Assembly: GCA_958296225.1 (NCBI GenBank)
Contig: OY282456.1
Span: 682,001 to 746,000, forward strand
Origin: an uncultured Dehalococcoidia bacterium
GTDB lineage: Bacteria > Chloroflexota > Dehalococcoidia > Lucifugimonadales > UBA3495
Direction: 5' to 3'
DNA length: 64,000 bases
Part shown: positions 1 to 64,000 of the stretch, piece by piece
Layout of the letters: every line of letters begins with the position of its first letter
Numbering within the stretch: the stretch's first letter is position 1
The notes under the pieces: model-generated
What the model was told of the DNA's origin: nothing
The model's input: the letters and a program-made list of their open reading frames with translations, nothing else
The model's database searches: none
Program-made: the position numbers and the translations under genes

Positions 1-384
1 TCTGAGAGCACCGCGCACATCGACGTGGTCGACAAGAGAAACGACTACGCGGCGCTGGGCATCTCCGAATACTGGCGCTTCGATACGAGGGGCGAATACC
101 ATGGCGCGCGGCTGGCCGGCGACCGGCTCGTGGACGGTCAGTACCAGCCCGTTCCCATTGAGGAGTTGGCGGCGGACGTGTTGCAGGGTTACAGCGCGGC
201 GCTGAACCTGAACATCCGCTGGGAGCGCGGCGAATTGGGCTGGTACGACCCGGCAACGGGGCTGCACATTCTGACCTACGACGACCAGCGTGCCCGCGCC
301 GACCGAGAACGAGAAGCGCGGCTGCAAGCCGAAGCTCGTGTCCGTGAGCTGGAAGAGGAGCTCTGGCGGCTGCGAAACGGCTAG
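1..384 (+). CDS. Uma2-family (PD-(D/E)XK nuclease-like) protein, C-terminal part
   Basis: The reading frame is open from the first base, so the gene starts outside the window. The visible 127 residues match the C-terminal half of Uma2 proteins: an ESTAHIDVVDKRNDYAALGI stretch, then the ISEYWRFD strand, a variable loop and a hydrophilic helical tail (RARADREREARLQAEARVRELEEELWRL) likely to form a coiled coil. The family has a restriction-endonuclease-like fold, but its cellular role is not established. The catalytic Asp and Glu would lie upstream and cannot be checked. Two more Uma2 genes occur in this window (12586-13362 and 56629-57366) with the same tail design. Confidence 0.85.
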   Translation, partial: SESTAHIDVVDKRNDYAALGISEYWRFDTRGEYHGARLAGDRLVDGQYQPVPIEELAADVLQGYSAALNLNIRWERGELGWYDPATGLHILTYDDQRARADREREARLQAEARVRELEEELWRLRNG

Positions 385-394
385 ATTCCCGACC

Positions 395-421
395 CGGCCA
401 ACCGGAACGCCCGGTTGGCCG
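395..421 (+). terminator. Strong hairpin just after the Uma2 stop codon
   Basis: Perfect 11-bp inverted repeat (CGGCCAACCGG / CCGGTTGGCCG) with a 5-nt loop, 10 bp after the stop codon. There is no T-run, so it may stabilise the mRNA end rather than act as a classical intrinsic terminator. Confidence 0.5.
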
Positions 422-487
422 CGTTCCATTCAGGTGGTATTGGGATGCTTGCCCCTCTCCTCATCGCGGGAGAGGGGTTGGGGTGAG
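422..487. repeat. Fragment of a dispersed repeat family
   Basis: Bases 422-440 resemble the GCGTTGCAATTCAGGTGGTC end of the elements at 14501-15108 and 60308-60459. They are followed by a palindrome of the CCCCTCTCC...GGGAGAGGGG type (452-477), also present at 9691-9713 and twice in 14970-15048. It lies between two genes and carries no coding sequence. Confidence 0.6.
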
Positions 488-514
488 TGGCGTCCATTAT
501 CCAGGCGGATTTCG

Positions 515-1411
515 TTACCCGCCCCGGTTCACCTCCACGCCGGCCAGTTTCTCAATGAAGTGGAGGATGGCCGAGTGGTCGGCTTCCTGCTCGCCGTCGT
601 TGACCAGGGAACCCAGCATCTGCTGGACCAGCGCCGTCACCGGCAGGGGCACGTTGAGTTCGCCGGCCGTTTGCAGCACGTTGCGGAGGTCTTTCTGGTG
701 CAGGCGGATGCGGAAGCCGGCGCGGAAGTTGCGGTCCAGCATCATGGGCGCTTTGGCCTCCATCACCGCGCTGCCGGCCAGGCCGCCGCGGATGGCGTTG
801 AACACCCGCTCCGGGTCAACCCCCGCCTTTTGCGACAGCACCAGCGCCTCGCTCAGCGCTTCAATGTTGGCGGCCACGATAATCTGATTCGCCAGCTTGG
901 TGATGTTGCCGGCCCCCACGTCGCCGGTGAGCACCACGTTGCCGCCCATCACGTCCAGCGCCGGCTTGCAGCCGTCAAACACGGCCTGGTCGCCGCCCAC
1001 CATAATCGCCAGCGTGCCGGCGATGGCCCCCGGCTCGCCGCCACTGACCGGTGCATCCAGGAAGTCCACACCCTTGCCGGTGCAGGCAGCGCCAATTTTC
1101 TGCGACATTGACGGCGCGATGCTGCTCATATCTATGATTACCGAACCGGCCTCAGCCCCTTCCAGCACGCCATCCGGCCCCAGGATGGCCCGTTCCGAGT
1201 CGGCAGAGTCGGGCAGCATCGTAATCGTCCGCACGCTGCCGGCTGCCGCCTGCGCCGGCGATGACGCCGCCGTGGCCCCCTCGGTAGCCAGTTCCTCCAC
1301 CGGCTCGCCCACGATGTCATAAACCGTCAGCTCGTAGCCCGCCGCCATCAAGTTGCGGGCCATCGGCTTGCCCATAATGCCCAACCCGACGAATCCAATC
1401 CGCTCTGCCAT
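515..1411 (-). CDS. garR: 2-hydroxy-3-oxopropionate (tartronate semialdehyde) reductase
   Basis: A 298-residue beta-hydroxyacid dehydrogenase that should reduce tartronate semialdehyde to glycerate with NAD(P)H in the cytoplasm, linking glyoxylate or glucarate breakdown to glycolysis. The Rossmann motif GLGIMG is at residues 9-14, the substrate loop DAPVSGG is near 122, and the catalytic Lys sits in GAGNITKLANQ near 170. The C-terminal FRAGFRIRLHQKDL and DHSAI stretches favour GarR over 3-hydroxyisobutyrate dehydrogenase. The start at 1411 was chosen over one 14 codons upstream because GGAGGAAG sits at the right distance. The gene stands alone; a more distant family member is at 57468-58391. 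Confidence 0.88.
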   Translation of the reverse strand: MAERIGFVGLGIMGKPMARNLMAAGYELTVYDIVGEPVEELATEGATAASSPAQAAAGSVRTITMLPDSADSERAILGPDGVLEGAEAGSVIIDMSSIAPSMSQKIGAACTGKGVDFLDAPVSGGEPGAIAGTLAIMVGGDQAVFDGCKPALDVMGGNVVLTGDVGAGNITKLANQIIVAANIEALSEALVLSQKAGVDPERVFNAIRGGLAGSAVMEAKAPMMLDRNFRAGFRIRLHQKDLRNVLQTAGELNVPLPVTALVQQMLGSLVNDGEQEADHSAILHFIEKLAGVEVNRGG

Positions 1412-1462
1412 TGCGCTTCCTCCGTTGCCATATCGTAGGTTGCAATTTATCACACCCTGCCG

Positions 1463-2605
1463 CTACGCGCGCAACACCAGCGCCGCATCAACCGCAGCCT
1501 CAACACTCCCAATGTCTGTTGCCATCACATTGCGCAGGGAAGTGGCTGTTACCGACGGCTGGGCGGACAGGCCGGTGACCAGCTGCGCCCGCACGCTCCC
1601 GGCGATTCCCGATTCCACCAGCGCGGCGGCGGCCGTTTGCCAGGTTCCGGCAGCTTCGGCGCCCAACATAACCACGGAACGGCCGGCCGGCGGCGGCAGG
1701 GAACCCGCGGCGGCTTGCTCAACCGACGCGCAGACTGCGGCCAGGGGTGATATGCCGACTTGCGCCAGGGCCAGCCGGTAGAAGCCGGCCGCCGGGATTA
1801 CCGACACCCCAGCGACCAACGACTCCAGTCTGGTCAGCAACCCGGCCGCCGATTCCGCCGGGTCGCCCAACGTTACCACCATTGACCACAATCCGGCCCG
1901 AATGTCGCGCGCCAGCCGGTTGAGCAGCTCATCCCGATTATCCGCTTGCAGCGGCAGCTCCACCGCCCGAATCCAGGGTCGCGCTGCCGCCAACGCCGCC
2001 GGGGAGCCGATGACGTAATCGGCATTGGACAACATCTCCCGCACTTGAACCGGAACGGATTCCCGCCCGCCGGTTCCCAGCCCGGCCACCGTAACCGCCC
2101 GCTCCGCCGCACGGAAGGCCGCCACGTATTTACGGGTTTCCACCACCTGGCGGGCGTGGTTGCCTTCATGGCCGGAGACGCGCTCAATAAGGTCCAGCAG
2201 GGACAGCGCCGGGTAGTTGTTTTCCGGGTTGTAGGGCGTGGCCGGCCGGTTGAGCTGCGCTTCCGACAAACCGTCAATCAGGGCGCGGAACCGCTGGTAG
2301 TTGGCTTCCAGGCGGGCCACGTCCTGGGCGATGCGGTCGGTGCGGGCGTCGAATGCCGGCAGCAGCTCGCGCTCGCCGGAGGCTATCTGCTCCAATGCCG
2401 CGACGAAGTTTTCGGTCAGCAGGTGCTGCATTACCTCCCAGACCGACCAGCGCGAACCCAGAAACGCCTCGGCCTCGCCCAGGCCGGCCAGGGCGTCCCG
2501 CAAAGCGGCGTGGCCGTCATCCAGGCGGCGGAGGGCGCGGCGCTGCCGCTCGGTTGCGGTGAGCGGGCCGTCATTGGCATCGGTGGGCAAATCGTGGGAA
2601 ACCAT
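1463..2605 (-). CDS. DinB-like four-helix protein fused to a CbiE-like tetrapyrrole methylase domain
   Basis: 380 residues in two parts. Residues 1-155 resemble DinB/YfiT metal-dependent four-helix proteins: a first-helix SVWEVMQHLL segment and a GHEGNHARQVV helix supply likely His metal ligands. From about 165 a second domain begins with VTVAGLGTGGRESVP, then NADYVIGS, VVTLGDPAESAAG and VSVIPAAGFYRLALAQVGIS, which follow in order the SAM-binding landmarks of precorrin methylases such as CbiE. Fusion of these two folds is unusual. Activity is unknown; no cobalamin biosynthesis genes are nearby. ATG 2605 has GAGGTG upstream and is preferred to a GTG three codons earlier. Divergent from the VLRF1 gene, with overlapping promoters. 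Confidence 0.7.
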   Translation of the reverse strand: MVSHDLPTDANDGPLTATERQRRALRRLDDGHAALRDALAGLGEAEAFLGSRWSVWEVMQHLLTENFVAALEQIASGERELLPAFDARTDRIAQDVARLEANYQRFRALIDGLSEAQLNRPATPYNPENNYPALSLLDLIERVSGHEGNHARQVVETRKYVAAFRAAERAVTVAGLGTGGRESVPVQVREMLSNADYVIGSPAALAAARPWIRAVELPLQADNRDELLNRLARDIRAGLWSMVVTLGDPAESAAGLLTRLESLVAGVSVIPAAGFYRLALAQVGISPLAAVCASVEQAAAGSLPPPAGRSVVMLGAEAAGTWQTAAAALVESGIAGSVRAQLVTGLSAQPSVTATSLRNVMATDIGSVEAAVDAALVLRA

Positions 2606-2646
2606 CGGGGACACCTCTGCGGAGTGATAATTTCGACGGGAACGCT

Positions 2647-2659
2647 ATTATGGCACAAT
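2647..2659. promoter_or_regulatory. Overlapping divergent -10 boxes
   Basis: On the plus strand TGGCACAAT (2651-2659) is an extended -10 for the release-factor gene at 2705. On the minus strand TGCCATAAT (-10 box 2647-2652) can serve the DinB fusion starting at 2605. The boxes are one base apart, so polymerases probably compete. No convincing -35 is seen for either. Confidence 0.45.
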
Positions 2660-2704
2660 GCGCCATACGCTCCATTCATTTCAGCAATCAGTTATTATGC
2701 CATC

Positions 2705-3505
2705 ATGGCGACCAAACAGCCCCCAACCCTGCCCAACCTTCGCGCCGGGCAACCCCTGTCCGCCCACCGCGTGGGGCGCATCATGGCGGAGCTGCGGGAT
2801 TTGGCGGCGTCAACGGAGGGCGCGGCAACGCTGTACGCGCCGGCCGCAGATTTGGGCGACGGCTTGACTACGGCGGCCTGGGCGCAGGACCGGGGCAGCC
2901 CGGCCTGGATTGCCGCCCTGGAGCGCGCGGGCGACCGGGTGATGCGTTCCGAGACCGGCCTGGCCGCGTTTCGTGTGGGCGACGCCGGGTTAGCCATTTT
3001 GCCGCCCTTTCCGCTGGATGATACTGCCCGGCTGTCCACCGGGATTGCAGACGGGCCGCTGCTGGCGTTGCTAGCGGCTGAATACACTGTCGGCGTGGCC
3101 CTGGTGCGCTTGGGCCGTTACGCCATCGCCGTTTATGAAGGGCAGCGGCTGGCGGCATCCAAGACCGATACGCGCTACGTGAAAGGCAAGCACCACGCCG
3201 GCGGCACTTCCCAGCGCCGGTTCCAGCGCGTGCGGGAGAACCAGATTCACCGGCTGTACACTAAGGCATCGCAAGTGCTCCGGCAGCAATGGCAACCCTA
3301 CCTCAACCGGCTGGATTACGTGGTTCTGGGCGGAGAGGCGGGAACGGTCAACGGGTTCGTCAAGGAGTGTGACCTGCTGCACCGGCTGGCTCCCATTACG
3401 CAGGAACGACGGCTGGACGTGAGGGAACCCAACCGGGCGGCGCTGGACGCGGTGGGGGCGATGCTGTACCAGTGCCGGGTGTATCCGCTGCGGTGGGATG
3501 GCTGA
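2705..3505 (+). CDS. VLRF1-type (Vms1/eRF1-like) peptidyl-tRNA hydrolase/release factor
   Basis: A 266-residue protein of the bacterial VLRF1 family, related to eukaryotic Vms1/ANKZF1 and eRF1, which release nascent chains from tRNA on stalled or split ribosomes. The core RYVKGKHHAGGTSQRRFQRV (near residues 158-178) carries the GxSQ-like loop whose Gln is proposed to position water for hydrolysis. It is followed by the helix ENQIHRLYTKASQVL and the strand YVVLGGEAGTVNGFV. The N-terminus is Pro-rich and short. No ribosome-binding site is evident; transcription probably starts about 40 bp upstream. The substrate is inferred from the family only. No RQC genes are adjacent, although mutS2, a relative of RqcU, is close by. 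Confidence 0.75.
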   Translation: MATKQPPTLPNLRAGQPLSAHRVGRIMAELRDLAASTEGAATLYAPAADLGDGLTTAAWAQDRGSPAWIAALERAGDRVMRSETGLAAFRVGDAGLAILPPFPLDDTARLSTGIADGPLLALLAAEYTVGVALVRLGRYAIAVYEGQRLAASKTDTRYVKGKHHAGGTSQRRFQRVRENQIHRLYTKASQVLRQQWQPYLNRLDYVVLGGEAGTVNGFVKECDLLHRLAPITQERRLDVREPNRAALDAVGAMLYQCRVYPLRWDG

Positions 3506-3513
3506 TGCGGGTA

Positions 3514-3522
3514 TGCTACGAT
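3514..3522 (+). promoter_or_regulatory. Extended -10 promoter element before relB-like gene
   Basis: TGCTACGAT fits TGnTAnnnT. It sits 40 bp before the start codon at 3562, just past the stop of the upstream gene, giving the antitoxin its own transcript. The same TGCTAC core recurs at 20279, 22909, 27661 and 61578. Confidence 0.5.
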
Positions 3523-3561
3523 GGGATTACGAATTGCAATCCGGCCGGGAGGTTTCCGATT

Positions 3562-3822
3562 ATGGGGATTGTCGTCAAAGCTACCGCCGATTTAGACCCG
3601 CAGACTTGGCAGGAAGTCGCCGCCGTGCTGGCCGGTCATGGCTTTACGGTTTCCGACGTCTTTCGCCTGCTGCTGATGCACACCGCCGCCGGTAAAGAGC
3701 TGCCTTTCGACTGCATCATCCCCAATGCGGAGACGGTGGCGGCGATGAAAGAGTCAGAGTGCGGCGACCTGCCCACCTGCAACAGCTTTGCCGGGCTAAT
3801 GGCGGACCGGAATAACGATTAG
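3562..3822 (+). CDS. RelB/DinJ-type antitoxin, no toxin partner visible
   Basis: 86 residues. The N-terminal half (VVKATADLDPQTWQEVAAVLAGHGFTVSDVFRLLLMHTAA) is a ribbon-helix-helix DNA-binding domain of the RelB/DinJ type, followed by the usual LPFDCIIPNAETVAAMKESE linker. Such antitoxins bind and block a RelE/YafQ mRNA interferase and repress their own promoter. No RelE-like frame follows before mutS2, so this is an orphan or acts in trans. The tail (CGDLPTCNSFAGLMADRNND) is longer than usual. GGGAGG nine bases upstream supports the start at 3562 over in-frame codons further up. Confidence 0.75.
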   Translation: MGIVVKATADLDPQTWQEVAAVLAGHGFTVSDVFRLLLMHTAAGKELPFDCIIPNAETVAAMKESECGDLPTCNSFAGLMADRNND

Positions 3823-3872
3823 GAAGATTAGACGCGCCGGCTCATTCCAGCGCGGCTACCGGAGGGGAATGT

Positions 3873-3878
3873 TATAAT
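3873..3878 (+). promoter_or_regulatory. -10 box of a probable leaderless mutS2 transcript
   Basis: TATAAT ends 7 bp before the A of the ATG at 3886, so transcription would start at or within a base of the start codon. No Shine-Dalgarno sequence fits the ATG; GGAGGGG at 3861 is too far away. Confidence 0.5.
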
Positions 3879-3885
3879 CGTGCCT

Positions 3886-6282
3886 ATGACGATGGCGGAC
3901 GGCCAACCCATCCCACCCAATGACAGTTTCCAGCGGGCCTTGGGTCTGCTGGAATTTGACCAGATTCGCCTCCGCCTGGCCGCCACGGCGCGCACTGCTA
4001 TCGGCGCGGAAGCCGCCGCCGAGCTGACGCCCTCCGCCGACCCGCGCGACGTAGCGGTGCGGCAGCAGGAAACCGCCGAGGCCCGTCGCTTGCTCGACAC
4101 TACCGGCGCGCTGGAACTTGGCCCCGGCGAAGACTTGCGCCCGTCCGTCCAGCGCGCGCTGCTGGGCGGCATACTGCACGGCGCGGAGCTGCGGAACATC
4201 GGCGCTTTGGCCGCCGCCGCCCGCTGGAATCGCGGCTCGCTGGCCCATCGTGATGATTTACCCCTGCTGGCCGCCGTCGCCCAGAACCTGCCCGACCTGC
4301 CCGATTTGGAAAGCGCAGTGAACCGGGCCATCAGCCAAACCGGCGAAGTGCTGGATGACGCATCGCCGGAACTGGCGCGCCTGCGCCGGGAATCCCGCTC
4401 GGCCTACGGGGCCCTCAACGACGTGATGCAGCGCGCACTGCGACGCTACCAGCGCTCCGGCGTGGCCCAGGAAAACATCGTAACCGAGCGCAACGGTCGC
4501 ATGGTGCTGCTCATCAAGACCGAGTTCAAGGGGCAGGCTCCCGGCATCGTGCACGACGTATCCGACAGCGGCGCCACCGTGTTCATCGAACCGATGCCCG
4601 CCATCGACCTGGGCAACCGCTGGCGGGAAACCCGCCTCGCCGAGCAGCGGGAAGAGGAACGAGTGCTGCGGCAATTGTCATCCCTGGTGGGCCAGTATGG
4701 CGAGGAAATCACCCTGATGCTGCACCTGCTGGGCCGCTTGGACCTGGCCGCCGCCAAGGGGCGCTACGCCGCCGCCCTGCGCGCCGTGCCGCCCCACCTG
4801 CTCGCCCCCGGAGAACCCCGCCGGCTGGAGCTGGTGGGCGCGCGACACCCGTTGCTCACCGGAGAGGTGGTGCCGACTACCATCAGCATCAACGCGGACC
4901 ATCCCGTGCTGCTTATCACCGGCCCCAACGCCGGCGGCAAGACCGTCGCCCTCAAAACCGTTGGGCTGCTGGCGATGATGGCCCACGCCGGCCTGCAAAT
5001 TCCCGCCACTGACGCCGTGCTGCCCCGGTTTGACGGCATCTACGCTGACATCGGCGACCAGCAGAGCATCTTTGAATCTCTGTCCACTTTCAGCAGCCAC
5101 ATCCGCAACCTGCAACGGATTATGGACGTGGCGACGCCCCACTCGCTCATCCTGATTGACGAACTTGGTTCCGCCACCGACCCGGAGGAAGGCTCGGCGC
5201 TGGCCATCGCCCTGCTGTCCCACTTGCGTGACCGGGGCGCGATGGTGGTGGCAACCACCCACCACCGCAACGTGGCCCGGCTGGCTCAGGAAGAGCCGGG
5301 CATGGTCAACGCCAGCGTGGACCTGAACCCGCGCACCCTGGAACCCACTTACCGCCTGACCCACGGCGTCCCCGGCCGCAGCTACGCCCTGACCATCGCC
5401 GCGCGGCTGGGCCTGCCGGAGTCGGTCATCGCCGGCGCCCAAACCCACCTGGAACCCGCCCATATTGAAACCGACCGGCTGTTGCAGGAACTCCAGGAGG
5501 AGCGGCACACCGTATCCGAGTTGCGGCTCCAGGCCGAGCAGGCCCTGGCCGCCGCGCGCCGTCAGGAGCAGGAAGTCACCGAACGGTTGGAGGCGGTGGA
5601 GGAGACCAAAGCCCAGCTGGTGGAGGATGCCCGCCACGAGTTGGCCGAACACATCGGGCAAGTCGCCAACCAGATTCGCCAGGCCGAACGCTCCCTGCAA
5701 CGCCAGCAGGATGCCCCAAGTCCCGAAATTGACCTGCGGGCGGAACGGGAGCGTCTGGCCCAAACCCAGCGGGAGGTGGTTTCGCCCGACTGGACGCCCA
5801 TCCCGGTGGAGCGGCCGCCCTGGTATCACGACCTGCGGGCCGGCGACCGGGTGTACATTCGCGGCGTTTCCCGTCCGGTGGAAGTGGTAACGCCGCCGGA
5901 TGCCCAGCAAGAACTGGAAGTAGTCATCGGCAATATGCGCGCCCGCCTGCCGGTGTACCAGCTGGACCGCCCCGCCGACCGCATCCATCCGGCGGCGGAG
6001 CAGGCCGGCGTAGTCTATCGCCGTCCCGAAAGCAAGCGCACCATCAGCCCGGAGGTGAACCTGCACGGCTATCGGGTGGACGAGGCGCTATCCATCATCG
6101 ACTCACTGCTGGACGACGCCGCGCTGGAAGGAATGTCGTCGCTGAAAATCGTCCACGGCAAAGGCACTGGAGCGTTGCGCCGCGCCATCCGCGAATATCT
6201 GACCGGGCACGCGCTGGTGGCGGCGACGGAGCCGGGAGAGGGGAGCGACGCGGCCGGCGTTACGGTGGTGCAGCTGCGGTAG
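3886..6282 (+). CDS. mutS2: Endonuclease MutS2 (MutS-like ATPase with Smr nuclease domain)
   Basis: 798 residues, normal for MutS2. Order: N-terminal helical/core domain with clamp (to about 320); ABC-type ATPase with Walker A GPNAGGKT at 346-353 and Walker B LIDELGSATDP near 422; a long Gln/Glu-rich coiled coil (about 520-620); KOW-like segment; and a C-terminal Smr domain with NLHGYRVDEA near 725 and HGKGTGALR near 757. It lacks the mismatch-recognition domain of MutS. Family members suppress recombination, and some split collided ribosomes (RqcU role). ATG 3886 fits a leaderless start. It is transcribed alone, close to a putative VLRF1 release factor. Confidence 0.93.
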   Translation: MTMADGQPIPPNDSFQRALGLLEFDQIRLRLAATARTAIGAEAAAELTPSADPRDVAVRQQETAEARRLLDTTGALELGPGEDLRPSVQRALLGGILHGAELRNIGALAAAARWNRGSLAHRDDLPLLAAVAQNLPDLPDLESAVNRAISQTGEVLDDASPELARLRRESRSAYGALNDVMQRALRRYQRSGVAQENIVTERNGRMVLLIKTEFKGQAPGIVHDVSDSGATVFIEPMPAIDLGNRWRETRLAEQREEERVLRQLSSLVGQYGEEITLMLHLLGRLDLAAAKGRYAAALRAVPPHLLAPGEPRRLELVGARHPLLTGEVVPTTISINADHPVLLITGPNAGGKTVALKTVGLLAMMAHAGLQIPATDAVLPRFDGIYADIGDQQSIFESLSTFSSHIRNLQRIMDVATPHSLILIDELGSATDPEEGSALAIALLSHLRDRGAMVVATTHHRNVARLAQEEPGMVNASVDLNPRTLEPTYRLTHGVPGRSYALTIAARLGLPESVIAGAQTHLEPAHIETDRLLQELQEERHTVSELRLQAEQALAAARRQEQEVTERLEAVEETKAQLVEDARHELAEHIGQVANQIRQAERSLQRQQDAPSPEIDLRAERERLAQTQREVVSPDWTPIPVERPPWYHDLRAGDRVYIRGVSRPVEVVTPPDAQQELEVVIGNMRARLPVYQLDRPADRIHPAAEQAGVVYRRPESKRTISPEVNLHGYRVDEALSIIDSLLDDAALEGMSSLKIVHGKGTGALRRAIREYLTGHALVAATEPGEGSDAAGVTVVQLR

Positions 6283-6610
6283 GAACGGTTAGCCCGTCGC
6301 CCGGCCCAATGCCTTGCCGGGGCATTGACGGGTCGCCGTCGGGCGGCCCGGCCAGAATCTGGATTTCGTGGCCGTCGGCTTCGCCGCAGCTGATGTACTG
6401 CTCAGGTGGGACGGATACTGCGGCGCTGTGGTTGAAGCTGGCACGGAGCGCCACGCCGGGGACGAGGACGCGCTCCGATACTGGCGCGAGCGGCGCTTTG
6501 TCGAACTCAAAAAAGGCCCCGGCTGCCGGCTGGACCATCCGGCGGGCCGACGCAGCGGGGCGCTGGCGGCCCAGACCCCGGTAATCCAACGCCGGTTGAG
6601 CAACGACCAT
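6260..6610 (-). CDS. Doubtful small protein, possibly a gene remnant
   Basis: A 116-residue frame converging on mutS2 and overlapping its last 23 bases. Its codon use resembles neighbouring genes (GC-rich third positions, e.g. in FFEFDKAPLAPVSERVLVPG and ISCGEADGHEIQILAGPP). No recognisable domain, signal peptide or good ribosome-binding site is seen. Another frame just upstream encodes a hydrophobic segment (MALLTLGWSLLNRRWITGVW), which could be the N-terminus of the same protein before a frameshift. Function unknown; the gene may not be real. Bases 6611-6850 otherwise hold nothing I can support. Confidence 0.3.
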   Translation of the reverse strand: MVVAQPALDYRGLGRQRPAASARRMVQPAAGAFFEFDKAPLAPVSERVLVPGVALRASFNHSAAVSVPPEQYISCGEADGHEIQILAGPPDGDPSMPRQGIGPGDGLTVPTAAAPP

Positions 6611-6736
6611 CCGAGGGTCAGCAGCGCCATGAGCCTGACGGGAAACCGCTGCCTGGCGGCGCCGGGCAACGCCGGCAAAGGGGCTGTCGTCAGCGCGTTC
6701 CTGAAACGGTTGCGCGCCGTGATACCGGGCAAATTG

Positions 6737-6765
6737 CGCCGCCCCATATCAAGTACGGGGCGGCG
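6737..6765. terminator. Hairpin with 9-bp GC stem
   Basis: CGCCGCCCC (6737-6745) pairs with GGGGCGGCG (6757-6765) and is followed by TTATT. It lies in the gene-poor stretch after mutS2 and may be a terminator or part of a decayed mobile element. Confidence 0.4.
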
Positions 6766-6852
6766 TTATTGGGGACGGTGCGCCCAGCCACCGCTACCGG
6801 GCGGTCAGGAGCGCCTGGGCCAGGGCGCGGCCCGACGGCTCCGGTCAGTCAA

Positions 6853-6965
6853 GATGTCGTGGCGGTGATAAGCAGCGGCGGCGGACACGGGATCGCCTTC
6901 CTGGTTGCAGATTGCGGCTAACGGCGCCAATTTGCCACCATATCCTCAATTTGACGGCACGCCCT
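6853..6965 (-). mobile_element. Left-end remnant of an IS5-type insertion sequence
   Basis: Read on the minus strand, this segment matches 60738-60855 at roughly 85% identity by eye, including the block CGCCGTTAGCCGCAATCTGC and the HRHD codons that open an IS5-type transposase. The homology fades past the first transposase codons into a sequence only loosely like the rest. It is therefore an old, truncated copy related to the relic at 60.7-61.1 kb. The flanks 6766-6852 and 6966-7058 carry no gene. Confidence 0.65.
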
Positions 6966-7058
6966 AGAGCGTTGACGCAAGCCCCGTGCCTGATGTCGTT
7001 GGGAACTCTCGGCATTCCGATCAGTCTAACCCCGCCTCCGCGTTAGATGGTTGCGTCG

Positions 7059-7301
7059 TCACCGCCGCATCCGGTTTGCTTGCGTGCGCCGGTACTCCCT
7101 GAGAATGTTGGCCGCTTCCGCTGCGCTTTCCTGCTACGTAGCGATGGTGTCCGCAATGTTTGCCAGCGATTCGGCCTCGGTATCGCCGTCCGAGTAAGCG
7201 CCGGGGACGCCGGGCGCGCTGGCCGAGTAGCCGCCGTCATCCTCCGGCGCCAGCACGACCGCATGGCATTGCGCCTGGCAGATAACGCTAGATACCAGCA
7301 T
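7059..7301 (-). pseudogene. HicB-like antitoxin domain interrupted by an in-frame amber codon
   Basis: From ATG 7301 (GAGGT five bases upstream) the frame encodes a HicB core: VVLAPEDDGGYSASAPGVPGAYSDGDTEAESLANIADTIAT. A TAG (7134-7136) then stops it after 55 residues. Reading on in the same frame gives a plausible amphipathic helix, QESAAEAANILREYRR, ending at TGA 7059-7061. HicB proteins usually continue past this point into a helix or DNA-binding segment, so the TAG looks like a disabling mutation. A naturally short protein remains possible. No HicA partner is adjacent. A complete HicB/HicA cluster is present at 52.4-53.3 kb. Confidence 0.6.
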
Positions 7302-7416
7302 AATGTACCTCTTTGATGGTCGTTTTGTGGCCCCGATGCGTGAAGGGGCGCAATCATAGCCGGCGCGTTTGTCATGCGGCAATGACTTGCCGCCGCCGGA
7401 TGAATCGGGTTATACC

Positions 7417-8304
7417 TTACGCCACCGCCGCATCGTGCTGCGCGTCGGCGTGGTATGACGAGCGCACTAACGGCCCCGCCGCCACGTGCTTGAACCCCAG
7501 CGCCTCGCCGGCCGCGCGCAGTTCGTCAAACTCCGCTGGCGTATAGAACCGGTCGATGCGGATGTGCTTGATGGACGGCCTCAAATATTGCCCGATGGTC
7601 AGCAGGTCGCAGTCCACTGCCCGCAGGTCGGCCATGGTCTGCCGCACCTCGGCGACCGTTTCGCCCATGCCGACGATGATTCCTGACTTGGTAGGCATGG
7701 TAGGGTCGATTTCCTTGACCCGTTGCAGCAGTTCCAGCGATTGACGGTAGTTGCCCCGGGGGCGCACCCGCCGGAACACGCGCTCCACTGACTCGATGTT
7801 GTGGTTCAGCACCTGGGGCTGGGCCGCTATCACTTTGCCCAGCGCGTCCCGGCTGCCGTCAAAATCCGGGATGAGAACCTCAACGCGGCAACCGGGAACG
7901 GCCGCCCGCACCTGCTTGATACAGGCGGCAAAGATGCCGGCGCCGCCGTCGGGCAGGTCGTCCCGGTTCACCGAGGTGATGACGCAGTATTGCAGGCCCA
8001 TACGCCGGACCGTGGCCGCCAGCCGGAAGGGTTCGCCCAAGTCCGGCGCGCCCGGCCGGCCGGTGGTGACGGCGCAGTAGGCGCAAGCGCGGGTGCAGAT
8101 GTCGCCCAGAATCATAAAGGTGGCGGCGGAACGCTCCCAGCACTCGCCGATGTTGGGGCAGCGGGCTTCCTCGCAGACGGTGTGCAGCTGGCTGTCGCGC
8201 ATCAGCTGTTTCAGCTCGATGTAACGGGGGCCGCCGGGCATTCGCACTTTCAGCCATTCGGGGAGGCGGGGGCGGATGGGGGCATCGGTTGGGGTAGCGG
8301 TCAT
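7417..8304 (-). CDS. lipA: Lipoyl synthase (radical SAM, [4Fe-4S])
   Basis: 295 residues. It inserts two sulfurs into protein-bound octanoyl groups to form lipoate for 2-oxoacid dehydrogenases and the glycine cleavage system. All diagnostic motifs are present: auxiliary-cluster cysteines C44-X4-C49-X5-C55 (CEEARCPNIGEC), radical SAM cysteines C70-X3-C74-X2-C77 (CTRACAYC), and the C-terminal RSSYHA that ligates the auxiliary cluster. ATG 8304 was chosen over a start 11 codons upstream because CGGAG precedes it and LipA needs no longer N-terminus. It is last in a minus-strand run after the CAP lipoprotein (48-bp gap). No lipB or lplA is visible. Confidence 0.95.
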   Translation of the reverse strand: MTATPTDAPIRPRLPEWLKVRMPGGPRYIELKQLMRDSQLHTVCEEARCPNIGECWERSAATFMILGDICTRACAYCAVTTGRPGAPDLGEPFRLAATVRRMGLQYCVITSVNRDDLPDGGAGIFAACIKQVRAAVPGCRVEVLIPDFDGSRDALGKVIAAQPQVLNHNIESVERVFRRVRPRGNYRQSLELLQRVKEIDPTMPTKSGIIVGMGETVAEVRQTMADLRAVDCDLLTIGQYLRPSIKHIRIDRFYTPAEFDELRAAGEALGFKHVAAGPLVRSSYHADAQHDAAVA

Positions 8305-8352
8305 GGCAGGCTCCGGTAGGGCAGGGCGGCATCGCATTGCCGGCTGGCGTCG

Positions 8353-9612
8353 CTAATTGTCATAGTAGGTATCCGGCGGGGTGGCGCCGTGAAATATGGC
8401 ATACTGGGATATGACCACATCCGCGCCGGCAATTTTACCCCATACCATAACAGAATAAACGCCGTCACCGTGCTGGCGCAGCAGTTTGTTGATGTCTGCC
8501 CGCACGGCGAAGGTTTCGCCGCGGGCCGTCCATTCCGATGCGGTAATCCAGGGCACGGCAATCGCCTGCGAAACCTGCGATTGGGATGCGTAGTATGCCT
8601 GTTGCCAGACTTGCTCCGCTTCGTCTGCCGAGCGGGGCGCCGGCGCATCAACCGGCACGTCGTAGGGATTGGCGCAGGGTTGGTAAGTTGCGGTGAATTC
8701 GTGCGTGGGCCAGCGATTGCCGTCGGTCAGGGGTTCACGCAAAGCAGCGATTTGGCGCCCGTTATCGTAGCAGTAGGTTCGGGCAACCTGGCCCCGGGTA
8801 AGTTCGTGCGGCGGCGGATCGTAGAAAATCGCTATGCCCAAATCGCCGCCGGTGTCAAAGTTGACGCCGTTCCGCGCCGTCCCGGATAACGACAGGATGC
8901 CGTTTGAGATTACCGGCAAGCGGTCGTATGCCACATAGTCGCCCGCAAAGTGCTGGTACATTACGGTATTATAACGGTCATAGGCAATGCCGATATTCAC
9001 CTGCTTATGCCACGGCCCAAGCAGGTTGCGACGATGGCCGGCGCTGTTCATCCAGCCGGCTATCGCCTGGTCAACGCGCGTATTGAGGCTGCCCGCCGCC
9101 GCGTAGCCGTCCGACGCGCTGAGGCAATAGGCGCGGCCGTGGCCGTTTTCGCCGTTGGACTGGTAGCCGCCGGCCAGGCTGTAACGCATATAGGGCTTTA
9201 ACCCGTCAAGTCCCCAATGGCTCGCAAAGCAGTTCGCCAGCGCAGTTTCGGCGTGTAACTGCGCCGCAATGTTGTCACCCAGGGCGACAGGGTTCAAGCC
9301 GGCGTGGGCGCGCTCGGCGTTGATAAGTTCCAGCATATACCGCTTTCCCTCAAGCTGGCGCAGTTTGGGGGCCGCCGGGGTGGGTGTTGGAACCGGCGTC
9401 GGTGTGGGGGTGAAAGGCGGGAATGGGGGCGCAACAGTAGGCGTTGGCGGCGCCGGCGTTGCTGCGGTCTGCGCCGCTGCTGCCCGCGCTACGGCGGCGT
9501 CAATAGTTGCCGGCAGGCCGGGCGGCGCGTTTTCCGGTTCAGCGCCGGCAAACAGGCAGCCCGCAGCGGCGGCCAGCAGCAGAACGGCAACGGCAGCCGT
9601 CACATAGCGCAT
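8353..9612 (-). CDS. CAP/SCP-domain lipoprotein
   Basis: 419 residues. A lipoprotein signal (MRYVTAAVAVLLLAAAAGC, Cys 19) is followed by a Pro/Thr-rich linker (about 60-85) and a CAP/SCP domain (about 90-240) with MLELINAERAHAGLNPV, the ASHWGLDG and GENGHGRAY segments and IAGWMNSAGHRRNLL, typical of the family's surface His/Glu pocket. The C-terminal 180 residues are unassigned. The role of bacterial CAP lipoproteins is mostly unknown. The start at 9612 fits the signal peptide; a longer frame would include a repeat element. The linker implies exposure at the cell surface. Confidence 0.85.
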   Translation of the reverse strand: MRYVTAAVAVLLLAAAAGCLFAGAEPENAPPGLPATIDAAVARAAAAQTAATPAPPTPTVAPPFPPFTPTPTPVPTPTPAAPKLRQLEGKRYMLELINAERAHAGLNPVALGDNIAAQLHAETALANCFASHWGLDGLKPYMRYSLAGGYQSNGENGHGRAYCLSASDGYAAAGSLNTRVDQAIAGWMNSAGHRRNLLGPWHKQVNIGIAYDRYNTVMYQHFAGDYVAYDRLPVISNGILSLSGTARNGVNFDTGGDLGIAIFYDPPPHELTRGQVARTYCYDNGRQIAALREPLTDGNRWPTHEFTATYQPCANPYDVPVDAPAPRSADEAEQVWQQAYYASQSQVSQAIAVPWITASEWTARGETFAVRADINKLLRQHGDGVYSVMVWGKIAGADVVISQYAIFHGATPPDTYYDN

Positions 9613-9628
9613 TACCCGGCTCCAGAGG

Positions 9629-9726
9629 GTGTCTAAAAAGCGCCGATGAGCGGGAGCAAGGAGTGCGCAGGGAGGCCCCCCTCTCCCCATCCCTCTCCCA
9701 CCAGGGGAGAGGGAGTTTTTAGACAC
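9629..9726. mobile_element. 98-bp MITE-like element
   Basis: Perfect 11-bp terminal inverted repeats, GTGTCTAAAAA (9629-9639) and TTTTTAGACAC (9716-9726), enclose a non-coding core with the palindrome CCCTCTCCC ACCA GGGGAGAGGG (9691-9713). It sits exactly between the gmk stop and the CAP gene start. The palindrome plus T-run could also terminate transcription on the plus strand. Confidence 0.6.
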
Positions 9727-9730
9727 ATTT

Positions 9731-10360
9731 TTACAGCATTTGCACCAGGCGGGGGTTCACCCGGCATTTTTCGGCGGCGATGATGGCGTCAATCTCGCGG
9801 ACGGCGGCATCGGCCTGGCCGTTGCGGTTGACTACGCGGTAGTCAAACTCGCCGATGCGCGCCAGTTCCGCCGAAGCTTCTTGCAAGCGGCGCTCCATAG
9901 TGGCTGCGTCCTCGGTGCCGCGGCCGGCCAGTCGCTGGCGCAGTTCGTCCAGGCTGGGGGGCATTACGAAAATGGTCAGCGCTTCCGGGGCGATGCGGCG
10001 GATGGTGGCCGCGCCCTGCACATCAATCTCCAGGATAACGTCCTGGCCGGCAATGAGCGGGTCGCGCACCTGCCAGCGGGGGACGCCATACCAGCGGTCA
10101 TAGACCGGGGCGGATTCCAGCAATTCGTCGCGCTCCCGCATCCGCAAGAAATCGGCTTCGTCCATAAAGATGTAGTCCTGGCCGTCCACTTCGCCGGGGC
10201 GCATAGGCCGCGTGGTGGCGGTTACGGCGAAATGCCAGGGGCGTTCCAACCCGCGCAACGCCGCCAGCAGGGTGCCTTTGCCCGAACCGGACGGGCCGGA
10301 CACTACTACCAGCAGCGGCGGCGCGGGACTGGCCGGGGGCAGTTCGGCGGGGCCGGTCAT
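9731..10360 (-). CDS. gmk: Guanylate kinase
   Basis: 209 residues; converts GMP to GDP with ATP in the cytoplasm. Walker A GPSGSGKGT is at 22-30. The GMP-binding region TTRPMRPGEVDGQDYIF and the ILEIDVQGAATIRR strand follow. IFVMPPSLDELRQRLAGRGTE forms the lid. The N-terminus carries about 12 extra Pro-rich residues. Its start overlaps the aroA stop by 4 bp (ATGA), so it is translated from the aroA mRNA. Confidence 0.95.
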   Translation of the reverse strand: MTGPAELPPASPAPPLLVVVSGPSGSGKGTLLAALRGLERPWHFAVTATTRPMRPGEVDGQDYIFMDEADFLRMRERDELLESAPVYDRWYGVPRWQVRDPLIAGQDVILEIDVQGAATIRRIAPEALTIFVMPPSLDELRQRLAGRGTEDAATMERRLQEASAELARIGEFDYRVVNRNGQADAAVREIDAIIAAEKCRVNPRLVQML

Positions 10361-11652
10361 TGTTCTCCGGTGAGCGATGCCAAATGCTCCCAGAATGTGG
10401 GGTAGGATACGGACGCATCCCCGGCGCCGTGGATAACCGTTGCGCCGGACGCCGCCAGACCCGCTACCGCCATCGACATCGCCAGCCGGTGGTCGCCGTG
10501 GCTCTCCACCGGAGCGCCGGTCAGCCGGCCCGTGCCGTGAATCACCATGCCGTCCTCGCGCGGCTCCAGGAGGCCGCCCAGGCGGGTCAGCTCGGACACC
10601 GTAGTTGCGATGCGGTCGGATTCCTTGACGCGCAGTTCGGCGGCGTCACGGATGACGGTATCGCCGGCGGCAAAACAGGCAGCTACGGCCAGAACCGGCA
10701 GTTCGTCAATCATTATCGGGATGATGTCGCCGCCCAGCTCAATGCCGCGCAGGCTGCCGGAGGATGCCACCACGTCGGCCACCGGCTCGCCGCCCTCAAC
10801 CCGCTCATTTTCCAGGCGGAGGGCGTCGCCGGCGCCCATCATTTGCAGGGCGTCAATAATGCCGGCGCGGCTGGGGTTGAGGCCGACGCCGGTAATGGTT
10901 ACACGGGCGTTGGGATGAATCAGGCCGGCCACCATCCAGAAGGCCGCCGAGGATATGTCGCCCGGCACGGCCACGTTCACCGCCTGCAACTCGGCCGGAT
11001 GCAGGGTGAGCGCTAACCCGTCCGCTTCCACCCGCGCGCCCATAGCCGTCATCATCCGCTCGGTGTGGTCGCGGGACAGGGCCGGCTGGCGCAGCACGGT
11101 GGGGCCGGGGGCGGACAGGCCGGCCAGCATCAGGCAGGATTTGACCTGCGCGCTGGCCACGGGCATGGTGTATTCAATGGAGCGGAGGCTGCCGCCCCGG
11201 ATGGCCAGGGGGGCCAGGGTGTCGCCGCCGCGCCCCATAATCGCTGCGCCCATCTGCTGCAAGGGCCGGACGATGCGGGCCATAGGACGGGAACGCAACG
11301 AACCGTCGCCGGTCAGCACGGACAGGAAATCCTGGCCGGCCAGCAGGCCGGAGAGCAGGCGCATTGAGGTGCCGCTGTTGCCGGCGTCCAGCATATCGGC
11401 CGGCTCATTGAGGTTGGGGCCGGGGCCGGCGACGCGGAAGCTGCCCGGTTCGTCCAGCGGGTCGATGGCAACGCCCATGGCGCGGAGGCAGGCGGCGGTG
11501 GAACGCACGTCGGCGCCGTCGGAAAGGCCGGTTACGGTGGCGGCTCCCCGGGCGATGGCGTTGAGGATGAGGGAGCGGTGGGATACGGATTTGTCGCCGG
11601 GGACGGCCAGCGTGCCGGCCAGCCGTTGCGGGCTGCGGATGGTTTGGGACAC
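10357..11652 (-). CDS. aroA: 3-phosphoshikimate 1-carboxyvinyltransferase (EPSP synthase)
   Basis: 431 residues; joins shikimate-3-phosphate and phosphoenolpyruvate in aromatic amino acid synthesis. Visible motifs: LAVPGDKSVSHRS near the N-terminus, LDAGNSGTSMRLLSGLL (PEP/S3P binding), PVASAQVKSCLMLAGL, and the C-terminal RVKESDRI and SHGDHRLAMSMAVA. The GTG at 11652 (VSQTIRSPQRLAG) was chosen because CGGAG lies seven bases upstream; a TTG six codons earlier lacks support. The four-base overlap with gmk indicates an operon. tyrA of the same pathway is two genes upstream. Confidence 0.95.
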   Translation of the reverse strand: MSQTIRSPQRLAGTLAVPGDKSVSHRSLILNAIARGAATVTGLSDGADVRSTAACLRAMGVAIDPLDEPGSFRVAGPGPNLNEPADMLDAGNSGTSMRLLSGLLAGQDFLSVLTGDGSLRSRPMARIVRPLQQMGAAIMGRGGDTLAPLAIRGGSLRSIEYTMPVASAQVKSCLMLAGLSAPGPTVLRQPALSRDHTERMMTAMGARVEADGLALTLHPAELQAVNVAVPGDISSAAFWMVAGLIHPNARVTITGVGLNPSRAGIIDALQMMGAGDALRLENERVEGGEPVADVVASSGSLRGIELGGDIIPIMIDELPVLAVAACFAAGDTVIRDAAELRVKESDRIATTVSELTRLGGLLEPREDGMVIHGTGRLTGAPVESHGDHRLAMSMAVAGLAASGATVIHGAGDASVSYPTFWEHLASLTGEQ

Positions 11653-11682
11653 AGCAGTTCTCCGAATCAAGCGCCGGGCGCG

Positions 11683-12513
11683 CTAATCGTCATCGTCGTC
11701 GTGGTCGTCATCGTCGTGGTCATCATCATCGCGGTAGTGGGATTCCACTTCGTGGGCGCGCAAGGTATTGGTGGCCGGGTCGTAACTGCCTTCGGCTTCT
11801 ATGTAACGGCCGGGGCGGAGCCAGTTTTCGACGGACTCGACCGCGCTATAATCTACCGTCATCGGGTTTGACGGTCGGCTGCCGCCGAAGTGTTCGTATT
11901 CGGTAACCGTCACGGTAAAAGTGTTCGCGCCGGCGTCAATCGCGATGACCGTCCCCTCTATTTCCGCGCGTTGCCGGCGTCCGGTTCCCGGCGTCGGGGT
12001 GATAGTTGCGGCCGGCGTCGGGGCAATGGTTGCGGCCGGCAGCGTGGGCGGCGGCGGCAGAACCGGCTGGGCGGGCGCGGCTTGCATCCAGTTGCTCCAC
12101 TGCGACCACTGGTAGGATGCGCCGCCGGTTCCGGGCCGGCCGGCGATGACGATGAAATAGTAGGTATGTCCGATTTGCAGTCCGGTGACGGTTGCGGAGC
12201 TGGCGTCGCCGGGCGCGGCCGGCCAGAACCGGCCGCTGGCGTCGCCGGTTTTTATCAGATAGACCAAGTGTATTGCCGCATTGGCGGCAGGTGTCCAGCG
12301 CAAGTCAACAGCGCCGGGATTGCTGCCCGGAGCGGCCGTCAGTCCGGTGGGGTTCCCCAGCCGCGCCTCCGGGGTCGGCGGCGGTGGGGGCGGAACTTGT
12401 CCTGAACCGGCTGCAAAAGTTGGGCCGCCACAGCCGGCGCCGAACAACAGGATAACCGCGGCAATAATCAGGATGAGCGCGGCATTGGCGGAGGACAGGA
12501 ATTTGGCATTCAT
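11683..12513 (-). CDS. Lipoprotein with Fn3-like and DUF5666-like domains and an Asp/His tail
   Basis: 276 residues. The lipoprotein signal ends at GAGC (Cys 28). A Pro-rich spacer leads to a fibronectin-III-like domain (about 50-145: LRWTPAANAAIHLVYLIKTG, SATVTGLQIGHTYYFIVIA), a Pro/Thr linker, then a small beta-barrel resembling DUF5666 (EIEGTVIAIDAGANTFTVTV...RYIEAEGSY). The last 16 residues are almost only Asp and His, a likely low-affinity metal-binding tail. It precedes aroA by 30 bp. No catalytic motif is seen. A duplicated ribosome-binding segment precedes it. Confidence 0.75.
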   Translation of the reverse strand: MNAKFLSSANAALILIIAAVILLFGAGCGGPTFAAGSGQVPPPPPPTPEARLGNPTGLTAAPGSNPGAVDLRWTPAANAAIHLVYLIKTGDASGRFWPAAPGDASSATVTGLQIGHTYYFIVIAGRPGTGGASYQWSQWSNWMQAAPAQPVLPPPPTLPAATIAPTPAATITPTPGTGRRQRAEIEGTVIAIDAGANTFTVTVTEYEHFGGSRPSNPMTVDYSAVESVENWLRPGRYIEAEGSYDPATNTLRAHEVESHYRDDDDHDDDDHDDDDD

Positions 12514-12540
12514 TTAGCACACCTCCATTAGCACACCTCC
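12514..12540 (-). promoter_or_regulatory. Duplicated ribosome-binding site forming a four-codon leader ORF
   Basis: The segment GGAGGTGTGCTAA occurs twice in tandem directly upstream of the start codon at 12513. The first copy can start translation at ATG 12528, giving M-E-V-C and a TAA that abuts the main ATG. Either a simple duplication or a coupled leader peptide. Confidence 0.5.
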
Positions 12541-12585
12541 GTTGCACTGGGGCAACCCGTTAGAGTACGGGAGATGCCTTACACG

Positions 12586-13362
12586 CTAGCTATCGGTTTC
12601 ACCCCGCAGGCGGGCGATTTCGTCCCGGAGTCGCTGCGCTTCGGATATTGCGGCGTCGCGCTGGGTTTCGGCGGCGATGCGCCCGTCCCGCTCGGCGATG
12701 CGCCGGTTACGCTCGGCGATGCGTTCGCTGCGTTCCTCGTCGTGCGTCCGCAGGTAGCCGATTTCCGAGTCATACCAGCGCAGCTTGCCGTATTCCCAGC
12801 ACACGTAGAGGTTTAGAACCGCGCTGTATCCGTAGTGCATATCGGGCGCGTGTTCGTGAATGGGGATAGGTACGTAGCGTCCGCTGCGCAGCGTCCAGCC
12901 GGTCAGCCCCTTTTCGTAGCGCCGGCCCCAATCGGGGTCGTAAAGCCAGTATTCGGCAATGCCAAAGCTGGCGTAGTCATTCAATTTGCCGGTTTCGTCG
13001 TGGCGCGCCGTGGTGTCCGACGCCACTTCCAGCACAAAGTCGGGCGGTTTGCCCTGTTCCCGGATGGAATAGCCCTTGCGGGCGATGATGCGGGCGCGGC
13101 GGATGTTGAAAGCGATGAGCAGGTCGGGCACCCGTACCCCGGCTCGGCTGGCGGGAACGTTCCAGTGGACGGGAACCTCGCCGAGCACCACAGTGGTCTC
13201 CGGGTTGCCCAGGTGCAGGCGCAGAGCGGACTGGTTCCCGTCGTCGTGGATATGGGTAGTGTTCATCATATCGGCACGAGGCGGGAAGTCGGGAAACTGC
13301 GCGGCGTCCGGCGCGGCCGTTGGCGGCGACGGCGTGCGGTTTCGGTCGGCGGCGGTAGTCAT
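12586..13362 (-). CDS. Uma2-family (PD-(D/E)XK nuclease-like) protein
   Basis: 258 residues. The nuclease-like core shows VPDLLIAF (acidic residue of the first motif), PPDFVLEVASDTTA (Glu of the second) and the ASFGIAEYWLYDP strand that marks Uma2 proteins. After about 200 the chain becomes a charged coiled coil built from ERNRRIAERDGRIAAE-type repeats. Function is unproven; the fold suggests metal-dependent DNA cleavage. Start 13362 has GGGAG six bases upstream. It lies between tyrA and the metal-tail lipoprotein with small gaps. Confidence 0.88.
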   Translation of the reverse strand: MTTAADRNRTPSPPTAAPDAAQFPDFPPRADMMNTTHIHDDGNQSALRLHLGNPETTVVLGEVPVHWNVPASRAGVRVPDLLIAFNIRRARIIARKGYSIREQGKPPDFVLEVASDTTARHDETGKLNDYASFGIAEYWLYDPDWGRRYEKGLTGWTLRSGRYVPIPIHEHAPDMHYGYSAVLNLYVCWEYGKLRWYDSEIGYLRTHDEERSERIAERNRRIAERDGRIAAETQRDAAISEAQRLRDEIARLRGETDS

Positions 13363-13412
13363 AGGGTCTCCCGGCGCATCCGGTCGCAATGACGGGTCGC
13401 TAGTTGACGGGG

Positions 13413-14438
13413 TTACGGACGGCGGTTGCGTCCCCGGTCGTCGTCACCGCCGCCCATCATCAAGCGCCGGGCGCGCTCACCCCAACCGCCCAGGAACATC
13501 TGGCCCATAGACTGGCTGAAGGTGGGGTATTCCGGGGTATTTTCCAGTTCGCGCGCTTTCGGGTTGACCTCGCCGGCCAGCCACTTGTTGCGGGCCAAGC
13601 GCGCGTCCTCAAACATTGTGCCGACGGCGTCGGTGTCGGGGGGAGCGCCGTCGGTGTCCAGCAGTTTGCGGTATTCGTACAGTTCGCGGATAAAGGCGTC
13701 AATCCAGGCGACGATGGGTTGGGCGTTGCTGATGCAGATGTCCCGGTGCATCACGGGGTCGCCCGATGCCAGCCTGGTGATGTCGCGGTAGCCGGAGGAG
13801 GCCAGCTGCCCGATGTCGGACCAGTTGGCGGACTTGCTGGTGCAGCCCACCAGGGCGGTGGACAGGAGAAAGGGCAGGTGGCTGACGGCGGCCACAAAGC
13901 TGTCGTGTTCGTCAACGCCGATAAAGTAGGGGACGCCGCCCACGGCCTCGGCCAGGGTGGTGATTTCGCCCACGGCGCGCTGGCTGGCTTTGGGGCTGGG
14001 GATGACGCAGTAGGGCTTGCCGGTGAACAGTTGGCCGTCGGCGTTTTCCGGGCCGGGGGTTTCGCGGCCGGCCATGGGGTGACCGCCGACGAAATCCACG
14101 GCGTCGGGTAGCAATTCGTCGGCCCATTGCAGCACTTGGGTCTTGGTGCTGCCCACGTCGGTAACGACGCAGCCTTCGGGCAGATAAGGCCCCATGCCCT
14201 GCATCAGCTCGCGCATCGCCAGCACCGGCGTTGCCAGCACCACGATGTCGGCGTCGGCAATCGCGTTGCCCAGCCGGCCTTCCATCCGGTCGAAAGCCTG
14301 CCGTCGCTGCGCCCCGGAACGCGCGGCGTGCTCCGCGTCGGTGCCGACCACGGTCAGGTTGCGCAACGTGGAAGCGCGCAGGGCCAGGCCAAGCGAGGTG
14401 CCTATCAGTCCGGTGCCAATAACGGTAACTTGCGCCAC
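13413..14438 (-). CDS. tyrA: Prephenate dehydrogenase
   Basis: 341 residues; oxidises and decarboxylates prephenate to 4-hydroxyphenylpyruvate for tyrosine synthesis. The NAD motif is VIGTGLIGTSLGLAL at the N-terminus. VTDVGSTKTQVL and the catalytic-region FVGGHPMAGRETPG follow, then the helical dimerisation domain (HLPFLLSTALV). The Gly/Asp/Arg tail (MMGGGDDDRGRNRRP) is an extra not seen in typical enzymes. It starts with GTG (14438). A TACACT box is visible near 14470 on this strand. It heads the run tyrA-Uma2-lipoprotein-aroA-gmk. Confidence 0.92.
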   Translation of the reverse strand: MAQVTVIGTGLIGTSLGLALRASTLRNLTVVGTDAEHAARSGAQRRQAFDRMEGRLGNAIADADIVVLATPVLAMRELMQGMGPYLPEGCVVTDVGSTKTQVLQWADELLPDAVDFVGGHPMAGRETPGPENADGQLFTGKPYCVIPSPKASQRAVGEITTLAEAVGGVPYFIGVDEHDSFVAAVSHLPFLLSTALVGCTSKSANWSDIGQLASSGYRDITRLASGDPVMHRDICISNAQPIVAWIDAFIRELYEYRKLLDTDGAPPDTDAVGTMFEDARLARNKWLAGEVNPKARELENTPEYPTFSQSMGQMFLGGWGERARRLMMGGGDDDRGRNRRP

Positions 14439-14500
14439 GAGTAACTCTCAGCTCCAAAGTTGCCCGTAGTGTACAACATCCGCAGCCGCCGGTAAAACCG

Positions 14501-15108
14501 GGGTAGTCGGGTAGCGTTCCGTTTTAGGTGGTTTGGTTATTCCTTTGAGGTGGTGGGCTGGGTTCATTGGCAATGCGTCCTTTTGCTGGTTCAGGTGGTT
14601 GGCGGGATGGGGTGTGCGGGCCAGAGGTTACCGGTCATTGTCAGCCCCACGGCCGGGGGATTTACGCAAAGTTTTGCTCCGATGGTTCGTGAACTGCGCT
14701 TTAAAGGCGCAGCCACGCAGCGCGGTGGCAGTCGCTGTTGGCCGGTTAGACCGTTCTCGCGTAAGCATTGGACGAGGGGTCTCCACGACGCCGGTATGCG
14801 ATTTTGTGCTGACTGGCCGTTGACGACCGGTTGACCTCTGGCAGGACTGGGATTCACGTGATAGGTTGCAGTATAGTACCAATGTTCGCGGTTGTCAAAT
14901 GGGGTTGTCAGTGGGCAGGGGCAAAGTTCGGGCGGCGGGTTTTGCGGACGCCGGAGCGAGAGGGCTACCCCTCTCCCAACCCTCTCCCACAAGGGGAGAG
15001 GGCAAGCAGCCCCGGGCGGAGGGCTACCCCTCTCCCACAAGGGGAGAGGGCTTTAATGACTTTGAAAAACCCCGACCACCTGAATTGCAACGCTACCGGG
15101 TAGTCGGG
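14501..15108. mobile_element. Non-coding repeat element flanked by 11-bp direct repeats
   Basis: This gene-free stretch begins and ends with related inverted termini: GGTAGCGTTCCGTTTTAGGT at 14510 and, inverted, the GACCACCTGAATTGCAACGCTACC type at 15074-15097. GGGTAGTCGGG is repeated directly at 14501-14511 and 15098-15108, like a target-site duplication. Inside lie two copies of a palindromic CTACCCCTCTCCC...GGGGAGAGGG unit (14966-15048). The right terminus is identical over 24 bp to 60436-60459. No open frame inside looks coding. Confidence 0.6.
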
Positions 15109-15113
15109 CAGGG

Positions 15114-15142
15114 TTGACAAACATTCGCCACGGGCCTACGGT
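15114..15142 (+). promoter_or_regulatory. Sigma-70-type promoter of the quaternary-amine transporter
   Basis: TTGACA (15114-15119), a 17-bp spacer, then TACGGT (15137-15142). It is 60 bp before the ProV-like start and directly adjoins the repeat element at 14501-15108, whose insertion may have supplied or moved it. Confidence 0.55.
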
Positions 15143-15202
15143 AACGGCGAATAGTCACTATTCCTGATTGCTTCCAATCCACGTTGCGGAGGTATTGAAA
15201 TC

Positions 15203-16510
15203 ATGGTCGCCGCCGACAAACTATCCGCCACTGCCGCTGCCTCCGAGTGGGACGACGCCCAGCCTTACATCCGCGTTAACGCCGTCTGGAAGGTTTTCGG
15301 CAGGAACCCGGAGCGGGTGCTGGACCCGCAGTACGCCGACAAGGACAAGTCCTATTTCCAGGGCGAGCTCGGCAACGTCATCGGCCTGCAGGACGTGTCC
15401 TTCAGCGTCAACCGGGGCGAAACCTTCGTCATTATGGGGTTGTCGGGCAGCGGCAAGTCCACGATGGTGCGCTGCCTCATTCGCCTCATCGAACCGACTG
15501 CGGGCGAAATCGTCATCGCCGGCGAGGACATCACGGGGATGTCCGACAGGGAACTGATTGCGTTCCGCCGCAACAAAATAGCCATGGTCTTCCAGCATTA
15601 CGGCCTGATGCCCCACCGCAGCGTGCTGGACAACGCCGGTTGGGGGCTGGAGGTGCAGGGGGTCAAGAAAGCCGCCCGCGAGGCCCGCACCCGTGAAGTG
15701 CTGCACCTGGTTGGTCTGGGCGGCTGGGAAGACGCCTACCCGCGCCAGCTGTCCGGCGGGATGCAGCAGCGCGTCGGCCTGGCCCGCGCCCTGGCCGTTG
15801 ATACCGACATCCTGCTGATGGACGAACCGTTCAGCGGCCTGGACCCGCTCATCCGACGCCAGATGCAGGACGAGTTGCTCCGCCTACAGACCGAGCTGCA
15901 AAAAACCATCGTCTTTATCACCCACGACCTCAACGAGGCGCTGAAACTGGGCGACCGCATCGCCATCATGCACGACGGGCAGGTGGCGCAAATCGGTTCG
16001 CCCGAGGATATTGTGCTCCGCCCTGAGGATGAATACGTGGGCGATTTCACCCAGGACGTGCGCCTGGAAACCGTCCTGAACGCCAGCAAGGTTATGGTGA
16101 CGCCCAAGGCCACCGTGATGGGCCACCAGGGGCCGCGCGCCGCCCTGCATACCATCGGCAGCAGCGACGGCGACGCCGCCTGGATGGTGGACGGGCAGGA
16201 GCGCTACATGGGCCTGCTGTCCATCACCAGCGCGGAGCGCGCCCTGCGCGCCGGCGTCAAGCGATTCGACGAAGCCTGGCAGTACGTTGACCGGGAGTAT
16301 CAGGCGGTCGAACCAACCACTACCTTCGACCGGCTCATACCGATGGCGATGTCCAGCGATTGGCCAATTCCCGTTGTGGACGGCGGGAACGTGCTGGTTG
16401 GCGAGGTGCATCGCAGCGCGCTGGCCGAAGCGCTGGCGGAAACCTCCGGCGCGGACCAGGACTACGCCGCCAACGCCGCCGCCAATGCCGCGCTAGCAGC
16501 AGAGGCGTAA
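15203..16510 (+). CDS. proV: Glycine betaine/proline-type ABC transporter ATPase with CBS domains
   Basis: 435 residues; powers import of quaternary amines such as glycine betaine. Walker A GLSGSGKS lies near 80, the Q-loop FQHYGLMPHRSV near 132, the signature LSGGMQQRVG near 185 and Walker B DILLMDEPFSGLD near 205. From about 290 a pair of CBS-like repeats (MVTPKATVMGHQGPRAALHT...YMGLLSITSAERAL; WPIPVVDGGNVLVGEVHRSAL) replaces a plain tail. In relatives these sense ionic strength or nucleotides. GGAGGT lies nine bases before ATG 15203. The permease follows after 59 bp; the binding protein is 2.5 kb away. Confidence 0.92.
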   Translation: MVAADKLSATAAASEWDDAQPYIRVNAVWKVFGRNPERVLDPQYADKDKSYFQGELGNVIGLQDVSFSVNRGETFVIMGLSGSGKSTMVRCLIRLIEPTAGEIVIAGEDITGMSDRELIAFRRNKIAMVFQHYGLMPHRSVLDNAGWGLEVQGVKKAAREARTREVLHLVGLGGWEDAYPRQLSGGMQQRVGLARALAVDTDILLMDEPFSGLDPLIRRQMQDELLRLQTELQKTIVFITHDLNEALKLGDRIAIMHDGQVAQIGSPEDIVLRPEDEYVGDFTQDVRLETVLNASKVMVTPKATVMGHQGPRAALHTIGSSDGDAAWMVDGQERYMGLLSITSAERALRAGVKRFDEAWQYVDREYQAVEPTTTFDRLIPMAMSSDWPIPVVDGGNVLVGEVHRSALAEALAETSGADQDYAANAAANAALAAEA

Positions 16511-16569
16511 GCCAACACCAAATCCGCCCCTGACGCCAGTAGCAGCGACAACGCTACAGGAGGTTGAAA

Positions 16570-17658
16570 ATGGCCGCGATAACCCGAGATGAACGGGAAA
16601 CGCCAGCGACGACAGAACCGGCGTCCCGCGCCGCGCCGCCTTCGCCTCGCCTTGCCCCGGGCAACATTCCGGCCCGCTACTGGTGGCTGCTGGGAATAGC
16701 GGTAGTGGTCATTGTGCTGCTGGCGAGCCTGCTGCTATGGGGGCCGGAGATGGAATATCCCACTACGGTAGCTTACGTGACTTCCAGCGACGGCAGCGCC
16801 CAGTTTCCGCAGTCGCTGCGCGATGTCACCGGCGGAGCGATTGACACCGCCGCCACCTGGGTGACCCGCGAAGGGGCCTGGCTGTTCAACGGCATCAAGA
16901 ACGGCGTAATCTACGCGCTGAACGTTATTGAGGACGTGCTGAAATGGCTGCCGTGGCCGTCGGTGGTGGTGGGCCTCGCTCTGGCGTCTTTTGCGGTGGG
17001 GCGCTGGGCGTTCCTGACGTTCACGACGTTCGCCCTGCTTTTCATCGGCTTTATGGACCTTTGGGAGAACGCCATTGAAACGATTGCGCTGATGGCGGTG
17101 GCGGTGGTGCTTTCGGTAGGAATCGGGCTGCCGCTGGGCGTGCTGGGCGCGCGCAACCAGACCATGAACAACTTGATGCGCCCGATTCTGGACGGAATGC
17201 AGACGATGCCCAGCTTTGTTTATTTGCTGCCCGGCATCCTGTTTTTCGGCCTGGGGAAACCCGCCGGAATTTTTGCCACGATTATCTACGCCGTGCCGCC
17301 GGTAATCCGCCTCACCAACCTGGGCATCCGGCAAGTGTCCCCGGAGACGGTGGAAGCGGCGCGTTCCTTCGGCGCTTCGCCGCTGCAGCTGCTGATTAAA
17401 GTACAGGTGCCGATGGCTCTGCCCACGATTATGGCGGGCATCAACCAGACGACGATGATGGCCCTGGCCATGGTGACTATCGCCAGCATGGTGGCCGCCG
17501 GCGGTTTGGGCGATAACGTGCTGCGCGCGATACAGAAGAACGAAGTCGGCAACGGCGTAATCGCCGGGTTAGGCATCGTATTCATGGCCATCGTCATCGA
17601 CCGCCTCACCCAGTCCGTCGCCCGCAGCCGTCAGGAAGCGTTGAGCGCCGGGCACTAG
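16570..17658 (+). CDS. proW: Glycine betaine/proline-type ABC transporter permease
   Basis: 362 residues, polytopic inner-membrane subunit. A hydrophilic Pro/Ala-rich N-terminus (1-38) leads to the first membrane segment (WWLLGIAVVVIVLLASLLLW), a roughly 60-residue extracytoplasmic loop, and about six further helices. The ATPase-contacting EAA loop is ETVEAARSFGASPLQLLIKVQVP near 260, followed by the conserved TIASMVAAGGLGDNVL. ATG 16570 is preceded by GGAGG at six bases and is preferred to the TTG two codons earlier. Single permease type, so two copies would assemble with ProV. Confidence 0.93.
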   Translation: MAAITRDERETPATTEPASRAAPPSPRLAPGNIPARYWWLLGIAVVVIVLLASLLLWGPEMEYPTTVAYVTSSDGSAQFPQSLRDVTGGAIDTAATWVTREGAWLFNGIKNGVIYALNVIEDVLKWLPWPSVVVGLALASFAVGRWAFLTFTTFALLFIGFMDLWENAIETIALMAVAVVLSVGIGLPLGVLGARNQTMNNLMRPILDGMQTMPSFVYLLPGILFFGLGKPAGIFATIIYAVPPVIRLTNLGIRQVSPETVEAARSFGASPLQLLIKVQVPMALPTIMAGINQTTMMALAMVTIASMVAAGGLGDNVLRAIQKNEVGNGVIAGLGIVFMAIVIDRLTQSVARSRQEALSAGH

Positions 17659-17663
17659 CGATA

Positions 17664-17924
17664 ATGGCGACGCCAGACCGGGGAGAAGACGCCGACCCGG
17701 AAAAGCCGGGTGGCCCGGATGCGCCAGGGTCACCCGGCTCTGACGACGATGACCGCGAACCCTGGTATTCCTGGGGCCGCTGGAAGTACATCGGCGGCGC
17801 GCTGTTCCTGGTACTCAGCGTTTCCGGGGTGAGCTATGTCATCTGGGACATCGTTGACCAAATGCCGAAACCCGTTACCATGGACATTATCCGGGCTACG
17901 CCCGGGTATCGCCGGGGCGCATAA
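17664..17924 (+). CDS. Small single-pass membrane protein next to the permease
   Basis: 86 residues, starting five bases after the permease stop. An acidic, Pro/Gly-rich N-terminus (DADPEKPGGPDAPGSPGSDDDD) precedes one membrane helix (YIGGALFLVLSVSGVSYVIW) and a short tail. No known domain. Position suggests co-translation with the transporter, perhaps as an accessory subunit. The last codons (RATPGYRRGA) lie inside the tandem duplication that begins at 17893, so the original C-terminus may have been replaced. Confidence 0.6.
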   Translation: MATPDRGEDADPEKPGGPDAPGSPGSDDDDREPWYSWGRWKYIGGALFLVLSVSGVSYVIWDIVDQMPKPVTMDIIRATPGYRRGA

Positions 17925-17983
17925 CGGACATCGCAATGCTCGCCGGCCTGATTTCGTTCGGCCCGCCCGCAGGAGTTGACTTG

Positions 17984-18235
17984 ATGTTTGGAGCAACGAA
18001 AGCGGCCACCACCTGGTCGCGCAAAGTATTGGCCAAGGAAAAAGCGGAAGGCATAGCTATAGGCGAGGCCCGTGGTGAAGCCCGCGGCGAGGCTCGTGGC
18101 GTGGCCCGCGGCACGGCCAAAGGAAGGGCCGAAGAACGCCAGGCAACCCTAGAACGCATCCGGGCCATCCTGGAAGCGAACCCGGATGTACCAGGCTTGC
18201 AGGAGCTTTTTGACGACCTGGCGGACAACAAGTAG
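17984..18235 (+). CDS. Small Gly-(Glu)-Ala-Arg repeat protein, copy 1
   Basis: 83 residues from ATG 17984 (AGGAG eight bases upstream). It begins MFGATKAATTWSRKVLAKEK, then has tandem four-residue repeats of the form GEAR/GVAR/GTAK, then a helical end RIRAILEANPDVPGLQELFDDLADNK. Similar charged repeat tails occur at the C-termini of Rpn/PD-(D/E)XK transposon-derived nucleases, so this may be a detached tail; that link is inference. No function can be assigned. The second copy is at 18425-18640. Confidence 0.55.
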   Translation: MFGATKAATTWSRKVLAKEKAEGIAIGEARGEARGEARGVARGTAKGRAEERQATLERIRAILEANPDVPGLQELFDDLADNK

Positions 18236-18424
18236 CCGGCTGTGGATTCCATAGGGCGCGCGCCAAGAGGATTAGCGAATGTTGGGAGCAAGCAAAGCCG
18301 CCGGTAGCTATGGCCAAGCGGTGACGGGGATGCGGGCTACGCCCGGGTATCGCCGGGGCGCATAACGGACATCGCAATGCTCGCCGGCCTGATTTCGTTC
18401 GGCCCGCCCGCAGGAGTTGACTTG

Positions 18425-18640
18425 ATGTTTGGAGCAACGAAAGCGGCCACCACCTGGTCGCGCAAAGTATTGGCCAAGGAAAAAGCGGAAGGCATAGCTA
18501 TAGGCGCGGCCGAAGGAAGGGCCGAAGGAAGGGCCGAAGAACGCCAGGCAAACCGGGAACGCATCCGGGCCATCCTGGAAGCGAACCCGGATGTACCAGG
18601 CTTGCAGGAGCTTTTTGACGACCTGGCGGACAACAAGTAG
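18425..18640 (+). CDS. Small Gly-(Glu)-Ala-Arg repeat protein, copy 2
   Basis: 71 residues; the first 26 and last 27 residues are almost identical to the protein at 17984-18235. The central repeat is three units shorter (IGAAEGRAEGRAEERQA). The same AGGAG ribosome-binding site is duplicated with it. Conservation of frame through a 36-bp difference suggests both copies are still translated or only recently duplicated. Function unknown. Confidence 0.55.
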   Translation: MFGATKAATTWSRKVLAKEKAEGIAIGAAEGRAEGRAEERQANRERIRAILEANPDVPGLQELFDDLADNK

Positions 18641-18680
18641 CCGGCTGTGGATTCCATAAGGCGCGCGCCAACAAGAGGGT

Positions 18681-18818
18681 TGCGCCAAAGGTCGGGCCGA
18701 GGCAGGCCGGGCGGTGCGCAAACGCTGGCACGTCATTTTGGCTAACGGCGGTAAGGCGGAGGATTTGCGGCAGCTCATTGACGACCGGGCCGACGAAACT
18801 GCCCCAATCCGGCCGGCG
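18681..18818 (+). pseudogene. Degenerate third copy of the repeat-protein C-terminus
   Basis: In one frame this reads CAKGRAEAGRAVRKRW, then ILANGGKAEDLRQLIDDRAD, which parallels the ends of the two complete copies but has diverged. No start codon or ribosome-binding site precedes it. The remaining intergenic stretch to 19013 holds the promoter at 18919 and AT-richer DNA. Confidence 0.5.
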
Positions 18819-18918
18819 GCGTCTTGCGCCCAGCCCATTCCCGGCGTAATCGGCTGGCAGAGCGGATACGAAAATGCGTTATTATGTTATGTAATGTATT
18901 CCTGCTGCAATCATCAAT

Positions 18919-18947
18919 TTGACAGCGATAATCAACACTGCTATAAC
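18919..18947 (+). promoter_or_regulatory. Consensus sigma-70-type promoter of the substrate-binding protein
   Basis: TTGACA (18919-18924), exactly 17 bp, then TATAAC (18942-18947) preceded by TGC, an extended -10. This is the best promoter in the window and would let the binding protein be made in excess over the transporter core genes. Confidence 0.75.
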
Positions 18948-19013
18948 TGTTTTCGTTTTCAACGCCGCGCCGGGCACACCCGGTGACCACCCCACTATAC
19001 GGAGGAAATTGTT

Positions 19014-20207
19014 TTGTTCACCAAGTACAGATTACCCGCTCTAGCGATGATGATGGCGCTGGTTACCGCCATCGCCATCTTGGCTTGTTCTCCGGCCGAA
19101 CCCCAGAGGATTGAAGTAACCCGCGTCGTCACCGAGCAGGTCGAGGTGGAGGTTGAAAAGGAAGTTGAGGTCGAAAGAGAGGTTGAAGTTACCCGCGTGG
19201 TGACCGAACAGGTGGTGAAGGAGGTGGAGGTAGAGAAAGTCGTCGAGGTTATGGTAGAGGCGCCCGAAGGGCCGAAAGAAACCATCATCTTTGGCGACCT
19301 CAACTGGTCCAGCGCCTTGCTCCAGAACCGTATCGCGCAGTACATCGTTGAGAAGGGCTACGGCTATCCCACCGATGTGAAGTTTGGCGCCACACTGCCC
19401 CTGTTCCAGGGGTTGCAGAACGGCGACACCCACGTGACGATGGAAATTTGGCTGCCCAACCAAGATGAAGCCTGGAACAAGGCCAGAGAGGACGGCGCTG
19501 TGCTGTCCGTCGGCAAGAGCCTGGGCAACGACTGGCAGTCGGCTTTCGTCATCCCCGCCTATCTGCAAGAGCAGTACCCGGAGTTGGACAGCGTGGACGA
19601 CCTGACCGACCCCCAGTACAAAGAGCTGTTCGCCACTGCCGAAACCGGCGACAAGGCGCGGCTGGTGTCCTGCGTCATCGGTTGGTCCTGCGAGGATGTC
19701 AACGCCAAGCAGATTGCCGGCTACGGTTTGTCCGATCACGTTGAAGTCGTCAACCCCGGCGACGGCGCGGCGCTGAACGCGGACCTGTACGGCGCCTACG
19801 AGCGGGAGGAGCCCTGGCTGGGTTACCAGTGGGGTACCAACGACCCGGCCCTGAAACTGGACTTGGTGCGCCTGGAAGAGCCGGCCTACTCCGACGAGTG
19901 CTGGTTCACCACCAAGGCTTGCGCCTACGAGGACGCCACCATCCTGATTGCCGTGTATCCCGACCTGCCGGGCCGCGCCCCTGACGTCCTTGAAATGCTC
20001 CGCAAATGGGACTTCAACATCGGCATCTATAAGGCGGTCGTCCAGTGGCAGGACGCAAACCCCGATGCCGACGTGAAACAAACCGCCCTCTGGTGGCTGA
20101 ACGACAACGACGACATCTGGACCGAGTGGGTCACTGACGACGCCGCTACCGCCATCAAGGCCGCATTGGCCGCCGGCGACGAAGCAGACGGGTGGCCTTC
20201 GGAGTAG
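19014..20207 (+). CDS. proX: Glycine betaine-type ABC transporter substrate-binding lipoprotein
   Basis: 397 residues. A lipoprotein signal (LVTAIAILACS, Cys near 24) is followed by a stalk of Val/Glu repeats (VEVTRVVTEQVEVEVEKEVE, then a second VTRVVTEQ) to about 85, as often seen in Chloroflexota binding proteins. The OpuAC/ProX fold then begins with TIIFGDLNWSSALLQNRIAQYIVEKGYGY. It includes THVTMEIWLPNQDEAW and the Trp/Tyr-rich DLYGAYEREEPWLGYQWG, likely to supply the aromatic cage for a quaternary ammonium head. It starts at TTG with GGAGG eight bases upstream. It should work with the proV/proW-like genes upstream despite the intervening duplication. Confidence 0.92.
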   Translation: MFTKYRLPALAMMMALVTAIAILACSPAEPQRIEVTRVVTEQVEVEVEKEVEVEREVEVTRVVTEQVVKEVEVEKVVEVMVEAPEGPKETIIFGDLNWSSALLQNRIAQYIVEKGYGYPTDVKFGATLPLFQGLQNGDTHVTMEIWLPNQDEAWNKAREDGAVLSVGKSLGNDWQSAFVIPAYLQEQYPELDSVDDLTDPQYKELFATAETGDKARLVSCVIGWSCEDVNAKQIAGYGLSDHVEVVNPGDGAALNADLYGAYEREEPWLGYQWGTNDPALKLDLVRLEEPAYSDECWFTTKACAYEDATILIAVYPDLPGRAPDVLEMLRKWDFNIGIYKAVVQWQDANPDADVKQTALWWLNDNDDIWTEWVTDDAATAIKAALAAGDEADGWPSE

Positions 20208-20244
20208 CATCACTGCTCCCGCGCAGCAGCCACCGCGCAGCTAT

Positions 20245-20277
20245 GGGGCGGCCTCGCAATAGAGGCCGCCCCGTTTT
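20245..20277 (+). terminator. Rho-independent terminator
   Basis: GGGGCGGCCTC (20245-20255) pairs with GAGGCCGCCCC (20262-20272), a perfect 11-bp GC stem with a 6-base loop, followed by GTTTTC. It is placed 38 bp after the binding-protein stop. Confidence 0.88.
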
Positions 20278-20278
20278 C

Positions 20279-20287
20279 TGCTACAAT
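20279..20287 (+). promoter_or_regulatory. Extended -10 promoter element for the RraA-like gene
   Basis: TGCTACAAT begins immediately after the T-run of the preceding terminator. Start of transcription would fall near 20294, which rules out the ATG at 20286 and supports 20328. Confidence 0.5.
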
Positions 20288-20327
20288 GCCGCCCAATCAA
20301 ACCGCCGTTACGGGAACCAGCAAACTG

Positions 20328-21050
20328 ATGACCTCTGCCAATATCTCCGGTGACACCCTGGCCGCGCTCAAGGCCATCCCCACCCAAACCCTCATTGACG
20401 GCCTGTGGGTGATGGGCTGGCCTATGAGCATGATTGAGGGGGCTAAGCCTCTGCAGCCCGGCCAGCACATGGCCGGCCGCGCCGTTACGCTGCGGTTTGT
20501 TCCGCACCGGCCCGATTTGGCGGCGGACAAGCCCAAGGGCGCGGACTCCGCAGAGTACCTGGCATTTGAGCGGTGCGGGCCGGGCGAGGTGCTGGTGATA
20601 GACGCCATGCGTTGGCCTTACAGCAGCATCGGTGGCGACATCAAGTTTTACCGCCTCTACCAGTGTGGCGTGGGTGGGCCGGTTACCGACGGGGCGGTGC
20701 GGGATACCAACACGCTGCAAGAGTACGGCTTTCCCGTCTATGCGGCCAACGCCACCGCCAAGCAAGGCCCGGCCGAATTCCGGCCCTGGCAGGTCAACGA
20801 CTGCATCCAGTGCGGCGGTGTTCTGGTGCGTCCCGGCGACGCCATCGTTGGCGATGATGACGGCGCAGTAGTCGTGCCGGCCGCGGCTGCCGATAAGGTC
20901 ATCCAAATTGCCCACCAGCGCGAAGAAGTGGGAGCCGTCATCAAAGCCCGGCTGGAAATCGAGCAGCGCTCGCCCGGCAAGTATTACCCCTTCAACGAAA
21001 ACACCTGGCTACTCTTTGCGGAAAAGACGGGCCAGCAGCCCTACCGCTAA
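20328..21050 (+). CDS. RraA-family protein (HMG/CHA aldolase or related)
   Basis: 240 residues. Members of this fold cleave 4-hydroxy-4-methyl-2-oxoglutarate-type compounds or act as regulators such as RraA. The active-site signature is GVGGPVTDGAVRDTNTLQEYGFPVYA (divalent metal and Arg-Asp pair) near 117-142. The N-terminal TQTLIDGLWVMGWPMSMIEG and C-terminal GDAIVGDDDGAVVVPAAAAD match the family. It is longer than RraA itself and closer in size to the aldolases. The neighbouring CMD-family gene suggests a small catabolic cassette; the substrate cannot be inferred. Confidence 0.82.
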   Translation: MTSANISGDTLAALKAIPTQTLIDGLWVMGWPMSMIEGAKPLQPGQHMAGRAVTLRFVPHRPDLAADKPKGADSAEYLAFERCGPGEVLVIDAMRWPYSSIGGDIKFYRLYQCGVGGPVTDGAVRDTNTLQEYGFPVYAANATAKQGPAEFRPWQVNDCIQCGGVLVRPGDAIVGDDDGAVVVPAAAADKVIQIAHQREEVGAVIKARLEIEQRSPGKYYPFNENTWLLFAEKTGQQPYR

Positions 21051-21126
21051 CCTAATCTCCCACGCAGGGGCAACCCTGGTGGCGGCCCCAACCCTTGATC
21101 TCAACCCAACGCAAAGGAGAATCACC

Positions 21127-21687
21127 ATGGCCCGACTACCACTAGCATCCCGCGAAACTGCTCCGGCCGGACAGGAGGACACTTTTGACGAAATCACCCA
21201 GGGCGGCATACCGCAGTACGGCCCCGGCTCGGTGATGACCCACGTGCCCGAGGCCAGCAAACACGCCACCGCCCTCAACCAATACCTGCGCAACCATTCC
21301 AGCCTGCCTCTCAAGGCGGCGGAGCTGGCGATGCTCGTAGCCGCTCGCGAGATGGACTGCCAGCACATCTGGAACGCCCACGCCGGTTCAGCCCGAGGCG
21401 CGGGGGTTCCCGACGCCGTGGTGGATGCCATCCGCGACCAGAAGCCGCTGCCCGACCTGGCGCCGGATGAGTCGGCCGTGATTAACCTGGGCCGCGAAAT
21501 TCTGCGGAACCACCAGGTCAGCCGGGGCGCTTACCAGAGCGCGCTGGAGATTTTCGGGCAGCAGGGCACCATTGAGCTGACGCTGGTGCTGGGCAATTAC
21601 ACCATGCTGGCGATGCTCATTAATACCTTCGAGACGGATTTGCTGCCCGAACGCACTGAGCCGCTGCTGCCAGTAATACCCGGATAG
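21127..21687 (+). CDS. Carboxymuconolactone decarboxylase/AhpD-like protein
   Basis: 186 residues, all-helical CMD fold. The family motif appears as LAMLVAAREMDCQHIWNAHAGSARGAGVP, with Glu, Cys and His where AhpD-like proteins keep their proton-relay residues; a CxxC pair is absent. The clear ribosome-binding site AAGGAG sets ATG 21127. Activity may be decarboxylase or peroxidase-like, not resolvable here. A paralogue of equal length is at 34112-34672. It ends at a bidirectional terminator. Confidence 0.82.
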   Translation: MARLPLASRETAPAGQEDTFDEITQGGIPQYGPGSVMTHVPEASKHATALNQYLRNHSSLPLKAAELAMLVAAREMDCQHIWNAHAGSARGAGVPDAVVDAIRDQKPLPDLAPDESAVINLGREILRNHQVSRGAYQSALEIFGQQGTIELTLVLGNYTMLAMLINTFETDLLPERTEPLLPVIPG

Positions 21688-21696
21688 GGTGTGCCG

Positions 21697-21724
21697 GTAG
21701 GGGCGAATGATTATTCGCCCCTAC
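21697..21724. terminator. Bidirectional terminator between convergent genes
   Basis: GTAGGGGCGAAT (21697-21708) and ATTCGCCCCTAC (21713-21724) form a perfect 12-bp stem with loop GATT. It overlaps the stop codon of the minus-strand NHL gene and serves both directions. Confidence 0.75.
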
Positions 21725-22749
21725 GCCATTTTGCGATACACCTGAACCCGATGGCGGCAGGAATCCACTACGTAGATGCGCCCTTCGCTATCCACGCTCA
21801 CCGACGTCGGCCCCCAGAACAGCGATTCCACGCCGGCCGAGGTTTCCCGATGCCGGTCTCGCCAGGGGGCAACCGCCGGCGCCAGATTAGCCGACTGCCG
21901 CGCCGCCGCCTCGTCCGGGTTGGCGGCAAGGTATTCACGCGCCCAAGTGGATGTGGTGGCGTCGCCCCGCAAGATGGCGGCCACTTCGCCATCGGGCGCG
22001 AATATCTGTACTCGCTCATTGCCCCAATCGGCAACGTAGATATAGCCGGCGTCGTCCACCGCTACCGACGCCGGCCGGCTCAGCTGGCCCTTGCCGTCGC
22101 CGGATGCGCCCCATTGCCCGACAAATCTGCCGGCGGATGTGAACGCCTGTACCCGGTCGTTGCGCCAGTCGGCGACGAACACGTTGCCGTCAGTATCGCA
22201 GCCCAAGCCCCAGGGAGTATTGAACTGGCCGGCTTGGGCGCCGTAGCCGCCCCAACCGTCCAGGTACTCGCCAGCGACCGTGAAACGCTGCACCCGGTGA
22301 TTCAACCCGTCGCTGATAAGCAGGGTATCGTCGGGGGCGATGGTGATGGCAGCAGGACGGTTGAGCTGTCCGGGAGCGTCGCCGGCGTTGCCCCAATGTC
22401 GGATATAGTTGCCGTCAGGGTCAAAGACGTTGACGCGCTGCAACGCCTCATCGGTGATGTAAAAGCGACCGTCGCCGTCGCGGGCGATGCCGCTGGGCCA
22501 CCAGAATTGCCCGTTTTCAGTGCCGCCGGCGCCCCACTCGCCAATGTACCCTTCATCCACGGTGCAGACACACACCCGCTTGAGTTCCAGACGCCCCACG
22601 GACTCCGGCCCACCCCGGTTCAGCACGTACATTACGCCGCCATCGCCCAGGGCCAGGTCGATGGGGTGGATGAAGCCGCGGCCGCGGTAAGCGAGGAACC
22701 CGACGGTGTGGCTGTAGGCGAAGGTGGGAGTGTGGATTGTGGTGGTCAT
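21721..22749 (-). CDS. NHL-repeat beta-propeller protein
   Basis: 342 residues built of about six NHL blades, each with a pattern like LNRPAAITIAPDDTLLISDG followed by NHRVQRF (also GIARDGDGRFYITDEALQRV, GCDTDGNVFVADWRNDRVQAF, SVAVDDAGYIYVADWGNERVQIF, SVSVDSEGRIYVVDSCRHRVQVY). No signal peptide, so probably cytoplasmic; NHL propellers usually bind partners or catalyse lyase reactions. Its first 45 residues are nearly duplicated in the broken gene at 23418-23600, which lies downstream of DUF1800, so the two were probably once one locus. A TACACT box lies near 22812 on this strand. Confidence 0.88.
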   Translation of the reverse strand: MTTTIHTPTFAYSHTVGFLAYRGRGFIHPIDLALGDGGVMYVLNRGGPESVGRLELKRVCVCTVDEGYIGEWGAGGTENGQFWWPSGIARDGDGRFYITDEALQRVNVFDPDGNYIRHWGNAGDAPGQLNRPAAITIAPDDTLLISDGLNHRVQRFTVAGEYLDGWGGYGAQAGQFNTPWGLGCDTDGNVFVADWRNDRVQAFTSAGRFVGQWGASGDGKGQLSRPASVAVDDAGYIYVADWGNERVQIFAPDGEVAAILRGDATTSTWAREYLAANPDEAAARQSANLAPAVAPWRDRHRETSAGVESLFWGPTSVSVDSEGRIYVVDSCRHRVQVYRKMA

Positions 22750-22908
22750 AGCTGATACACCTATGCCGGTACGTGGTTCGGAGGCCCGGCGGAGCCGATG
22801 GTTGGCCGGCAGTGTACCACAGGCCTTTGCGCTGGCATCATCTTATCAGGACTTTGAAAAGGCTCCGGGCGTGGGGCAACGGGGTAGGCGCCGGCGGCCG
22901 CGGCGGTA

Positions 22909-22938
22909 TGCTACAATCAGCATCGCAAAAAGCGATGC
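22909..22938 (+). promoter_or_regulatory. Promoter and palindromic operator of the DUF433 module
   Basis: Extended -10 TGCTACAAT (22909-22917) is followed at the expected start site by a perfect inverted repeat, GCATCGC AAAAA GCGATGC (22920-22938). This is a good candidate operator for autorepression by the encoded DUF433 antitoxin, 24 bp upstream of its start. Confidence 0.6.
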
Positions 22939-22961
22939 ACGCTTCCCCGTCCGAGGACTTT

Positions 22962-23195
22962 ATGGCGGTTGACTACCATAAAATCATTACCATTGAACCG
23001 GGCAAGCGCAGCGGGCAGCCCTGCATCCGGGGTATGCGCATCACCGTGTACGATGTGCTGGAATACCTGGCCGGGGGAATGACCGAGGCCGAAGTGCTGG
23101 ACGATTTCCCCTATCTGACTCACGAGGACATTCTGGCCTGCTTCGCCTTTGCCGCCGAGCCCAAACGGCGCATCCGGCATCCCCAGCCGCTATGA
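22962..23195 (+). CDS. DUF433 antitoxin (VapB45-type)
   Basis: 77 residues. MAVDYHKIITIEPGKRSGQPCIRGMRITVYDVLEYLAGGMTEAEVLDDFPYLTHEDILACFAFA is the winged-helix DUF433 domain of the VapB45 group, which neutralises a PIN-like partner and can bind DNA. Start 22962 has GAGGAC upstream. Its stop overlaps the ATG of the toxin gene (ATGA), typical for the pair, but the toxin is broken, so this antitoxin now stands without a working partner. Confidence 0.85.
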   Translation: MAVDYHKIITIEPGKRSGQPCIRGMRITVYDVLEYLAGGMTEAEVLDDFPYLTHEDILACFAFAAEPKRRIRHPQPL

Positions 23196-23408
23196 GGCTG
23201 CTATTTGACCATAATCTAGCTCCGGCTCTCAAAGCAGCGCCGGCTGACCTTTACTTGCAGCCGCTCCATGTCTAGTACCTGGCAAGTGATACTGGTTCGG
23301 CTGGGCAACTGTCGAACATCCGAGGCTGCGGCACTGCTCCGCAACCGCTATGCCGACCTGACGATTTTCTATCAGGATGACGCGGCTGCATTGCTGGAGC
23401 TGTCCTGA
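23192..23408 (+). pseudogene. DUF5615 PIN-like toxin, internally deleted
   Basis: The first 28 codons (MRLLFDHNLAPALK...ADLYLQPLHV) are a normal DUF5615 N-terminus and end in TAG at 23273-23275. In the next frame the C-terminus continues as TWQVILVRLGNCRTSEAAAL and ends LLELS at TGA 23408. Compared with usual proteins of about 110 residues, roughly 35 central residues are missing, including the expected second acidic motif (SKDxDF). The two frames no longer match. The toxin is almost certainly dead. Confidence 0.8.
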
Positions 23409-23417
23409 CGTCCCGCT

Positions 23418-23600
23418 CTACGTGCCCCAATCCGGTGTGAGCCGGGGCGGGCCGTAGCTTTTCTCCGGCCCACCCCGGTTCAGCACGTACATTACGCCGC
23501 CATCGTCCAGGGCCAGATCGATGGAGTGGATGAAGCCGCGCCCCCGGTACGCCAGGAAGCCGACGGTGTGGCGGTACGCAAAAGTATTGGCTGTGGTCAT
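23418..23600 (-). pseudogene. 5' fragment of an NHL-repeat gene coupled to DUF1800
   Basis: 60 codons starting at the end of the DUF1800 gene (a second in-frame ATG lies one codon further upstream, inside it). Residues 5-45 (NTFAYRHTVGFLAYRGRGFI...MYVLNRGGPE) repeat the N-terminus of the complete NHL protein at 21721-22749, with high DNA identity. The reading then drifts (KSYGPPRLTPDWGT) and stops. The fragment keeps the original coupling to DUF1800. The complete NHL gene now lies beyond the toxin-antitoxin module, pointing to insertion with local duplication. Confidence 0.75.
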
Positions 23601-25027
23601 CATGCCAGTTGGTACTCGCGGGACGCCACGATGAGTTGCAGCAGCTCGGCGATGCGTTCCTCGGCGCAGGCCACGCCGTCGGGGCGGTCGAAACGCACAT
23701 TGCCCCACGGCGCGGCCAGGGCTACCAGGCTGTCCATCGTCCCTTCCGACACCTCGAACATACCCATTGCGTCCAGGCAGGCTTCCGCCAAGGGGCGCGG
23801 TGGCAGCACGGGGCCGGCAGACCGTACCCGCTCGATGATGGCGCGGACGCCGGGGCGGCTGGTATCGCGCATTTCGGCGCCGGCGGCGTTGATGCGCTCC
23901 ACGAGGTTGCCGGTGTCAATCCACTCCCGGCCGGTGTGCCAGCCTTCTACCGTGGGCGGGTTCAGGATTTCCTGCCCCATGAAGTTCACGTCCATGGCCA
24001 GGTTGGCGATAGTCCATTCGGGGAAACGATGGCTGCCGGCCAGCCGGGCGGTACCCGCCACCAGTTCCGCCGGGCTTTTCACACGGGCCAGGCGCACGGA
24101 TGCGTCGGCGAAAAAGTCGGACAGGAACAGGCGGCGCAGCACCGCGCGGATGTCGCCGCCGGTCGCCGTGAACTCGTCGGCCAGGATGCCGATGGCGTCC
24201 GCGTCGGGCTGGTCGGCGACAAAGAAGTTGTACAGTTTGCCCGCGATGTAATGGGCCGTGGCCGGCTGCCTTACGATAATGTCAATAACGTCGTGGCCGC
24301 CGAAAGCGCCGGTTTGCCCCAGGAACGTCTTTTCGCGGTCGTCGTGGTCATCATCCCGATAACGAAACTGCCAGTCGATGCGACCGTAGGGCCAGAAGGA
24401 ATCCCGGCTGGCGCGGATGCTCATATATTCGGCGTTGTCAATCGTCCAGCCGGTAAAGGCGCGGGCCGCCGCCTTTACGTCGCCCTCGGTGTAGTTGCCG
24501 ATGCCCATGGAGAACAGTTCCAGCAACTCCCGCCCGTAATTTTCGTTGGGAGCGTCCCGGTGGTTGTCCTTGTTGTCCAGCCAGAAAATCATCGCCGGGT
24601 CGCGGGACAACTCCAGCAGGATGTCGGCGAACTTGCCCAGCCCGTGCCGGCGGAAGGTGTGGGTCTGATTGACTACTGCTTTGGCATGGTTCAGCTTGCC
24701 GTAGGCGGTGGCAAACAGGCCGTGCCAGAACAGGGCCATCTTTTCTTCCAGCGGGCGGGGGGAATTGATAATCCGGTAGAGCCAGTAAGCCTGGCTGCTT
24801 TCCAGCAGCAGCAGGCTGTTCTGGTCAACGTGATACCGCCGAATGAGGTCCTCAATTTCCAGGTCGGGTTGGTCTTCGGGGTGCAGTAGTTCCTCAACGG
24901 TTGCCGCATACCCCCGGGCAGTGGCCCGCTCAATCTCGGCGCGGGTGGGCGTGAACCCGGCCCGGCGGAGCAGGTGGGCGATGCGGACGGTTGCCGTGTC
25001 GGCCAGCGTAACGGGTGCAGTCAACAT
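23600..25027 (-). CDS. DUF1800-family protein
   Basis: 475 residues. The N-terminal HLLRRAGFTPTRAEIERATARGYAATVEELLHPE and central FWLDNKDNHRDAPNENYGRELLELFSMGIGNYTEGDVKAAARAFTGWTI are hallmark DUF1800 segments. LAGNLYNFFVADQP-like sequence and MGQEILNPPTVEGWHTGREWI follow. Family members are often paired with DUF1501 and remain biochemically undefined; here no secretion signal or DUF1501 gene is present. ATG 25027 overlaps the stop of the upstream B12-binding gene (TAATG), and the gene is coupled downstream to an NHL fragment, so the ancestral unit was B12 protein-DUF1800-NHL. Confidence 0.88.
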   Translation of the reverse strand: MLTAPVTLADTATVRIAHLLRRAGFTPTRAEIERATARGYAATVEELLHPEDQPDLEIEDLIRRYHVDQNSLLLLESSQAYWLYRIINSPRPLEEKMALFWHGLFATAYGKLNHAKAVVNQTHTFRRHGLGKFADILLELSRDPAMIFWLDNKDNHRDAPNENYGRELLELFSMGIGNYTEGDVKAAARAFTGWTIDNAEYMSIRASRDSFWPYGRIDWQFRYRDDDHDDREKTFLGQTGAFGGHDVIDIIVRQPATAHYIAGKLYNFFVADQPDADAIGILADEFTATGGDIRAVLRRLFLSDFFADASVRLARVKSPAELVAGTARLAGSHRFPEWTIANLAMDVNFMGQEILNPPTVEGWHTGREWIDTGNLVERINAAGAEMRDTSRPGVRAIIERVRSAGPVLPPRPLAEACLDAMGMFEVSEGTMDSLVALAAPWGNVRFDRPDGVACAEERIAELLQLIVASREYQLA

Positions 25028-26328
25028 TACATCAAACCCCACCGCGGGTTGGCATCCACCTGCTCTTGCAGGTACTCCACCAGCCAGGGGCGGACCTCCT
25101 CGGCCATGTAGAACGTCGGCTCAATGAGCCGGGTTTCGTCGGTGATAATGCCTTCCTCGATGCAGCGGGCGGCGACATCGGTGCCGGGCATTACGCTGAC
25201 GCCCACCCGCAGATTCGCCAGCGACGGCTGCAGGCCCCGCAGGAACTCCAGCTTGTGCTCCACGGATTCCCGCGTCTCGCCCGGCTCCCCGAATTGCTGC
25301 GAGATGGTGTAGTGCAGGTCGCCCGCCTCGCACAGCTCAGTAGTTTCTTTGAGAGACGCATAGCGCGAGGTATCGTTGTCGCCTTCGTGGGGGTCGCCGC
25401 CGCGAGTGCCGCCCATCATCACCAGGCCGCAGCCGGCCTGCTTCATCAGGCCAATCAGTTCTGCGTCGCAGGCGTATGGGGCCAGGCAGGTGTTCCAGCG
25501 CACCTTGACCTCGGCTGCCATCAGCGCGTGGCACAGTTCCTTGGCGTGTTCCAGCGGCACGTTGAAGCAGTTGTCCACAAAGAAAATCTTGCGCAGCCCG
25601 TAGCGCGCGGTAACTTCCGACACTTCCTCTACCACCTCGTCGATGGGGCGGATGACGCGCCAGGCCCCTTCCGGCGTGCGCATATCGTCGGCGGACGTGG
25701 GATAGTAAAACCCGCCCAGCTTGGTGAGGACGCTGACGCCGAAACCGGCCTGGGCGTACCTGGGCATATCCAGGTCATCCAGACTGGGGCGGCTGATGAA
25801 GTCCGACGAGCAGCGCATCCCGTTATAGACAATCTGGCCGTTCTCCCGGTACAGAACGCCGGTCATCCCCCGGTAGTCCGGCTCGCCAACCTCTACGCGG
25901 TTCGCCAGCTCGGCAAAGGTTTCACCGGCGTCGCCGGCAATGCCGATGTCCGGTTTCACGAAATCGAACACCTGCTGCGGCATGATGCTGAAGGCCGGGC
26001 CGCCGCAAACAATCGTCGCATCGGAGATTGACCGGATGCGCTCGATGACGCCTTTGGTGATGGGCAGCTGCCATTGCGGGTCAACGTAACTGTGATTGCT
26101 CAGGTTGCGGATGGAGATGCCCACCAGTTCGGGATTGAAGTCGCGCACCGTGCGCTCGACCTCATCCAGATAGTTCGCTTCGGCAAACATCAAGTCCACC
26201 AGCTTGACCGTGTGCCGCGACCGGTCCAGGTGTCCGGCGACGTAAGCCAGCCCGATGGGGATGGGCTGCGCCCGCATCCGGCTCATCACGCGGTTGTGTC
26301 GGTTAGTAGCAATCAATAGAATACGCAT
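25027..26328 (-). CDS. B12-binding protein with radical SAM-like fold lacking cluster cysteines
   Basis: 433 residues arranged like the BchE/B12-binding radical SAM superfamily. An N-terminal Rossmann-like cobalamin domain (MRILLIATNRHNRVMSRMRA, PIGLAYVAGHL, ELVGISIRN, IVCGGPAFSIMPQQV) to about 140 is followed by a TIM-barrel-like half (GLRKIFFVDNCFNVPLEHA, GCGLVMMGGTRGGD, QFGEPGETRESVEHKLEFL). At the place of the CX3CX2C motif the protein reads TKLGGFYYPTSADD (about 202-215), with Gly206, Pro210 and Ala213 where cysteines belong. It cannot bind the usual [4Fe-4S] cluster there, so radical SAM chemistry is doubtful. Start 26328 has GGGGGA upstream. Coupled to DUF1800. Confidence 0.75.
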   Translation of the reverse strand: MRILLIATNRHNRVMSRMRAQPIPIGLAYVAGHLDRSRHTVKLVDLMFAEANYLDEVERTVRDFNPELVGISIRNLSNHSYVDPQWQLPITKGVIERIRSISDATIVCGGPAFSIMPQQVFDFVKPDIGIAGDAGETFAELANRVEVGEPDYRGMTGVLYRENGQIVYNGMRCSSDFISRPSLDDLDMPRYAQAGFGVSVLTKLGGFYYPTSADDMRTPEGAWRVIRPIDEVVEEVSEVTARYGLRKIFFVDNCFNVPLEHAKELCHALMAAEVKVRWNTCLAPYACDAELIGLMKQAGCGLVMMGGTRGGDPHEGDNDTSRYASLKETTELCEAGDLHYTISQQFGEPGETRESVEHKLEFLRGLQPSLANLRVGVSVMPGTDVAARCIEEGIITDETRLIEPTFYMAEEVRPWLVEYLQEQVDANPRWGLM

Positions 26329-26437
26329 CGCAAATCCCCCTGCTTGATTGGCGTCTGATTGATTGGCGTCGCAGCGGCGGCGGTTGCGGCGATTGTACAC
26401 CAGACGGACGGGGGACGCTATCAGACGGGAGACGCTA

Positions 26438-27577
26438 TCAGGGGGTATGTCCTTCCGTGCCGGGCGGCTGACCGGCGGAGGGTTCGGGGTTGGCGGCGGC
26501 GCTCCATTCCTGCACTACGTAGCGCAGAACGCGGTAGCCGGCGGCGGTGAGTGGAGCGGCGACCAGTATGCCCCAGAATCCGAGGAAGGCTCCGACGATG
26601 GCCAGCGCCAGCACTATCGTCAAGGGGTGCAAGCCCAGCGCCGCCCCCTGAAATCGCGGCGAAAGCAGCACGTTCTGCAGCGTCTGTACGACCAGATACA
26701 GAGCAATCACAATGGGGACTTTGACCGGCTCGGACAGCAGGGTAATGACGGCGGCCACCACCAGCGAGATGGTGGCGCCGACCACCGGCACCAGTTCGGC
26801 CAGGCCGGCGATTACACCCAGGATGAGCGGACGCGGCACGCCCAGCGCCCAGAGCGCCAGCGTGACGACGACTCCGATTAGCAGCGCCATCAGGAGCTGG
26901 ACACGCAGATAAGAGCCGACTACCTCGCCGGCCAGCCGGCTGATGGCAGCCAAATCGTCCCGCAGGGACGCCGGCGCCAGTCGCAACGCTCCATGCCCCA
27001 GCGCCGACGGGTTGTAAAGCAGGTAAAACAGAATCAGCGGGACTGCCGCCAGGGATATAATCAGGGAAAGGCCGCTGCGGACAATGGCCACCAGTCTTTG
27101 CAGCGCGTTGAGGGCGGCTGCGGCCAGGGCGTTCTGCACATCGGCCAGCCTGGGGTCAATGAAACCGCGCACGTTGGCGGGAACCCGCGCTTCGTACCAG
27201 GCTTGCAGCTCCCGCCAGATTTCCTGCAATTCCACCAGGAAATTCGGCGCATAATCGGCCAGCGCTATAGTTTGCCGCAAAACCTGCGACAGCGCCAATG
27301 CGACGATACCCAGGGCAATCAGGATGACCAGCAGCGTCGCCAGACCCGCCGCCGCGGCCCGGACGGCCCGCGGCCAGCGACGGCTCCCCGGCGCGTAACG
27401 CTCCGCCAAATTGACCAGCGGCAGCAGCAGGTAGGCGACGATGCCGCTGAGCAGAAAGGGCAGCAGCACCGTCAGCAGTTTCCAGACGACCAGCAGCGCT
27501 ATTATGACCAGCGCCAGGGCGGACAGCAGCCGGAACCGTCGCTGCCATTGCGCTGAGGACAAATCCGGTAGTGTCAT
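26438..27577 (-). CDS. AI-2E family transporter (PerM/UPF0118)
   Basis: 379 residues with about eight membrane helices: LSALALVIIALLVVWKLLTVLLPFLLSGIVAYLL near the N-terminus, AGLATLLVILIALGIVALALSQVL, a long soluble loop (about 110-170), then LLMALLIGVVVTLALWALGVPRPLILGVIAGLAELVPVVGATI, the family's most conserved stretch. Members export autoinducer-2 or exchange ions; the substrate cannot be told from sequence. The C-terminus is short and Pro-rich. Start 27577 has GGAG upstream and removes five extra residues. Confidence 0.88.
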   Translation of the reverse strand: MTLPDLSSAQWQRRFRLLSALALVIIALLVVWKLLTVLLPFLLSGIVAYLLLPLVNLAERYAPGSRRWPRAVRAAAAGLATLLVILIALGIVALALSQVLRQTIALADYAPNFLVELQEIWRELQAWYEARVPANVRGFIDPRLADVQNALAAAALNALQRLVAIVRSGLSLIISLAAVPLILFYLLYNPSALGHGALRLAPASLRDDLAAISRLAGEVVGSYLRVQLLMALLIGVVVTLALWALGVPRPLILGVIAGLAELVPVVGATISLVVAAVITLLSEPVKVPIVIALYLVVQTLQNVLLSPRFQGAALGLHPLTIVLALAIVGAFLGFWGILVAAPLTAAGYRVLRYVVQEWSAAANPEPSAGQPPGTEGHTP

Positions 27578-27660
27578 CGGTCTCCGCCTCAATCAGCTCC
27601 ATTGCATCCGGTCCAATCCATCCGGCGGGCCGGCGGCGTTGGGCAAGGCTGGCGGCCTTA

Positions 27661-27669
27661 TGCTACTCT
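27661..27669 (+). promoter_or_regulatory. Extended -10 giving a probable leaderless TlpA transcript
   Basis: TGCTACTCT ends seven bases before the ATG at 27677. Transcription would begin at the start codon, and no Shine-Dalgarno sequence is present. Confidence 0.5.
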
Positions 27670-27676
27670 ATTGGCT

Positions 27677-28210
27677 ATGCAAAAACTACTAACCGTCCTG
27701 GCGGCATTGCTGCCGCTCGCCGTGTTTGCCGCCTGCTCTGCCGGCGGGCCGGCGGCCAGCGATGCGGAAGCCGTTTATGACTTTCCCATTACGCTCTATC
27801 AGGGAGCCGTTGCCCGCGACGGCGACGCTGCGCTGCGCCTCTCCGACCTGCAAGGACAGCCCGTCGTGCTCAATTTCTGGGCCGGCCTCTGCCCGCCCTG
27901 CCGCGCCGAGATGCCGGAGTTCCAGAGTTTCGCCGGCGAGTACGCCGGGCGCGTCCTGGTGATTGGCGTTGACCTGGGCCAGTTTTTCAGCCTGGGCAGC
28001 CAGGAGGACGCCCAACGCCTGCTGGCCGAACTGTCCATTACTTACCCGGCCGGCTACACCGATGACGGCGCCGTGGTTCGCGAGCTTGCCGTAACGGGGC
28101 TGCCGGCGACTTTGTTCATCAACGCCGACGGGAGCTTGCACCGCAAATGGGTAGGCGTCCTCGATGAGGCCAAGCTGGCCGAAATCGCCGATGAGATGTT
28201 AGCCCGGTAG
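27677..28210 (+). CDS. TlpA-like thioredoxin-fold lipoprotein
   Basis: 177 residues. A lipoprotein signal (LLTVLAALLPLAVFAACS, Cys near 20) leads to a TlpA/ResA-type thioredoxin domain: LSDLQGQPVVLNFWAGLCPPCRAEMPEF carries the redox pair in CPPC near 83-86, and VTGLPATLFINADGSLHRKWVG contains the cis-Pro loop. It probably reduces disulfides outside the membrane, for example in cytochrome c maturation; no cytochrome genes are nearby. It is monocistronic by layout. Confidence 0.88.
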   Translation: MQKLLTVLAALLPLAVFAACSAGGPAASDAEAVYDFPITLYQGAVARDGDAALRLSDLQGQPVVLNFWAGLCPPCRAEMPEFQSFAGEYAGRVLVIGVDLGQFFSLGSQEDAQRLLAELSITYPAGYTDDGAVVRELAVTGLPATLFINADGSLHRKWVGVLDEAKLAEIADEMLAR

Positions 28211-28251
28211 TTTGCACAACATAGCGCATAACCCCGCCAAGGAGTTTGACG

Positions 28252-29205
28252 ATGCCTGACGACGCCATCACTTTCGGCTGCAACCTCAGCGTGGATAACT
28301 ACTGGAACGTTGGCGAGTTCGCCCGCCGCGCCGAAGCCCTGGGCTTTGACCGGGTTGCCGTGGGCGAGCATATTATGGATGGCAACCCGCCCCGTCCCAC
28401 GATGATGGGCATTCCGGCCATGGCGGCTGCGGCCGGGGCGACCACCCGCCTGCGCGTGCTCACCGGCATCGTCATCGCCCCGCTGTACCATCCGGCGCTG
28501 CTGGCCAAGCTGGTGTCCACCCTGGACCAAATCTCCGGCGGGCGGCTGGATTTCGGCATCGGAATCAGCGGCCAGCGCGACACACGGGCCGAGTTCGACG
28601 CTTTGGAGATTCCGGTCAACACCCGGGGCCGCCGCACCGATGAAATGCTGCGGGTAATGAAGCAGCTCTGGACGGTTGACAACGTTTCCCATCACGGGCG
28701 CTTTTTCAATTTTGACGGCGTAACCCTATTGCCCAAGCCTTGCCAACAGCCCTACCCGCCCATCTGGGTGGCCGGCCGGAGCGATGCGGCGATACGGCGG
28801 GCGGCCATCGCCGGCGATGGCTGGTATCCCTACCTCTTCACGGTCAACCGTATCCGTCGCTCCAACGCCAGCGTGCGCGAGCTGGCCGAGCAGTCGGGCC
28901 GGGACCTCGGCCGGTTCCATTGGGGACTCAACCAACCCACCGCCATCGACGATAATCCCGATAAAGCCCTGGCAACCGCCGTCGCCCACATCGGCCAGCG
29001 CTACGTTACCCCCGAACGCAGCGCCGAGGACATCGCCCGCGCCCTGTGCATAACCGGCAACGCCGAAGATTGCATCGGAGCCATCCGGGAGCGCATCGAC
29101 GCCGGCGTGCGCGATTTCGTCTTCGGCTTTCTGGCCGGCGAACCGGATGATTACTTCCGGCAGATGGAATTGTTCTCGGCGCGCGTTCTGTCACATTTCA
29201 AATGA
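28252..29205 (+). CDS. LLM-class flavin-dependent oxidoreductase
   Basis: 317 residues, luciferase-like TIM barrel. FARRAEALGFDRVAVGEHIM, RLRVLTGIVIAPLYHPALLAKLVSTLDQISGGRLDFGIGISGQ and ILPKP-like TLLPKPCQQPYPPIWVAGRSDAAIRRAA are typical of F420/FMN-dependent members. The substrate is unknown. AGGAG lies seven bases before ATG 28252. Its last 36 codons were duplicated at 29816-29923 as part of a tandem duplication. Three further LLM genes occur at 32660, 50316 and 58826. Confidence 0.88.
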   Translation: MPDDAITFGCNLSVDNYWNVGEFARRAEALGFDRVAVGEHIMDGNPPRPTMMGIPAMAAAAGATTRLRVLTGIVIAPLYHPALLAKLVSTLDQISGGRLDFGIGISGQRDTRAEFDALEIPVNTRGRRTDEMLRVMKQLWTVDNVSHHGRFFNFDGVTLLPKPCQQPYPPIWVAGRSDAAIRRAAIAGDGWYPYLFTVNRIRRSNASVRELAEQSGRDLGRFHWGLNQPTAIDDNPDKALATAVAHIGQRYVTPERSAEDIARALCITGNAEDCIGAIRERIDAGVRDFVFGFLAGEPDDYFRQMELFSARVLSHFK

Positions 29206-29229
29206 CGACCGTTCGCCAGGGTGGTTGTA

Positions 29230-29763
29230 ATGATGGAGGGCATCAAAACGGTGACGTCGTTCCTGTGGGTGCCGACGGTTTCCGGCGCGCTGGCGGCAAC
29301 GCTCACCTGGCTGGTGTGGTTTTACACCGCACTGCCCTGTACGCCGGAAACCGCGCTCGCGTTGAAGTGTCGGCCCACGCCTTTGGCTCTCTACCTGTCG
29401 GCATCGGCGCTGCATCATTGCATCATTCACGCCAGTATCGCCATCACCATTACGGGAGGTTCCGACCTGATGCTGTTTCTACGAGAACGCCGCCGCAACG
29501 ACAAGATGATGGAACTCATCAAAACGGCAATTGACCAGGCGGCCGAAGAACGCCGGCTGGCATTTGAGCAGCTCAAGCAGGGCGAAGCGCGCGCCGCGGA
29601 GGAACGCCGGCAGGGCGAAGAGCGCGCCGCGGAGGAACGCCGGTTGGGTGAAGAGCGTGCCGCGGAGGAGCGCCGGCAGGCTGCTGTCGAGAGGCAGGCG
29701 TTTCTGGATGCGCTGAGCAAGTTTGCCGACGCTATCGGCCAAAATGGGCGCAATCAGGAGTAG
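29230..29763 (+). CDS. Membrane-anchored coiled-coil repeat protein, copy 1
   Basis: 177 residues. Two hydrophobic segments (SFLWVPTVSGALAATLTWLVWFYTALP; ALYLSASALHHCIIHASIAITITGG) anchor an N-terminal part. After about 85 a charged helix runs to the end, including 11-residue repeats of the pattern GE(A/E)RAAEERR(Q/L). The end is RQAFLDALSKFADAIGQNGRNQE. No domain recognised; the coiled coil may mediate assembly. A second copy, with one more repeat, is at 29956-30522. The ribosome-binding site is weak. Confidence 0.6.
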   Translation: MMEGIKTVTSFLWVPTVSGALAATLTWLVWFYTALPCTPETALALKCRPTPLALYLSASALHHCIIHASIAITITGGSDLMLFLRERRRNDKMMELIKTAIDQAAEERRLAFEQLKQGEARAAEERRQGEERAAEERRLGEERAAEERRQAAVERQAFLDALSKFADAIGQNGRNQE

Positions 29764-29815
29764 GGTTGCTCTATTCTGCCGGTATTGCCCATTATCATTG
29801 CCGGAGGTTTTAATT

Positions 29816-29923
29816 GACGCCGGCGGGCGCGGTTCCGTCTTCGGCTTCCTGGCCGGCGAACCGGATGATTACTTCCGGCAGATGGAATTGTTCTCGGCGC
29901 GCGTTCTGTCACATTTCAAATGA
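29816..29923 (+). pseudogene. Duplicated C-terminal fragment of the LLM oxidoreductase gene
   Basis: 36 codons reading DAGGRGSVFGFLAGEPDDYF...SARVLSHFK, nearly identical to the end of the gene at 28252-29205. It lacks any start or the rest of the enzyme. It marks the 5' edge of the duplicated unit. Confidence 0.85.
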
Positions 29924-29955
29924 CGACCGTTCGCCAGGGTGGTTACGTGGTTATA

Positions 29956-30522
29956 ATGACGGAAAGCATGAAAACGGTGACGTCGTTCCTGTGGGCGCCA
30001 ACGGTTTCCGGCGCGCTGGCGGCAACACTCACCTGGCTGGTGTGGTTTTACACCACACTGCCCTGCACGCCGGAAACCGCGCTGGCGTTGAAGTGTCGGC
30101 CCACGCCTTTGGCTCTCTACCTGTCGGCATCAGCGCTGCATCATTGCATCATTCACGCCAGTATCGCCATCACCATTACGGGAGGTTCCGACCTGATGCT
30201 GTTTCTACGAGAACGCCGCCGCAACGACAAGATGATGGAACTCATCAAAACGGCAATTGACCAGGCGGCCGAAGAACGCCGGCTGGCCTTTGAGCAGCTC
30301 AAGCAGGGCGAAGCGCGCGCCGCCGAGGAACGCCGGCAGGGCGAAGCGCGCGCCGCGGAGGAACGCCGGCAGGCTGAAGAGCGCGCCGCTGAGGAACGCC
30401 GGTTGGGTGAAGAGCGTGCCGCGGAGGAGCGCCGGCAGGCTGCTGTCGAGAGGCAGGCGTTTCTGGATGCGCTGAGCAAGTTTGCCGACGCTATCGGCCA
30501 AAATGGGCGAAATCAGGAATAG
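29956..30522 (+). CDS. Membrane-anchored coiled-coil repeat protein, copy 2
   Basis: 188 residues, over 90% like the protein at 29230-29763. Membrane segments and C-terminus are the same. It differs at the first residues (MTESMKTV for MMEGIKTV) and by one extra 11-residue repeat (GEARAAEERRQ twice, then AEERAAEERRL, GEERAAEERRQ). The intact frame despite a 33-bp length change suggests both genes are expressed or the duplication is recent. Function unknown. Confidence 0.6.
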   Translation: MTESMKTVTSFLWAPTVSGALAATLTWLVWFYTTLPCTPETALALKCRPTPLALYLSASALHHCIIHASIAITITGGSDLMLFLRERRRNDKMMELIKTAIDQAAEERRLAFEQLKQGEARAAEERRQGEARAAEERRQAEERAAEERRLGEERAAEERRQAAVERQAFLDALSKFADAIGQNGRNQE

Positions 30523-30567
30523 GGTTGCTACGCTGCCGATATGCCCATCATCATTGCCGGAGGTTTT

Positions 30568-30724
30568 AGCTGAAACCATCAAAGAGGCAACTGACCGGGC
30601 TGCTGCGGAGCGCCGGCGAGCGGCTGAAGAACGCCGGCCGGCGGCCCTGGAAAGGCAGGCTTTTGGGGACATAGTGAACAAGTTGGCGGAGACTATCGGA
30701 CGAAATCAGCAAGAGCGAGAGTAA
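30568..30724 (+). pseudogene. Truncated third copy of the coiled-coil protein gene
   Basis: The frame ETIKEATDRAAAERRRAAEE...LERQAFGDIVNKLAETIG corresponds to the last third of the two complete copies but is clearly diverged. It follows the duplicated GGAGGTTTTA directly and has no start codon in place, so it lacks the membrane part and probably is not expressed. Confidence 0.6.
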
Positions 30725-30771
30725 CCGTTTCCGCTCTGCTAGCGACACCCCGGCGGATGGAGGGGAGAATT

Positions 30772-32547
30772 ATGCGACGCCTGTTGCTCATCGTTCCAAT
30801 TCTGGCGGCCGTCGCGCTGTTGAGCGGGCTGGTTCCCGCTGTAGCGACGGCGCAGAGCGGAGCTCCGTTTTACTGGGAGTCCATTGACGTGGTTATCGGC
30901 GTCCAGGAAAACGGGGATATGCTGGTTACGGAAACGCAGACTTATGCCTTTACCGCGCCGCACACCGACCGGCGTTATCGCTACATTCCGCTGGACCAGG
31001 CGGACAGTATTGATGACGTGTCGGTATCGCTGGACGGGCGCAGTCTCCCGGTCGAAACCGGGGTTGAAAACGGCCAGCAGTGGATTCGCTGGTCGCATCC
31101 GCTGAACGCGCCGGAAACGCTGACTTTCGTATTGCAGTACCGCGTCCGGGGTGGGCTGCGGGTGTCTGATTCCGCAGCCGAAGTGCACTGGAAGGCGTTG
31201 TTCAGAGACCGGGCGGCGGACATTCGCAGCGGCAGCGTAACCGTGCGGCTGCCGGAGTCGCTGGCGGGGCAAATCGGCGGCTACGAAAGCTCCGGCGCGC
31301 CGGCCGATGCCCGTCAGATTGACGACCGCACCGTGCAATTTACGACGCGGGAGAGTTTGCCGCCGGGCCGGGAACTGGAAGTTCGGGTTGCTTTCCCCGA
31401 TGGGTTGCTGGATATGCCAGCCCCGGCCGGGCAGCAGCAGGAGGCGCGCGCGGAGGCATCCGGGCCGATTGTCGCCTGGACTTTGCGGGGGCTGGGAATC
31501 GTCGGGCTGCTGTTGGCGGTATTCCTGTGGCGTCGGAACCGGGCCTGGCCGCGCATCAAGTATCCGCAAATAAGGGGGCCGGTAAGCCGCCCGCCCAGCG
31601 ACTTGCCGGCGCCGGCGGTGTCCGTGCTGGAATCCCGCCGGGTCAGCGCGCGGACAGTTCTGGCGATGATAGTTGAAATGTGTCAGCAAGGCACGCTGCA
31701 AATCGCCGGCGAAGAGGACGGACAGCGGCGCGGCAAGGACAAATTCGCCTACCGCCTGTCTCCCCGGGGCGCGCCGCAGTACGAGTGGGAACGTCTGCTG
31801 TGCGATGCCATACCCGAACAGGCCATCCCGGTGGCCGAGTTGAAAAAGCGGCTGCTGGCACGGCAAGACATCATCGGAGACCAGCTGGGCGAATACCTGC
31901 AATACCGGGGGTTTTTCGACGGTAACCCGGTGCGGGCCATGGCGGAAAGCCGGCGCGGTTTGTGGCTGGCCTTATGGATGCCGGCGGCGCTTTTGGCGGC
32001 CACCGGCCTGGGGTTGTGGCTGGTCTTATGGCTGACGCCATGGGCCGGCGGTCTGACGGGCGCGGCCTTTCTGCCCCTCTGTCTGCTGCTGACTTATCCA
32101 TCGCGGGTAGGATTCCTGGCCCCCACCGAGCCGGCGTTGAACGAGATAAGCCGGTGGCGTCGGCTCAAAGCATACCTGCCGCTGGTTACCCCGGCAGACG
32201 ACTCCGACCGGGCCGACCCGCTGCTGCCCTACGCCATTGCGCTGGGCGTCGCCAACCGCAGGCGGGATTCCGGCGCCGTTCCATCCTGGTTTGGCGCCGA
32301 CGAGCCGGAGGGGATAACTGCGTGGAACCGCAATCACGCTTATCAGGGCTTTATGGCTGCCAGTATGTGGGGCATCGGCGGTCACTGGTGGAGCGCCGGC
32401 AGCCACCACGGCGGTTCGGGTGGATACGACGGCGGATATGGCGGCGGCTTCGGAGGGGGCGGCTTTGGCGGCGGCGGTTTCGGAGGCGGCGGCGGGGGTG
32501 GCGGCGGTGATGGCGGGGGAGGTGGCGGCGGCGGCGGTGGCGGGTAA
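30772..32547 (+). CDS. DUF2207-type membrane protein with glycine-rich tail
   Basis: 591 residues. Signal peptide (LLLIVPILAAVALLSGLVPAVATAQSG), then an extracytoplasmic beta-rich DUF2207 domain (about 28-220: ESIDVVIGVQENGDMLVTETQTYAFTAPHTDRRYRYIPL, the family's opening). A membrane helix lies near 240 (TLRGLGIVGLLLAVFLW), then a cytoplasmic winged-helix-like segment, two more helices (MPAALLAATGLGLWLVLWLTPWAGG...AAFLPLCLLLTYP) and a terminal run of about 50 mostly Gly residues, common in this family. Role unknown. GGGGAG before ATG 30772 fixes the start. Confidence 0.85.
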   Translation: MRRLLLIVPILAAVALLSGLVPAVATAQSGAPFYWESIDVVIGVQENGDMLVTETQTYAFTAPHTDRRYRYIPLDQADSIDDVSVSLDGRSLPVETGVENGQQWIRWSHPLNAPETLTFVLQYRVRGGLRVSDSAAEVHWKALFRDRAADIRSGSVTVRLPESLAGQIGGYESSGAPADARQIDDRTVQFTTRESLPPGRELEVRVAFPDGLLDMPAPAGQQQEARAEASGPIVAWTLRGLGIVGLLLAVFLWRRNRAWPRIKYPQIRGPVSRPPSDLPAPAVSVLESRRVSARTVLAMIVEMCQQGTLQIAGEEDGQRRGKDKFAYRLSPRGAPQYEWERLLCDAIPEQAIPVAELKKRLLARQDIIGDQLGEYLQYRGFFDGNPVRAMAESRRGLWLALWMPAALLAATGLGLWLVLWLTPWAGGLTGAAFLPLCLLLTYPSRVGFLAPTEPALNEISRWRRLKAYLPLVTPADDSDRADPLLPYAIALGVANRRRDSGAVPSWFGADEPEGITAWNRNHAYQGFMAASMWGIGGHWWSAGSHHGGSGGYDGGYGGGFGGGGFGGGGFGGGGGGGGGDGGGGGGGGGGG

Positions 32548-32659
32548 GCCCCTACACCGCCGCCACCGGATTCCCAAAAATCGGTTAGTATCGTCATAAT
32601 GGCGGCCAGTCATCCGGTCAGCGATTAGCAGTGGTATCAGTATTTTCGGAGGTGCGCTT

Positions 32660-33670
32660 ATGAAATTTGGCATCTACAGCTCCATCGCCGACCCGCCGGC
32701 CGGCGAAAATCTCGCCTTGCGGGTGGATGAGGTGGTCGCTGAGGCCAGGCTGGCCGAGTCTGCCGGCTTCGATTCCTGCTTCTTTGGCGAGCATCATCAG
32801 GACCGGGATGGCTTTCTGCCCTCGCCGCTCATCGTGGCCGCCGCCGTGGCCGCCCAGACTACTACGCTCAAGCTGGGCACCTCGGTAATCCTGCTGCCTC
32901 TGCATCACCCCGTCCACCTGGCCGAGGATGTCATCACCCTGGACATTGTGTCGCGGGGCCGCTTTATTCTGGGCGTGGGGCTGGGCTACCAGCCGGTGGA
33001 TTTCCGTACCTTTGACGTGCCGGTAGAACAGCGCGTCAGCCGGTTCGAGGAGGAAATTGAAATCATCCGCCAGTGCTGGAGCGGCGAGCAATTCTCCTTC
33101 TCCGGCGAACACTTCAATCTCGAAGACATCACCATCCGGCCCAGGCCCTATTCCGACCCGGCGCCGCCTCTGTGGATTGGCGCCAGCCGCGCCCCGGGCG
33201 CCCGCCGGGCCGGCCGCATCGCCGACGGTTTCGTCGCCGGCCCCAGCACCGACCTTGAGAGTACGGCAGCGCTGACCAACGCTTACCATCAGGCCGCCGA
33301 GGCCGCCGGACGCGAACCCGTCCTCTGCCTGATGCGCGACGCCTGGGTTGCGCCCACCCGCGCCGAGGCGGAGCGGGTGTACGGCCCGGAGGTCATCGAC
33401 GCCTACAAATACTACTGGCGCAACGGCCTGAACGAGTTTCGCCGCTATACTGACGAATCCCAAATCAACCTCGGCAACCTCGGCCCCGACCGCTTGATTC
33501 TGGGCGAACCGCAAGAAGTGGTAGATGAGTTCCACCGCTGGCAGGAAGCAACCGGCGCGGACTACTTCCTGCTGCGGCTGCGCCACGCCCACTCCGGCGG
33601 CCCGCCCCACGAGCGCATTATGGAGGCCATCCAGCTGTTCGGCGAGGAAGTAATCCCGCATTGCCGGTAG
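32660..33670 (+). CDS. LLM-class flavin-dependent oxidoreductase
   Basis: 336 residues. MKFGIYSSIADPPAGENLAL, ESAGFDSCFFGEHHQDRDGFLPSPLIVAAAVAAQT, KLGTSVILLPLHHPVHLAEDVITLDIVSRGRFILGVGLGYQ and DITIRPRPYSDPAPPLWIGA follow the bacterial-luciferase fold. It is closer to FMN-type alkanal monooxygenases than the copy at 28252, judging by the longer N-terminus and EHH motif. GGAGG before ATG 32660 supports the start. Monocistronic; substrate unknown. Confidence 0.87.
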   Translation: MKFGIYSSIADPPAGENLALRVDEVVAEARLAESAGFDSCFFGEHHQDRDGFLPSPLIVAAAVAAQTTTLKLGTSVILLPLHHPVHLAEDVITLDIVSRGRFILGVGLGYQPVDFRTFDVPVEQRVSRFEEEIEIIRQCWSGEQFSFSGEHFNLEDITIRPRPYSDPAPPLWIGASRAPGARRAGRIADGFVAGPSTDLESTAALTNAYHQAAEAAGREPVLCLMRDAWVAPTRAEAERVYGPEVIDAYKYYWRNGLNEFRRYTDESQINLGNLGPDRLILGEPQEVVDEFHRWQEATGADYFLLRLRHAHSGGPPHERIMEAIQLFGEEVIPHCR

Positions 33671-33763
33671 CACAGGCCCCGGTGCGGTGTATAATCGCAA
33701 CGTTGGTTGAAGGGCGGCGTTTTCGGCGCCAGCACGCAGCTAAAAATGAACCAGGAGAATACG

Positions 33764-34078
33764 ATGACTTTCACCCCCGAACTGATTGCGATTATGAGTC
33801 TTGGCTTTACGGTAGTCGCCAGCGTCGTGGGCTGGGCCTACGCTCTGGGGAATATGCCAAAGCGCAGCGAACTCAACGAGTTACGCAAAGAGGTCAACGA
33901 GCTACGCAAAGAGGTCCGGGAATCCCAAAGAGAGCTCAAGGCGGAGCTGATAGCCGAAATGCGGCGCAGTCATCAACAACTGATGCGCGCCCTGATTACC
34001 CACCGGCACCAGGAACCCGGAGGCGAGCCGGTTTTCAGCGAGCCTCCCGATACGGAACTGGTCGCCGCTGACAACTAA
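33764..34078 (+). CDS. Small membrane-anchored coiled-coil protein
   Basis: 104 residues. One membrane helix (LIAIMSLGFTVVASVVGWAYALG) is followed by a heptad-type coiled coil with an exact repeat, ELNELRKEVNELRKEV, and a Pro/Glu tail. AGGAG six bases upstream supports ATG 33764 over one six codons earlier. A TATAAT box lies at 33690-33695. Size and layout recall small bacterial coiled-coil proteins seen beside toxin or phage genes, but no such neighbour is present. Function unknown. Confidence 0.6.
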   Translation: MTFTPELIAIMSLGFTVVASVVGWAYALGNMPKRSELNELRKEVNELRKEVRESQRELKAELIAEMRRSHQQLMRALITHRHQEPGGEPVFSEPPDTELVAADN

Positions 34079-34111
34079 ACAACTCCGGTCATCCCATCAG
34101 GAGAACTTGCT

Positions 34112-34672
34112 ATGCCCCGCTTCCCCGCCGCCAACCGCGACACTATCCCCCAGGAACAGGCAGCCGCTTTCGACGCCATCGTGGCGACACGCAACAACGT
34201 TGTGCCGGAGCAGGGGCCGATTGCCGTCCAGCTCCACGTGCCCGAAATCGCCCAGCGCGGCGAAGCGCTGCGGGCCTACCTGCGCGCCGAAGGTTCGTCT
34301 CTGCCCGGCAACGTGCAGGAGCTGGCCATGCTGACCACCGCGCGCGAGCTGGATTGCCAGTTCATCTGGCACGCCCACGCCGCCGCCGGCCGCCGCGCCG
34401 GCCTCAGCGATGCCTTGGTGGACAGCCTGCGCGACCAGCAGGACTTGCCAGAGCTATCCTCCGCAGAGTCCGCCGTCATCAACTACGGGCGGGAGTTTTT
34501 CCGCACCCGCCGCGTCTCCCAGGCCACTTTTGACGCCGCCCGGAGCGAGTTCGGCGAGCGCGGCCTCATCGAGCTGACCAACCTGATGGGCTACTACTCG
34601 GTGCTGGCGTTCAACATCAACGCTTTCGAGCAACTGCCGCCAGCATCGGATGAACCGTTCCTGCCAGTCTAG
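34112..34672 (+). CDS. Carboxymuconolactone decarboxylase/AhpD-like protein
   Basis: 186 residues and a clear paralogue of the protein at 21127-21687: VQELAMLTTARELDCQFIWHAHAAAGRRAGLSDALVDSLRDQQDLPELSSAESAVINYGREFFRTRRVS aligns along the whole length. The Glu-Asp-Cys-Trp-His pattern is kept and no CxxC is present. CAGGAG precedes ATG 34112. It is 33 bp after the coiled-coil gene and may share its transcript. The reaction is unknown. Confidence 0.82.
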   Translation: MPRFPAANRDTIPQEQAAAFDAIVATRNNVVPEQGPIAVQLHVPEIAQRGEALRAYLRAEGSSLPGNVQELAMLTTARELDCQFIWHAHAAAGRRAGLSDALVDSLRDQQDLPELSSAESAVINYGREFFRTRRVSQATFDAARSEFGERGLIELTNLMGYYSVLAFNINAFEQLPPASDEPFLPV

Positions 34673-34692
34673 GGGGCAAAAGGGACGGCATA

Positions 34693-35160
34693 GTGACTGA
34701 ACCCAATTACGGCAGCGACCGTGAAACAATCTGGGGAATCAGCCGGAAAGACCGGCCGTGGTTCCAGTTCCTTACCTTGCTGGGCGGCATAGCCGGTTCG
34801 GTAACGTTAGCGGCGCTGGCGCTGGAATACCCGCCGGACGGCAGCACGCCCAGCACAATAGCCCTCAACATCGTTTTGGGAATTGGCGGCAGTTTCGTCG
34901 CTTCCGGTTTTATCGCTTGGGGAATGTTGCAAAGCAAGGAGCTGGCAATGTCAATTGCAGGATGGATTAACGACCGCCGCGCTAAGAACCGGGCCAAGCT
35001 GCGCGCGGAAGGTAGGGAGGAAGGGTACGCCCGGGGCTACGATGACGCCCAAAGCGGCCGTCCCCGGCAAATGGGAGCGGCGCCGGGCGACTCATTGGCT
35101 CAGGACGACCGGGCCGTGCGCACCCGCCGCACTCGTCGCCTGCTGCGTGGCCGCCGGTAA
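34693..35160 (+). CDS. Two-helix membrane protein with basic tail
   Basis: 155 residues starting at GTG. Two membrane helices (FLTLLGGIAGSVTLAALALEY; TIALNIVLGIGGSFVASGFIAWGML) are followed by a basic region (DRRAKNRAKLRAEGREEGYARGYDDA) and an Arg-rich end (RTRRTRRLLRGRR). No domain recognised. Its TAA overlaps the ATG of tldD (TAATG at 35158-35162), implying coupled translation with the TldD/PmbA pair. Confidence 0.55.
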   Translation: MTEPNYGSDRETIWGISRKDRPWFQFLTLLGGIAGSVTLAALALEYPPDGSTPSTIALNIVLGIGGSFVASGFIAWGMLQSKELAMSIAGWINDRRAKNRAKLRAEGREEGYARGYDDAQSGRPRQMGAAPGDSLAQDDRAVRTRRTRRLLRGRR

Positions 35161-36623
35161 TGCTTATGGACGCAATCATCGCCACCGCCCTGGACACTGC
35201 CCAACGGCTGGGAGCGCAGTACGCCGACATTCGCCTGGTCTCCAACCGGGAGCAGCGCATCGTCGTCCGCAACGGCGTGGTGGAAACCATGACCGCCGAC
35301 GAGTCGGTGGGCTTGGGCATCCGCGCGATTTACGACGGGGCCTGGGGCTTCGCTTCCACCCGCGAGCTGACCACTTCCGCTGCTGACCACGCCGCCGGGC
35401 AGGCGGTTCAGATTGCCCGCGCGTCCGCCCGGCAAAATGGCCCCGGCCCAGCGGCGGCCCAACTGCTCGGCGCGCCGGTAGCCAGCCGGGGCAGCTATGC
35501 CACTCCCATCGGCGTTGACCCGTTCACCGTGTCCCTGGACGACAAGCTCGCCCTGCTGCTGGCCGCCGACGGGGAAATGGCCGCCGTGCCTCGGGTAACG
35601 GCGCGCATGGGCAACCTGGTTTTCATCCGGGAGGAGCGTACTTTCGCCAACACCGAGGGGGCTTTGGTCAACCAGACCATCTACGAGGCGGGCGGCGGCG
35701 TACAGGCAACCGCCGTCGGTGGCGGAGAAATCCAGCGTCGTTCCTACCCCCAATCCCACGGCCGGCAGCAGGGATGCGCCGGTTGGGAGTATATCCTTGC
35801 GATGGACTTGCCGGGCAACGCGCAGCGCACTGCCGAAGCCGCCGCCGAACTGCTCACCGCCGAACCCTGCCCCACAGACATTACCACCGACCTGATTATT
35901 GACAGCAGCCAACTGGCCCTGCAAATCCACGAATCCTGCGGCCATGCCGTCGAGCTGGACCGCGCCCTGGGCGATGAAGCGTCTTTCGCCGGCACGTCGT
36001 TTCTTACTCCTGACCTGCTGCATAATTTCCGATATGGCTCCGAACTGGTCAACATTACTGCGGACAGTACCAGTAACACCGGGCTAGGCACGTTCGGGTG
36101 GGATGACGAGGGGCTGCCGGCGCAGGCTACCGACATCATCCGCAATGGACAGTTCGTTGGTTATCTGATGTCGCGGGAGTCAGCCGCCCGGTTGGGGTTG
36201 CCATCCAACGGCTGTATGCGCGCATCATCCTGGAGCCGCATCCCGCTCATCCGCATGACCAACGTCAGCCTGGCGCCGGGCAACTGGACTTTGGACGACC
36301 TCATCGCCGACACTGACGACGGCATCTATCTGGAGACCAACCGATCCTGGTCCATCGACGACCGGCGTTACAACTTCCAGTTCGGCACGGAAGTCGGGCG
36401 CGAAATCAAGAACGGCAAGCTGGGCCGGCTGCTGCGCAACTGCACCTACACCGGCATCACGCCGGAGTTCTGGCGCAGCTGCGACGCCGTTTGCGGGCCG
36501 GAACATTGGCAGCTTTGGGGGACGCCCCGCTGCGGCAAAGGCCAGCCGGGACAGATTGCCCACACCAGCCACGGCGCCAGTCCTTCCCGCTTCCGCAACG
36601 TCCGCGTCGGCGTAATGGGTTAG
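35160..36623 (+). CDS. tldD: TldD metalloprotease subunit
   Basis: 487 residues. TldD and TldE (PmbA) form a zinc protease that digests unfolded leader peptides and matures some modified peptides. The metal-binding motif HESCGH (HExxxH type) lies in LALQIHESCGHAVELDRALG near 258. The N-terminal half has the usual ADIRLVSNREQRIVVRNGVVE, and the C-terminus ends in RNCTYTGITPEFWRSCDAVCG...GKGQPGQIAHTSHGASP. The start is ATG 35160 (overlap with the upstream gene) or 35166. The partner follows after 4 bp. Confidence 0.92.
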   Translation: MLMDAIIATALDTAQRLGAQYADIRLVSNREQRIVVRNGVVETMTADESVGLGIRAIYDGAWGFASTRELTTSAADHAAGQAVQIARASARQNGPGPAAAQLLGAPVASRGSYATPIGVDPFTVSLDDKLALLLAADGEMAAVPRVTARMGNLVFIREERTFANTEGALVNQTIYEAGGGVQATAVGGGEIQRRSYPQSHGRQQGCAGWEYILAMDLPGNAQRTAEAAAELLTAEPCPTDITTDLIIDSSQLALQIHESCGHAVELDRALGDEASFAGTSFLTPDLLHNFRYGSELVNITADSTSNTGLGTFGWDDEGLPAQATDIIRNGQFVGYLMSRESAARLGLPSNGCMRASSWSRIPLIRMTNVSLAPGNWTLDDLIADTDDGIYLETNRSWSIDDRRYNFQFGTEVGREIKNGKLGRLLRNCTYTGITPEFWRSCDAVCGPEHWQLWGTPRCGKGQPGQIAHTSHGASPSRFRNVRVGVMG

Positions 36624-36627
36624 TCGA

Positions 36628-37962
36628 ATGCTCGGCCCCGAACACATCCGCGCCCTGCTCCGCGACGCGCTGCGGCATTGCCCGGATGCGGCGGATGCCG
36701 ACATCTACTTGACCGCGACCGACCAGGCCCTCACCCGCTTTGCCAACAACCGCATCCACCAGAACGTGGCCCATCAGGACACCGTGGCCCACGTTAGAGT
36801 CGCCTCCGGCAAACGCCAGGGCCGCGCCGTTACCAACAATCTCTCACCCGACGGCCTCGCTGACACCGTGCGCCAAGCCGCCGCATACGCCCGTCTGATG
36901 CCCGAAGACCCCGATTTTCCCGGCCTGCCCGAACCGTCACCTATCCTGCCGGTGGCCGCTTACGACGGCGACACCGCCTCCTGCCACCCCGAGCGCCGGG
37001 CCGAAATGGCCGGCCTGGTGTGCCGCAAAGCCGCCGATTTGGCGCTGGATGCCGCCGGCTTTTGCCGCAGCGGGGCCACTGAGCTGGCTGTGGCAAGCAC
37101 CCGCGGAGCCGACGCCTACCACGTCGGTTCCTTCGCTGGCCTGCTCATCACCGCCCGCAGCGACGATTCGGCCGGCTGGTCCAAAGACGGAGGCTGGCGC
37201 ATCGACGCAATCGACCCCGAATCCCTGGCCGACGAAGCCATCGGGAAGGCAGTGCGGGGGCGCAATCCGCAAGACCTGGCGCCGGGCGAGTATCCGGTGG
37301 TGCTGGAACACTATGCCATGGACGATATGCTGGAAGCGCTCAGCGCTTACGGCATGGGCGCCCAGATGGTGCAGAACGGCCGCAGCTGGATGAACGACGT
37401 GCTGGGACAATCAGCGATGAGTCCGTTGGTGTCCATCTGGGATGATGGTGTGAACCCCGCCGGCTGGCCCGTCCCCTTCGACGCCGAGGGCGTCCCCAAA
37501 GAACGGGTTGACATCGTGAGTGACGGCGTCGTACAAACCCCGGTGCACAACAGCTATACGGCGGCCAAAGCCGGCGCCGCCTCCACCGGCCACCAGCGCG
37601 GCGCCACCGGCGGGCCGGCGGCTGCGAACCTGTTCATGCGTCCGGGCGACCGGACTACCGAGCGGCTTATCGCGCAAGTACAACGCGGCCTCTACATCAC
37701 CCGTTTCTACTACACCCGCCTCGCCCACAGCCGGGGCTGCGTGCTGACCGGCATGACCCGCGATGGCACCTTCCTGATTGAAAACGGAGAACTCACTACC
37801 CCCGTCAAAAACCTGCGTTATACCCAAAGCTACGTGGCGGCACTGGCCGGCTGCCTGGCCCTTTCCAGCACAGCCCACTTAAACCTGAACGAGGCGGGCG
37901 TGGCGGTGCACGTGCCGGCGGCGCTGCTGGGCAGTTGGCGATTTACGGGGCAGACGGTGTAA
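36628..37962 (+). CDS. pmbA: PmbA/TldE protease partner subunit
   Basis: 444 residues. It is the non-catalytic homologue that pairs with TldD: same fold, no HExxxH. Visible family segments include DQALTRFANNRIHQNVAHQD, LAPGEYPVVLEHYAMDDMLEALSAYGMGAQ and the C-terminal RGCVLTGMTRDGTFLIENGELTTPVKNLRYTQSY. Four bases separate it from tldD, so both are translated from one mRNA in similar amounts. No peptide substrate gene is evident nearby. Confidence 0.9.
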   Translation: MLGPEHIRALLRDALRHCPDAADADIYLTATDQALTRFANNRIHQNVAHQDTVAHVRVASGKRQGRAVTNNLSPDGLADTVRQAAAYARLMPEDPDFPGLPEPSPILPVAAYDGDTASCHPERRAEMAGLVCRKAADLALDAAGFCRSGATELAVASTRGADAYHVGSFAGLLITARSDDSAGWSKDGGWRIDAIDPESLADEAIGKAVRGRNPQDLAPGEYPVVLEHYAMDDMLEALSAYGMGAQMVQNGRSWMNDVLGQSAMSPLVSIWDDGVNPAGWPVPFDAEGVPKERVDIVSDGVVQTPVHNSYTAAKAGAASTGHQRGATGGPAAANLFMRPGDRTTERLIAQVQRGLYITRFYYTRLAHSRGCVLTGMTRDGTFLIENGELTTPVKNLRYTQSYVAALAGCLALSSTAHLNLNEAGVAVHVPAALLGSWRFTGQTV

Positions 37963-38014
37963 CCTGAGGCAAAGCCACGTTGCGGTTCCGCAGCATTTGG
38001 AGTACGTTGTACAT

Positions 38015-38284
38015 ATGAAAACCACGCTTGACATTGACGAAAGACTGCTGCAGCGCCTGCAGGAAGTGGCCGACCGCCGCGGCTCCAACCTGTCCGCGCT
38101 GGTTGAAGCCGGCATTTTTCAGGTCCTTGGCATGGACAGGGAGATGGAGCAGGAGCGGAAGCGGAAACGCGGCGAACCGCTCCCGGAGCTGCCAACTTTC
38201 AACAGCGGCGGTGAGCTGGTTGATATATCCAACCGGGAGGAACTCTACCGGGTGATGGACGAGTACGATGGTTTTCGATACTAA
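38015..38284 (+). CDS. vapB: VapB-type ribbon-helix-helix antitoxin
   Basis: 89 residues. MKTTLDIDERLLQRLQEVADRRGSNLSALVEAGIFQVL is a ribbon-helix-helix DNA-binding domain; the charged middle and the end DISNREELYRVMDEYDGFRY should wrap the toxin. GTAC-GTT-GTAC at 38002-38012, just before the start, may be an operator half. The reading frame overlaps the toxin gene by 17 bp, the usual antitoxin-first arrangement. Confidence 0.82.
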   Translation: MKTTLDIDERLLQRLQEVADRRGSNLSALVEAGIFQVLGMDREMEQERKRKRGEPLPELPTFNSGGELVDISNREELYRVMDEYDGFRY

Positions 38285-38699
38285 CGTGCTGGTCTATGCT
38301 GCGCGCGATGATTCGGAGTTTCAGACCCCTTGCCAGCAACGCCTGGCCGAAGCGCGCGCCGGCGCCGCGCCGGCATACCTGACCTGGAATATCTGCTACG
38401 AATTCCTGCGGGTAATCACCCATCACAATATCTATCCCCGGCCCTGGAGCCTGGCTGAGGCCCGGCGCTTTCTCGCTATCTTGTTGGAATCCCCCAGTTT
38501 CAGCTTTTTGCGCCCCACGGAGAAGCATTTCGCCACCCTGTCCGAAGTTGCCGCAGAAGTGCCAGACATACGCGGCAATCTGGTGCACGATATGCACACC
38601 GCCGTCTTGATGCGCGAGAATGGCGTCAGCAAAATTTGTACTCGCGATGCCGACTTTCGCCGATTCCCGTTTTTGGAAGTTATCGACCCGCTGGAGTGA
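38268..38699 (+). CDS. vapC: VapC PIN-domain ribonuclease toxin
   Basis: 143 residues. The acidic metal-binding residues of a PIN nuclease are in place: Asp in MVFDTNVLVYA (residue 4), Glu in ICYEFLRV near 45, Asp in LVHDMHTAVLM near 106 and Asp in ICTRDADFRRF near 125. It should cleave RNA, often tRNA or rRNA, when VapB is degraded. It looks intact, unlike the DUF5615 toxin at 23192. The next gene starts 16 bp downstream. Confidence 0.87.
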   Translation: MVFDTNVLVYAARDDSEFQTPCQQRLAEARAGAAPAYLTWNICYEFLRVITHHNIYPRPWSLAEARRFLAILLESPSFSFLRPTEKHFATLSEVAAEVPDIRGNLVHDMHTAVLMRENGVSKICTRDADFRRFPFLEVIDPLE

Positions 38700-38715
38700 A
38701 TGGCGAGGCGCTGCA

Positions 38716-38913
38716 ATGAGTGATTTGAATAACGGCGAAATCCAGGCTCTGGCCAAAGCCGTCGGCCTCTCCCTGCAAGAACCCGAGCTAACCCAGGTGG
38801 CCCACAGCCTCAACGCCATGCTGGAAGCCATGGCCGCCATCAACCCACCCGGTTTCAACCTGGAAGAATACGTTGCCGTAGCGCAGCCGGCCGACCTGGA
38901 GGATGCAGAATGA
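38716..38913 (+). CDS. AtzG/GatC-like small subunit
   Basis: 65 residues. The helix pair EIQALAKAVGLSLQEPELTQVAHSLNAMLEAMAAI and the tail PPGFNLEEYVAVAQPADLEDAE resemble GatC-type partners and AtzG, which stabilise an amidase. Its stop overlaps the amidase start (ATGA at 38910-38913), strong support for a heteromeric enzyme. Too short for a confident family call on sequence alone. Confidence 0.6.
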   Translation: MSDLNNGEIQALAKAVGLSLQEPELTQVAHSLNAMLEAMAAINPPGFNLEEYVAVAQPADLEDAE

Positions 38914-40355
38914 CTCCGACTGAAATACCCTTCCGGTCCGCCTCTGAGCTGGCCGCCGCCATACGCGACCGCGACGTATCGCCGGTTGAGGCGGTTGATG
39001 CCTACCTGGCGCGCATTGACGCGGTGGGCGACCGGCTCAACGCCTACATCACCGTCTGCGCCAACGAAGCCCGCGCCGATGCGAAACTGTTAGCCGACGA
39101 AGCGGCGGCCGGCAACTTTCGCGGCCCCCTGCATGGTGTCCCGGTGGGCGTAAAAGACCAGATTCACACCGCCGGCATACGCACTACCGATGCCTCCAAA
39201 CTCCGCGCCGATTTCGTCCCCGACGCCGATGCCACCGTGGTTGCCAGGCTCAAAGCGGCCGGCGCCGTCATCATCGGCAAGACCAACATGAGCGAGTTCG
39301 CCCTGGGCGACCCTATCAGCAGCCACTTCGGGCCGGCGCGCAATCCATGGGACACCAACCGCAACCCCGGCACTTCCAGCACGGGCAGCGGTTCCGCCAC
39401 CGCCGGTTTCTTGTGCGCGACTTCTTTGGGCGAGGACACCGGAGGCTCCATTCGCGGGCCGGCCGCCAACTGTGGGCTGGTGGGCATCCGTCCCTCGTGG
39501 GGCCGGGTCAGCCGGGCCGGCGTGGATGGCGCCAGTTGGTCGGTGGACACCATTGGCCCCATCTCCCGCACCGTTGCCGATTGCGCGTTGACGCTCGGCG
39601 TCATCGCCGGCCACGACCCTAAAGACCGCTACAGCCGCCGCGAACCCGTCCCCGACTATCTGGCCAATCTGGACGGCGGCGTGCGCGGGCTGCGGATTGG
39701 CGTCGTCCAGGAGTTGATGGGCGGGCATGGCTTGTCGCTGGACGACCGGAGCCGCGATGCGGTGGCGGCTGCCGTCGCAGTATTCCGCGAGTTGGGCGCC
39801 GAGATTGTACCCGTCAGCCTGCCCATAGCCCCGCTGACCGGGCCAATCGTCCGCACTATCACCAGCACCGAACGGGTCAGCCTGAACCCCGAATGGCTGC
39901 GCGAACGGTTTGAGGACTATCACCCCAACACCCGGGTAGCCTTCGCCGTGGGCAACCTGATACCGGGGCAGGTGTATTACAAGGCGTTGAAACTCCGCGC
40001 GATGGTGCGTCGCCAGGTGCTGCAAACATTCCGCGAGGTTGACCTGCTGCTGCAATCCACCTCAACCGGCCCGGCCGGTTTATTGTCGGATGAGCCGCCG
40101 GTGGTCAGCAGCAAGGAGATGGCCGCCGCCGCCCTGCGCGAGGGCAGCTTCCGTGGGTTGTACAGCCTGAGCGGCTGCCCGGCGTTGAGCATCCCCTGCG
40201 GCTTTACTGACGGAGATGGGGGCAACGGCGAGGGGGCGTTGCCATTGGCATTGCAGATTGGCGGGCCGCATCTGGGCGAGGCTGTCGTGCTGCGCGCGGC
40301 GTATGCCTATGAGCAGGCGACGGACTGGCATAACCGCCGGCCGCCGGCGTTGTGA
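38910..40355 (+). CDS. Amidase-signature hydrolase (AtzE-like)
   Basis: 481 residues. The Ser-cisSer-Lys triad is visible: Lys in GVPVGVKDQIHTAG near 84, and the serines in NPGTSSTGSGSATAGFLCATSLGEDTGGSIRGPA near 155-180. Length and the small coupled subunit point to a hydrolase like AtzE, which removes an amide from a biuret-type compound, rather than to glutamyl-tRNA amidotransferase: no gatB is near. The substrate is inferred only. A hairpin follows at 40376. Confidence 0.87.
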   Translation: MTPTEIPFRSASELAAAIRDRDVSPVEAVDAYLARIDAVGDRLNAYITVCANEARADAKLLADEAAAGNFRGPLHGVPVGVKDQIHTAGIRTTDASKLRADFVPDADATVVARLKAAGAVIIGKTNMSEFALGDPISSHFGPARNPWDTNRNPGTSSTGSGSATAGFLCATSLGEDTGGSIRGPAANCGLVGIRPSWGRVSRAGVDGASWSVDTIGPISRTVADCALTLGVIAGHDPKDRYSRREPVPDYLANLDGGVRGLRIGVVQELMGGHGLSLDDRSRDAVAAAVAVFRELGAEIVPVSLPIAPLTGPIVRTITSTERVSLNPEWLRERFEDYHPNTRVAFAVGNLIPGQVYYKALKLRAMVRRQVLQTFREVDLLLQSTSTGPAGLLSDEPPVVSSKEMAAAALREGSFRGLYSLSGCPALSIPCGFTDGDGGNGEGALPLALQIGGPHLGEAVVLRAAYAYEQATDWHNRRPPAL

Positions 40356-40375
40356 TACCAAGGAGGCAAAGCCAG

Positions 40376-40416
40376 AGCGTCAGTCGTAGTACCCACAAGG
40401 TACTCCGCCCGACGCT
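40376..40416 (+). terminator. Two-tier hairpin after the amidase gene
   Basis: AGCGTC (40376-40381) pairs with GACGCT (40411-40416), and inside it AGTACC pairs with GGTACT. There is no T-run. It is 20 bp past the amidase stop. The rest of the gap to 40508 is AT-richer and may hold the promoter of the next gene. Confidence 0.45.
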
Positions 40417-40507
40417 GATACTATGGTATGGTAAATACACGGGATTGTCAAATTTTATTGCGGTCTCATTCCAGTAACCACCAGGGCTTGATAAGGAGCT
40501 CCGAAGG

Positions 40508-41242
40508 TTGGCGTTCATCGACGAAAGCGGACACCCGCATCCTAACGACCAGAGCATACGGCCCGTGGTAGTCTCCGTTTGTTTTGAGGAGCAAGAATCA
40601 CGCAGTATAAGCCGGCGAATTTACGCTATGAAGAGAGACATCCTCGAGAAAGAGGATGCAGAGCTTAAGGGTAGGTCATTGCTCAATAGGGGTACTCACC
40701 GCCGGCAGCCTCAGTCGGCAGCGTTCGCAGAGGAATTTTTCGACGCTGTGCGAAACTTCCCGATTTCCATATTTGCTATGGTAATGGAAGGCCCGTTCAC
40801 TTTGCCGCAGCGGGATTCGTACTATCTGGAAAACAGGTTTCGCTTTCTGCTCCAGCGGATCGAGCTCTTGGCTGAAGAACGCCGTTCTTTCGCCAACGTG
40901 CTTTTTGACGGGCAACCCAACCTGTATGGCGGATTGTCTGGCCGGTTCACCGGCTATCTTTTCCGTTCTCAGGAAGGACAGGCGAGCGACTTCATTGTCG
41001 ATACGCCATCATTTGTTGATTCGGCGTCCAGTGTCGGTATCCAAATCGCGGATATGTGTGCCTATGTAATCAGAATTTACCAAGAACACAGACTGTTTGC
41101 AGCGCCGCCACCGCCCGGAGATACATATTTGTACGCCATGCGACGCTGGTATGGCGCAATCCAAAACAGGATAGGCGACTTTCGCAGTCATGAGGGCGAG
41201 GCACGGCCTGGGCTGTATCTGATGGCACAGGGAGAAGCGTAG
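40508..41242 (+). CDS. DUF3800-domain protein
   Basis: 244 residues from TTG 40508 (AAGGAG upstream). The domain opens with AFIDESGHPHPN and closes with SVGIQIADMCAYVIRIY, the acidic motifs of the RNase H-like DUF3800 fold; IFAMVMEG and NVLFDGQPN provide intervening strands. Members are suspected nucleases and occur in defence and mobile contexts, but no activity is proven. Codon use is less GC-rich than in neighbours, suggesting acquisition. It stands alone between the amidase and a convergent amidohydrolase. Confidence 0.78.
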   Translation: MAFIDESGHPHPNDQSIRPVVVSVCFEEQESRSISRRIYAMKRDILEKEDAELKGRSLLNRGTHRRQPQSAAFAEEFFDAVRNFPISIFAMVMEGPFTLPQRDSYYLENRFRFLLQRIELLAEERRSFANVLFDGQPNLYGGLSGRFTGYLFRSQEGQASDFIVDTPSFVDSASSVGIQIADMCAYVIRIYQEHRLFAAPPPPGDTYLYAMRRWYGAIQNRIGDFRSHEGEARPGLYLMAQGEA

Positions 41243-41247
41243 CCTCA

Positions 41248-42843
41248 CTATCCCTCGTACACCGTCTGCCCGCCTACAATCGTCCGTTCCACCGGAATGT
41301 CTTTGATGGCGAAGGGGTCAATAGCGGTGGGATCGGCGCCCAGCACTACCAGGTCGGCCAGTTTGCCGGGCGTGATGCTGCCCTTTTGACGCTCCTCGAA
41401 AGAGGCGTAGGCGCCGTTCCGGGTGTAGATACGCAGGGCATCCTCAACCGAAATGCGCTGGTTCAGACCCCACTGCCGGCCTTCGCTGTCGGTGCGGGTA
41501 ACGCAGCTCTGGATACCCATCAGCGGCTCAAAGGGGCCGGGCGGGTAGTCGGTGGCGCCGGTGGCGACTACGCCGTAGTCCATAAACGACCGCTGGGCAA
41601 ACATCCATTGCAGTCGTTCCGCGCCGTAGAACTGCATCTTTTCGCCATGATAATAGACATAAGTGCAGAACGGCGTCGCCACTGCGCCCAGCCGGTTCAT
41701 GCGGGTCAGCAAATCAGGATTGACCAGCGTGCAATGCTCAATCCGGTGTCGCGGGTCGGAACGCGGGTGCGCCGCCTGCGCCTGTTCGTAGGCTTTCAAA
41801 ACCAGGTCAATGGTAGAGTCGCCGTTGGCGTGGATGCACACCTGAAAACCGGCGGCGTGCATCTCCATAACGTGACCGGCAATCTCATCCCCGGTCATCG
41901 TGAGAATCCCGTGGTCGCAGCAGCTCCCCACGTAAGGCTCCGACAAGTAGGCCGTCCGCGAGGCAATCGCCCCGTCCGCCACCATCTTGATGCCGCCGAT
42001 ACGGAGCCGGTCGTCGCCCATGCCTGATTGAATGCCGGCATCGCGTAACGCCGGAAAGTAGCGATAGAACATCAGCGCATACACCCGCAGGCTCAACTCG
42101 CCGGCGTCGCGCCCTGCTTGATAAGTACGCAGCTCATAATCGGTAACGCGGGCGTCGTGGACGCTGGTCAGCCCCGCGCGGTTTAGCATCTCGCAGATAA
42201 CGCGCAAACCCTTCCGCCGTGTTTCGTCCGACTCAACCGGGAGATGATGCTCGCGTAACTCATCCGCAGCCCGTTCGTAGATAACCCCGTTGAGCCGGCC
42301 GGTGTCGGGATTGCGGCCCAAACGACCGCCCGGCGGGTCGGGGGTTTCGTCGTTGAACCCGGCCCGCTCCAGCGCCAGCGTGTTGCCGTAATAGACGTGG
42401 CCGGCGCGGTGGGACACCAGGATGGGATGGTCGGCGCTGACAGCATCCAGGTCATCCCGATTCAAAAAGCGGTTCTCCGCCGTCTTGGTGTCGTCGAACT
42501 TGAAACCCTGAACCCACTGCCCGGCGGGGGTAGCGGCGACCCGTTCCCGCAGGGCGCTTTGAATATCCGAGATGGTGGGCAAAGCGCAATCGGCAGCCAT
42601 TACGTGGCGGGTGCCGCTGCTGAGCACGTGGATGTGGGCGTCGATGAACCCGGGTAGCACCGTCTTGCCGGGCAAGTCCAGCACGGTAGTGTCCGGCCCG
42701 ATGAGCGTTTCCAGATCGGAATCGCTCCCCACGCCGATGATGCGCCCGTGGGCGATGGCGATGGCCGCAGCGCGGGGCAAGGCCGGGTCGATGGTGATGA
42801 CGTTGGCGCGGCGGATTACGGTGTTGGCGTGGTAGGTGGGCAT
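41248..42843 (-). CDS. YtcJ-like metal-dependent amidohydrolase
   Basis: 531 residues, amidohydrolase 3 subgroup. The metal site is built from GFIDAHIHVLSSG near 72 (HxH), Lys/His positions in IKMVADGAI, IHANGDSTI and HRIEHCTLVNPD, and the Asp in TGATDYPPGPFEPLMGI. The composite beta-sandwich is formed by the N-terminus (ANVITIDPALPRAAAIAIAHGRI) and the C-terminus (GKLADLVVLGADPTAIDP). Such enzymes hydrolyse formamides, imines or hydantoin-like rings; the substrate is unknown. GGAAGG precedes ATG 42843. It ends 6 bp from the convergent DUF3800 gene. Confidence 0.88.
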   Translation of the reverse strand: MPTYHANTVIRRANVITIDPALPRAAAIAIAHGRIIGVGSDSDLETLIGPDTTVLDLPGKTVLPGFIDAHIHVLSSGTRHVMAADCALPTISDIQSALRERVAATPAGQWVQGFKFDDTKTAENRFLNRDDLDAVSADHPILVSHRAGHVYYGNTLALERAGFNDETPDPPGGRLGRNPDTGRLNGVIYERAADELREHHLPVESDETRRKGLRVICEMLNRAGLTSVHDARVTDYELRTYQAGRDAGELSLRVYALMFYRYFPALRDAGIQSGMGDDRLRIGGIKMVADGAIASRTAYLSEPYVGSCCDHGILTMTGDEIAGHVMEMHAAGFQVCIHANGDSTIDLVLKAYEQAQAAHPRSDPRHRIEHCTLVNPDLLTRMNRLGAVATPFCTYVYYHGEKMQFYGAERLQWMFAQRSFMDYGVVATGATDYPPGPFEPLMGIQSCVTRTDSEGRQWGLNQRISVEDALRIYTRNGAYASFEERQKGSITPGKLADLVVLGADPTAIDPFAIKDIPVERTIVGGQTVYEG

Positions 42844-42888
42844 AGTGACACCTTCCCTGACGACGATTTGTTGCTTCCTCAGAGAGTG

Positions 42889-44853
42889 TTAGTCCAACCG
42901 GCCCTCAACCTCTTCTGCGGCGGTTTGTATCGCCGCGTACACCAAGTTTAGCAGTTCTTGGGCATCCGCACTTTTGTCAAAGCCGATAGCGGGTGCTGCT
43001 CTTCTGTACACTGTCTCTATTTCGTCCGCTCTGCGAAAACTAGAACCCGGCCCGCTGTAATCATAGGCCCTCTCCCAAGCCATAGCGTTTCGACGCGCAA
43101 TTCTCTGCTCGGCCATGTTTTGCAACGGCTCATATACGCGCCGGCGTATTACAGTGAGCGCCTCCAGCCATTTTTCCGGCGTTACATCGTCGTCAAGTAC
43201 CATTGCTTGACGGTTTAGCCACCGCGACACCCCTTCCTGCAGCCGGGAGCGGAGGTCGTCAACAGGGCGGAGGCTATCATATCCGTTCGAGCCAATCGTC
43301 AGGCGCAGGGTGAGTGCTTTGACTCTGGTCCAGTGTTCCTTGGGATAGTCAGTATGCCTACCGTGCAACCAACCTTGCCATGGCTCATGAAACCGAGCTA
43401 TGGCATCACTAATGGCCATGTCCAAGTCTCTGCTGGACAATCTGATCTTGGCGGTTGCTATCGCTTCCGGCTGGGCCGCTTCCACGATTGTATCCAGCAA
43501 TCTTCGCAACTCACCGATGCTATGGCTTGGCAGTTGGGCAGTGGACTTATCCATACTTTCCAGGAAAAAGGCATAGCCATTCACCCGTTCCAGCAAGTCT
43601 TCCGCTATATCGTCGCCGACAATGCTGCGCATCGTTTCTACCGCATCGCGTCCGGGATTGCGAACGCGGTCTTCCCGGTCTTCAATGCTGTACAGGTCAT
43701 CACCGATAACGTTTTCAAAATGAGTGAATGCGAAAGCCAACTTGCCAGCATATCCGGTGCTTCCAGCCGCTTTCACCAGTTCCTGCGGAGCCGCGAGCAT
43801 TGGCTGTTGGGCGTTGTCCACCAACAAAATGACATCGGTCTGTGAGAATCGGTCAGTGATTTCCGACCTGATACTGGTCGCCGTCTGCGCTCGGTGCCCC
43901 AACCCTTCACCATCCAGGATTACCAGCTTACGGTCTGTTTGCAATCGGGTGTCGGCCGGCGCGAACGGCCCGCGCACTCGGACTCCGTTCACCAGCGGAG
44001 TGAGCAGCTTGCCGAATTGTCCGCTATGATTGCCGGAGAACCACCTGACTTCCGTTAGGAAATCGTCCCGGTCAGGGGACTGATATTGCCATGCCAGTGG
44101 CCAATCATTCTCGTCCAGTGTGAGGTCACCAGTTTCAACGCCATCGAAACGGTCGCGGACTTCCGAGAGAATGTCACTTGCCAGTGCATGGAGACCCCGG
44201 TCCGTCTCAAGCGTTTCCGCAAACAGGGCCATCCAAGCATCCCTTTCGCCCGCCCCCCTGGCGTCAGCGAGTGTTGAACCGGCAGCGTCGGTTTGTTGCA
44301 TTACGCTCAGGGTTATCGTTTTTATCCGGCTAACGAAATCTTCCAGACGTTTCTGGTTTAGTTCCCTTTCTGCCTCGCTGGTGATTTCATAGTCGCTCAA
44401 GGTAGATTCGGAAACATCAGCCAATCTCCCTTGCGCCGATGCGCCGGTTGGCTCCCATCGGCCTAGAGGGTAGCTCAACCGGAATCGTTGGTCGGGCGGT
44501 GATAGCAATGCGCTAGCTATCCTGGAGTCCCTCCTTTCAGCAACCGCTACGCGGCAGGCGTTGTACAGGCATTTTTCGATTTCGTCTTTGACCTCACGCT
44601 CGTCCATGAAAGTCACGATGGCTGAGAATAGCCCGTCGGCGGTCACGATTTCGATGTCGGAGGTCGTAGTCCGTGAGGTTGAAGTCGGCGGAAATCGGTC
44701 GGAACCGATGAGCTGCCGCAAGACGGTTGTCTTTCCGGCGCCGGTGGTACCCACCAGCATTACGGTAGCGTAGCCGTCATCCCTAGACGGTAGGGGAATT
44801 GCCTCTTCTCTGATGTCCAAGGATTTGTGTGCCGCAGCTGGTTGGGTGGTCAT
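42889..44853 (-). CDS. Large dynamin-like P-loop GTPase
   Basis: 654 residues. Walker A GTTGAGKTT (35-43) and a following TTTSDIEIV switch-type segment open a GTPase domain with a large insertion. The DxxG equivalent is KLVILDGEGLGH near 318, and LAFTHFENV takes the place of the base-recognition motif, which is degenerate. The C-terminal 250 residues are helical (RLSSRDLDMAISDAIARFHEPWQGWL, EKWLEALTVIRRRVYEPLQN). It is reminiscent of dynamin-like or GIMAP-type proteins used in defence. Lower GC than the flanking metabolic genes suggests horizontal transfer. No partner gene is coupled. Function unknown. Confidence 0.65.
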   Translation of the reverse strand: MTTQPAAAHKSLDIREEAIPLPSRDDGYATVMLVGTTGAGKTTVLRQLIGSDRFPPTSTSRTTTSDIEIVTADGLFSAIVTFMDEREVKDEIEKCLYNACRVAVAERRDSRIASALLSPPDQRFRLSYPLGRWEPTGASAQGRLADVSESTLSDYEITSEAERELNQKRLEDFVSRIKTITLSVMQQTDAAGSTLADARGAGERDAWMALFAETLETDRGLHALASDILSEVRDRFDGVETGDLTLDENDWPLAWQYQSPDRDDFLTEVRWFSGNHSGQFGKLLTPLVNGVRVRGPFAPADTRLQTDRKLVILDGEGLGHRAQTATSIRSEITDRFSQTDVILLVDNAQQPMLAAPQELVKAAGSTGYAGKLAFAFTHFENVIGDDLYSIEDREDRVRNPGRDAVETMRSIVGDDIAEDLLERVNGYAFFLESMDKSTAQLPSHSIGELRRLLDTIVEAAQPEAIATAKIRLSSRDLDMAISDAIARFHEPWQGWLHGRHTDYPKEHWTRVKALTLRLTIGSNGYDSLRPVDDLRSRLQEGVSRWLNRQAMVLDDDVTPEKWLEALTVIRRRVYEPLQNMAEQRIARRNAMAWERAYDYSGPGSSFRRADEIETVYRRAAPAIGFDKSADAQELLNLVYAAIQTAAEEVEGRLD

Positions 44854-44919
44854 TTTTGCTTTCCTACTGTTGAAACTGGATGGAACCCAGCATAATTTAG
44901 CAAATGATGTAACTTATCG

Positions 44920-46032
44920 TCAAATGCCGGCTAGTTCCGCCCCCGGCACAATCGCCACGTGTATGCTTGGCACGCCGGCCTCTCCGCTCAGTGTGGCCAG
45001 CGCCCGCTCTGCCTCCTCGATGGGAAAACTGTGGGTGTGCAGCCGTTCCATCGGATACTTGCGCGAGTGGATGGTGTCCACGGCGCGGCGGAAGGCCGAG
45101 TATTCAACGCCCAGCACGCCGCGCAAGGTGAGCTTTTTCCAGATGATGTCGTCCGGCGACAGGCCCTCGAATGCCCGCCGTCCCTTCAGGCCGGCCAGTA
45201 CTACCGCGCCGCCCGGCTTGACCATCTGCACCGCTTGATTCACGGCCTGCACGGCATAGGGTGTGGTATCGACTACGCAGTCCACGCCGGCCCCGCCGGT
45301 TGCGGCCATTACACGCGCGACGGCATCCTCGCCGTCAACGTTGATGGCGATGTCTGCGCCCAGCTCGCGGGCCAACGCCAGCTTGTGTTCGTCGCGCCCC
45401 AACCCGGTGATGGCAACCATCCCGGCGCCGGACTCTTTGGCGGCGATGGCGCAGCAGATGCCCCGTTGACCCGAACCCAGCACTGCCAACGTTTGCCCCG
45501 GCTGCAATCCGGTGGCGTCCACGCCCCAGGCGAAACCGGCGCCCAGCGGGTTGAACATTACCGCCACCGCCGGGTCCAGGTCGGCATCCATCGGGAACAC
45601 CACCGAGCCGGCCGGCAGGTACAGGTATTCGGAGTAGCCGCCCCAGAGGCCGGGCGCCTTGTCCAGCCCGGTTTGACCGAATCCGCCGCCGTTGGGGCAA
45701 GGCTCCGCGCCGCCGGCCTGACACGCGGCACACCGCCCGCAACGGTAGCCGGAGCGCACCGCCACCCGGTCGCCGACGCTCACGCCCCAGCGTTCCGCCG
45801 CCCGCTCACCGATGGCGGCGATGCGGCCTAATGGTTCGTGGCCCAGGATGATGGGATACGGGATGTCCAGGTCGCCGCGGAACCATTCGTAATCCGTTCC
45901 GCAAATCCCGGTAGCCTCAATGCGGACAATCGCCTCGTCATCGCCGATTTCGGGGATGTCCAGCCGTCGCAACTCCATCACGTTGGGAGCGGTAGTCACG
46001 GCAGCCAGTGATTGCTGCGGCAGTGTGGTCAT
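44920..46032 (-). CDS. Zinc-dependent alcohol/sugar dehydrogenase (MDR family)
   Basis: 370 residues. Catalytic zinc: Cys in ATGICGTDYEW, His-Glu in ILGHEPLGRI. Structural zinc: CGRCAACQAGGAEPC. Cofactor: VLGSGQRGICCAIAAKESGA. The long loop GGFGQTGLDKAPGLWGGYSEYLYLP is typical of threonine/polyol dehydrogenase-like members. The start at 46032 has GAGGTG upstream; 21 earlier codons overlap the SDR gene and are less likely. It lies directly after the SDR gene in the same direction, so both probably act in one oxidation pathway. Confidence 0.88.
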   Translation of the reverse strand: MTTLPQQSLAAVTTAPNVMELRRLDIPEIGDDEAIVRIEATGICGTDYEWFRGDLDIPYPIILGHEPLGRIAAIGERAAERWGVSVGDRVAVRSGYRCGRCAACQAGGAEPCPNGGGFGQTGLDKAPGLWGGYSEYLYLPAGSVVFPMDADLDPAVAVMFNPLGAGFAWGVDATGLQPGQTLAVLGSGQRGICCAIAAKESGAGMVAITGLGRDEHKLALARELGADIAINVDGEDAVARVMAATGGAGVDCVVDTTPYAVQAVNQAVQMVKPGGAVVLAGLKGRRAFEGLSPDDIIWKKLTLRGVLGVEYSAFRRAVDTIHSRKYPMERLHTHSFPIEEAERALATLSGEAGVPSIHVAIVPGAELAGI

Positions 46033-46057
46033 AGCTGCACCTCGCCGGATTTGTGCG

Positions 46058-46810
46058 TTACATCGCGGTATAGCCGCCGTCGATGACGACTTCACTGCCA
46101 GTCATAAATGATGACTCGTCCGAGGCCAGGAACAGCACGCCATAGGCGATGTCCTCGGTACTGCCAACCCGCCCCAACGGTATCTGGTCGATGCGGGCCT
46201 GAATCTCCGCGTCCGTCTGGCTGCCCAGACCCTCGCGCCTCATATCCGTATCCACGCTGCCGGGGTGAATGGAGTTGGCGCGGATGTTTTCCGCAGCGTA
46301 CTGAATGGCCGTGGACTTGGTGAACAGGCGCACCGCCCCCTTGGTGGCAATATAGGCCGGCGGGCCGATGGACACCAGCCCGCTGATGGACGAAATGTTG
46401 ATGATGCTGCCGCCGCCGGCGCGACGCATCGCCGGAATCACCGCTTTCGTACCCAGGAACACGCCCTTGGCATTAATCTCCATAATGTTGTCCCAATCGT
46501 CGCCGGTGGTCTCCTCAATGTCCTTGCGGAGCACGATGGCCGCGTTGTTCACCAGCACGTCCACCTTGCCGAACTGCCGCTCGGCGGTGTCGATGGCCCG
46601 CTGCCAGTCGTCGGCGCTGGTAACGTCCAGATGCAGATAGACCGCCTCGCCGCCCAACTCGCGGATTTCGGCTTCCACCTGCATACCAAGTTCATCGCGT
46701 ATATCGCCGATGACCACTTTCGCCCCTTCCTGAGCGAACATCCGCGCCTCGGTTGCGCCCTGCCCCCGCGCGCCGCCGGTGATGATGGCAACCTTGCCTT
46801 CCAGCCTCAT
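46058..46810 (-). CDS. Short-chain dehydrogenase/reductase
   Basis: 250 residues of classical SDR form: cofactor motif TGGARGQGATEA near 11-22, GDIRDELG acidic end of the second strand (favours NAD), NNAAIV near 88, catalytic Ser in NISSISG near 141, and Tyr-Lys in PAYIATKGAVRLF near 155-159. The C-terminus FMTGSEVVIDGGYTAM is canonical. Its ATG overlaps the stop of the small membrane-protein gene upstream (ATGA). Substrate unknown; co-transcribed with the zinc dehydrogenase. Confidence 0.92.
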   Translation of the reverse strand: MRLEGKVAIITGGARGQGATEARMFAQEGAKVVIGDIRDELGMQVEAEIRELGGEAVYLHLDVTSADDWQRAIDTAERQFGKVDVLVNNAAIVLRKDIEETTGDDWDNIMEINAKGVFLGTKAVIPAMRRAGGGSIINISSISGLVSIGPPAYIATKGAVRLFTKSTAIQYAAENIRANSIHPGSVDTDMRREGLGSQTDAEIQARIDQIPLGRVGSTEDIAYGVLFLASDESSFMTGSEVVIDGGYTAM

Positions 46811-47136
46811 AGTGTAGCCTCCTGATTGTCCTGATTGCCCTGCTCAATTTTAGTGAGCGCGGCATCGTCGCGCCAGTACAAATTTCTGAATCTCCACGCC
46901 AACACGAAACTGATTGCAATCGCTTGGACCAGAACTAAAATGCCAACCATGAACACATTTGCGGCCAAGAGCGTCCATACTTTTGAATCAGCGCCAATTT
47001 CCCATAGCGTGTTAGCTATGAACAGCAGCAGGCCGGCAAGCAGGACGGTTCCGACTCCGGCCCAAAACCGGGAATGGCCAAGGTTCCTTTCGTAAGAACG
47101 CTTCAGCCGCGCCGTATCAGGGGTTGGGGCTGCCAC
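46807..47136 (-). CDS. Small two-helix membrane protein
   Basis: 109 residues if translation starts at GTG 47136; a TTG at 47172 is the alternative. Two membrane helices (FWAGVGTVLLAGLLLFIANTLW; LLAANVFMVGILVLVQAIAISFVLAW) are joined by a short loop, with a polar tail. It overlaps the upstream membrane-protein gene by 20 bp and the SDR gene by 4 bp, so it is part of a tightly packed unit. No family recognised. Confidence 0.55.
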   Translation of the reverse strand: MAAPTPDTARLKRSYERNLGHSRFWAGVGTVLLAGLLLFIANTLWEIGADSKVWTLLAANVFMVGILVLVQAIAISFVLAWRFRNLYWRDDAALTKIEQGNQDNQEATL

Positions 47137-47329
47137 GACTGCCCAACTTCCAAACGCCGTAAATGATGCCAACCGTGACCAGCCCCGGCCCGATGATGAA
47201 CCCGAAAAGGACTACCCCGAGCCATTCCGAATCCCCCAAAGCCAAGAGCGCAGCCGGCACCCACCGCAGCACTATGACCGAGAGCGAAAGTATCGCTATG
47301 GCAATCACAGCAATCTGCCAAAATTTCAT
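47117..47329 (-). CDS. Small two-helix membrane protein
   Basis: 70 residues. Helices: FWQIAVIAIAILSLSVIVLRWVPAALLAL and WLGVVLFGFIIGPGLVTVGIIYGVW. GAGGTG is six bases before ATG 47329. With the next overlapping gene it forms a pair of tiny membrane proteins placed in front of the SDR and zinc dehydrogenase genes. Function unknown. Confidence 0.55.
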   Translation of the reverse strand: MKFWQIAVIAIAILSLSVIVLRWVPAALLALGDSEWLGVVLFGFIIGPGLVTVGIIYGVWKLGSRGSPNP

Positions 47330-47405
47330 GCCGCACCTCGCAATCCGCAACGGTCTACTCAGGCTAGCCGGGGCACTTTGGTACAGCATACCGCCGGGCG
47401 CCAAC

Positions 47406-48341
47406 CTACGCCAATCCTGCCACTGCCCGCTCCGCAAACTCGGGCCGCACTATCCGCTCGTAGGAATGATAGCCCTGTACCAGGCCGCCGGCGATGAGGG
47501 CGTCCCGCATCCGGTCGTAGCCCGGCCGCCCGATTTGCGGGTTGGCGGCCCACACGCCGGCCGCCTGGTAGCGTTGCACGCTTTCCGCCAGCACGTCCCG
47601 CGCGTATTCGGGAAACACGCCGGCAATCCGCTCGGCCACCGCCGCCGCGTCGCTGTCCGCAACCCACCGCTGCGCTTTGCCGTAGCCGTTGACGAACTGC
47701 TGCACCGTATCCGGGTTTTGCTCAACAAAGGATGCCATCGCCGCAAAGCTGCTGTAGCAAACATAACCGCTCTCGTCGCCCAGGGTGGCGGCCAGGTGGC
47801 CGGCGCCTTCCCGCAGCAACTGCACTGCGAACGGGTTGGGAACTTGCAGATAGTCGGCGTCCCCGTTGCGGAAACGGGCCAGCATTTCCTCCGCCGTCAA
47901 TCCTCCCATCAGATTTACCGACGCCGGGTCAACCCCGTGCCAGCGCATCGCCGCCTGCAATGTGGTATAGGGAACCGGCGTAAAGCCCACCGGAATCAGC
48001 GTCGCACCGGCCAAATCCGCCCAGCGCCAGCCGTCCGTAGGCCGCCGCGACAGCAGAAAGAACCCGTCCCGCCGGTTGATTTCGGCGATGTGCAACGGCG
48101 GGTCGTCGCTGCCGGCGTCCAGGTCCATGAGGCTGCGGCTGATGCCGCTCTGGGTGATGTCAATTTCGCCGGCCTTGAGCAGGTCGGTGCTCGCCCGGCC
48201 CGTGGGTATGTGGGCAAAGTCTATATCCAGTCCCTCGTCATCCAGAAACCCGCCCTCTACCGCGACGTATATCGTGGTATAGAACATATTGCGAAAGGCC
48301 ACCCGCAGGCGGATGCGTCCCGTGTTAGTTTGCTCACTCAT
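47406..48341 (-). CDS. NMT1/THI5-like (SsuA/ThiY-type) periplasmic-binding-fold protein without signal peptide
   Basis: 311 residues. IRLRVAFRNMFYTTIYVAVEGGFLDDEGLDIDFAHIPTGRASTDLLKAGEIDITQSGISR is the N-lobe of NMT1/THI5-type binding proteins; VPNPFAVQLLREGAGHLAAT and VEQNPDTVQQFVNGYGKAQRWV continue the fold. The N-terminus (MSEQTNTGRI) is polar and carries no signal sequence or lipobox, and no cognate permease or ATPase is adjacent. It may act in the cytoplasm, as THI5-type enzymes do. AGGAGG precedes ATG 48341. Confidence 0.8.
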   Translation of the reverse strand: MSEQTNTGRIRLRVAFRNMFYTTIYVAVEGGFLDDEGLDIDFAHIPTGRASTDLLKAGEIDITQSGISRSLMDLDAGSDDPPLHIAEINRRDGFFLLSRRPTDGWRWADLAGATLIPVGFTPVPYTTLQAAMRWHGVDPASVNLMGGLTAEEMLARFRNGDADYLQVPNPFAVQLLREGAGHLAATLGDESGYVCYSSFAAMASFVEQNPDTVQQFVNGYGKAQRWVADSDAAAVAERIAGVFPEYARDVLAESVQRYQAAGVWAANPQIGRPGYDRMRDALIAGGLVQGYHSYERIVRPEFAERAVAGLA

Positions 48342-48372
48342 TGATTGTATCCTCCTGATGTAATCTGCCGTT

Positions 48373-50316
48373 TCACGCCGCCACCGGCAGCCGCACGTTG
48401 CCGTTGGTCAGCACCACCCCGTCCTCGCAGATACACTCCACGTCGCCGCCTTCGTATTGTTCCGAATACAACTGCGCGTACAGCCCGCCCAACGCCAGCA
48501 GTTCCCGGTGCGTGCCACGCTCTACGATGCGCCCCCGGTCCACCACAAAGATGACGTCCGCCGCCATAATGGTGGACAGGCGGTGAGCGATGGCGATGGT
48601 GGTGCGGCCCTGCATCAGCGGCTCCAGCGCCGCCTGCACGTAGCGCTCGCTGGTGGTGTCCAGCGCCGAGGTGGCCTCGTCCAGTATCAGCAGCCGGGGC
48701 TGGTGCAGGATGACCCGGGCGATGGACAACCGCTGCCGCTCCCCGCCCGACAAGCGATAACCCCGTTCGCCGACCACCGTATCGTAGCCTTCGGGGAATT
48801 GCACAATCCGTTCGTGAATGTAGGCCGCCTGCGCCGCGGCGTGTATCTCGGCTTCGGTGGCCTCAGGATTGCCGTAGGTCAGGTTTTCCCGTATGGAGGC
48901 GTGAAACAGGTAACTCTCTTGCGACACATAGCCTACCATTCGGGCCAGGCTGTCCAGCCTGATGCGCCGCACGTCAACGCCGTCAATGGTGACCGTGCCT
49001 TCGGTGGCGTCATACAGCCGGGGAATCAGGTAGGATATGGTGGTCTTGCCCGCCCCGCTGGGGCCGACCAGCGCGGCCAGCTGTCCGGGCCGGACTTCAA
49101 AACTCACGCCGTCCAGCGCCCAGGCGTCGCCAGCGTCGTTATCGTCCTCATGGTCATCCGCCAGGGCCGGCCGCCGGTAGTTCACGCGCACGTCGTGGAA
49201 GCCGACCGCGCCGCCCACCTGCGCCGCCGGCATCGCAACGGCATCGGGCGCGTCCACAATCTCCGGTCGAATATCCAGATAGCCAAAGATACGCTCAAAC
49301 AGCGCCAGCGAAGACTGCAACTCCACCGCCGTGCGCAGCAGCGTGCTGATGGGAAAGTACAGCCGGGTTTGCAGCGTGGTAAAGGCGACGATGGTTCCGG
49401 GCGACACGCTCCCCTGGCCGAAGGCGCCGAACAGCAGGTAGCCGGCCAGCACATATATCACCACCGGACTCAGCGAAAAGAATATCTGTATGCCGGCCCA
49501 GATTGCCTGCCCGGTCATCTCCCGCCGGATTTCCAAATCGGACAGGCGGATATTCTGGCGGCGAAAGCGCTCAATCTCCCGGCTCTGCGCTCCGAACAGC
49601 CGGGTCAGCATCACGCCGGAAACGGACAATGTTTCCTGGGTGATGGCTGTCATCTCCGCCGTGGATTCCTGCACCAGCGACGACATCGCCCGCCGCCGCT
49701 TGCCCACCCAATAGCTGAACACGGCGAACACCGGCGTAACCCCCACCGCCACCAGCGTCAGCTCCCAGGACAGCACCAGCATGGCGATTAGCGTGCTAAT
49801 CAGAATCACGATGTTAGACAGGATGTTGCTGACGGTGCCGGTAACTACGATGCGGATGCCGGCTACGTCGTTGGCGACGCGGCTCTGTATCTCGCCGGTG
49901 CGCGTGGCGGTAAAGAAGCCCAGCGACAGCGATTGCAGGTGCGAGTATAGCCGGTCGCGCAAATCGCGCATCACCCGCTGGCCCACCTGCTGCGTGAGCC
50001 AGGTTTGCAGCACGCCCAGGCTGCCGGTGACGACGACCACCGCCGCCATTACGGCGGCCAGCGTCCAGACCAGGTTCAGGTCCGGCCCGCCCGCTACGAA
50101 CAAGGCGGAGTCGAACATCGTCTGAATCAACACCGGGTTGACCACGCCCAACCCGGCGGTGACCACAATGAGCAGCCCCACGGCCAGCACTCTCGGCCAG
50201 TAGGGTCGAAAGGACGCGGCGATGCGCCGGTTCAGGCCGGGCATACTGCGACGCGGCCGGCCGGCGCCGGCCGCGGACACGGGACGGCGCGGCGCGTTGG
50301 GCATATAGGAGCGCAT
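48373..50316 (-). CDS. MsbA/BmrA-type ABC exporter half-transporter
   Basis: 647 residues. The membrane domain (about 30-330) has six helices, starting VLAVGLLIVVTAGLGVVNPVLIQTMF, and the exporter-type LSLGFFTATRTGEIQSRVANDV. An Asp/His-rich linker (ALADDHEDDNDAGDAW) near 385-400 is unusual. The ATPase domain has Walker A VGPSGAGKTT, Q-loop YVSQESYLF, signature YRLSGGERQRLS, Walker B RLLILDEATSALD and the switch His in AIAHRLST. It likely exports lipids or drugs as a homodimer. ATG 50316 overlaps the LLM stop (TGATG). Confidence 0.92.
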   Translation of the reverse strand: MRSYMPNAPRRPVSAAGAGRPRRSMPGLNRRIAASFRPYWPRVLAVGLLIVVTAGLGVVNPVLIQTMFDSALFVAGGPDLNLVWTLAAVMAAVVVVTGSLGVLQTWLTQQVGQRVMRDLRDRLYSHLQSLSLGFFTATRTGEIQSRVANDVAGIRIVVTGTVSNILSNIVILISTLIAMLVLSWELTLVAVGVTPVFAVFSYWVGKRRRAMSSLVQESTAEMTAITQETLSVSGVMLTRLFGAQSREIERFRRQNIRLSDLEIRREMTGQAIWAGIQIFFSLSPVVIYVLAGYLLFGAFGQGSVSPGTIVAFTTLQTRLYFPISTLLRTAVELQSSLALFERIFGYLDIRPEIVDAPDAVAMPAAQVGGAVGFHDVRVNYRRPALADDHEDDNDAGDAWALDGVSFEVRPGQLAALVGPSGAGKTTISYLIPRLYDATEGTVTIDGVDVRRIRLDSLARMVGYVSQESYLFHASIRENLTYGNPEATEAEIHAAAQAAYIHERIVQFPEGYDTVVGERGYRLSGGERQRLSIARVILHQPRLLILDEATSALDTTSERYVQAALEPLMQGRTTIAIAHRLSTIMAADVIFVVDRGRIVERGTHRELLALGGLYAQLYSEQYEGGDVECICEDGVVLTNGNVRLPVAA

Positions 50317-51200
50317 CAGTTCAGGGCGTCTTGCAGCCGGCGGATAGCGTTGATGTGGTCGTCGGGGGCGGCCGCGCCGCGCAATCCGGCGGCGATGTGC
50401 GTCGCCCCGATTTCCTCCCAGGAGCGCAGTTCGGTCAGCCAGTCCTCCGGGTTGTTGTCGGCGGTGATGGTAATGCGTCCCTCAAAACCGATTTCCGACG
50501 GGTCGCGGCCCACGGCCTCGGCCTGCTGGCGGATGCGGTTGAGGATAGCCTGCCCGCCGGCGTCGGGGGCAAACATCGGAAAGTAGCCGTCGGCCAGCCG
50601 GCCGATGCGCCGGATGGCGGCGTTGGGCGGCGTGGGCGCATTGCCCCGCCCGGCGCCAATCCAGATGGGGATGGGACGTTGCACGGGCAGCGGGTTGATG
50701 CCGGCGTGGGTGATGTCGTGATACTGGCCGTGGTAATCAATGACATCCTCAGTCCACAGCTGGCGCAGCACCTCAATTTGCTCGTCGCAGCGGCTGCCCC
50801 GGGTGGCAAAGTCCATGCCCAGCGCCTCATACTCCACCGAGTTCCAGCCCACGCCGATGCCTAGCCGCAGCCGGCCGCCGGAGAGCAGGTCAACCTCGGC
50901 GGCCTGCTTGGCCACCAGCGCGGTTTGACGCTGCGGCAGAATCAGGATGCCGGTAGTCAGCCCGATGCGCTGGGTAACGGCAGCCAGATACGCCATCAGC
51001 GTAAAAGGCTCGTGGATGTAGGATTCGTGGGTGTAGGGGAACTGCGGCACTTCGGGGTGCTTGTCCGGCACTGCGCCCAGCACGTGGTCGAGGATGCGGA
51101 CGTGGGCATAGCCCAAATCCTCGGCGGCCTGAATGTAATCCCGCAGCGCGCCAAAGTCGTCGCCGATTTCGACGATGGGGACGGAAACGCCGATTTCCAT
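50316..51200 (-). CDS. LLM-class flavin-dependent oxidoreductase
   Basis: 294 residues. MEIGVSVPIVEIGDDFGALRDYIQAAEDLGYAHVRILDHVLGA, IGLTTGILILPQRQTALVAKQAAEVDLLSGGRLRLGIGVGWNSVEYEALG and GHYHDITHAGINPLPVQRPIPIWIGA-like sequence are typical of the F420-dependent subgroup. AGGAGG nine bases before ATG 51200 sets the start; 22 earlier codons run through the promoter (TATAAT at 51265-51270 on this strand). Its stop overlaps the ABC exporter start, so both are co-transcribed. Substrate unknown. Confidence 0.88.
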   Translation of the reverse strand: MEIGVSVPIVEIGDDFGALRDYIQAAEDLGYAHVRILDHVLGAVPDKHPEVPQFPYTHESYIHEPFTLMAYLAAVTQRIGLTTGILILPQRQTALVAKQAAEVDLLSGGRLRLGIGVGWNSVEYEALGMDFATRGSRCDEQIEVLRQLWTEDVIDYHGQYHDITHAGINPLPVQRPIPIWIGAGRGNAPTPPNAAIRRIGRLADGYFPMFAPDAGGQAILNRIRQQAEAVGRDPSEIGFEGRITITADNNPEDWLTELRSWEEIGATHIAAGLRGAAAPDDHINAIRRLQDALN

Positions 51201-51300
51201 AGTGATGAACCTCCTGGTGGGGTTAAAAGGCGACGGCCCCGCCGCCCCGGTAGTGGCTGGGGCCATTATACCGGGGCGGCGGGGGTGATGGTTAAAATTT

Positions 51301-51336
51301 CGCGTGCGGCAGGAACGTCAATTCCTGCCGCACGCG
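51301..51336. terminator. Perfect 15-bp stem terminator
   Basis: CGCGTGCGGCAGGAA (51301-51315) and TTCCTGCCGCACGCG (51322-51336) with a 6-base loop. AAAATTT on one side makes a T-rich tail for minus-strand transcripts. It ends the RlmJ-like gene, whose stop is 3 bp away. Confidence 0.88.
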
Positions 51337-51338
51337 AT

Positions 51339-52187
51339 TTAATGGATTAGGGCTAGTTGCACTCCCTGCTTGACTGCCGCAAGCCACTTCTCGAATCGAC
51401 CGGGCAACTCTGTCAACTCAGCCGCCCACGAGACATTGCGCGCATAGACCAAAGACATCATATTGCCATGGACCTTCATTTTCCCGCATAGTGCGAAACC
51501 CTTTGGTCCCATAACCGAGTCCACCGATGAAATCACAGCTCCTTGTGCGTTGTCGCCATTAGCGGAGTATGTGGATAGCTGTATAAGCATACCACTTTCC
51601 AGACTGTCCGTCGCACGCATCGCTAGCTTGATGTCTTCGGGGTAGAGATTCCCCTTACGTTTCTTGGCAACCTGGTGCCTACTGTACATATATGGATCGA
51701 ACGAAATCAACGTTAACGACCCATCCGCCAATCCAGTTGCAGAGGGGCTCGGCAACCCTTTTTCAATCCTCCTCCGCCAGTCGCCTTGGAATAGCTCGGC
51801 TGTCTTGCACCTCTCTAGATTATTAACGCGTTGGAGCCAAGGCTCCAGCTTCGCGTTAGTCGTAGGGTTTATCTCACACAGCAACAGCGAGAAATCACCT
51901 TCCCAGACCTTTTCCACGAAGGCTGCGCTATTGGGGTAACCTCCGCTTGGCGCTAGATGATGCCATGCCGACTCATAGGCCGACTCACAGCGATTCGGCA
52001 AGCAACTTTCTACGTGGGTGAACAGGGCATCATTGACCTGCCTCTCATTAGCCAGCGGCGCCATTGCGTGAGCGTCAATGAAACTCAACCCTGACGTGCC
52101 TGACGTGTGCCTGCTTGCAGTGACCAGCAGTTCGCAGAGCGTCCAGTGCTGCATCAGGTGGCCGGCGTTTCCTTTGTACGTGCACAT
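51339..52187 (-). CDS. Unassigned protein with RlmJ-like features
   Basis: 282 residues. The start (CTYKGNAGHLMQHWTLCELL...LSFIDAHAMAPLA) follows the order of RlmJ, the 23S rRNA m6A2030 methyltransferase (HxGNxADVxKH, then a FIDTHAG-type strand). Later LTLISFDPYMYSR stands where methyltransferases keep DPPY. Similarity is weak, and the central part (SLLLCEINPTTNAKLEPWL) is not recognised. It may be a diverged nucleic-acid methyltransferase; confidence is limited. Lower GC than its neighbours suggests acquisition. GGGAG precedes ATG 52187, and an excellent promoter box lies at 52321. Confidence 0.5.
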   Translation of the reverse strand: MCTYKGNAGHLMQHWTLCELLVTASRHTSGTSGLSFIDAHAMAPLANERQVNDALFTHVESCLPNRCESAYESAWHHLAPSGGYPNSAAFVEKVWEGDFSLLLCEINPTTNAKLEPWLQRVNNLERCKTAELFQGDWRRRIEKGLPSPSATGLADGSLTLISFDPYMYSRHQVAKKRKGNLYPEDIKLAMRATDSLESGMLIQLSTYSANGDNAQGAVISSVDSVMGPKGFALCGKMKVHGNMMSLVYARNVSWAAELTELPGRFEKWLAAVKQGVQLALIH

Positions 52188-52320
52188 ATTTCACTCCCTA
52201 ATGACCTTGTAAATGCCGCTAACAATACCTGCAATTGCCACAGCAGTATCTCCATTCACCAGCATTTGATGTGCGGCGGTGCTGCCGAGGGTCTGTTATG
52301 CACTCCAAGCGCGTAGGGCG

Positions 52321-52329
52321 ATTATAGCA
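52321..52329 (-). promoter_or_regulatory. Perfect extended -10 box for the RlmJ-like gene
   Basis: On the minus strand TGCTATAAT matches TGnTATAAT exactly. The leader to ATG 52187 is about 130 bases and holds no other gene. Confidence 0.55.
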
Positions 52330-52372
52330 TTGAAGACGCCGCATAGGTATAGTCGCCGGGGCAAAACAATGC

Positions 52373-52738
52373 CTACCGGACGGACGTGCCGTCTATGCGG
52401 GCTGTAGTTCTTATATCTGGATAATCGGCCTTCGCAGACTGCGGCGTCACCTCGCAAAGCTCGTATTCCCAGCCATCGCGCTGGCATTCCGCGGCCAGTT
52501 CCCGGATGTGGGCTTTCCCATACTCGCGCTGTTCTCTACGGCGGGCTTCGGTGTCCTCGCCGGGCAACGGGTACATCAGGCCCATCGCCATCGCATCGGC
52601 TATCATCGCCAGCGCATCCGCCCGGTCGGCGCCTTGAGAGGCTACGCCGGGGATGCCGGGGCAGAGCGCCGCATAGCCAACGCCGGAATTGATGAGGATA
52701 ACATCATAAAGGTCGCCGTTCTGCGTTGCGGTTGGCAT
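52373..52738 (-). CDS. hicB: HicB-like antitoxin
   Basis: 121 residues. The partial RNase H-like HicB core is YDVILINSGVGYAALCPGIPGVASQGADRADALAMIADAMAMGL. A charged helical extension follows (EARRREQREYGKAHIRELAAECQRDGWEYELCEV). It starts 7 bp after the HicA stop, the usual hicA-hicB order. No helix-turn-helix is obvious in the tail, so autoregulation may rely on another protein. Confidence 0.72.
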   Translation of the reverse strand: MPTATQNGDLYDVILINSGVGYAALCPGIPGVASQGADRADALAMIADAMAMGLMYPLPGEDTEARRREQREYGKAHIRELAAECQRDGWEYELCEVTPQSAKADYPDIRTTARIDGTSVR

Positions 52739-52745
52739 AATCAAC

Positions 52746-52958
52746 TCAGTAAAGTTCCTGGAATTGTTCGCGGATTAGCCGGGCCCTGCTAACTAGTCTG
52801 GCCATCGTAAAGGCGTTGACGGGGTTATTGCGAGGGATTTCCAGCCGGATTGCATCGTTGGTCATTGTAATGTGACCGCACTCCCGCACGACCCGGTAGC
52901 CAATTTTCTCAAATGCCGCTACTACCCGCTGGTGGTTTTTGCCAGGTATTCCGGGCAT
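52746..52958 (-). CDS. hicA: HicA-like mRNA interferase toxin
   Basis: 70 residues with a dsRNA-binding-like HicA fold: VVAAFEKIGYRVVRECGHITMTNDAIRLEIPRNNPVNAFTMARLVSRARL. The catalytic His lies in CGHITM, as in the family's GSHxx(Y/M) loop, although Ser is replaced by Gly. It should cleave mRNA when free. It begins 2 bp after the upstream HicB-like gene and ends 7 bp before the downstream one, so it sits between two candidate antitoxins. Confidence 0.78.
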   Translation of the reverse strand: MPGIPGKNHQRVVAAFEKIGYRVVRECGHITMTNDAIRLEIPRNNPVNAFTMARLVSRARLIREQFQELY

Positions 52959-52960
52959 CG

Positions 52961-53314
52961 CTATTGCCCAGAGTATGGAGCGGGGCGGACCACCGCCTCG
53001 GCAGTGGGAAAGCCGGCTACCTTCAGCTCATTGTAAAAGCCAACCACTTCGTCATAGTTTCCGGCCTCCGCCACTGCCACGCCATCCACCAGCGCTTCGT
53101 AGATAGCATCCGCAATCATATTCAGCGCGTCTTGCGGGTCGCGGCCGGCGCTGCCCACGTCCAGCAGAGGACAGAACACCGCCCAGGGGGTTCCAGGACT
53201 GGAGCCGCTGGTATCCTTTACCAGCAACACTTCGTATCCACGAACTGCCCAATCACAGCCGGCCCATTCTGCCGCTAACTGGTCATCCGCTCTGGTCAGT
53301 AGCGCCAATGCCAT
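52961..53314 (-). CDS. Second HicB-like protein upstream of hicA
   Basis: 117 residues. YEVLLVKDTSGSSPGTPWAVFCPLLDVGSAGRDPQDALNMIADAIYEAL is a HicB core with a longer first loop; 25 extra residues precede it and a helical tail follows (EVVGFYNELKVAGFPTAEAVV). It has the best ribosome-binding site of the three genes (GAGGTGGG) and heads the unit. It may be a decoy, a second antitoxin or the partner of another toxin. Confidence 0.68.
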   Translation of the reverse strand: MALALLTRADDQLAAEWAGCDWAVRGYEVLLVKDTSGSSPGTPWAVFCPLLDVGSAGRDPQDALNMIADAIYEALVDGVAVAEAGNYDEVVGFYNELKVAGFPTAEAVVRPAPYSGQ

Positions 53315-53356
53315 AATCCCACCTCGCTCCTGGACAATGATGGCATCCCGGCGCCA

Positions 53357-54166
53357 TCAAATCATAAAGTTCATCTCCCCCACTATCCGCTCCCCCAGCG
53401 CAACATCCCCCGCGATTGCCACCGACCCGTCGGCCAGCGCCTGCTCTGCCGGCCAGCGGCCGGTGCCCAGGGCGTTGAACGCCGTCAAGTCCATCGTCAG
53501 CCGCGCCGTGGGCGACGCCGGCGCGGCATCCATCCGGTAGGCCCGCCCGCCGTCCATATTCAGCGCGATTGTGCCGCCCACGGCGCCGGCGATCTCGAAC
53601 ACCACCGTCGTACCATCGTCCGGCCTGACCTTGCGCCCGACTACAAAGGGCATCGCGGATTCCGTCCGCCCGTAAGCGTGCTGCGCCACCGGCCCGTCCA
53701 GATGGCCGGGGATGCCCAGGGCGCGGCGGATGTCCTGTTCGTGCACCCAGGCATCGTAGATGCGGACGGCCAGCAAGTCGGTGTAGGGGCCGCGGCCCAG
53801 CGGGTTGTCGGTTTCGGCGGCAAAGTCGGCGGCGGACATGGCCCGCAGGACGGCCAGCCGCTCGGCGGTAATTTCCCGGAACTCGGCCAGGATGTCGGCG
53901 CCGCTGAACTGCCGGCGGTAGTCAACCAGCACTTCGTTGCCTTGCCCCACGTCGTTGCGGACGTGCGACGTATCCGCCGGCTCGTGCTCCGGCGCGGGCC
54001 GGCCCAGCAGCCGGCACTCGCTGCCCACCAGGTGCGACACCTGGTCCTGCACCGACCAGCCGGGGCATTCCGTCGGCGTCGCCCATTGCGCGGCGGTAAA
54101 GTCGGCGCACAGCGCGGCAATGGACCGCCACACCGTTTCCATCAAGTCAACCAATTCTTGCGACAT
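53357..54166 (-). CDS. Maleylpyruvate isomerase-like (DinB-fold, TIGR03083-type) protein
   Basis: 269 residues. The N-terminal metal-binding four-helix domain shows WATPTECPGWSVQDQVSHLVGSECRLLG, then DAWVHEQDIRRALGIPGHLDG, with His residues placed as in mycothiol-dependent isomerases. The C-terminal domain (VVFEIAGAVGGTIALNMDGGRAYRMD...TMDLTAFNALGTGRWPAEQALADGSVAIAGD) is an SCP2-like part usual for the group. Reaction and thiol cofactor are unknown. A Cys-rich small gene and the Rieske subunits lie just upstream, so it may belong to an aromatic degradation unit. Confidence 0.8.
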   Translation of the reverse strand: MSQELVDLMETVWRSIAALCADFTAAQWATPTECPGWSVQDQVSHLVGSECRLLGRPAPEHEPADTSHVRNDVGQGNEVLVDYRRQFSGADILAEFREITAERLAVLRAMSAADFAAETDNPLGRGPYTDLLAVRIYDAWVHEQDIRRALGIPGHLDGPVAQHAYGRTESAMPFVVGRKVRPDDGTTVVFEIAGAVGGTIALNMDGGRAYRMDAAPASPTARLTMDLTAFNALGTGRWPAEQALADGSVAIAGDVALGERIVGEMNFMI

Positions 54167-54191
54167 GGTTCGCGTACTCCATAGAATAGAA

Positions 54192-54392
54192 TTAGACTCG
54201 CACCCAGCGGCATTCCGGCAGATGCCCGCGTTCTCCCCGGTCGGGGCAGGTGCAGGGCACATCGTTGCGGCGCCGGTAGCCCAACGACTCCAGCCAGCCG
54301 TCGAACCCCGGATAAAAACCATACCCGTCGTCGATGGCGCGATAGCCGGCGCGCAAAGCCGCCAGAATTTCATCACGGCTGGGAACTGCCAT
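54192..54392 (-). CDS. Small cysteine-containing protein
   Basis: 66 residues. A helical start (SRDEILAALRAGYRAIDDGYGFYPGFDGWLESLGY) is followed by NDVPCTCPDRGERGHLPECRWVRV, whose CxC-x7-HxxxC pattern could bind zinc. No domain is recognised. It begins five bases after the previous small gene and lies in the Rieske oxygenase run, so it may be an accessory protein. Confidence 0.5.
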   Translation of the reverse strand: MAVPSRDEILAALRAGYRAIDDGYGFYPGFDGWLESLGYRRRNDVPCTCPDRGERGHLPECRWVRV

Positions 54393-54397
54393 AGACG

Positions 54398-54601
54398 CTA
54401 ATCGGCTACCAGTTCGAGCACGTCCTGGGCGAATACCATATCCTCAACGCCCACCTGCTCCGGGTCATCGGGGCTGGTCAGGTAACGCACGAACAGCCAC
54501 ACGCCATCTTTGGGATTGGAAACCACCTCGGCGGTAGCGTTGCCGTACAGCCGCACCGTCTGGCCCGGCGCTACGTCAAACAGGTTCACAAGGTCAGCCA
54601 T
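54398..54601 (-). CDS. Small protein in the Rieske oxygenase unit
   Basis: 67 residues from ATG 54601: ADLVNLFDVAPGQTVRLYGNATAEVVSNPKDGVWLFVRYLTSPDDPEQVGVEDMVFAQDVLELVAD. The predicted fold is mostly beta strands, like a small SH3-type barrel. No family recognised. It starts 10 bp after the beta-subunit stop and is probably co-translated with it. Confidence 0.5.
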   Translation of the reverse strand: MADLVNLFDVAPGQTVRLYGNATAEVVSNPKDGVWLFVRYLTSPDDPEQVGVEDMVFAQDVLELVAD

Positions 54602-54611
54602 CAGCACACCA

Positions 54612-55175
54612 TCAGAAAAAGAAGGTCAAGTTCTTTGCCAGCAGCACGTTCTGGTCCAGCAACACCTGCCGCCGGGCGATGCGCCACTGTCCTTCCTCCC
54701 GGCGCAGCGTGTCCTCGCGCCGCCCCACCAGAATATCGGTCTCCGTAGCCACCCGGTTGCGGTAGATGATGAACCGGCAGCGCAGCGACACCTCTGCGGC
54801 GTCCGCCGCCGTCGGCGTGGCCTCCAGTATTTCCACGTTGGTAACCAGATGGGCCAGACGGGACAGCGGCTCTTCAGCCCAGTGAACGCCGGTTTGAATC
54901 TGTTTCACCCGTTGGGTGAGCGTTTCTTTGCCTTCGTCAAACCAGTTGATATCCTGGCCTTCCCGCGTGAACTCCCGTTCCAGCTCGCCGAACTTGACAT
55001 TGCGGCGCATTGGCACCCAATAGCGCACGTCGGCGGCGAGCAGGTCCAGCCATGCGTCGTACCGCCGTTCGTCCAGCAGGTTGGCCTCGTGGTACAGGAA
55101 CGCCTCTACGTCCTGTCGCAGCAGCAGCCGCGCCAGCGCGTCCCCGGCGTTGTCGGCATTGACCGCAGCCATCAT
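54612..55175 (-). CDS. Aromatic-ring-hydroxylating dioxygenase beta subunit
   Basis: 187 residues, NTF2/SnoaL-like cone fold. VEAFLYHEANLLDERRYDAWLDLLAADVRYWVPMRRNV is the family signature. GRREDTLRREEGQWRIARRQVLLDQNVLLAKNLTFFF is the typical C-terminus. It has a structural role in an alpha3beta3 oxygenase. It follows the alpha subunit by 5 bp. No ferredoxin or reductase gene is visible in the window, so electrons must come from elsewhere. Confidence 0.92.
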   Translation of the reverse strand: MMAAVNADNAGDALARLLLRQDVEAFLYHEANLLDERRYDAWLDLLAADVRYWVPMRRNVKFGELEREFTREGQDINWFDEGKETLTQRVKQIQTGVHWAEEPLSRLAHLVTNVEILEATPTAADAAEVSLRCRFIIYRNRVATETDILVGRREDTLRREEGQWRIARRQVLLDQNVLLAKNLTFFF

Positions 55176-55180
55176 GCCGC

Positions 55181-56560
55181 CTAACGGCCCGACCCGTTGG
55201 CGTGCTTCCAGGTAGCCAGCTCATCCCAATCCCGCGCCGCCATAAATTCCTGCCAGCGGTTGTAGAAACCGCGCTGATTCTGCTCGCCGGCGCGCGATTT
55301 GGTAACGTCCAGCACCGTTCCCGGAATCCGCAGCCCGTCGTCCTCGAAATCGGTAACGGCGTAGCCCATACCCATCTGGTAGTTGTAATGATGGCGCCGC
55401 GCCATCGCGCCCCGGCTGGCGGCGTGGGCGTAGTTCCAGTTCTCCATGTCGTCCTGTTCCGTCAGCCCGCTGGGGCCGGAGTAGCGGATGTAGTACTGGC
55501 GCAGAAACTCCTTGACTTCCGGCGGCGCGCTGCTGTCCACCAGGAACCAGCGCCAAACCTCGGTCTGGTCGGGGCCGCGCGGGTGCCACACCGCGATGCT
55601 GCGGGGCTGGCGGGGCAGGAAGGACATATTGGGAAAGATGGTGCCCGGCCCGGCTAGTATCCGCCACAACTGGCCCTGCCGTTCCTTGCGGGCAATCTCA
55701 CAGGCGTGGAAATACTCGGAGATAACCGGGTCGTTCTGATAAGACGGCATCGGCTGAGCGTCCGCCGGCCGCAGGAACATTACCGTGCCATGCCCCCGCT
55801 CCGGGAAGGATACGTCCAGCGCCCGCGCGCCGTCCCGCTCGCCAGTGTCGCGCCGGCCCTGGCCTGACGGGCCGATGCCCACCAGGTCCACCGAGCGGTG
55901 GCTGATGTTGTGGTAGCGGTCGCCGATAAAGTTCTCGGCGGGGAACTTCCAGTTGGACGGCACCAGCCACTTCTCAATGCCGCCGATAATCTCGGTGCCG
56001 CCCTCCGTGCCGTCCCACCCGTCAAACAGGATGTCCAGATAGGTGCGAAAGCCGCCGATGTACTCCAGAAAATCGGGCGCGGCGGCGTCCCAAGTGGCCC
56101 AGATGCCGCCCTTGTAGTTGGTCATCCGGGGCACCCGGATGAGGCCCCACTGCGACTTGTCCAGCTCTTCATGGTAGGCATCCTTGTAGAAAGGCACTCC
56201 CACCAGCGCGCCGTCGGTGGCAAAGCTCCAGCCGTGATAAGGGCAGGTGAAGATGGGCGTGTTGCCCTCATCATACCGGCAAACCTTCATCCCCCGGTGC
56301 ATACAGGAGTTGAGGAAGACGTGAATCTCACCCGCCCGGTCCCGGCACAGGATTACCGACTCCTCGCCCATGGACGATACAAAGAAGTCGCCGGGCTTGG
56401 CAACCTGGCTTTCGTGCCCGACAAACAGCCAGGCGCGGGTGAAAATCCGCTCCTGCTCTTCGGCGTAGATGTCGGCATTGACAAAAATCTCCCGGCTGAC
56501 CATGCCGTTGTCCTGGTCAACCAGGCCACTATAAGCGCTGGGCTGGAATGTAATCGCCAT
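55181..56560 (-). CDS. Rieske non-haem iron oxygenase alpha subunit
   Basis: 459 residues. The Rieske [2Fe-2S] ligands are Cys86-His88 and Cys106-His109 (SCMHRGMKVC...FTCPYHGW). The mononuclear iron site lies in NFIGDRYHNISHRSVDLVG near 212-228 (two His), with an Asp/Glu expected further on. It should dihydroxylate an aromatic or related ring, with substrate specificity unknown. Two adjacent ATG codons (56563, 56560) follow GGAGG; the second has better spacing. A TATTAT box lies near 56586 on this strand. Beta subunit follows. Confidence 0.93.
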   Translation of the reverse strand: MAITFQPSAYSGLVDQDNGMVSREIFVNADIYAEEQERIFTRAWLFVGHESQVAKPGDFFVSSMGEESVILCRDRAGEIHVFLNSCMHRGMKVCRYDEGNTPIFTCPYHGWSFATDGALVGVPFYKDAYHEELDKSQWGLIRVPRMTNYKGGIWATWDAAAPDFLEYIGGFRTYLDILFDGWDGTEGGTEIIGGIEKWLVPSNWKFPAENFIGDRYHNISHRSVDLVGIGPSGQGRRDTGERDGARALDVSFPERGHGTVMFLRPADAQPMPSYQNDPVISEYFHACEIARKERQGQLWRILAGPGTIFPNMSFLPRQPRSIAVWHPRGPDQTEVWRWFLVDSSAPPEVKEFLRQYYIRYSGPSGLTEQDDMENWNYAHAASRGAMARRHHYNYQMGMGYAVTDFEDDGLRIPGTVLDVTKSRAGEQNQRGFYNRWQEFMAARDWDELATWKHANGSGR

Positions 56561-56628
56561 CATATCCCTCCGGGGGCCGCTTGCCCTACCGCATAATATC
56601 ACACCGGCGCATATGCGGGCGGCGCCCG

Positions 56629-57366
56629 CTACGGATGGGGCGGGTTATTGAGCCGCTCTTCCAGCTGCCGGATACGCGCTTCGGCAACTGCCAACGCCGC
56701 TTCGGCGGCGGTGCGCCCCTGTTCCGCAGACAGACGCCCCTGTTCTGCTTCTTGCAGGTTATTCAGAAACTCCCCGGTGGCCGGGTTTCTGAACCGGAAC
56801 CAGCCCCGCCGCCCGTACAACTCCAGGTTCAGCAAAGGACTGAAACCCCGGCACTCCCCGCTCTCAGCGTCAACCGCGACGGGAATGGACTCATACCGTC
56901 CGTTCACCAGACGATAGCCTTGCAGCAGCGGCGTCAAATACGCGCCCTCCGGGTCATAGCGCCAGTATTCCGTCACCCCCCAGCTTTCGTACAGACGATA
57001 CTTGAAGCCGGCGTCATTCTGATAGGTGTTTTCCGACGCTATCTCCATAGCGAATACCGGATATTCGCGCTCCAGCCACAGGAAATACGACCGGCGCAGC
57101 GCGTTGCCCACGTTGGGAATCACATAGACGTCCGGCGCGACGCTGCTCCGGATGTCGCCCGATTCATAGTAAATGAACATCTGACCGGCCACCAGCGTCG
57201 TCGGGTCGGCCAGCCAGTTTTCCAGCGCGCCTTGCATATAGGACTGAGGGACGAATTGGAACATTGACTCTACCGGCAGCGCGTCGTGCGCGTTGGGATA
57301 GTGAACGCCGTCATCCGGCTCCGGCGGCCAGGACAGCTCCGTAGTGGCGCTTTGGTGTGTAGTCAT
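56629..57366 (-). CDS. Uma2-family (PD-(D/E)XK nuclease-like) protein
   Basis: 245 residues. VAPDVYVIPN and YPVFAMEIASENTYQND hold the acidic residues of the nuclease fold, and YESWGVTEYWRYDPEGAYLTPLLQGYRLV is the Uma2 signature. The C-terminus is a coiled coil (EAEQGRLSAEQGRTAAEAALAVAEARIRQLEERL). GGAG lies close to ATG 57366. It lies between the oxygenase and dehydrogenase genes with no overlap, so a functional link is unlikely. A TATGAT box is near 57409 on this strand. Confidence 0.88.
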   Translation of the reverse strand: MTTHQSATTELSWPPEPDDGVHYPNAHDALPVESMFQFVPQSYMQGALENWLADPTTLVAGQMFIYYESGDIRSSVAPDVYVIPNVGNALRRSYFLWLEREYPVFAMEIASENTYQNDAGFKYRLYESWGVTEYWRYDPEGAYLTPLLQGYRLVNGRYESIPVAVDAESGECRGFSPLLNLELYGRRGWFRFRNPATGEFLNNLQEAEQGRLSAEQGRTAAEAALAVAEARIRQLEERLNNPPHP

Positions 57367-57467
57367 CAAGTCGCTCCGGGCGCGAGGGCGGATTCGCGGT
57401 ATTGCTATCATATCCGGGCCCGCCGGCCATTCCAAAACCGGCGTCGCGATGGGAAATGCAAGGGCGG

Positions 57468-58391
57468 CTACGTCCCGCTCGAACTGCCACCGGCAAGACC
57501 CGGACCGGACAGTTCTATCCCCGCCATCACCTCGAGCACCCGCGCCACCACCGGATAGCCTTCGCGGCCCAAGCCCGCGTCTTGCGCCGTCTTGTAGATA
57601 AGGTTGGCAACCCCGCCGGTGTTGGCCGGCGCGTCCAGCCGTTCCGCCAGTTCGCAGGCCAGCGCCACGTCCTTGGCCACGATGTCCAGCGTCCCGCCGG
57701 CCTGATAAGTGCCGTCCAGGATGGCGTCGGGGATGATGCGGAACGCGCGGCTGGCCCCGGCGCTCACCGGCACGATTTCCGCCAGTATCGCCGGGTCAAC
57801 CCCGCCCATCTTGCCAATCAGCATACCCTCAATGGCGGCAATCAGGTTGGTATAGCCCATATACTGCGTGGCCAGCTTGGCGACGCAGCCGGCGCCGGCC
57901 GGCCCGACGTAGAATATCTGCGCCGCCACGGTTTCCAGCGCCGGCAGGGCCGCCTCAAACGCCGTCCTCTCGCCGCCCGCCATCATCGTCATTGTTGGCG
58001 GGCGGCCGCTAACCGGCGCGTCCAGCATCGCCAGGCCCCGACGTTCGCAAGCCGATGCCACGCGGCGGGCCACGTCAGGGTCGTTGGTGGTGGTATCCAC
58101 CAGCGTTGCGCCGGCCGGCATCGCGTCCAGTACGGCGGCGTTATTGCCCAGCAGAACCGACTCCACCTGCGCCGGCCCCGGCAACGACACCCACACCATC
58201 CCGCGGTCGCGCACCGCCGCGGCGGCAGTGCCGGCCCATGATGCGCCTCGCGCCAGCAGCGGTTCCGCCGCCGCCCGGCGCAGGTCGTGAACGGCCAGGT
58301 CAACGCCGGCGTCCAGCAGACGGGAGGCCATCAGGCTGCCCATCGTGCCGACGCCGATAACGGTCTGTCGTGGTGGCAATACGTCCATCAT
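57468..58391 (-). CDS. 3-hydroxyisobutyrate dehydrogenase-family protein
   Basis: 307 residues. Cofactor motif TVIGVGTMGSLMASRLL, VDTTTNDPDVARRV, LDAPVSGRPPTMTMMAGGE and the helix KLATQYMGYTNLIAAIEGMLIGKMGGV match beta-hydroxyacid dehydrogenases. The GxGxxG is intact, but the usual DAPVSGG is DAPVSGR, and the catalytic Lys is in GCVAKLATQYMG. It starts on the stop of the DUF3574 gene (ATGA). It differs clearly from garR at 515; substrate unknown. Confidence 0.85.
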   Translation of the reverse strand: MMDVLPPRQTVIGVGTMGSLMASRLLDAGVDLAVHDLRRAAAEPLLARGASWAGTAAAAVRDRGMVWVSLPGPAQVESVLLGNNAAVLDAMPAGATLVDTTTNDPDVARRVASACERRGLAMLDAPVSGRPPTMTMMAGGERTAFEAALPALETVAAQIFYVGPAGAGCVAKLATQYMGYTNLIAAIEGMLIGKMGGVDPAILAEIVPVSAGASRAFRIIPDAILDGTYQAGGTLDIVAKDVALACELAERLDAPANTGGVANLIYKTAQDAGLGREGYPVVARVLEVMAGIELSGPGLAGGSSSGT

Positions 58392-58822
58392 CCTGATAAT
58401 CCAGAGCAAACTTTGTCGATGACGCGAAAAACCGGGTCCTGATTGAAACGACGCACGAATTCCTCGGATATTTCGTTAATCAGACGCAACCCCTCTCCGA
58501 TTGGCGAACCCTGCAGGGCAATCACCAGTATGGTGTTTTCGCGCTGGATGTCGCCGCCGGGTTCCCGCCACTGGCCTTTGACGTCAATGACGGTCAGGCC
58601 GGCGGGGAAACGCGGGGTGATGGTATCCTCCAGGAAAGCCTGCCAATCGGCTTCGCTGACCCGGTTGCCGGCACTGTCATCCAACCCGAAAAAGAGGCGG
58701 TACTCCGTGACATAATTAAAGCCGTCGGGGCAGGATTTTTCCGCGTTCGTGGCGGCCGGCGCGCAACCCAGCAACAGCAACAGAGCTGCGAGCAAGGCCG
58801 TCGGCAGAGTCGCTTTGCCCAA
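58388..58822 (-). CDS. DUF3574-type lipoprotein
   Basis: 144 residues. A lipoprotein signal (TALLAALLLLLGCAPA, Cys 20) precedes a compact domain (YRLFFGLDDSAGNRVSEADWQAFLEDTITPRFPAGLTVIDVKGQWREPGGDIQRENTILVIAL) that matches DUF3574. It starts at TTG, three bases after the LLM stop, with GGAGTAGG upstream, and overlaps the dehydrogenase gene. A secreted, anchored protein within a redox operon is unusual; role unknown. Confidence 0.8.
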   Translation of the reverse strand: MGKATLPTALLAALLLLLGCAPAATNAEKSCPDGFNYVTEYRLFFGLDDSAGNRVSEADWQAFLEDTITPRFPAGLTVIDVKGQWREPGGDIQRENTILVIALQGSPIGEGLRLINEISEEFVRRFNQDPVFRVIDKVCSGLSG

Positions 58823-58825
58823 TTC

Positions 58826-60004
58826 CTACTCCGCGACCTCGTAATGGTCCACCAGCGGTATCTCGTGCAGCGCGGGGATAACCTCCCGGCCAATCAGCTC
58901 AATGGAGCGCATCACGTCCTCGTGGGCCATGGCGCCCTCGTTGCCGTAGATGTGCAGGTAGCCGGGGTTGAGCCGGTCAATAATCATGGACAGCTTTTCC
59001 CGCACCGTGTCCGGGCTGCCCACGATGATGTTGTTGGCTTCCTGCAACTCCTCGTAGGTCATCATCCGCCCGAAGCCGCCGGCCCCGGGTAGCGTCCGCT
59101 GGATGTTGACCGCCTCGCGGGACTGGTACCCGGGCGGGTCGTTATGCTCGCGGGGGCCACGGTTGCGATGTTCCTGCGTCCAGAGAAACTCCCGGCCAAT
59201 CTCCTGCGCCTTTTCGTCGGTATCGGCGCAGAACACGCGCAGCAGGTAGCCGAAATGCTCCGGCCCCGGCTGGAATCCGGTTTCCAGGGCGGTGTCAATA
59301 TACACGTCCCGCAGCCGGTGGGTGTGGTCCAGCAACGACCCCAGGTTCATATAAGGGTGCTGGTGCCGCGCCGCCCACACTACCGACTCCGGGCTGCTGA
59401 ACCCGGGGAACCAGATGGGCGGATGGGGCTTTTGGATGGGCAGCACCCAGGGATTGACCATCCGGTAGTGGTAGTATTCGCCCTCATAGCGGAATGGCCC
59501 CGGTTCCGTCCAGCATTTGACGATAAGGTCATGGGCTTCCTCAAAGCGGTCGCGGTTCTGCGGCGGCGCAATTCCGCCCTGCAGCGTTTCCACCGCCGTA
59601 CCGCGCACAAAGCCGGAGATAATCCGTCCGCCGGAGATGCAGTCCAGCATGGCGATTTCCTCAGCCATGCGGATGGGGTCGTTGACGGCGATGACGTTGC
59701 CGAGGATGGCGATTTTGGCGTTGCGGGTGACCTTGCTGATAACGGCGGCGTCAATGTTGACCGCCGGCTTCATGCACCAGTAGGACGAGTGGTGTTCGTT
59801 GGACATAATGCCGTCGAATCCGTTTTCGTCGGCCCAGGCGTACTGGTCGTGGTACTGGTTGTAGAGGACGTGCGCCTTTTCGGGGTCAAAGTGCGAGTTG
59901 GGGAACATCAGCCGCCCGGACTCGTACTGCGAAACTTCGTCGTCGGTAACGTGGCCGTAGGGCTGTTCGGAGAACCAGAAAATTTCCACCTTGTCTTTGG
60001 GCAT
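58826..60004 (-). CDS. LLM-class flavin-dependent oxidoreductase (long form)
   Basis: 392 residues, longer than the other three LLM proteins here. KVEIFWFSEQPYGHVTDDEVSQYESGRLMFPNSHFDPEKAHVLYNQYHDQYAWADENGFDGIMSNEHHSSYW, then LGNVIAVNDPIRMAEEIAMLDCISGGRIISGFVRGTAVE, are typical of FMN-dependent monooxygenases. Extra loops surround residues 90 and 300. GAGGAGG lies six bases before ATG 60004, and a TATACT box near 60072 on this strand suits a promoter. First gene of LLM-DUF3574-dehydrogenase. Confidence 0.87.
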   Translation of the reverse strand: MPKDKVEIFWFSEQPYGHVTDDEVSQYESGRLMFPNSHFDPEKAHVLYNQYHDQYAWADENGFDGIMSNEHHSSYWCMKPAVNIDAAVISKVTRNAKIAILGNVIAVNDPIRMAEEIAMLDCISGGRIISGFVRGTAVETLQGGIAPPQNRDRFEEAHDLIVKCWTEPGPFRYEGEYYHYRMVNPWVLPIQKPHPPIWFPGFSSPESVVWAARHQHPYMNLGSLLDHTHRLRDVYIDTALETGFQPGPEHFGYLLRVFCADTDEKAQEIGREFLWTQEHRNRGPREHNDPPGYQSREAVNIQRTLPGAGGFGRMMTYEELQEANNIIVGSPDTVREKLSMIIDRLNPGYLHIYGNEGAMAHEDVMRSIELIGREVIPALHEIPLVDHYEVAE

Positions 60005-60307
60005 CAGGGGCCTCCTCAGTGGGGCCGGCAGTCTGTGGCCGTCCGGCTGGTGCTGGTGGTCAATGCCGTCAGTATAAGGACAGGGGCGAAAGTGGGCAAG
60101 GGAATCGCGTCTCCAAGTGACCAACTACTTGGAACGAGACGCTGCCGCCGCTCGCTTGGTCAAAATGATACTCATAACCCGTAGCCTGATAGCCATTGAG
60201 GGGCGATATTTAGCGCTATGGGCAACGATATTCTCAAACGATTTGGAGCGCGCGCGAGGGAATTGCGGTCAGCGCAAGGATACTCGCAGGAGTCTTTCGC
60301 AGCACAC

Positions 60308-60459
60308 GGTAGCGTTGCAATTTAGGTGGTCGTACCTTGCTGTCATTCCGGCTTGCGCCAGAATCCACCATATCCCAATCGGAAAAATCCTGTCCATCCT
60401 GTCCATCCTGTTCATCGCTGTAAAAAACGGACTCAGACCACCTGAATTGCAACGCTACC
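60308..60459. mobile_element. 152-bp inverted-repeat element
   Basis: GGTAGCGTTGCAATTTAGGT (60308 on) is the inverted copy, with one mismatch over 24 bp, of GACCACCTGAATTGCAACGCTACC-type sequence at 60436-60459. The core contains GTCATTCCGGCTTGCGCCAG and a short direct repeat (CCTGTCCAT twice). The right terminus equals that of the element at 15074-15097. The flanks 60125-60307 and 60460-60737 hold no gene I can support. Confidence 0.65.
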
Positions 60460-60737
60460 GGCGCTCCGATGCCGCTGGACAGGCAATCATAGATTTAGTG
60501 GTCATCGCGTTGCAGTTTCTGGCGAGGACTGCGAACAAGTTGACCTGAAATCGCTGGTACCCGGTTACGTACTTCGAGCGTATGGCAGGCCATATTTTTG
60601 CGAAATCGCTTGGCATTGCACCGATAAGAATTGCTGCGTTGCCGGTGGCCGGGCGTTCAACGAGAATGACGACGGACTTCCTCTCGTCGAGACCACAGCG
60701 GATTTACCGAATATCCATCTCCCGGTCAAGATGTCAA

Positions 60738-61150
60738 CTAGGGTGTGTAGTCAAATTGGGATCTGGTGGTAAATCAGCGCCGTTAGCCGCAATCTGCCAC
60801 CAGGAAGGCTGTCCCGCGTCCGCCGCCGCTGCTGCCTATCACCGCCACGACATCTCCGACCGCGCCGGGCAAATCCTGGAACCCCGGCTCCCCGGCGGCA
60901 AGGGCAAAGTCGGACGCCCCGCAGCCAACAACCGCCGCTGCAGCAACGCCGTCTTTTGGGTAGTGCGCACCGGCGCCCCCTGGCGCGACCTGCCCCCGGC
61001 TACGGCGACTGGAGCAACACCCACCGCCGCTTTATCCACTGGCGCAATCAAAACGTCTGGGCCGAATTGCAGGAAGCCCTGGTTGACGACCCCGATTTTG
61101 AGTGGCTGACGGCGGACTATGTGGCGCGACGCCGGGCAAGGTCCACATCC
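60738..61150 (+). pseudogene. IS5-type transposase relic
   Basis: From about 60838 the frame reads YHRHDISDRAGQILEPRLPG, then RRCSNAVFWVVRTGAPWRDLPP, a classical IS5 N-terminal half. A frameshift near 60998 moves it to the next frame (GYGDWSNTHRRFIHWRNQNVWAELQEALVDDPDFEWL). The catalytic DDE core is missing; after 61120 only scrambled pieces remain, including a hydrophobic fragment up to 61452. The left end is shared with 6853-6965. Not functional. Confidence 0.82.
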
Positions 61151-61484
61151 GCACCGCCGCCGGTTATCGTGGCCGGCTGCGGCAGTATCCCCGGCGCCAG
61201 GGCCGTTATGCCTTGCTGCCCGGAGCAGTATTTTCGTGATGGCCAACAGTATTTTGCCCTGGATGGGGGAATGGTAAAACGGCAGAACGTTTGCAGCGCT
61301 TGCTGGCCGGTTTGGCGCTGGCCGGCGGTTTGCTGCTGGTGGCGCAGCGGTTGTGTTCGCGGGGGCAGCTGGGGCGGCTACGGTTGAGGATGGAGTACTG
61401 CCTGGCCACGCCGGAGCCGCTGCCCGGATGGCTCGGCCTGCCCGCCCCCTGAAAGAGTGGGTACGCGCGAGCTCGCGATATTCC

Positions 61485-61586
61485 TTGACATTTGTTTGCC
61501 CGGTAAATAGACTGCCCAACCGTACTATCTGCGTATCTCTAACCTTGCGCGTGTCCGGCGTGTAGATGCGCCGGATGTGCTACTAT
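61485..61586 (+). promoter_or_regulatory. Two promoter candidates for the TRAP transporter
   Basis: TTGACA (61485-61490), 17 bp, TAGACT (61508-61513) is a good sigma-70-type pair. Further down, TGCTACTAT (61578-61586) is an extended -10 about 45 bp before the start codon. Either may drive the TRAP genes. Confidence 0.55.
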
Positions 61587-61631
61587 GTCCAGCAGACCAG
61601 ACTCCCTGTTGCTACCGCCCGGAGGCCCCAG

Positions 61632-62309
61632 TTGAGCACTCAAGCAGTCCGGCCGGCGGTGGAATCCCCACCGCCGGCCACCGTCACCGTCACTCGCGCC
61701 ATCAACAAGATAGACGGCGGGCTGGACTATGTCTATCGCATTCTAGGTTACGTTTGTGGAACATTGCTGCTGCTGCTCGGCCTGTTCATCACCTATCAGG
61801 TTATCGCCCGCCGGCTGGGTGGGCCCATGGCTCCCGGAATGGACCAGCTCAGCGGCTACGTTCTCGCCTTCGCCGGAACCTGGGCTTTTTCCTACTCCCT
61901 GCGCACCGGCTCCCACGTTCGCATCGACGTGCTGCTCCCGCTATTCTCCCGGATCCACCCCTATATGCGCTCCACGGCGGACTGGCTGGCGCTGGCGTCG
62001 GTCGGGTTCTTTGGAGCCGTCACCGCCTGGAAAACCTGGGAAGAGGTTTTCGAGTCCTACTGCATCAGAAACGACCCGGCCACCGGCGCCTGCGTCCAGG
62101 CGTTGACCAACACCTACCCGCTGACGCCGATCTGGATTCCGCAGACTGTGGTGGCCATCGGATTCACGATGCTGGCCTTCACTTCCTTCGAGTGGATGCT
62201 CAGTATGATAGTCCGCGGCATCCTGGAGATTGCCCATAAAGCCCGCGGCGGCGACGTCGCCGACCTGGCCCAGGCTGACGTCGTTCAAGAGGCTGCTTCC
62301 AGCGTCTAA
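61632..62309 (+). CDS. TRAP transporter small permease (DctQ-like)
   Basis: 225 residues from TTG 61632, chosen because GGAGG lies six bases upstream. After a polar start come four membrane helices: YRILGYVCGTLLLLLGLFITYQVIA, GYVLAFAGTWAFSYSLRTGSHVRIDVLL, WLALASVGFFGAVTAWKTW and WIPQTVVAIGFTMLAFTSFEWMLSMIV, the DctQ pattern. The GSHVRIDV stretch is conserved in the family. It partners the large permease that follows; the binding protein gene would be outside the window. Confidence 0.88.
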   Translation: MSTQAVRPAVESPPPATVTVTRAINKIDGGLDYVYRILGYVCGTLLLLLGLFITYQVIARRLGGPMAPGMDQLSGYVLAFAGTWAFSYSLRTGSHVRIDVLLPLFSRIHPYMRSTADWLALASVGFFGAVTAWKTWEEVFESYCIRNDPATGACVQALTNTYPLTPIWIPQTVVAIGFTMLAFTSFEWMLSMIVRGILEIAHKARGGDVADLAQADVVQEAASSV

Positions 62310-62397
62310 CCGTCCGCAGCCAGCCCACCGCCCTTTGCTCCGTCTCACCGTCAACTAACCCGGCGCCGGCCGCAACTGCCCGGAGGATTGTAAGAAC

Positions 62398-64000
62398 ATG
62401 GCAATCATCACCGCTTTCAGCATGATGGGGGTCTTCTTTCTCATCGGACTCTACGTCGCCGGCGCCCTGGGCGTGCTTTCCCTGGTGATGATGGAGGTGT
62501 TCTCCGACGCGCCGCTATGGAACATCCTCGGCAACAAAGCCTGGGAAAGCAACACCAACTTCATCCTGGTAGCGGTGCCCCTGTTCCTGCTGATGGGCGA
62601 ATTGATGCTGCGCTCCGGTATGGGCGAGCGGATGTACGGCGCGCTGTCCCGCTGGCTGGTTTTCCTGCCGGGGGGGCTGCTCCATACCAACATTGCCTCT
62701 TGCGCCGTGTTCGCCGCCTGCTCCGGTTCCAGCGTCGCCACTTCCGCCACCATCAGCCGGGTTTCCCTGCCGTCCTTCCGGCAGCGCGGCTACAGTGAAC
62801 GCCTGGTCATCGGCTCCCTGGCGGCCGGCGGCACTCTGGGCATCCTCATCCCGCCCAGCATCGGCCTCATCATCTACGGCGTACTGGTGGAGGAATCCAT
62901 CGGTCGCCTGTATATGGCCGGCTTTTTCCCCGGCTTCCTGCTCGCTTTGGTGATGATTGCGATGATGATGTTTACGTCCATCCTCTTTCCGCGCACCGCG
63001 CCAATGGATGAGGAAGTGCGCCGCCTTTATCGTGGCTGGTTCCACGGCATCGGCGTCCGAGGCTACAACGCCGAGCAGATGGCCGTTTTACGTCAAGAGC
63101 AGGCCACCGAAGCCGGCTTGACCGACCTGGCCGAGCGCCGGGCCTACCGCCGGGGCCGTTCCACCCTATCCTACGTCGAAGCCACCGGCGAGTGGGGCCG
63201 CATGGTTAGCGAAGCCTTCGTTGGTCTGGTCGCCATTATCCCGGTGCTCATCATCATCGCCGTGGTGCTGGGCACTATCTACCTGGGCATTGCCACGCCC
63301 ACCGAGGCGGCGGCTTTCGGTGTTACCGGCGCGCTGATTGTGGCCGCGGCCAACGAGCTGTACAAGCGCGTGCAGGGCACTTACTCCAGCTGGGGCCAGT
63401 CCTTTCGGGCCATTTACCTGATGATGCTGGACGCCATCATATCTGCGGTTCGCACGTCGTCGATGATTATGCTCATCGTCATGGCGGCTTTCACCCTCAG
63501 TTTCGCCTTCGCCCGGCTGGGCATTTCCCAGGACATTTCCAACTGGATTACCGCCCTGAACCTCAACGCCCTCCAGTTTGTGATTATCCTGGTGTTCTTC
63601 TACCTGCTCCTGGGCACCTTCATGGAAAGCTTCGCCATGCTGGTGACCACCATCCCGATTCTCACGCCCGCGCTGGTGAACGTGGGTGTGGACCTGGTGT
63701 GGTTCGGCATCATCATGGTAATTCTGGTGGAAGCGGCGCTCATCAGTCCGCCGGAAGGCATTAACCTCTACATCCTCCACGGGGTGCGCCAGGACGTGGA
63801 CGCACAAATGGCGGAGCAAACCGCCGCCGCCCAGGCTGCTTTACGAGAAAGCACCATTACGGACGTGTATATCGGGGTCTTGCCATTCATGGCCTGCATG
63901 GCTATGGTGATCGCGCTGTTGTTCGTATTCCCGGACATCGCGTTATGGGCGCCCTGCCTCATTTACGACAACGTATCCCGGGACTTCCTGGAGGTCATCG
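62398..64000 (+). CDS. TRAP transporter large permease (DctM-like), 3' end outside the window
   Basis: At least 534 residues without a stop. FSMMGVFFLIGLYVAGALGVLSLVM, FILVAVPLFLLMGELMLRSGMGERMYGALSRWLVFLPGGLLHTNIASCAVFAACSGSSVATSATISRVSLP and GGTLGILIPPSIGLIIYG are hallmark DctM segments. The chain then carries an extra hydrophilic stretch of about 75 residues (RTAPMDEEVRRLYRGWFHGIG through GEWGRM) before returning to VLGTIYLGIATPTEAAAFG. A second insertion (DAQMAEQTAAAQAALREST) precedes the last helix. Probably imports organic acids by sodium symport. GGAGG lies upstream of ATG 62398. Confidence 0.9.
   Translation, partial: MAIITAFSMMGVFFLIGLYVAGALGVLSLVMMEVFSDAPLWNILGNKAWESNTNFILVAVPLFLLMGELMLRSGMGERMYGALSRWLVFLPGGLLHTNIASCAVFAACSGSSVATSATISRVSLPSFRQRGYSERLVIGSLAAGGTLGILIPPSIGLIIYGVLVEESIGRLYMAGFFPGFLLALVMIAMMMFTSILFPRTAPMDEEVRRLYRGWFHGIGVRGYNAEQMAVLRQEQATEAGLTDLAERRAYRRGRSTLSYVEATGEWGRMVSEAFVGLVAIIPVLIIIAVVLGTIYLGIATPTEAAAFGVTGALIVAAANELYKRVQGTYSSWGQSFRAIYLMMLDAIISAVRTSSMIMLIVMAAFTLSFAFARLGISQDISNWITALNLNALQFVIILVFFYLLLGTFMESFAMLVTTIPILTPALVNVGVDLVWFGIIMVILVEAALISPPEGINLYILHGVRQDVDAQMAEQTAAAQAALRESTITDVYIGVLPFMACMAMVIALLFVFPDIALWAPCLIYDNVSRDFLEVI

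Follow-up and report, generated by a model that had tools for sequence, protein, structure and literature searches.

OvoA is a single chain that combines a DinB domain, an FGE-sulfatase domain and a SAM-methyltransferase domain, the last being a class I methylase. In the class III methylase fold, SAM sits between two sub-domains. The DinB/STL superfamily includes BstA (YfiT) of B. subtilis, the mycothiol transferases and EgtB. According to excerpts of PMC5815605, the BstA-type enzymes of B. subtilis have three invariant histidines (H67, H160 and H164) thought to hold a metal; EgtB and a mycothiol transferase both combine an N-terminal DinB domain, which transfers the thiol, with a second domain, which most likely sets the other substrate.

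We analysed a window of 64,000 nucleotides (the whole stretch of DNA considered) from a marine Chloroflexota bacterium. It encodes a real fusion of a DinB domain with a CbiE-like methylase domain, hereafter called DINB (Table 1). Like the DinB/STL proteins, DINB has a DinB_2 match and three histidines, and like EgtB and a mycothiol transferase it has its DinB domain at the N-terminus followed by a second domain. It differs from them in that this second domain has the class III methylase fold. Like OvoA it joins a DinB domain to a SAM-methylase domain, but a Pfam scan found no FGE-sulfatase domain in DINB. In the open-licence literature we found no paper on DinB with a tetrapyrrole methylase or on a DinB-precorrin fusion, and none on VLRF1 together with MutS2; for a DinB domain with any methyltransferase domain three titles came up, one of them on ovothiol synthase. 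The parts are known; the DinB-methylase pairing and the half-domain series described below are new to us, as far as that literature shows.

Table 1. Features of the DINB locus, in window coordinates
Feature	Position	Strand	Details
2-hydroxy-3-oxopropionate reductase	518-1414	-	above two NCBIfam equivalog cut-offs
DINB (P0001), DinB-CbiE-like fusion gene	1463..2605	-	ATG start, 380 aa
Methylase-fold C-terminal sub-domain, residues 273-380	1466..1789	-	this genus only; weakly constrained
Methylase-fold N-terminal sub-domain, residues 168-272	1790..2104	-	retained in half-length relatives
Conserved stripe, residues 223-240	1886..1939	-	common to full and half forms, not CbiE
DinB_2 domain, residues 28-154	2144..2524	-	Pfam; candidate metal triad H61, H146, H150
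Gap between divergent DINB and acVLRF1 starts	2606..2704	.	99 bases
acVLRF1 family gene (Vms1-like release factor, peptidyl-tRNA hydrolase family)	2705..3505	+	PF18859, E 4.9e-30
RelB-like antitoxin, between acVLRF1 and MutS2	3562-3822	+	PF04221, E 6.9e-10
MutS2, 800 aa	3880..6282	+	TIGR01069, 761.8 bits, cut-off 400
Second DinB-superfamily gene	53357-54376	-	by eye mycothiol maleylpyruvate isomerase type

Domain composition and predicted structure

Two Pfam families match DINB above their cut-offs: DinB_2 on residues 28-154 (E 2e-10, 41.6 bits, cut-off 24.8) and TP_methylase (PF00590) on residues 171-287 (E 6.2e-7, 30.0 bits, cut-off 27.8). The top profile match of the second domain is the NCBIfam profile of CbiE (cobalt-precorrin-7 C5-methyltransferase, TIGR02467), on residues 173-347 with E 2e-8. 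DINB differs from CbiE by its score of 33.9 bits, far below the cut-off of 92.9; the same profile gives 37.7 and 28.3 bits on two other full-length forms. At E up to 1, both Pfam families are matched by all 14 members of the genus, and DinB_2 is matched by 14 of 14 full forms and by the 16 half-length forms scanned, two of which score 39.5 and 41.5 bits. With TP_methylase, half forms L016 and L017 reach 24.0 and 16.1 bits, below the cut-off of 27.8, with one sub-domain. Sequence searches of the PDB gave nothing useful, either with DINB alone (best E 0.54) or with its profile (best E 0.13 for CbiF and 0.22 for the DinB-like protein 3dka).

The full form was modelled with AlphaFold2 from 30 aligned relatives (mean pLDDT 81.8, pTM 0.59, a value at which the mutual placement of the two domains is uncertain). 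In this model residues 168-380 are predicted to adopt the complete two-sub-domain class III methylase fold. Its top solved match is the Archaeoglobus CbiE 2bb3 (Z 17.2, 185 residues, rmsd 2.9). Other methylases lie within 1 Z of it and count as tied; the matches also include diphthine synthase and borosin enzymes. For the half form, 16 of the 21 sequences were aligned and used. The 10-residue blocks from residue 171 on have mean pLDDT values of 84-95, and the modelled tail (residues 166-272) matches the N-terminal half of methylases only (Z about 14 over about 101 residues). Methylase matches fill the fold lists of both models. The preliminary description of this DNA had proposed a DinB half followed by a CbiE-like half, with methylase similarity after residue 165. 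Both halves are borne out by Pfam, and the CbiE-like one also by NCBIfam and the fold match, the full methylase fold spanning residues 168-380 in the model.

H61, H146 and H150 are invariant in all 30 aligned full and half forms and constitute a candidate metal triad. Judged by these three kept histidines and the DinB_2 match, the idea of a metal-binding DinB domain, also put forward in that description, appears right. DinB_2 has 8 matches in the genome, including the second DinB-superfamily gene of the window. Neither BshC nor EgtD was found in the genome, so that a classical bacillithiol or ergothioneine role, for which these served as marker genes, is unsupported; for EgtD the negative is weak, since the same search detects it in 1 of 14 control genomes, below the cut-off.

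Distribution of full, half and DinB-only forms

Among the 99 genomes of relatives searched, 53 match DINB. The full fusion, of the 380-aa type, occurs in all 14 genomes of the genus (G000-G013), the other 13 proteins being 65-74% identical to that of the window. Three of these genomes (G000, G003 and G010) are in a single contig. The joining of two separate genes by an assembly error, a possibility raised at the outset, is thereby refuted, and an artefact of assembly or annotation has a negligible probability in view of the 14 of 14 genomes, their differently named records and the three single contigs.

Outside the genus, 21 of the 36 genomes of the family encode a half form. The match to DINB ends near residue 260, in some cases slightly past the stop, and the ORFs have 261-277 residues (L057, the same gene as that read in L022 at 265 aa, would have 451 aa if an upstream start were taken). 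Half forms end at the boundary between the two methylase sub-domains, just past the final strand of the first. Two genomes of one reduced genus (G024 and G034) have a DinB-only protein of 150 residues in the corresponding place beside MutS2. DINB is absent from 13 of the 36 genomes, many of these 36 being incomplete; in G033 the place between acVLRF1 and a NIPSNAP-like gene is empty. In L030 (genus g2), the old glycine loop of the SAM site, at about residues 167-182 of DINB, reads GLGNGGLGNGGLGNGD, having expanded into a small tandem repeat.

In a tree of MutS2, two sister groups appear inside the family: one contains the 12 rows of the full-form genus, the other the 18 rows of the half-form genera together with G033, which lacks DINB. 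Support is 100/100 for the family and 91/93 for the half-form group. The long MutS2 branch (3.4) of the DinB-only genus g12 (L072 and L073) prevents its placement. Its genomes, of 1.3-1.7 Mb, have an extremely diverged MutS2 and lack acVLRF1, with the DinB-only protein in the same place. We infer that the direction of change was from full to half: in the simplest history the family ancestor would have had the full fusion, and a single truncation at the sub-domain boundary would have occurred on the stem of the half-form clade.

More distant relatives were searched with profile A3. Among 393 sampled genomes of the class (E 1e-12) 7 match, and among 400 sampled genomes of the phylum (E 1e-10) 3 match; in both samples, which include the window's own genome, the only two-domain protein is the window's own, and as at most 4 candidates were scored per genome, rare fusions elsewhere may be missed. 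The methylase domain of DINB may have come from the lineage's own CbiE; methylase-only matches in other families score comparably in these searches.

Comparison of the methylase domain with genuine CbiE

The genome has seven TP_methylase matches including DINB (at 0.683 Mb), three others being clustered at 1.436-1.441 Mb. A separate CbiE (L002), at 3.105 Mb, scores 116.9 bits and passes the family cut-off of 92.9, so that for cobalamin the cell can do without the fused copy. DINB further differs from CbiE in having no cobalamin gene context. Consistently with the preliminary description, the neighbours that were searched yielded no further gene of the pathway; DINB has acVLRF1, MutS2 and 2-hydroxy-3-oxopropionate reductase genes around it instead.

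As a yardstick we used 24 CbiE proteins of the order (one of them a fragment), 45-100% identical to the CbiE of the window genome. Profile-profile alignment to these local CbiEs covers 197 columns for the full forms (E 1.2e-17) and 106 columns for the half forms (E 4.5e-17). Out of 70 aligned near-invariant CbiE positions, a status that partly reflects kinship because all 24 proteins come from one order, 18 are retained in at least 13 of the 14 full forms. GxGxG is retained in 14 of 14 full forms and GDP in 13. The P of GPG is present in 2 of 14 and the T that follows GPG (motif 1) in none. The PG(V/I)SS loop as a whole is also found in none; a shift of two residues allows PG, both serines being absent. 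Most CbiE hallmarks of the C-terminal sub-domain are absent too. Thus, of the SAM-binding landmarks that had been described as present in order, GxGxG and GDP stand, whereas the P of GPG, the following T and the PG(V/I)SS loop do not.

The half domain has its own pattern of conservation. At 19 positions a residue is conserved in at least 27 of the 30 full and half forms, and 12 of these residues are rare or absent in the 24 CbiEs. Six of the 12 form a stripe (N223, E226, R230, R233, R236 and W240), located on and just past helix 221-236 in the predicted structure.

Selective constraint was estimated within the genus by pairwise dN/dS. The median values are 0.10 for the DinB domain, 0.15 for the N-terminal half of the methylase and 0.33 for its C-terminal half (91 pairs per part, 90 usable for the C-terminal half), compared with 0.093 and 0.077 for the two halves of true CbiE in 12 of the same 14 genomes (66 pairs, 64 and 65 usable), all these values being rough because dS is near 1 or above. 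On these estimates the constraint on the C-terminal half of DINB would be clearly weaker, about four times less than on the C-terminal half of true CbiE.

A working SAM-dependent enzyme modifying a small cofactor, as suggested in the preliminary description, is therefore unlikely: in the sister genera the protein is retained except for the methylase's C-terminal half, and in the full forms this half is clearly less constrained than its counterpart in the genuine CbiE of these genomes. The corresponding alternative is an active bifunctional enzyme in which the methylase binds SAM and methylates a small molecule also handled by the DinB metal site, the half forms being a separate, derived, non-methylating branch. 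The whole methylase fold is intact and confidently predicted, with GxGxG and GDP retained, which leaves SAM binding possible and which we count against a non-catalytic domain. A dN/dS of 0.33, being below 1, also means that the C-terminal half is still selected, and class III methylases take very varied substrates, as the diphthine synthase and borosin enzymes illustrate. However, all 14 proteins have lost the PG(V/I)SS loop, the motif 1 T and most of the hallmarks of the C-domain; the fourfold weaker constraint speaks against catalysis; and the half forms, which have no C-domain, still possess the DinB part and the new stripe. Since SAM sits between the two sub-domains, the half forms are expected to lack half of the pocket. 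We consider the bifunctional enzyme improbable.

Another alternative is that the methylase is the vestige of an accidental fusion, decaying stepwise from full to half to none while DinB does all the work. The states found at the same genome place (380 aa, 261-277 aa, and DinB alone with 150 aa beside MutS2) fit such a decay, as does the rise of dN/dS toward the C-terminus. Pure decay, however, would not make a new conserved stripe, and the half domain keeps its 19 positions, 12 of them newly acquired; it is also predicted to fold well and has persisted across many genera. This explanation is thus unlikely in our opinion, although less so than the bifunctional enzyme.

Gene neighbourhood

The product of the gene diverging from DINB scores 117.2 bits against NF041024 (E 7.7e-34), below the cut-off of 125. 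It carries GGTSQ, which fits GGxSQ, the motif of the acVLRF1 family in the excerpted text of PMC6514570. The next large gene encodes MutS2, whose B. subtilis counterpart splits collided ribosomes (excerpt of PMC10897456). The RelB-like antitoxin gene lying between the two is present in 7 of 14 full-form loci, with little space for a toxin ahead of MutS2.

We compared 37 DINB loci (14 full, 21 half and 2 DinB-only). Upstream of DINB lies acVLRF1 in all 14 full loci and in 18 of the 21 half loci, and the gap between them is 56-110 bases in most linked loci. MutS2 is within reach of DINB in 12 of 14 full, 18 of 21 half and 2 of 2 DinB-only loci. In four half-form loci (L054, L056, L059 and L062) acVLRF1 comes first, followed by MutS2 and then DINB, all on one strand, and the last two are 10-40 bases apart; L052 has a similar order with 871 bases between these two genes. 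As a control, we considered the other sense genes recurring in at least 10 of the 14 full loci, namely the reductase, found near DINB in 14 of 14, and three genes picked out by eye, among them an enoyl-CoA hydratase and a peptidyl-prolyl isomerase. All of them, the reductase included, recur in 0 of 21 half loci, and the tie of DINB to acVLRF1 and MutS2 is thus better kept than its surroundings.

DINB could be taken for an obligatory partner of acVLRF1. We rejected this idea, since 8 of the 36 family genomes outside the genus have acVLRF1 without DINB (G017, G018, G020, G023, G026, G031, G033 and G037). The remainder comprise 21 genomes with both, 2 with DinB alone and no acVLRF1 (G024 and G034) and 5 with neither. 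In 3 of the 21 (G021, G022 and G028), acVLRF1 and DINB are on different contigs, with no MutS2 or acVLRF1 within reach of DINB. We also examined 40 acVLRF1 loci of the order, leaving out one (L147) that came from the family. Among the 39 loci outside the family, MutS2 is adjacent to acVLRF1 in 8, in more than one gene order, and DINB is found in none.

Conclusions

DINB has probably been repurposed, given that its methylase looks dead, that it is halved in sister genera and that ribosome-rescue genes adjoin it. We are somewhat inclined to regard it as a DinB/STL-type metalloprotein whose old methylase domain has turned into a non-catalytic binding module. A CbiE-type methylase domain would have joined the C-terminus of DinB and then lost methyl transfer. 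The remaining alpha/beta sub-domain, with its new Asn-Glu-Arg-Arg-Arg/Trp stripe, may serve as the binding module and, after the scheme of the two-domain STL proteins, would present a substrate or partner to the DinB metal site.

acVLRF1 and MutS2, as rescue factors, are conserved neighbours to which gene order is the sole link, no sequence relation having been seen. On that basis a role of DINB in ribosome rescue is possible, and we suggest only tentatively that its partner or substrate belongs to the acVLRF1-MutS2 rescue process. A more specific proposal, which we hold to be rather unlikely, is that DINB belongs, as a lineage-specific component, to a ribosome-rescue module of Chloroflexota and that its new arginine stripe is the binding site for RNA, for peptidyl-tRNA or for a ribosomal partner. 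MutS2 would then split the ribosome, acVLRF1 would free the peptide and the ex-methylase sub-domain would guide the DinB metalloenzyme.

In DINB we see a new architecture of modest interest, which may be tied to ribosome rescue. It offers a natural series (full, half and no methylase) along which catalysis by a class III methylase seems to be lost while one of the two halves acquires new conserved residues. Should its proximity to acVLRF1 and MutS2 reflect a functional link, a recurring bacterial rescue pair would gain a third component, and an uncharacterised DinB protein a cellular setting. Were the ribosome-rescue proposal true, a vitamin B12 enzyme domain would have become a non-methylating adaptor in translation quality control.
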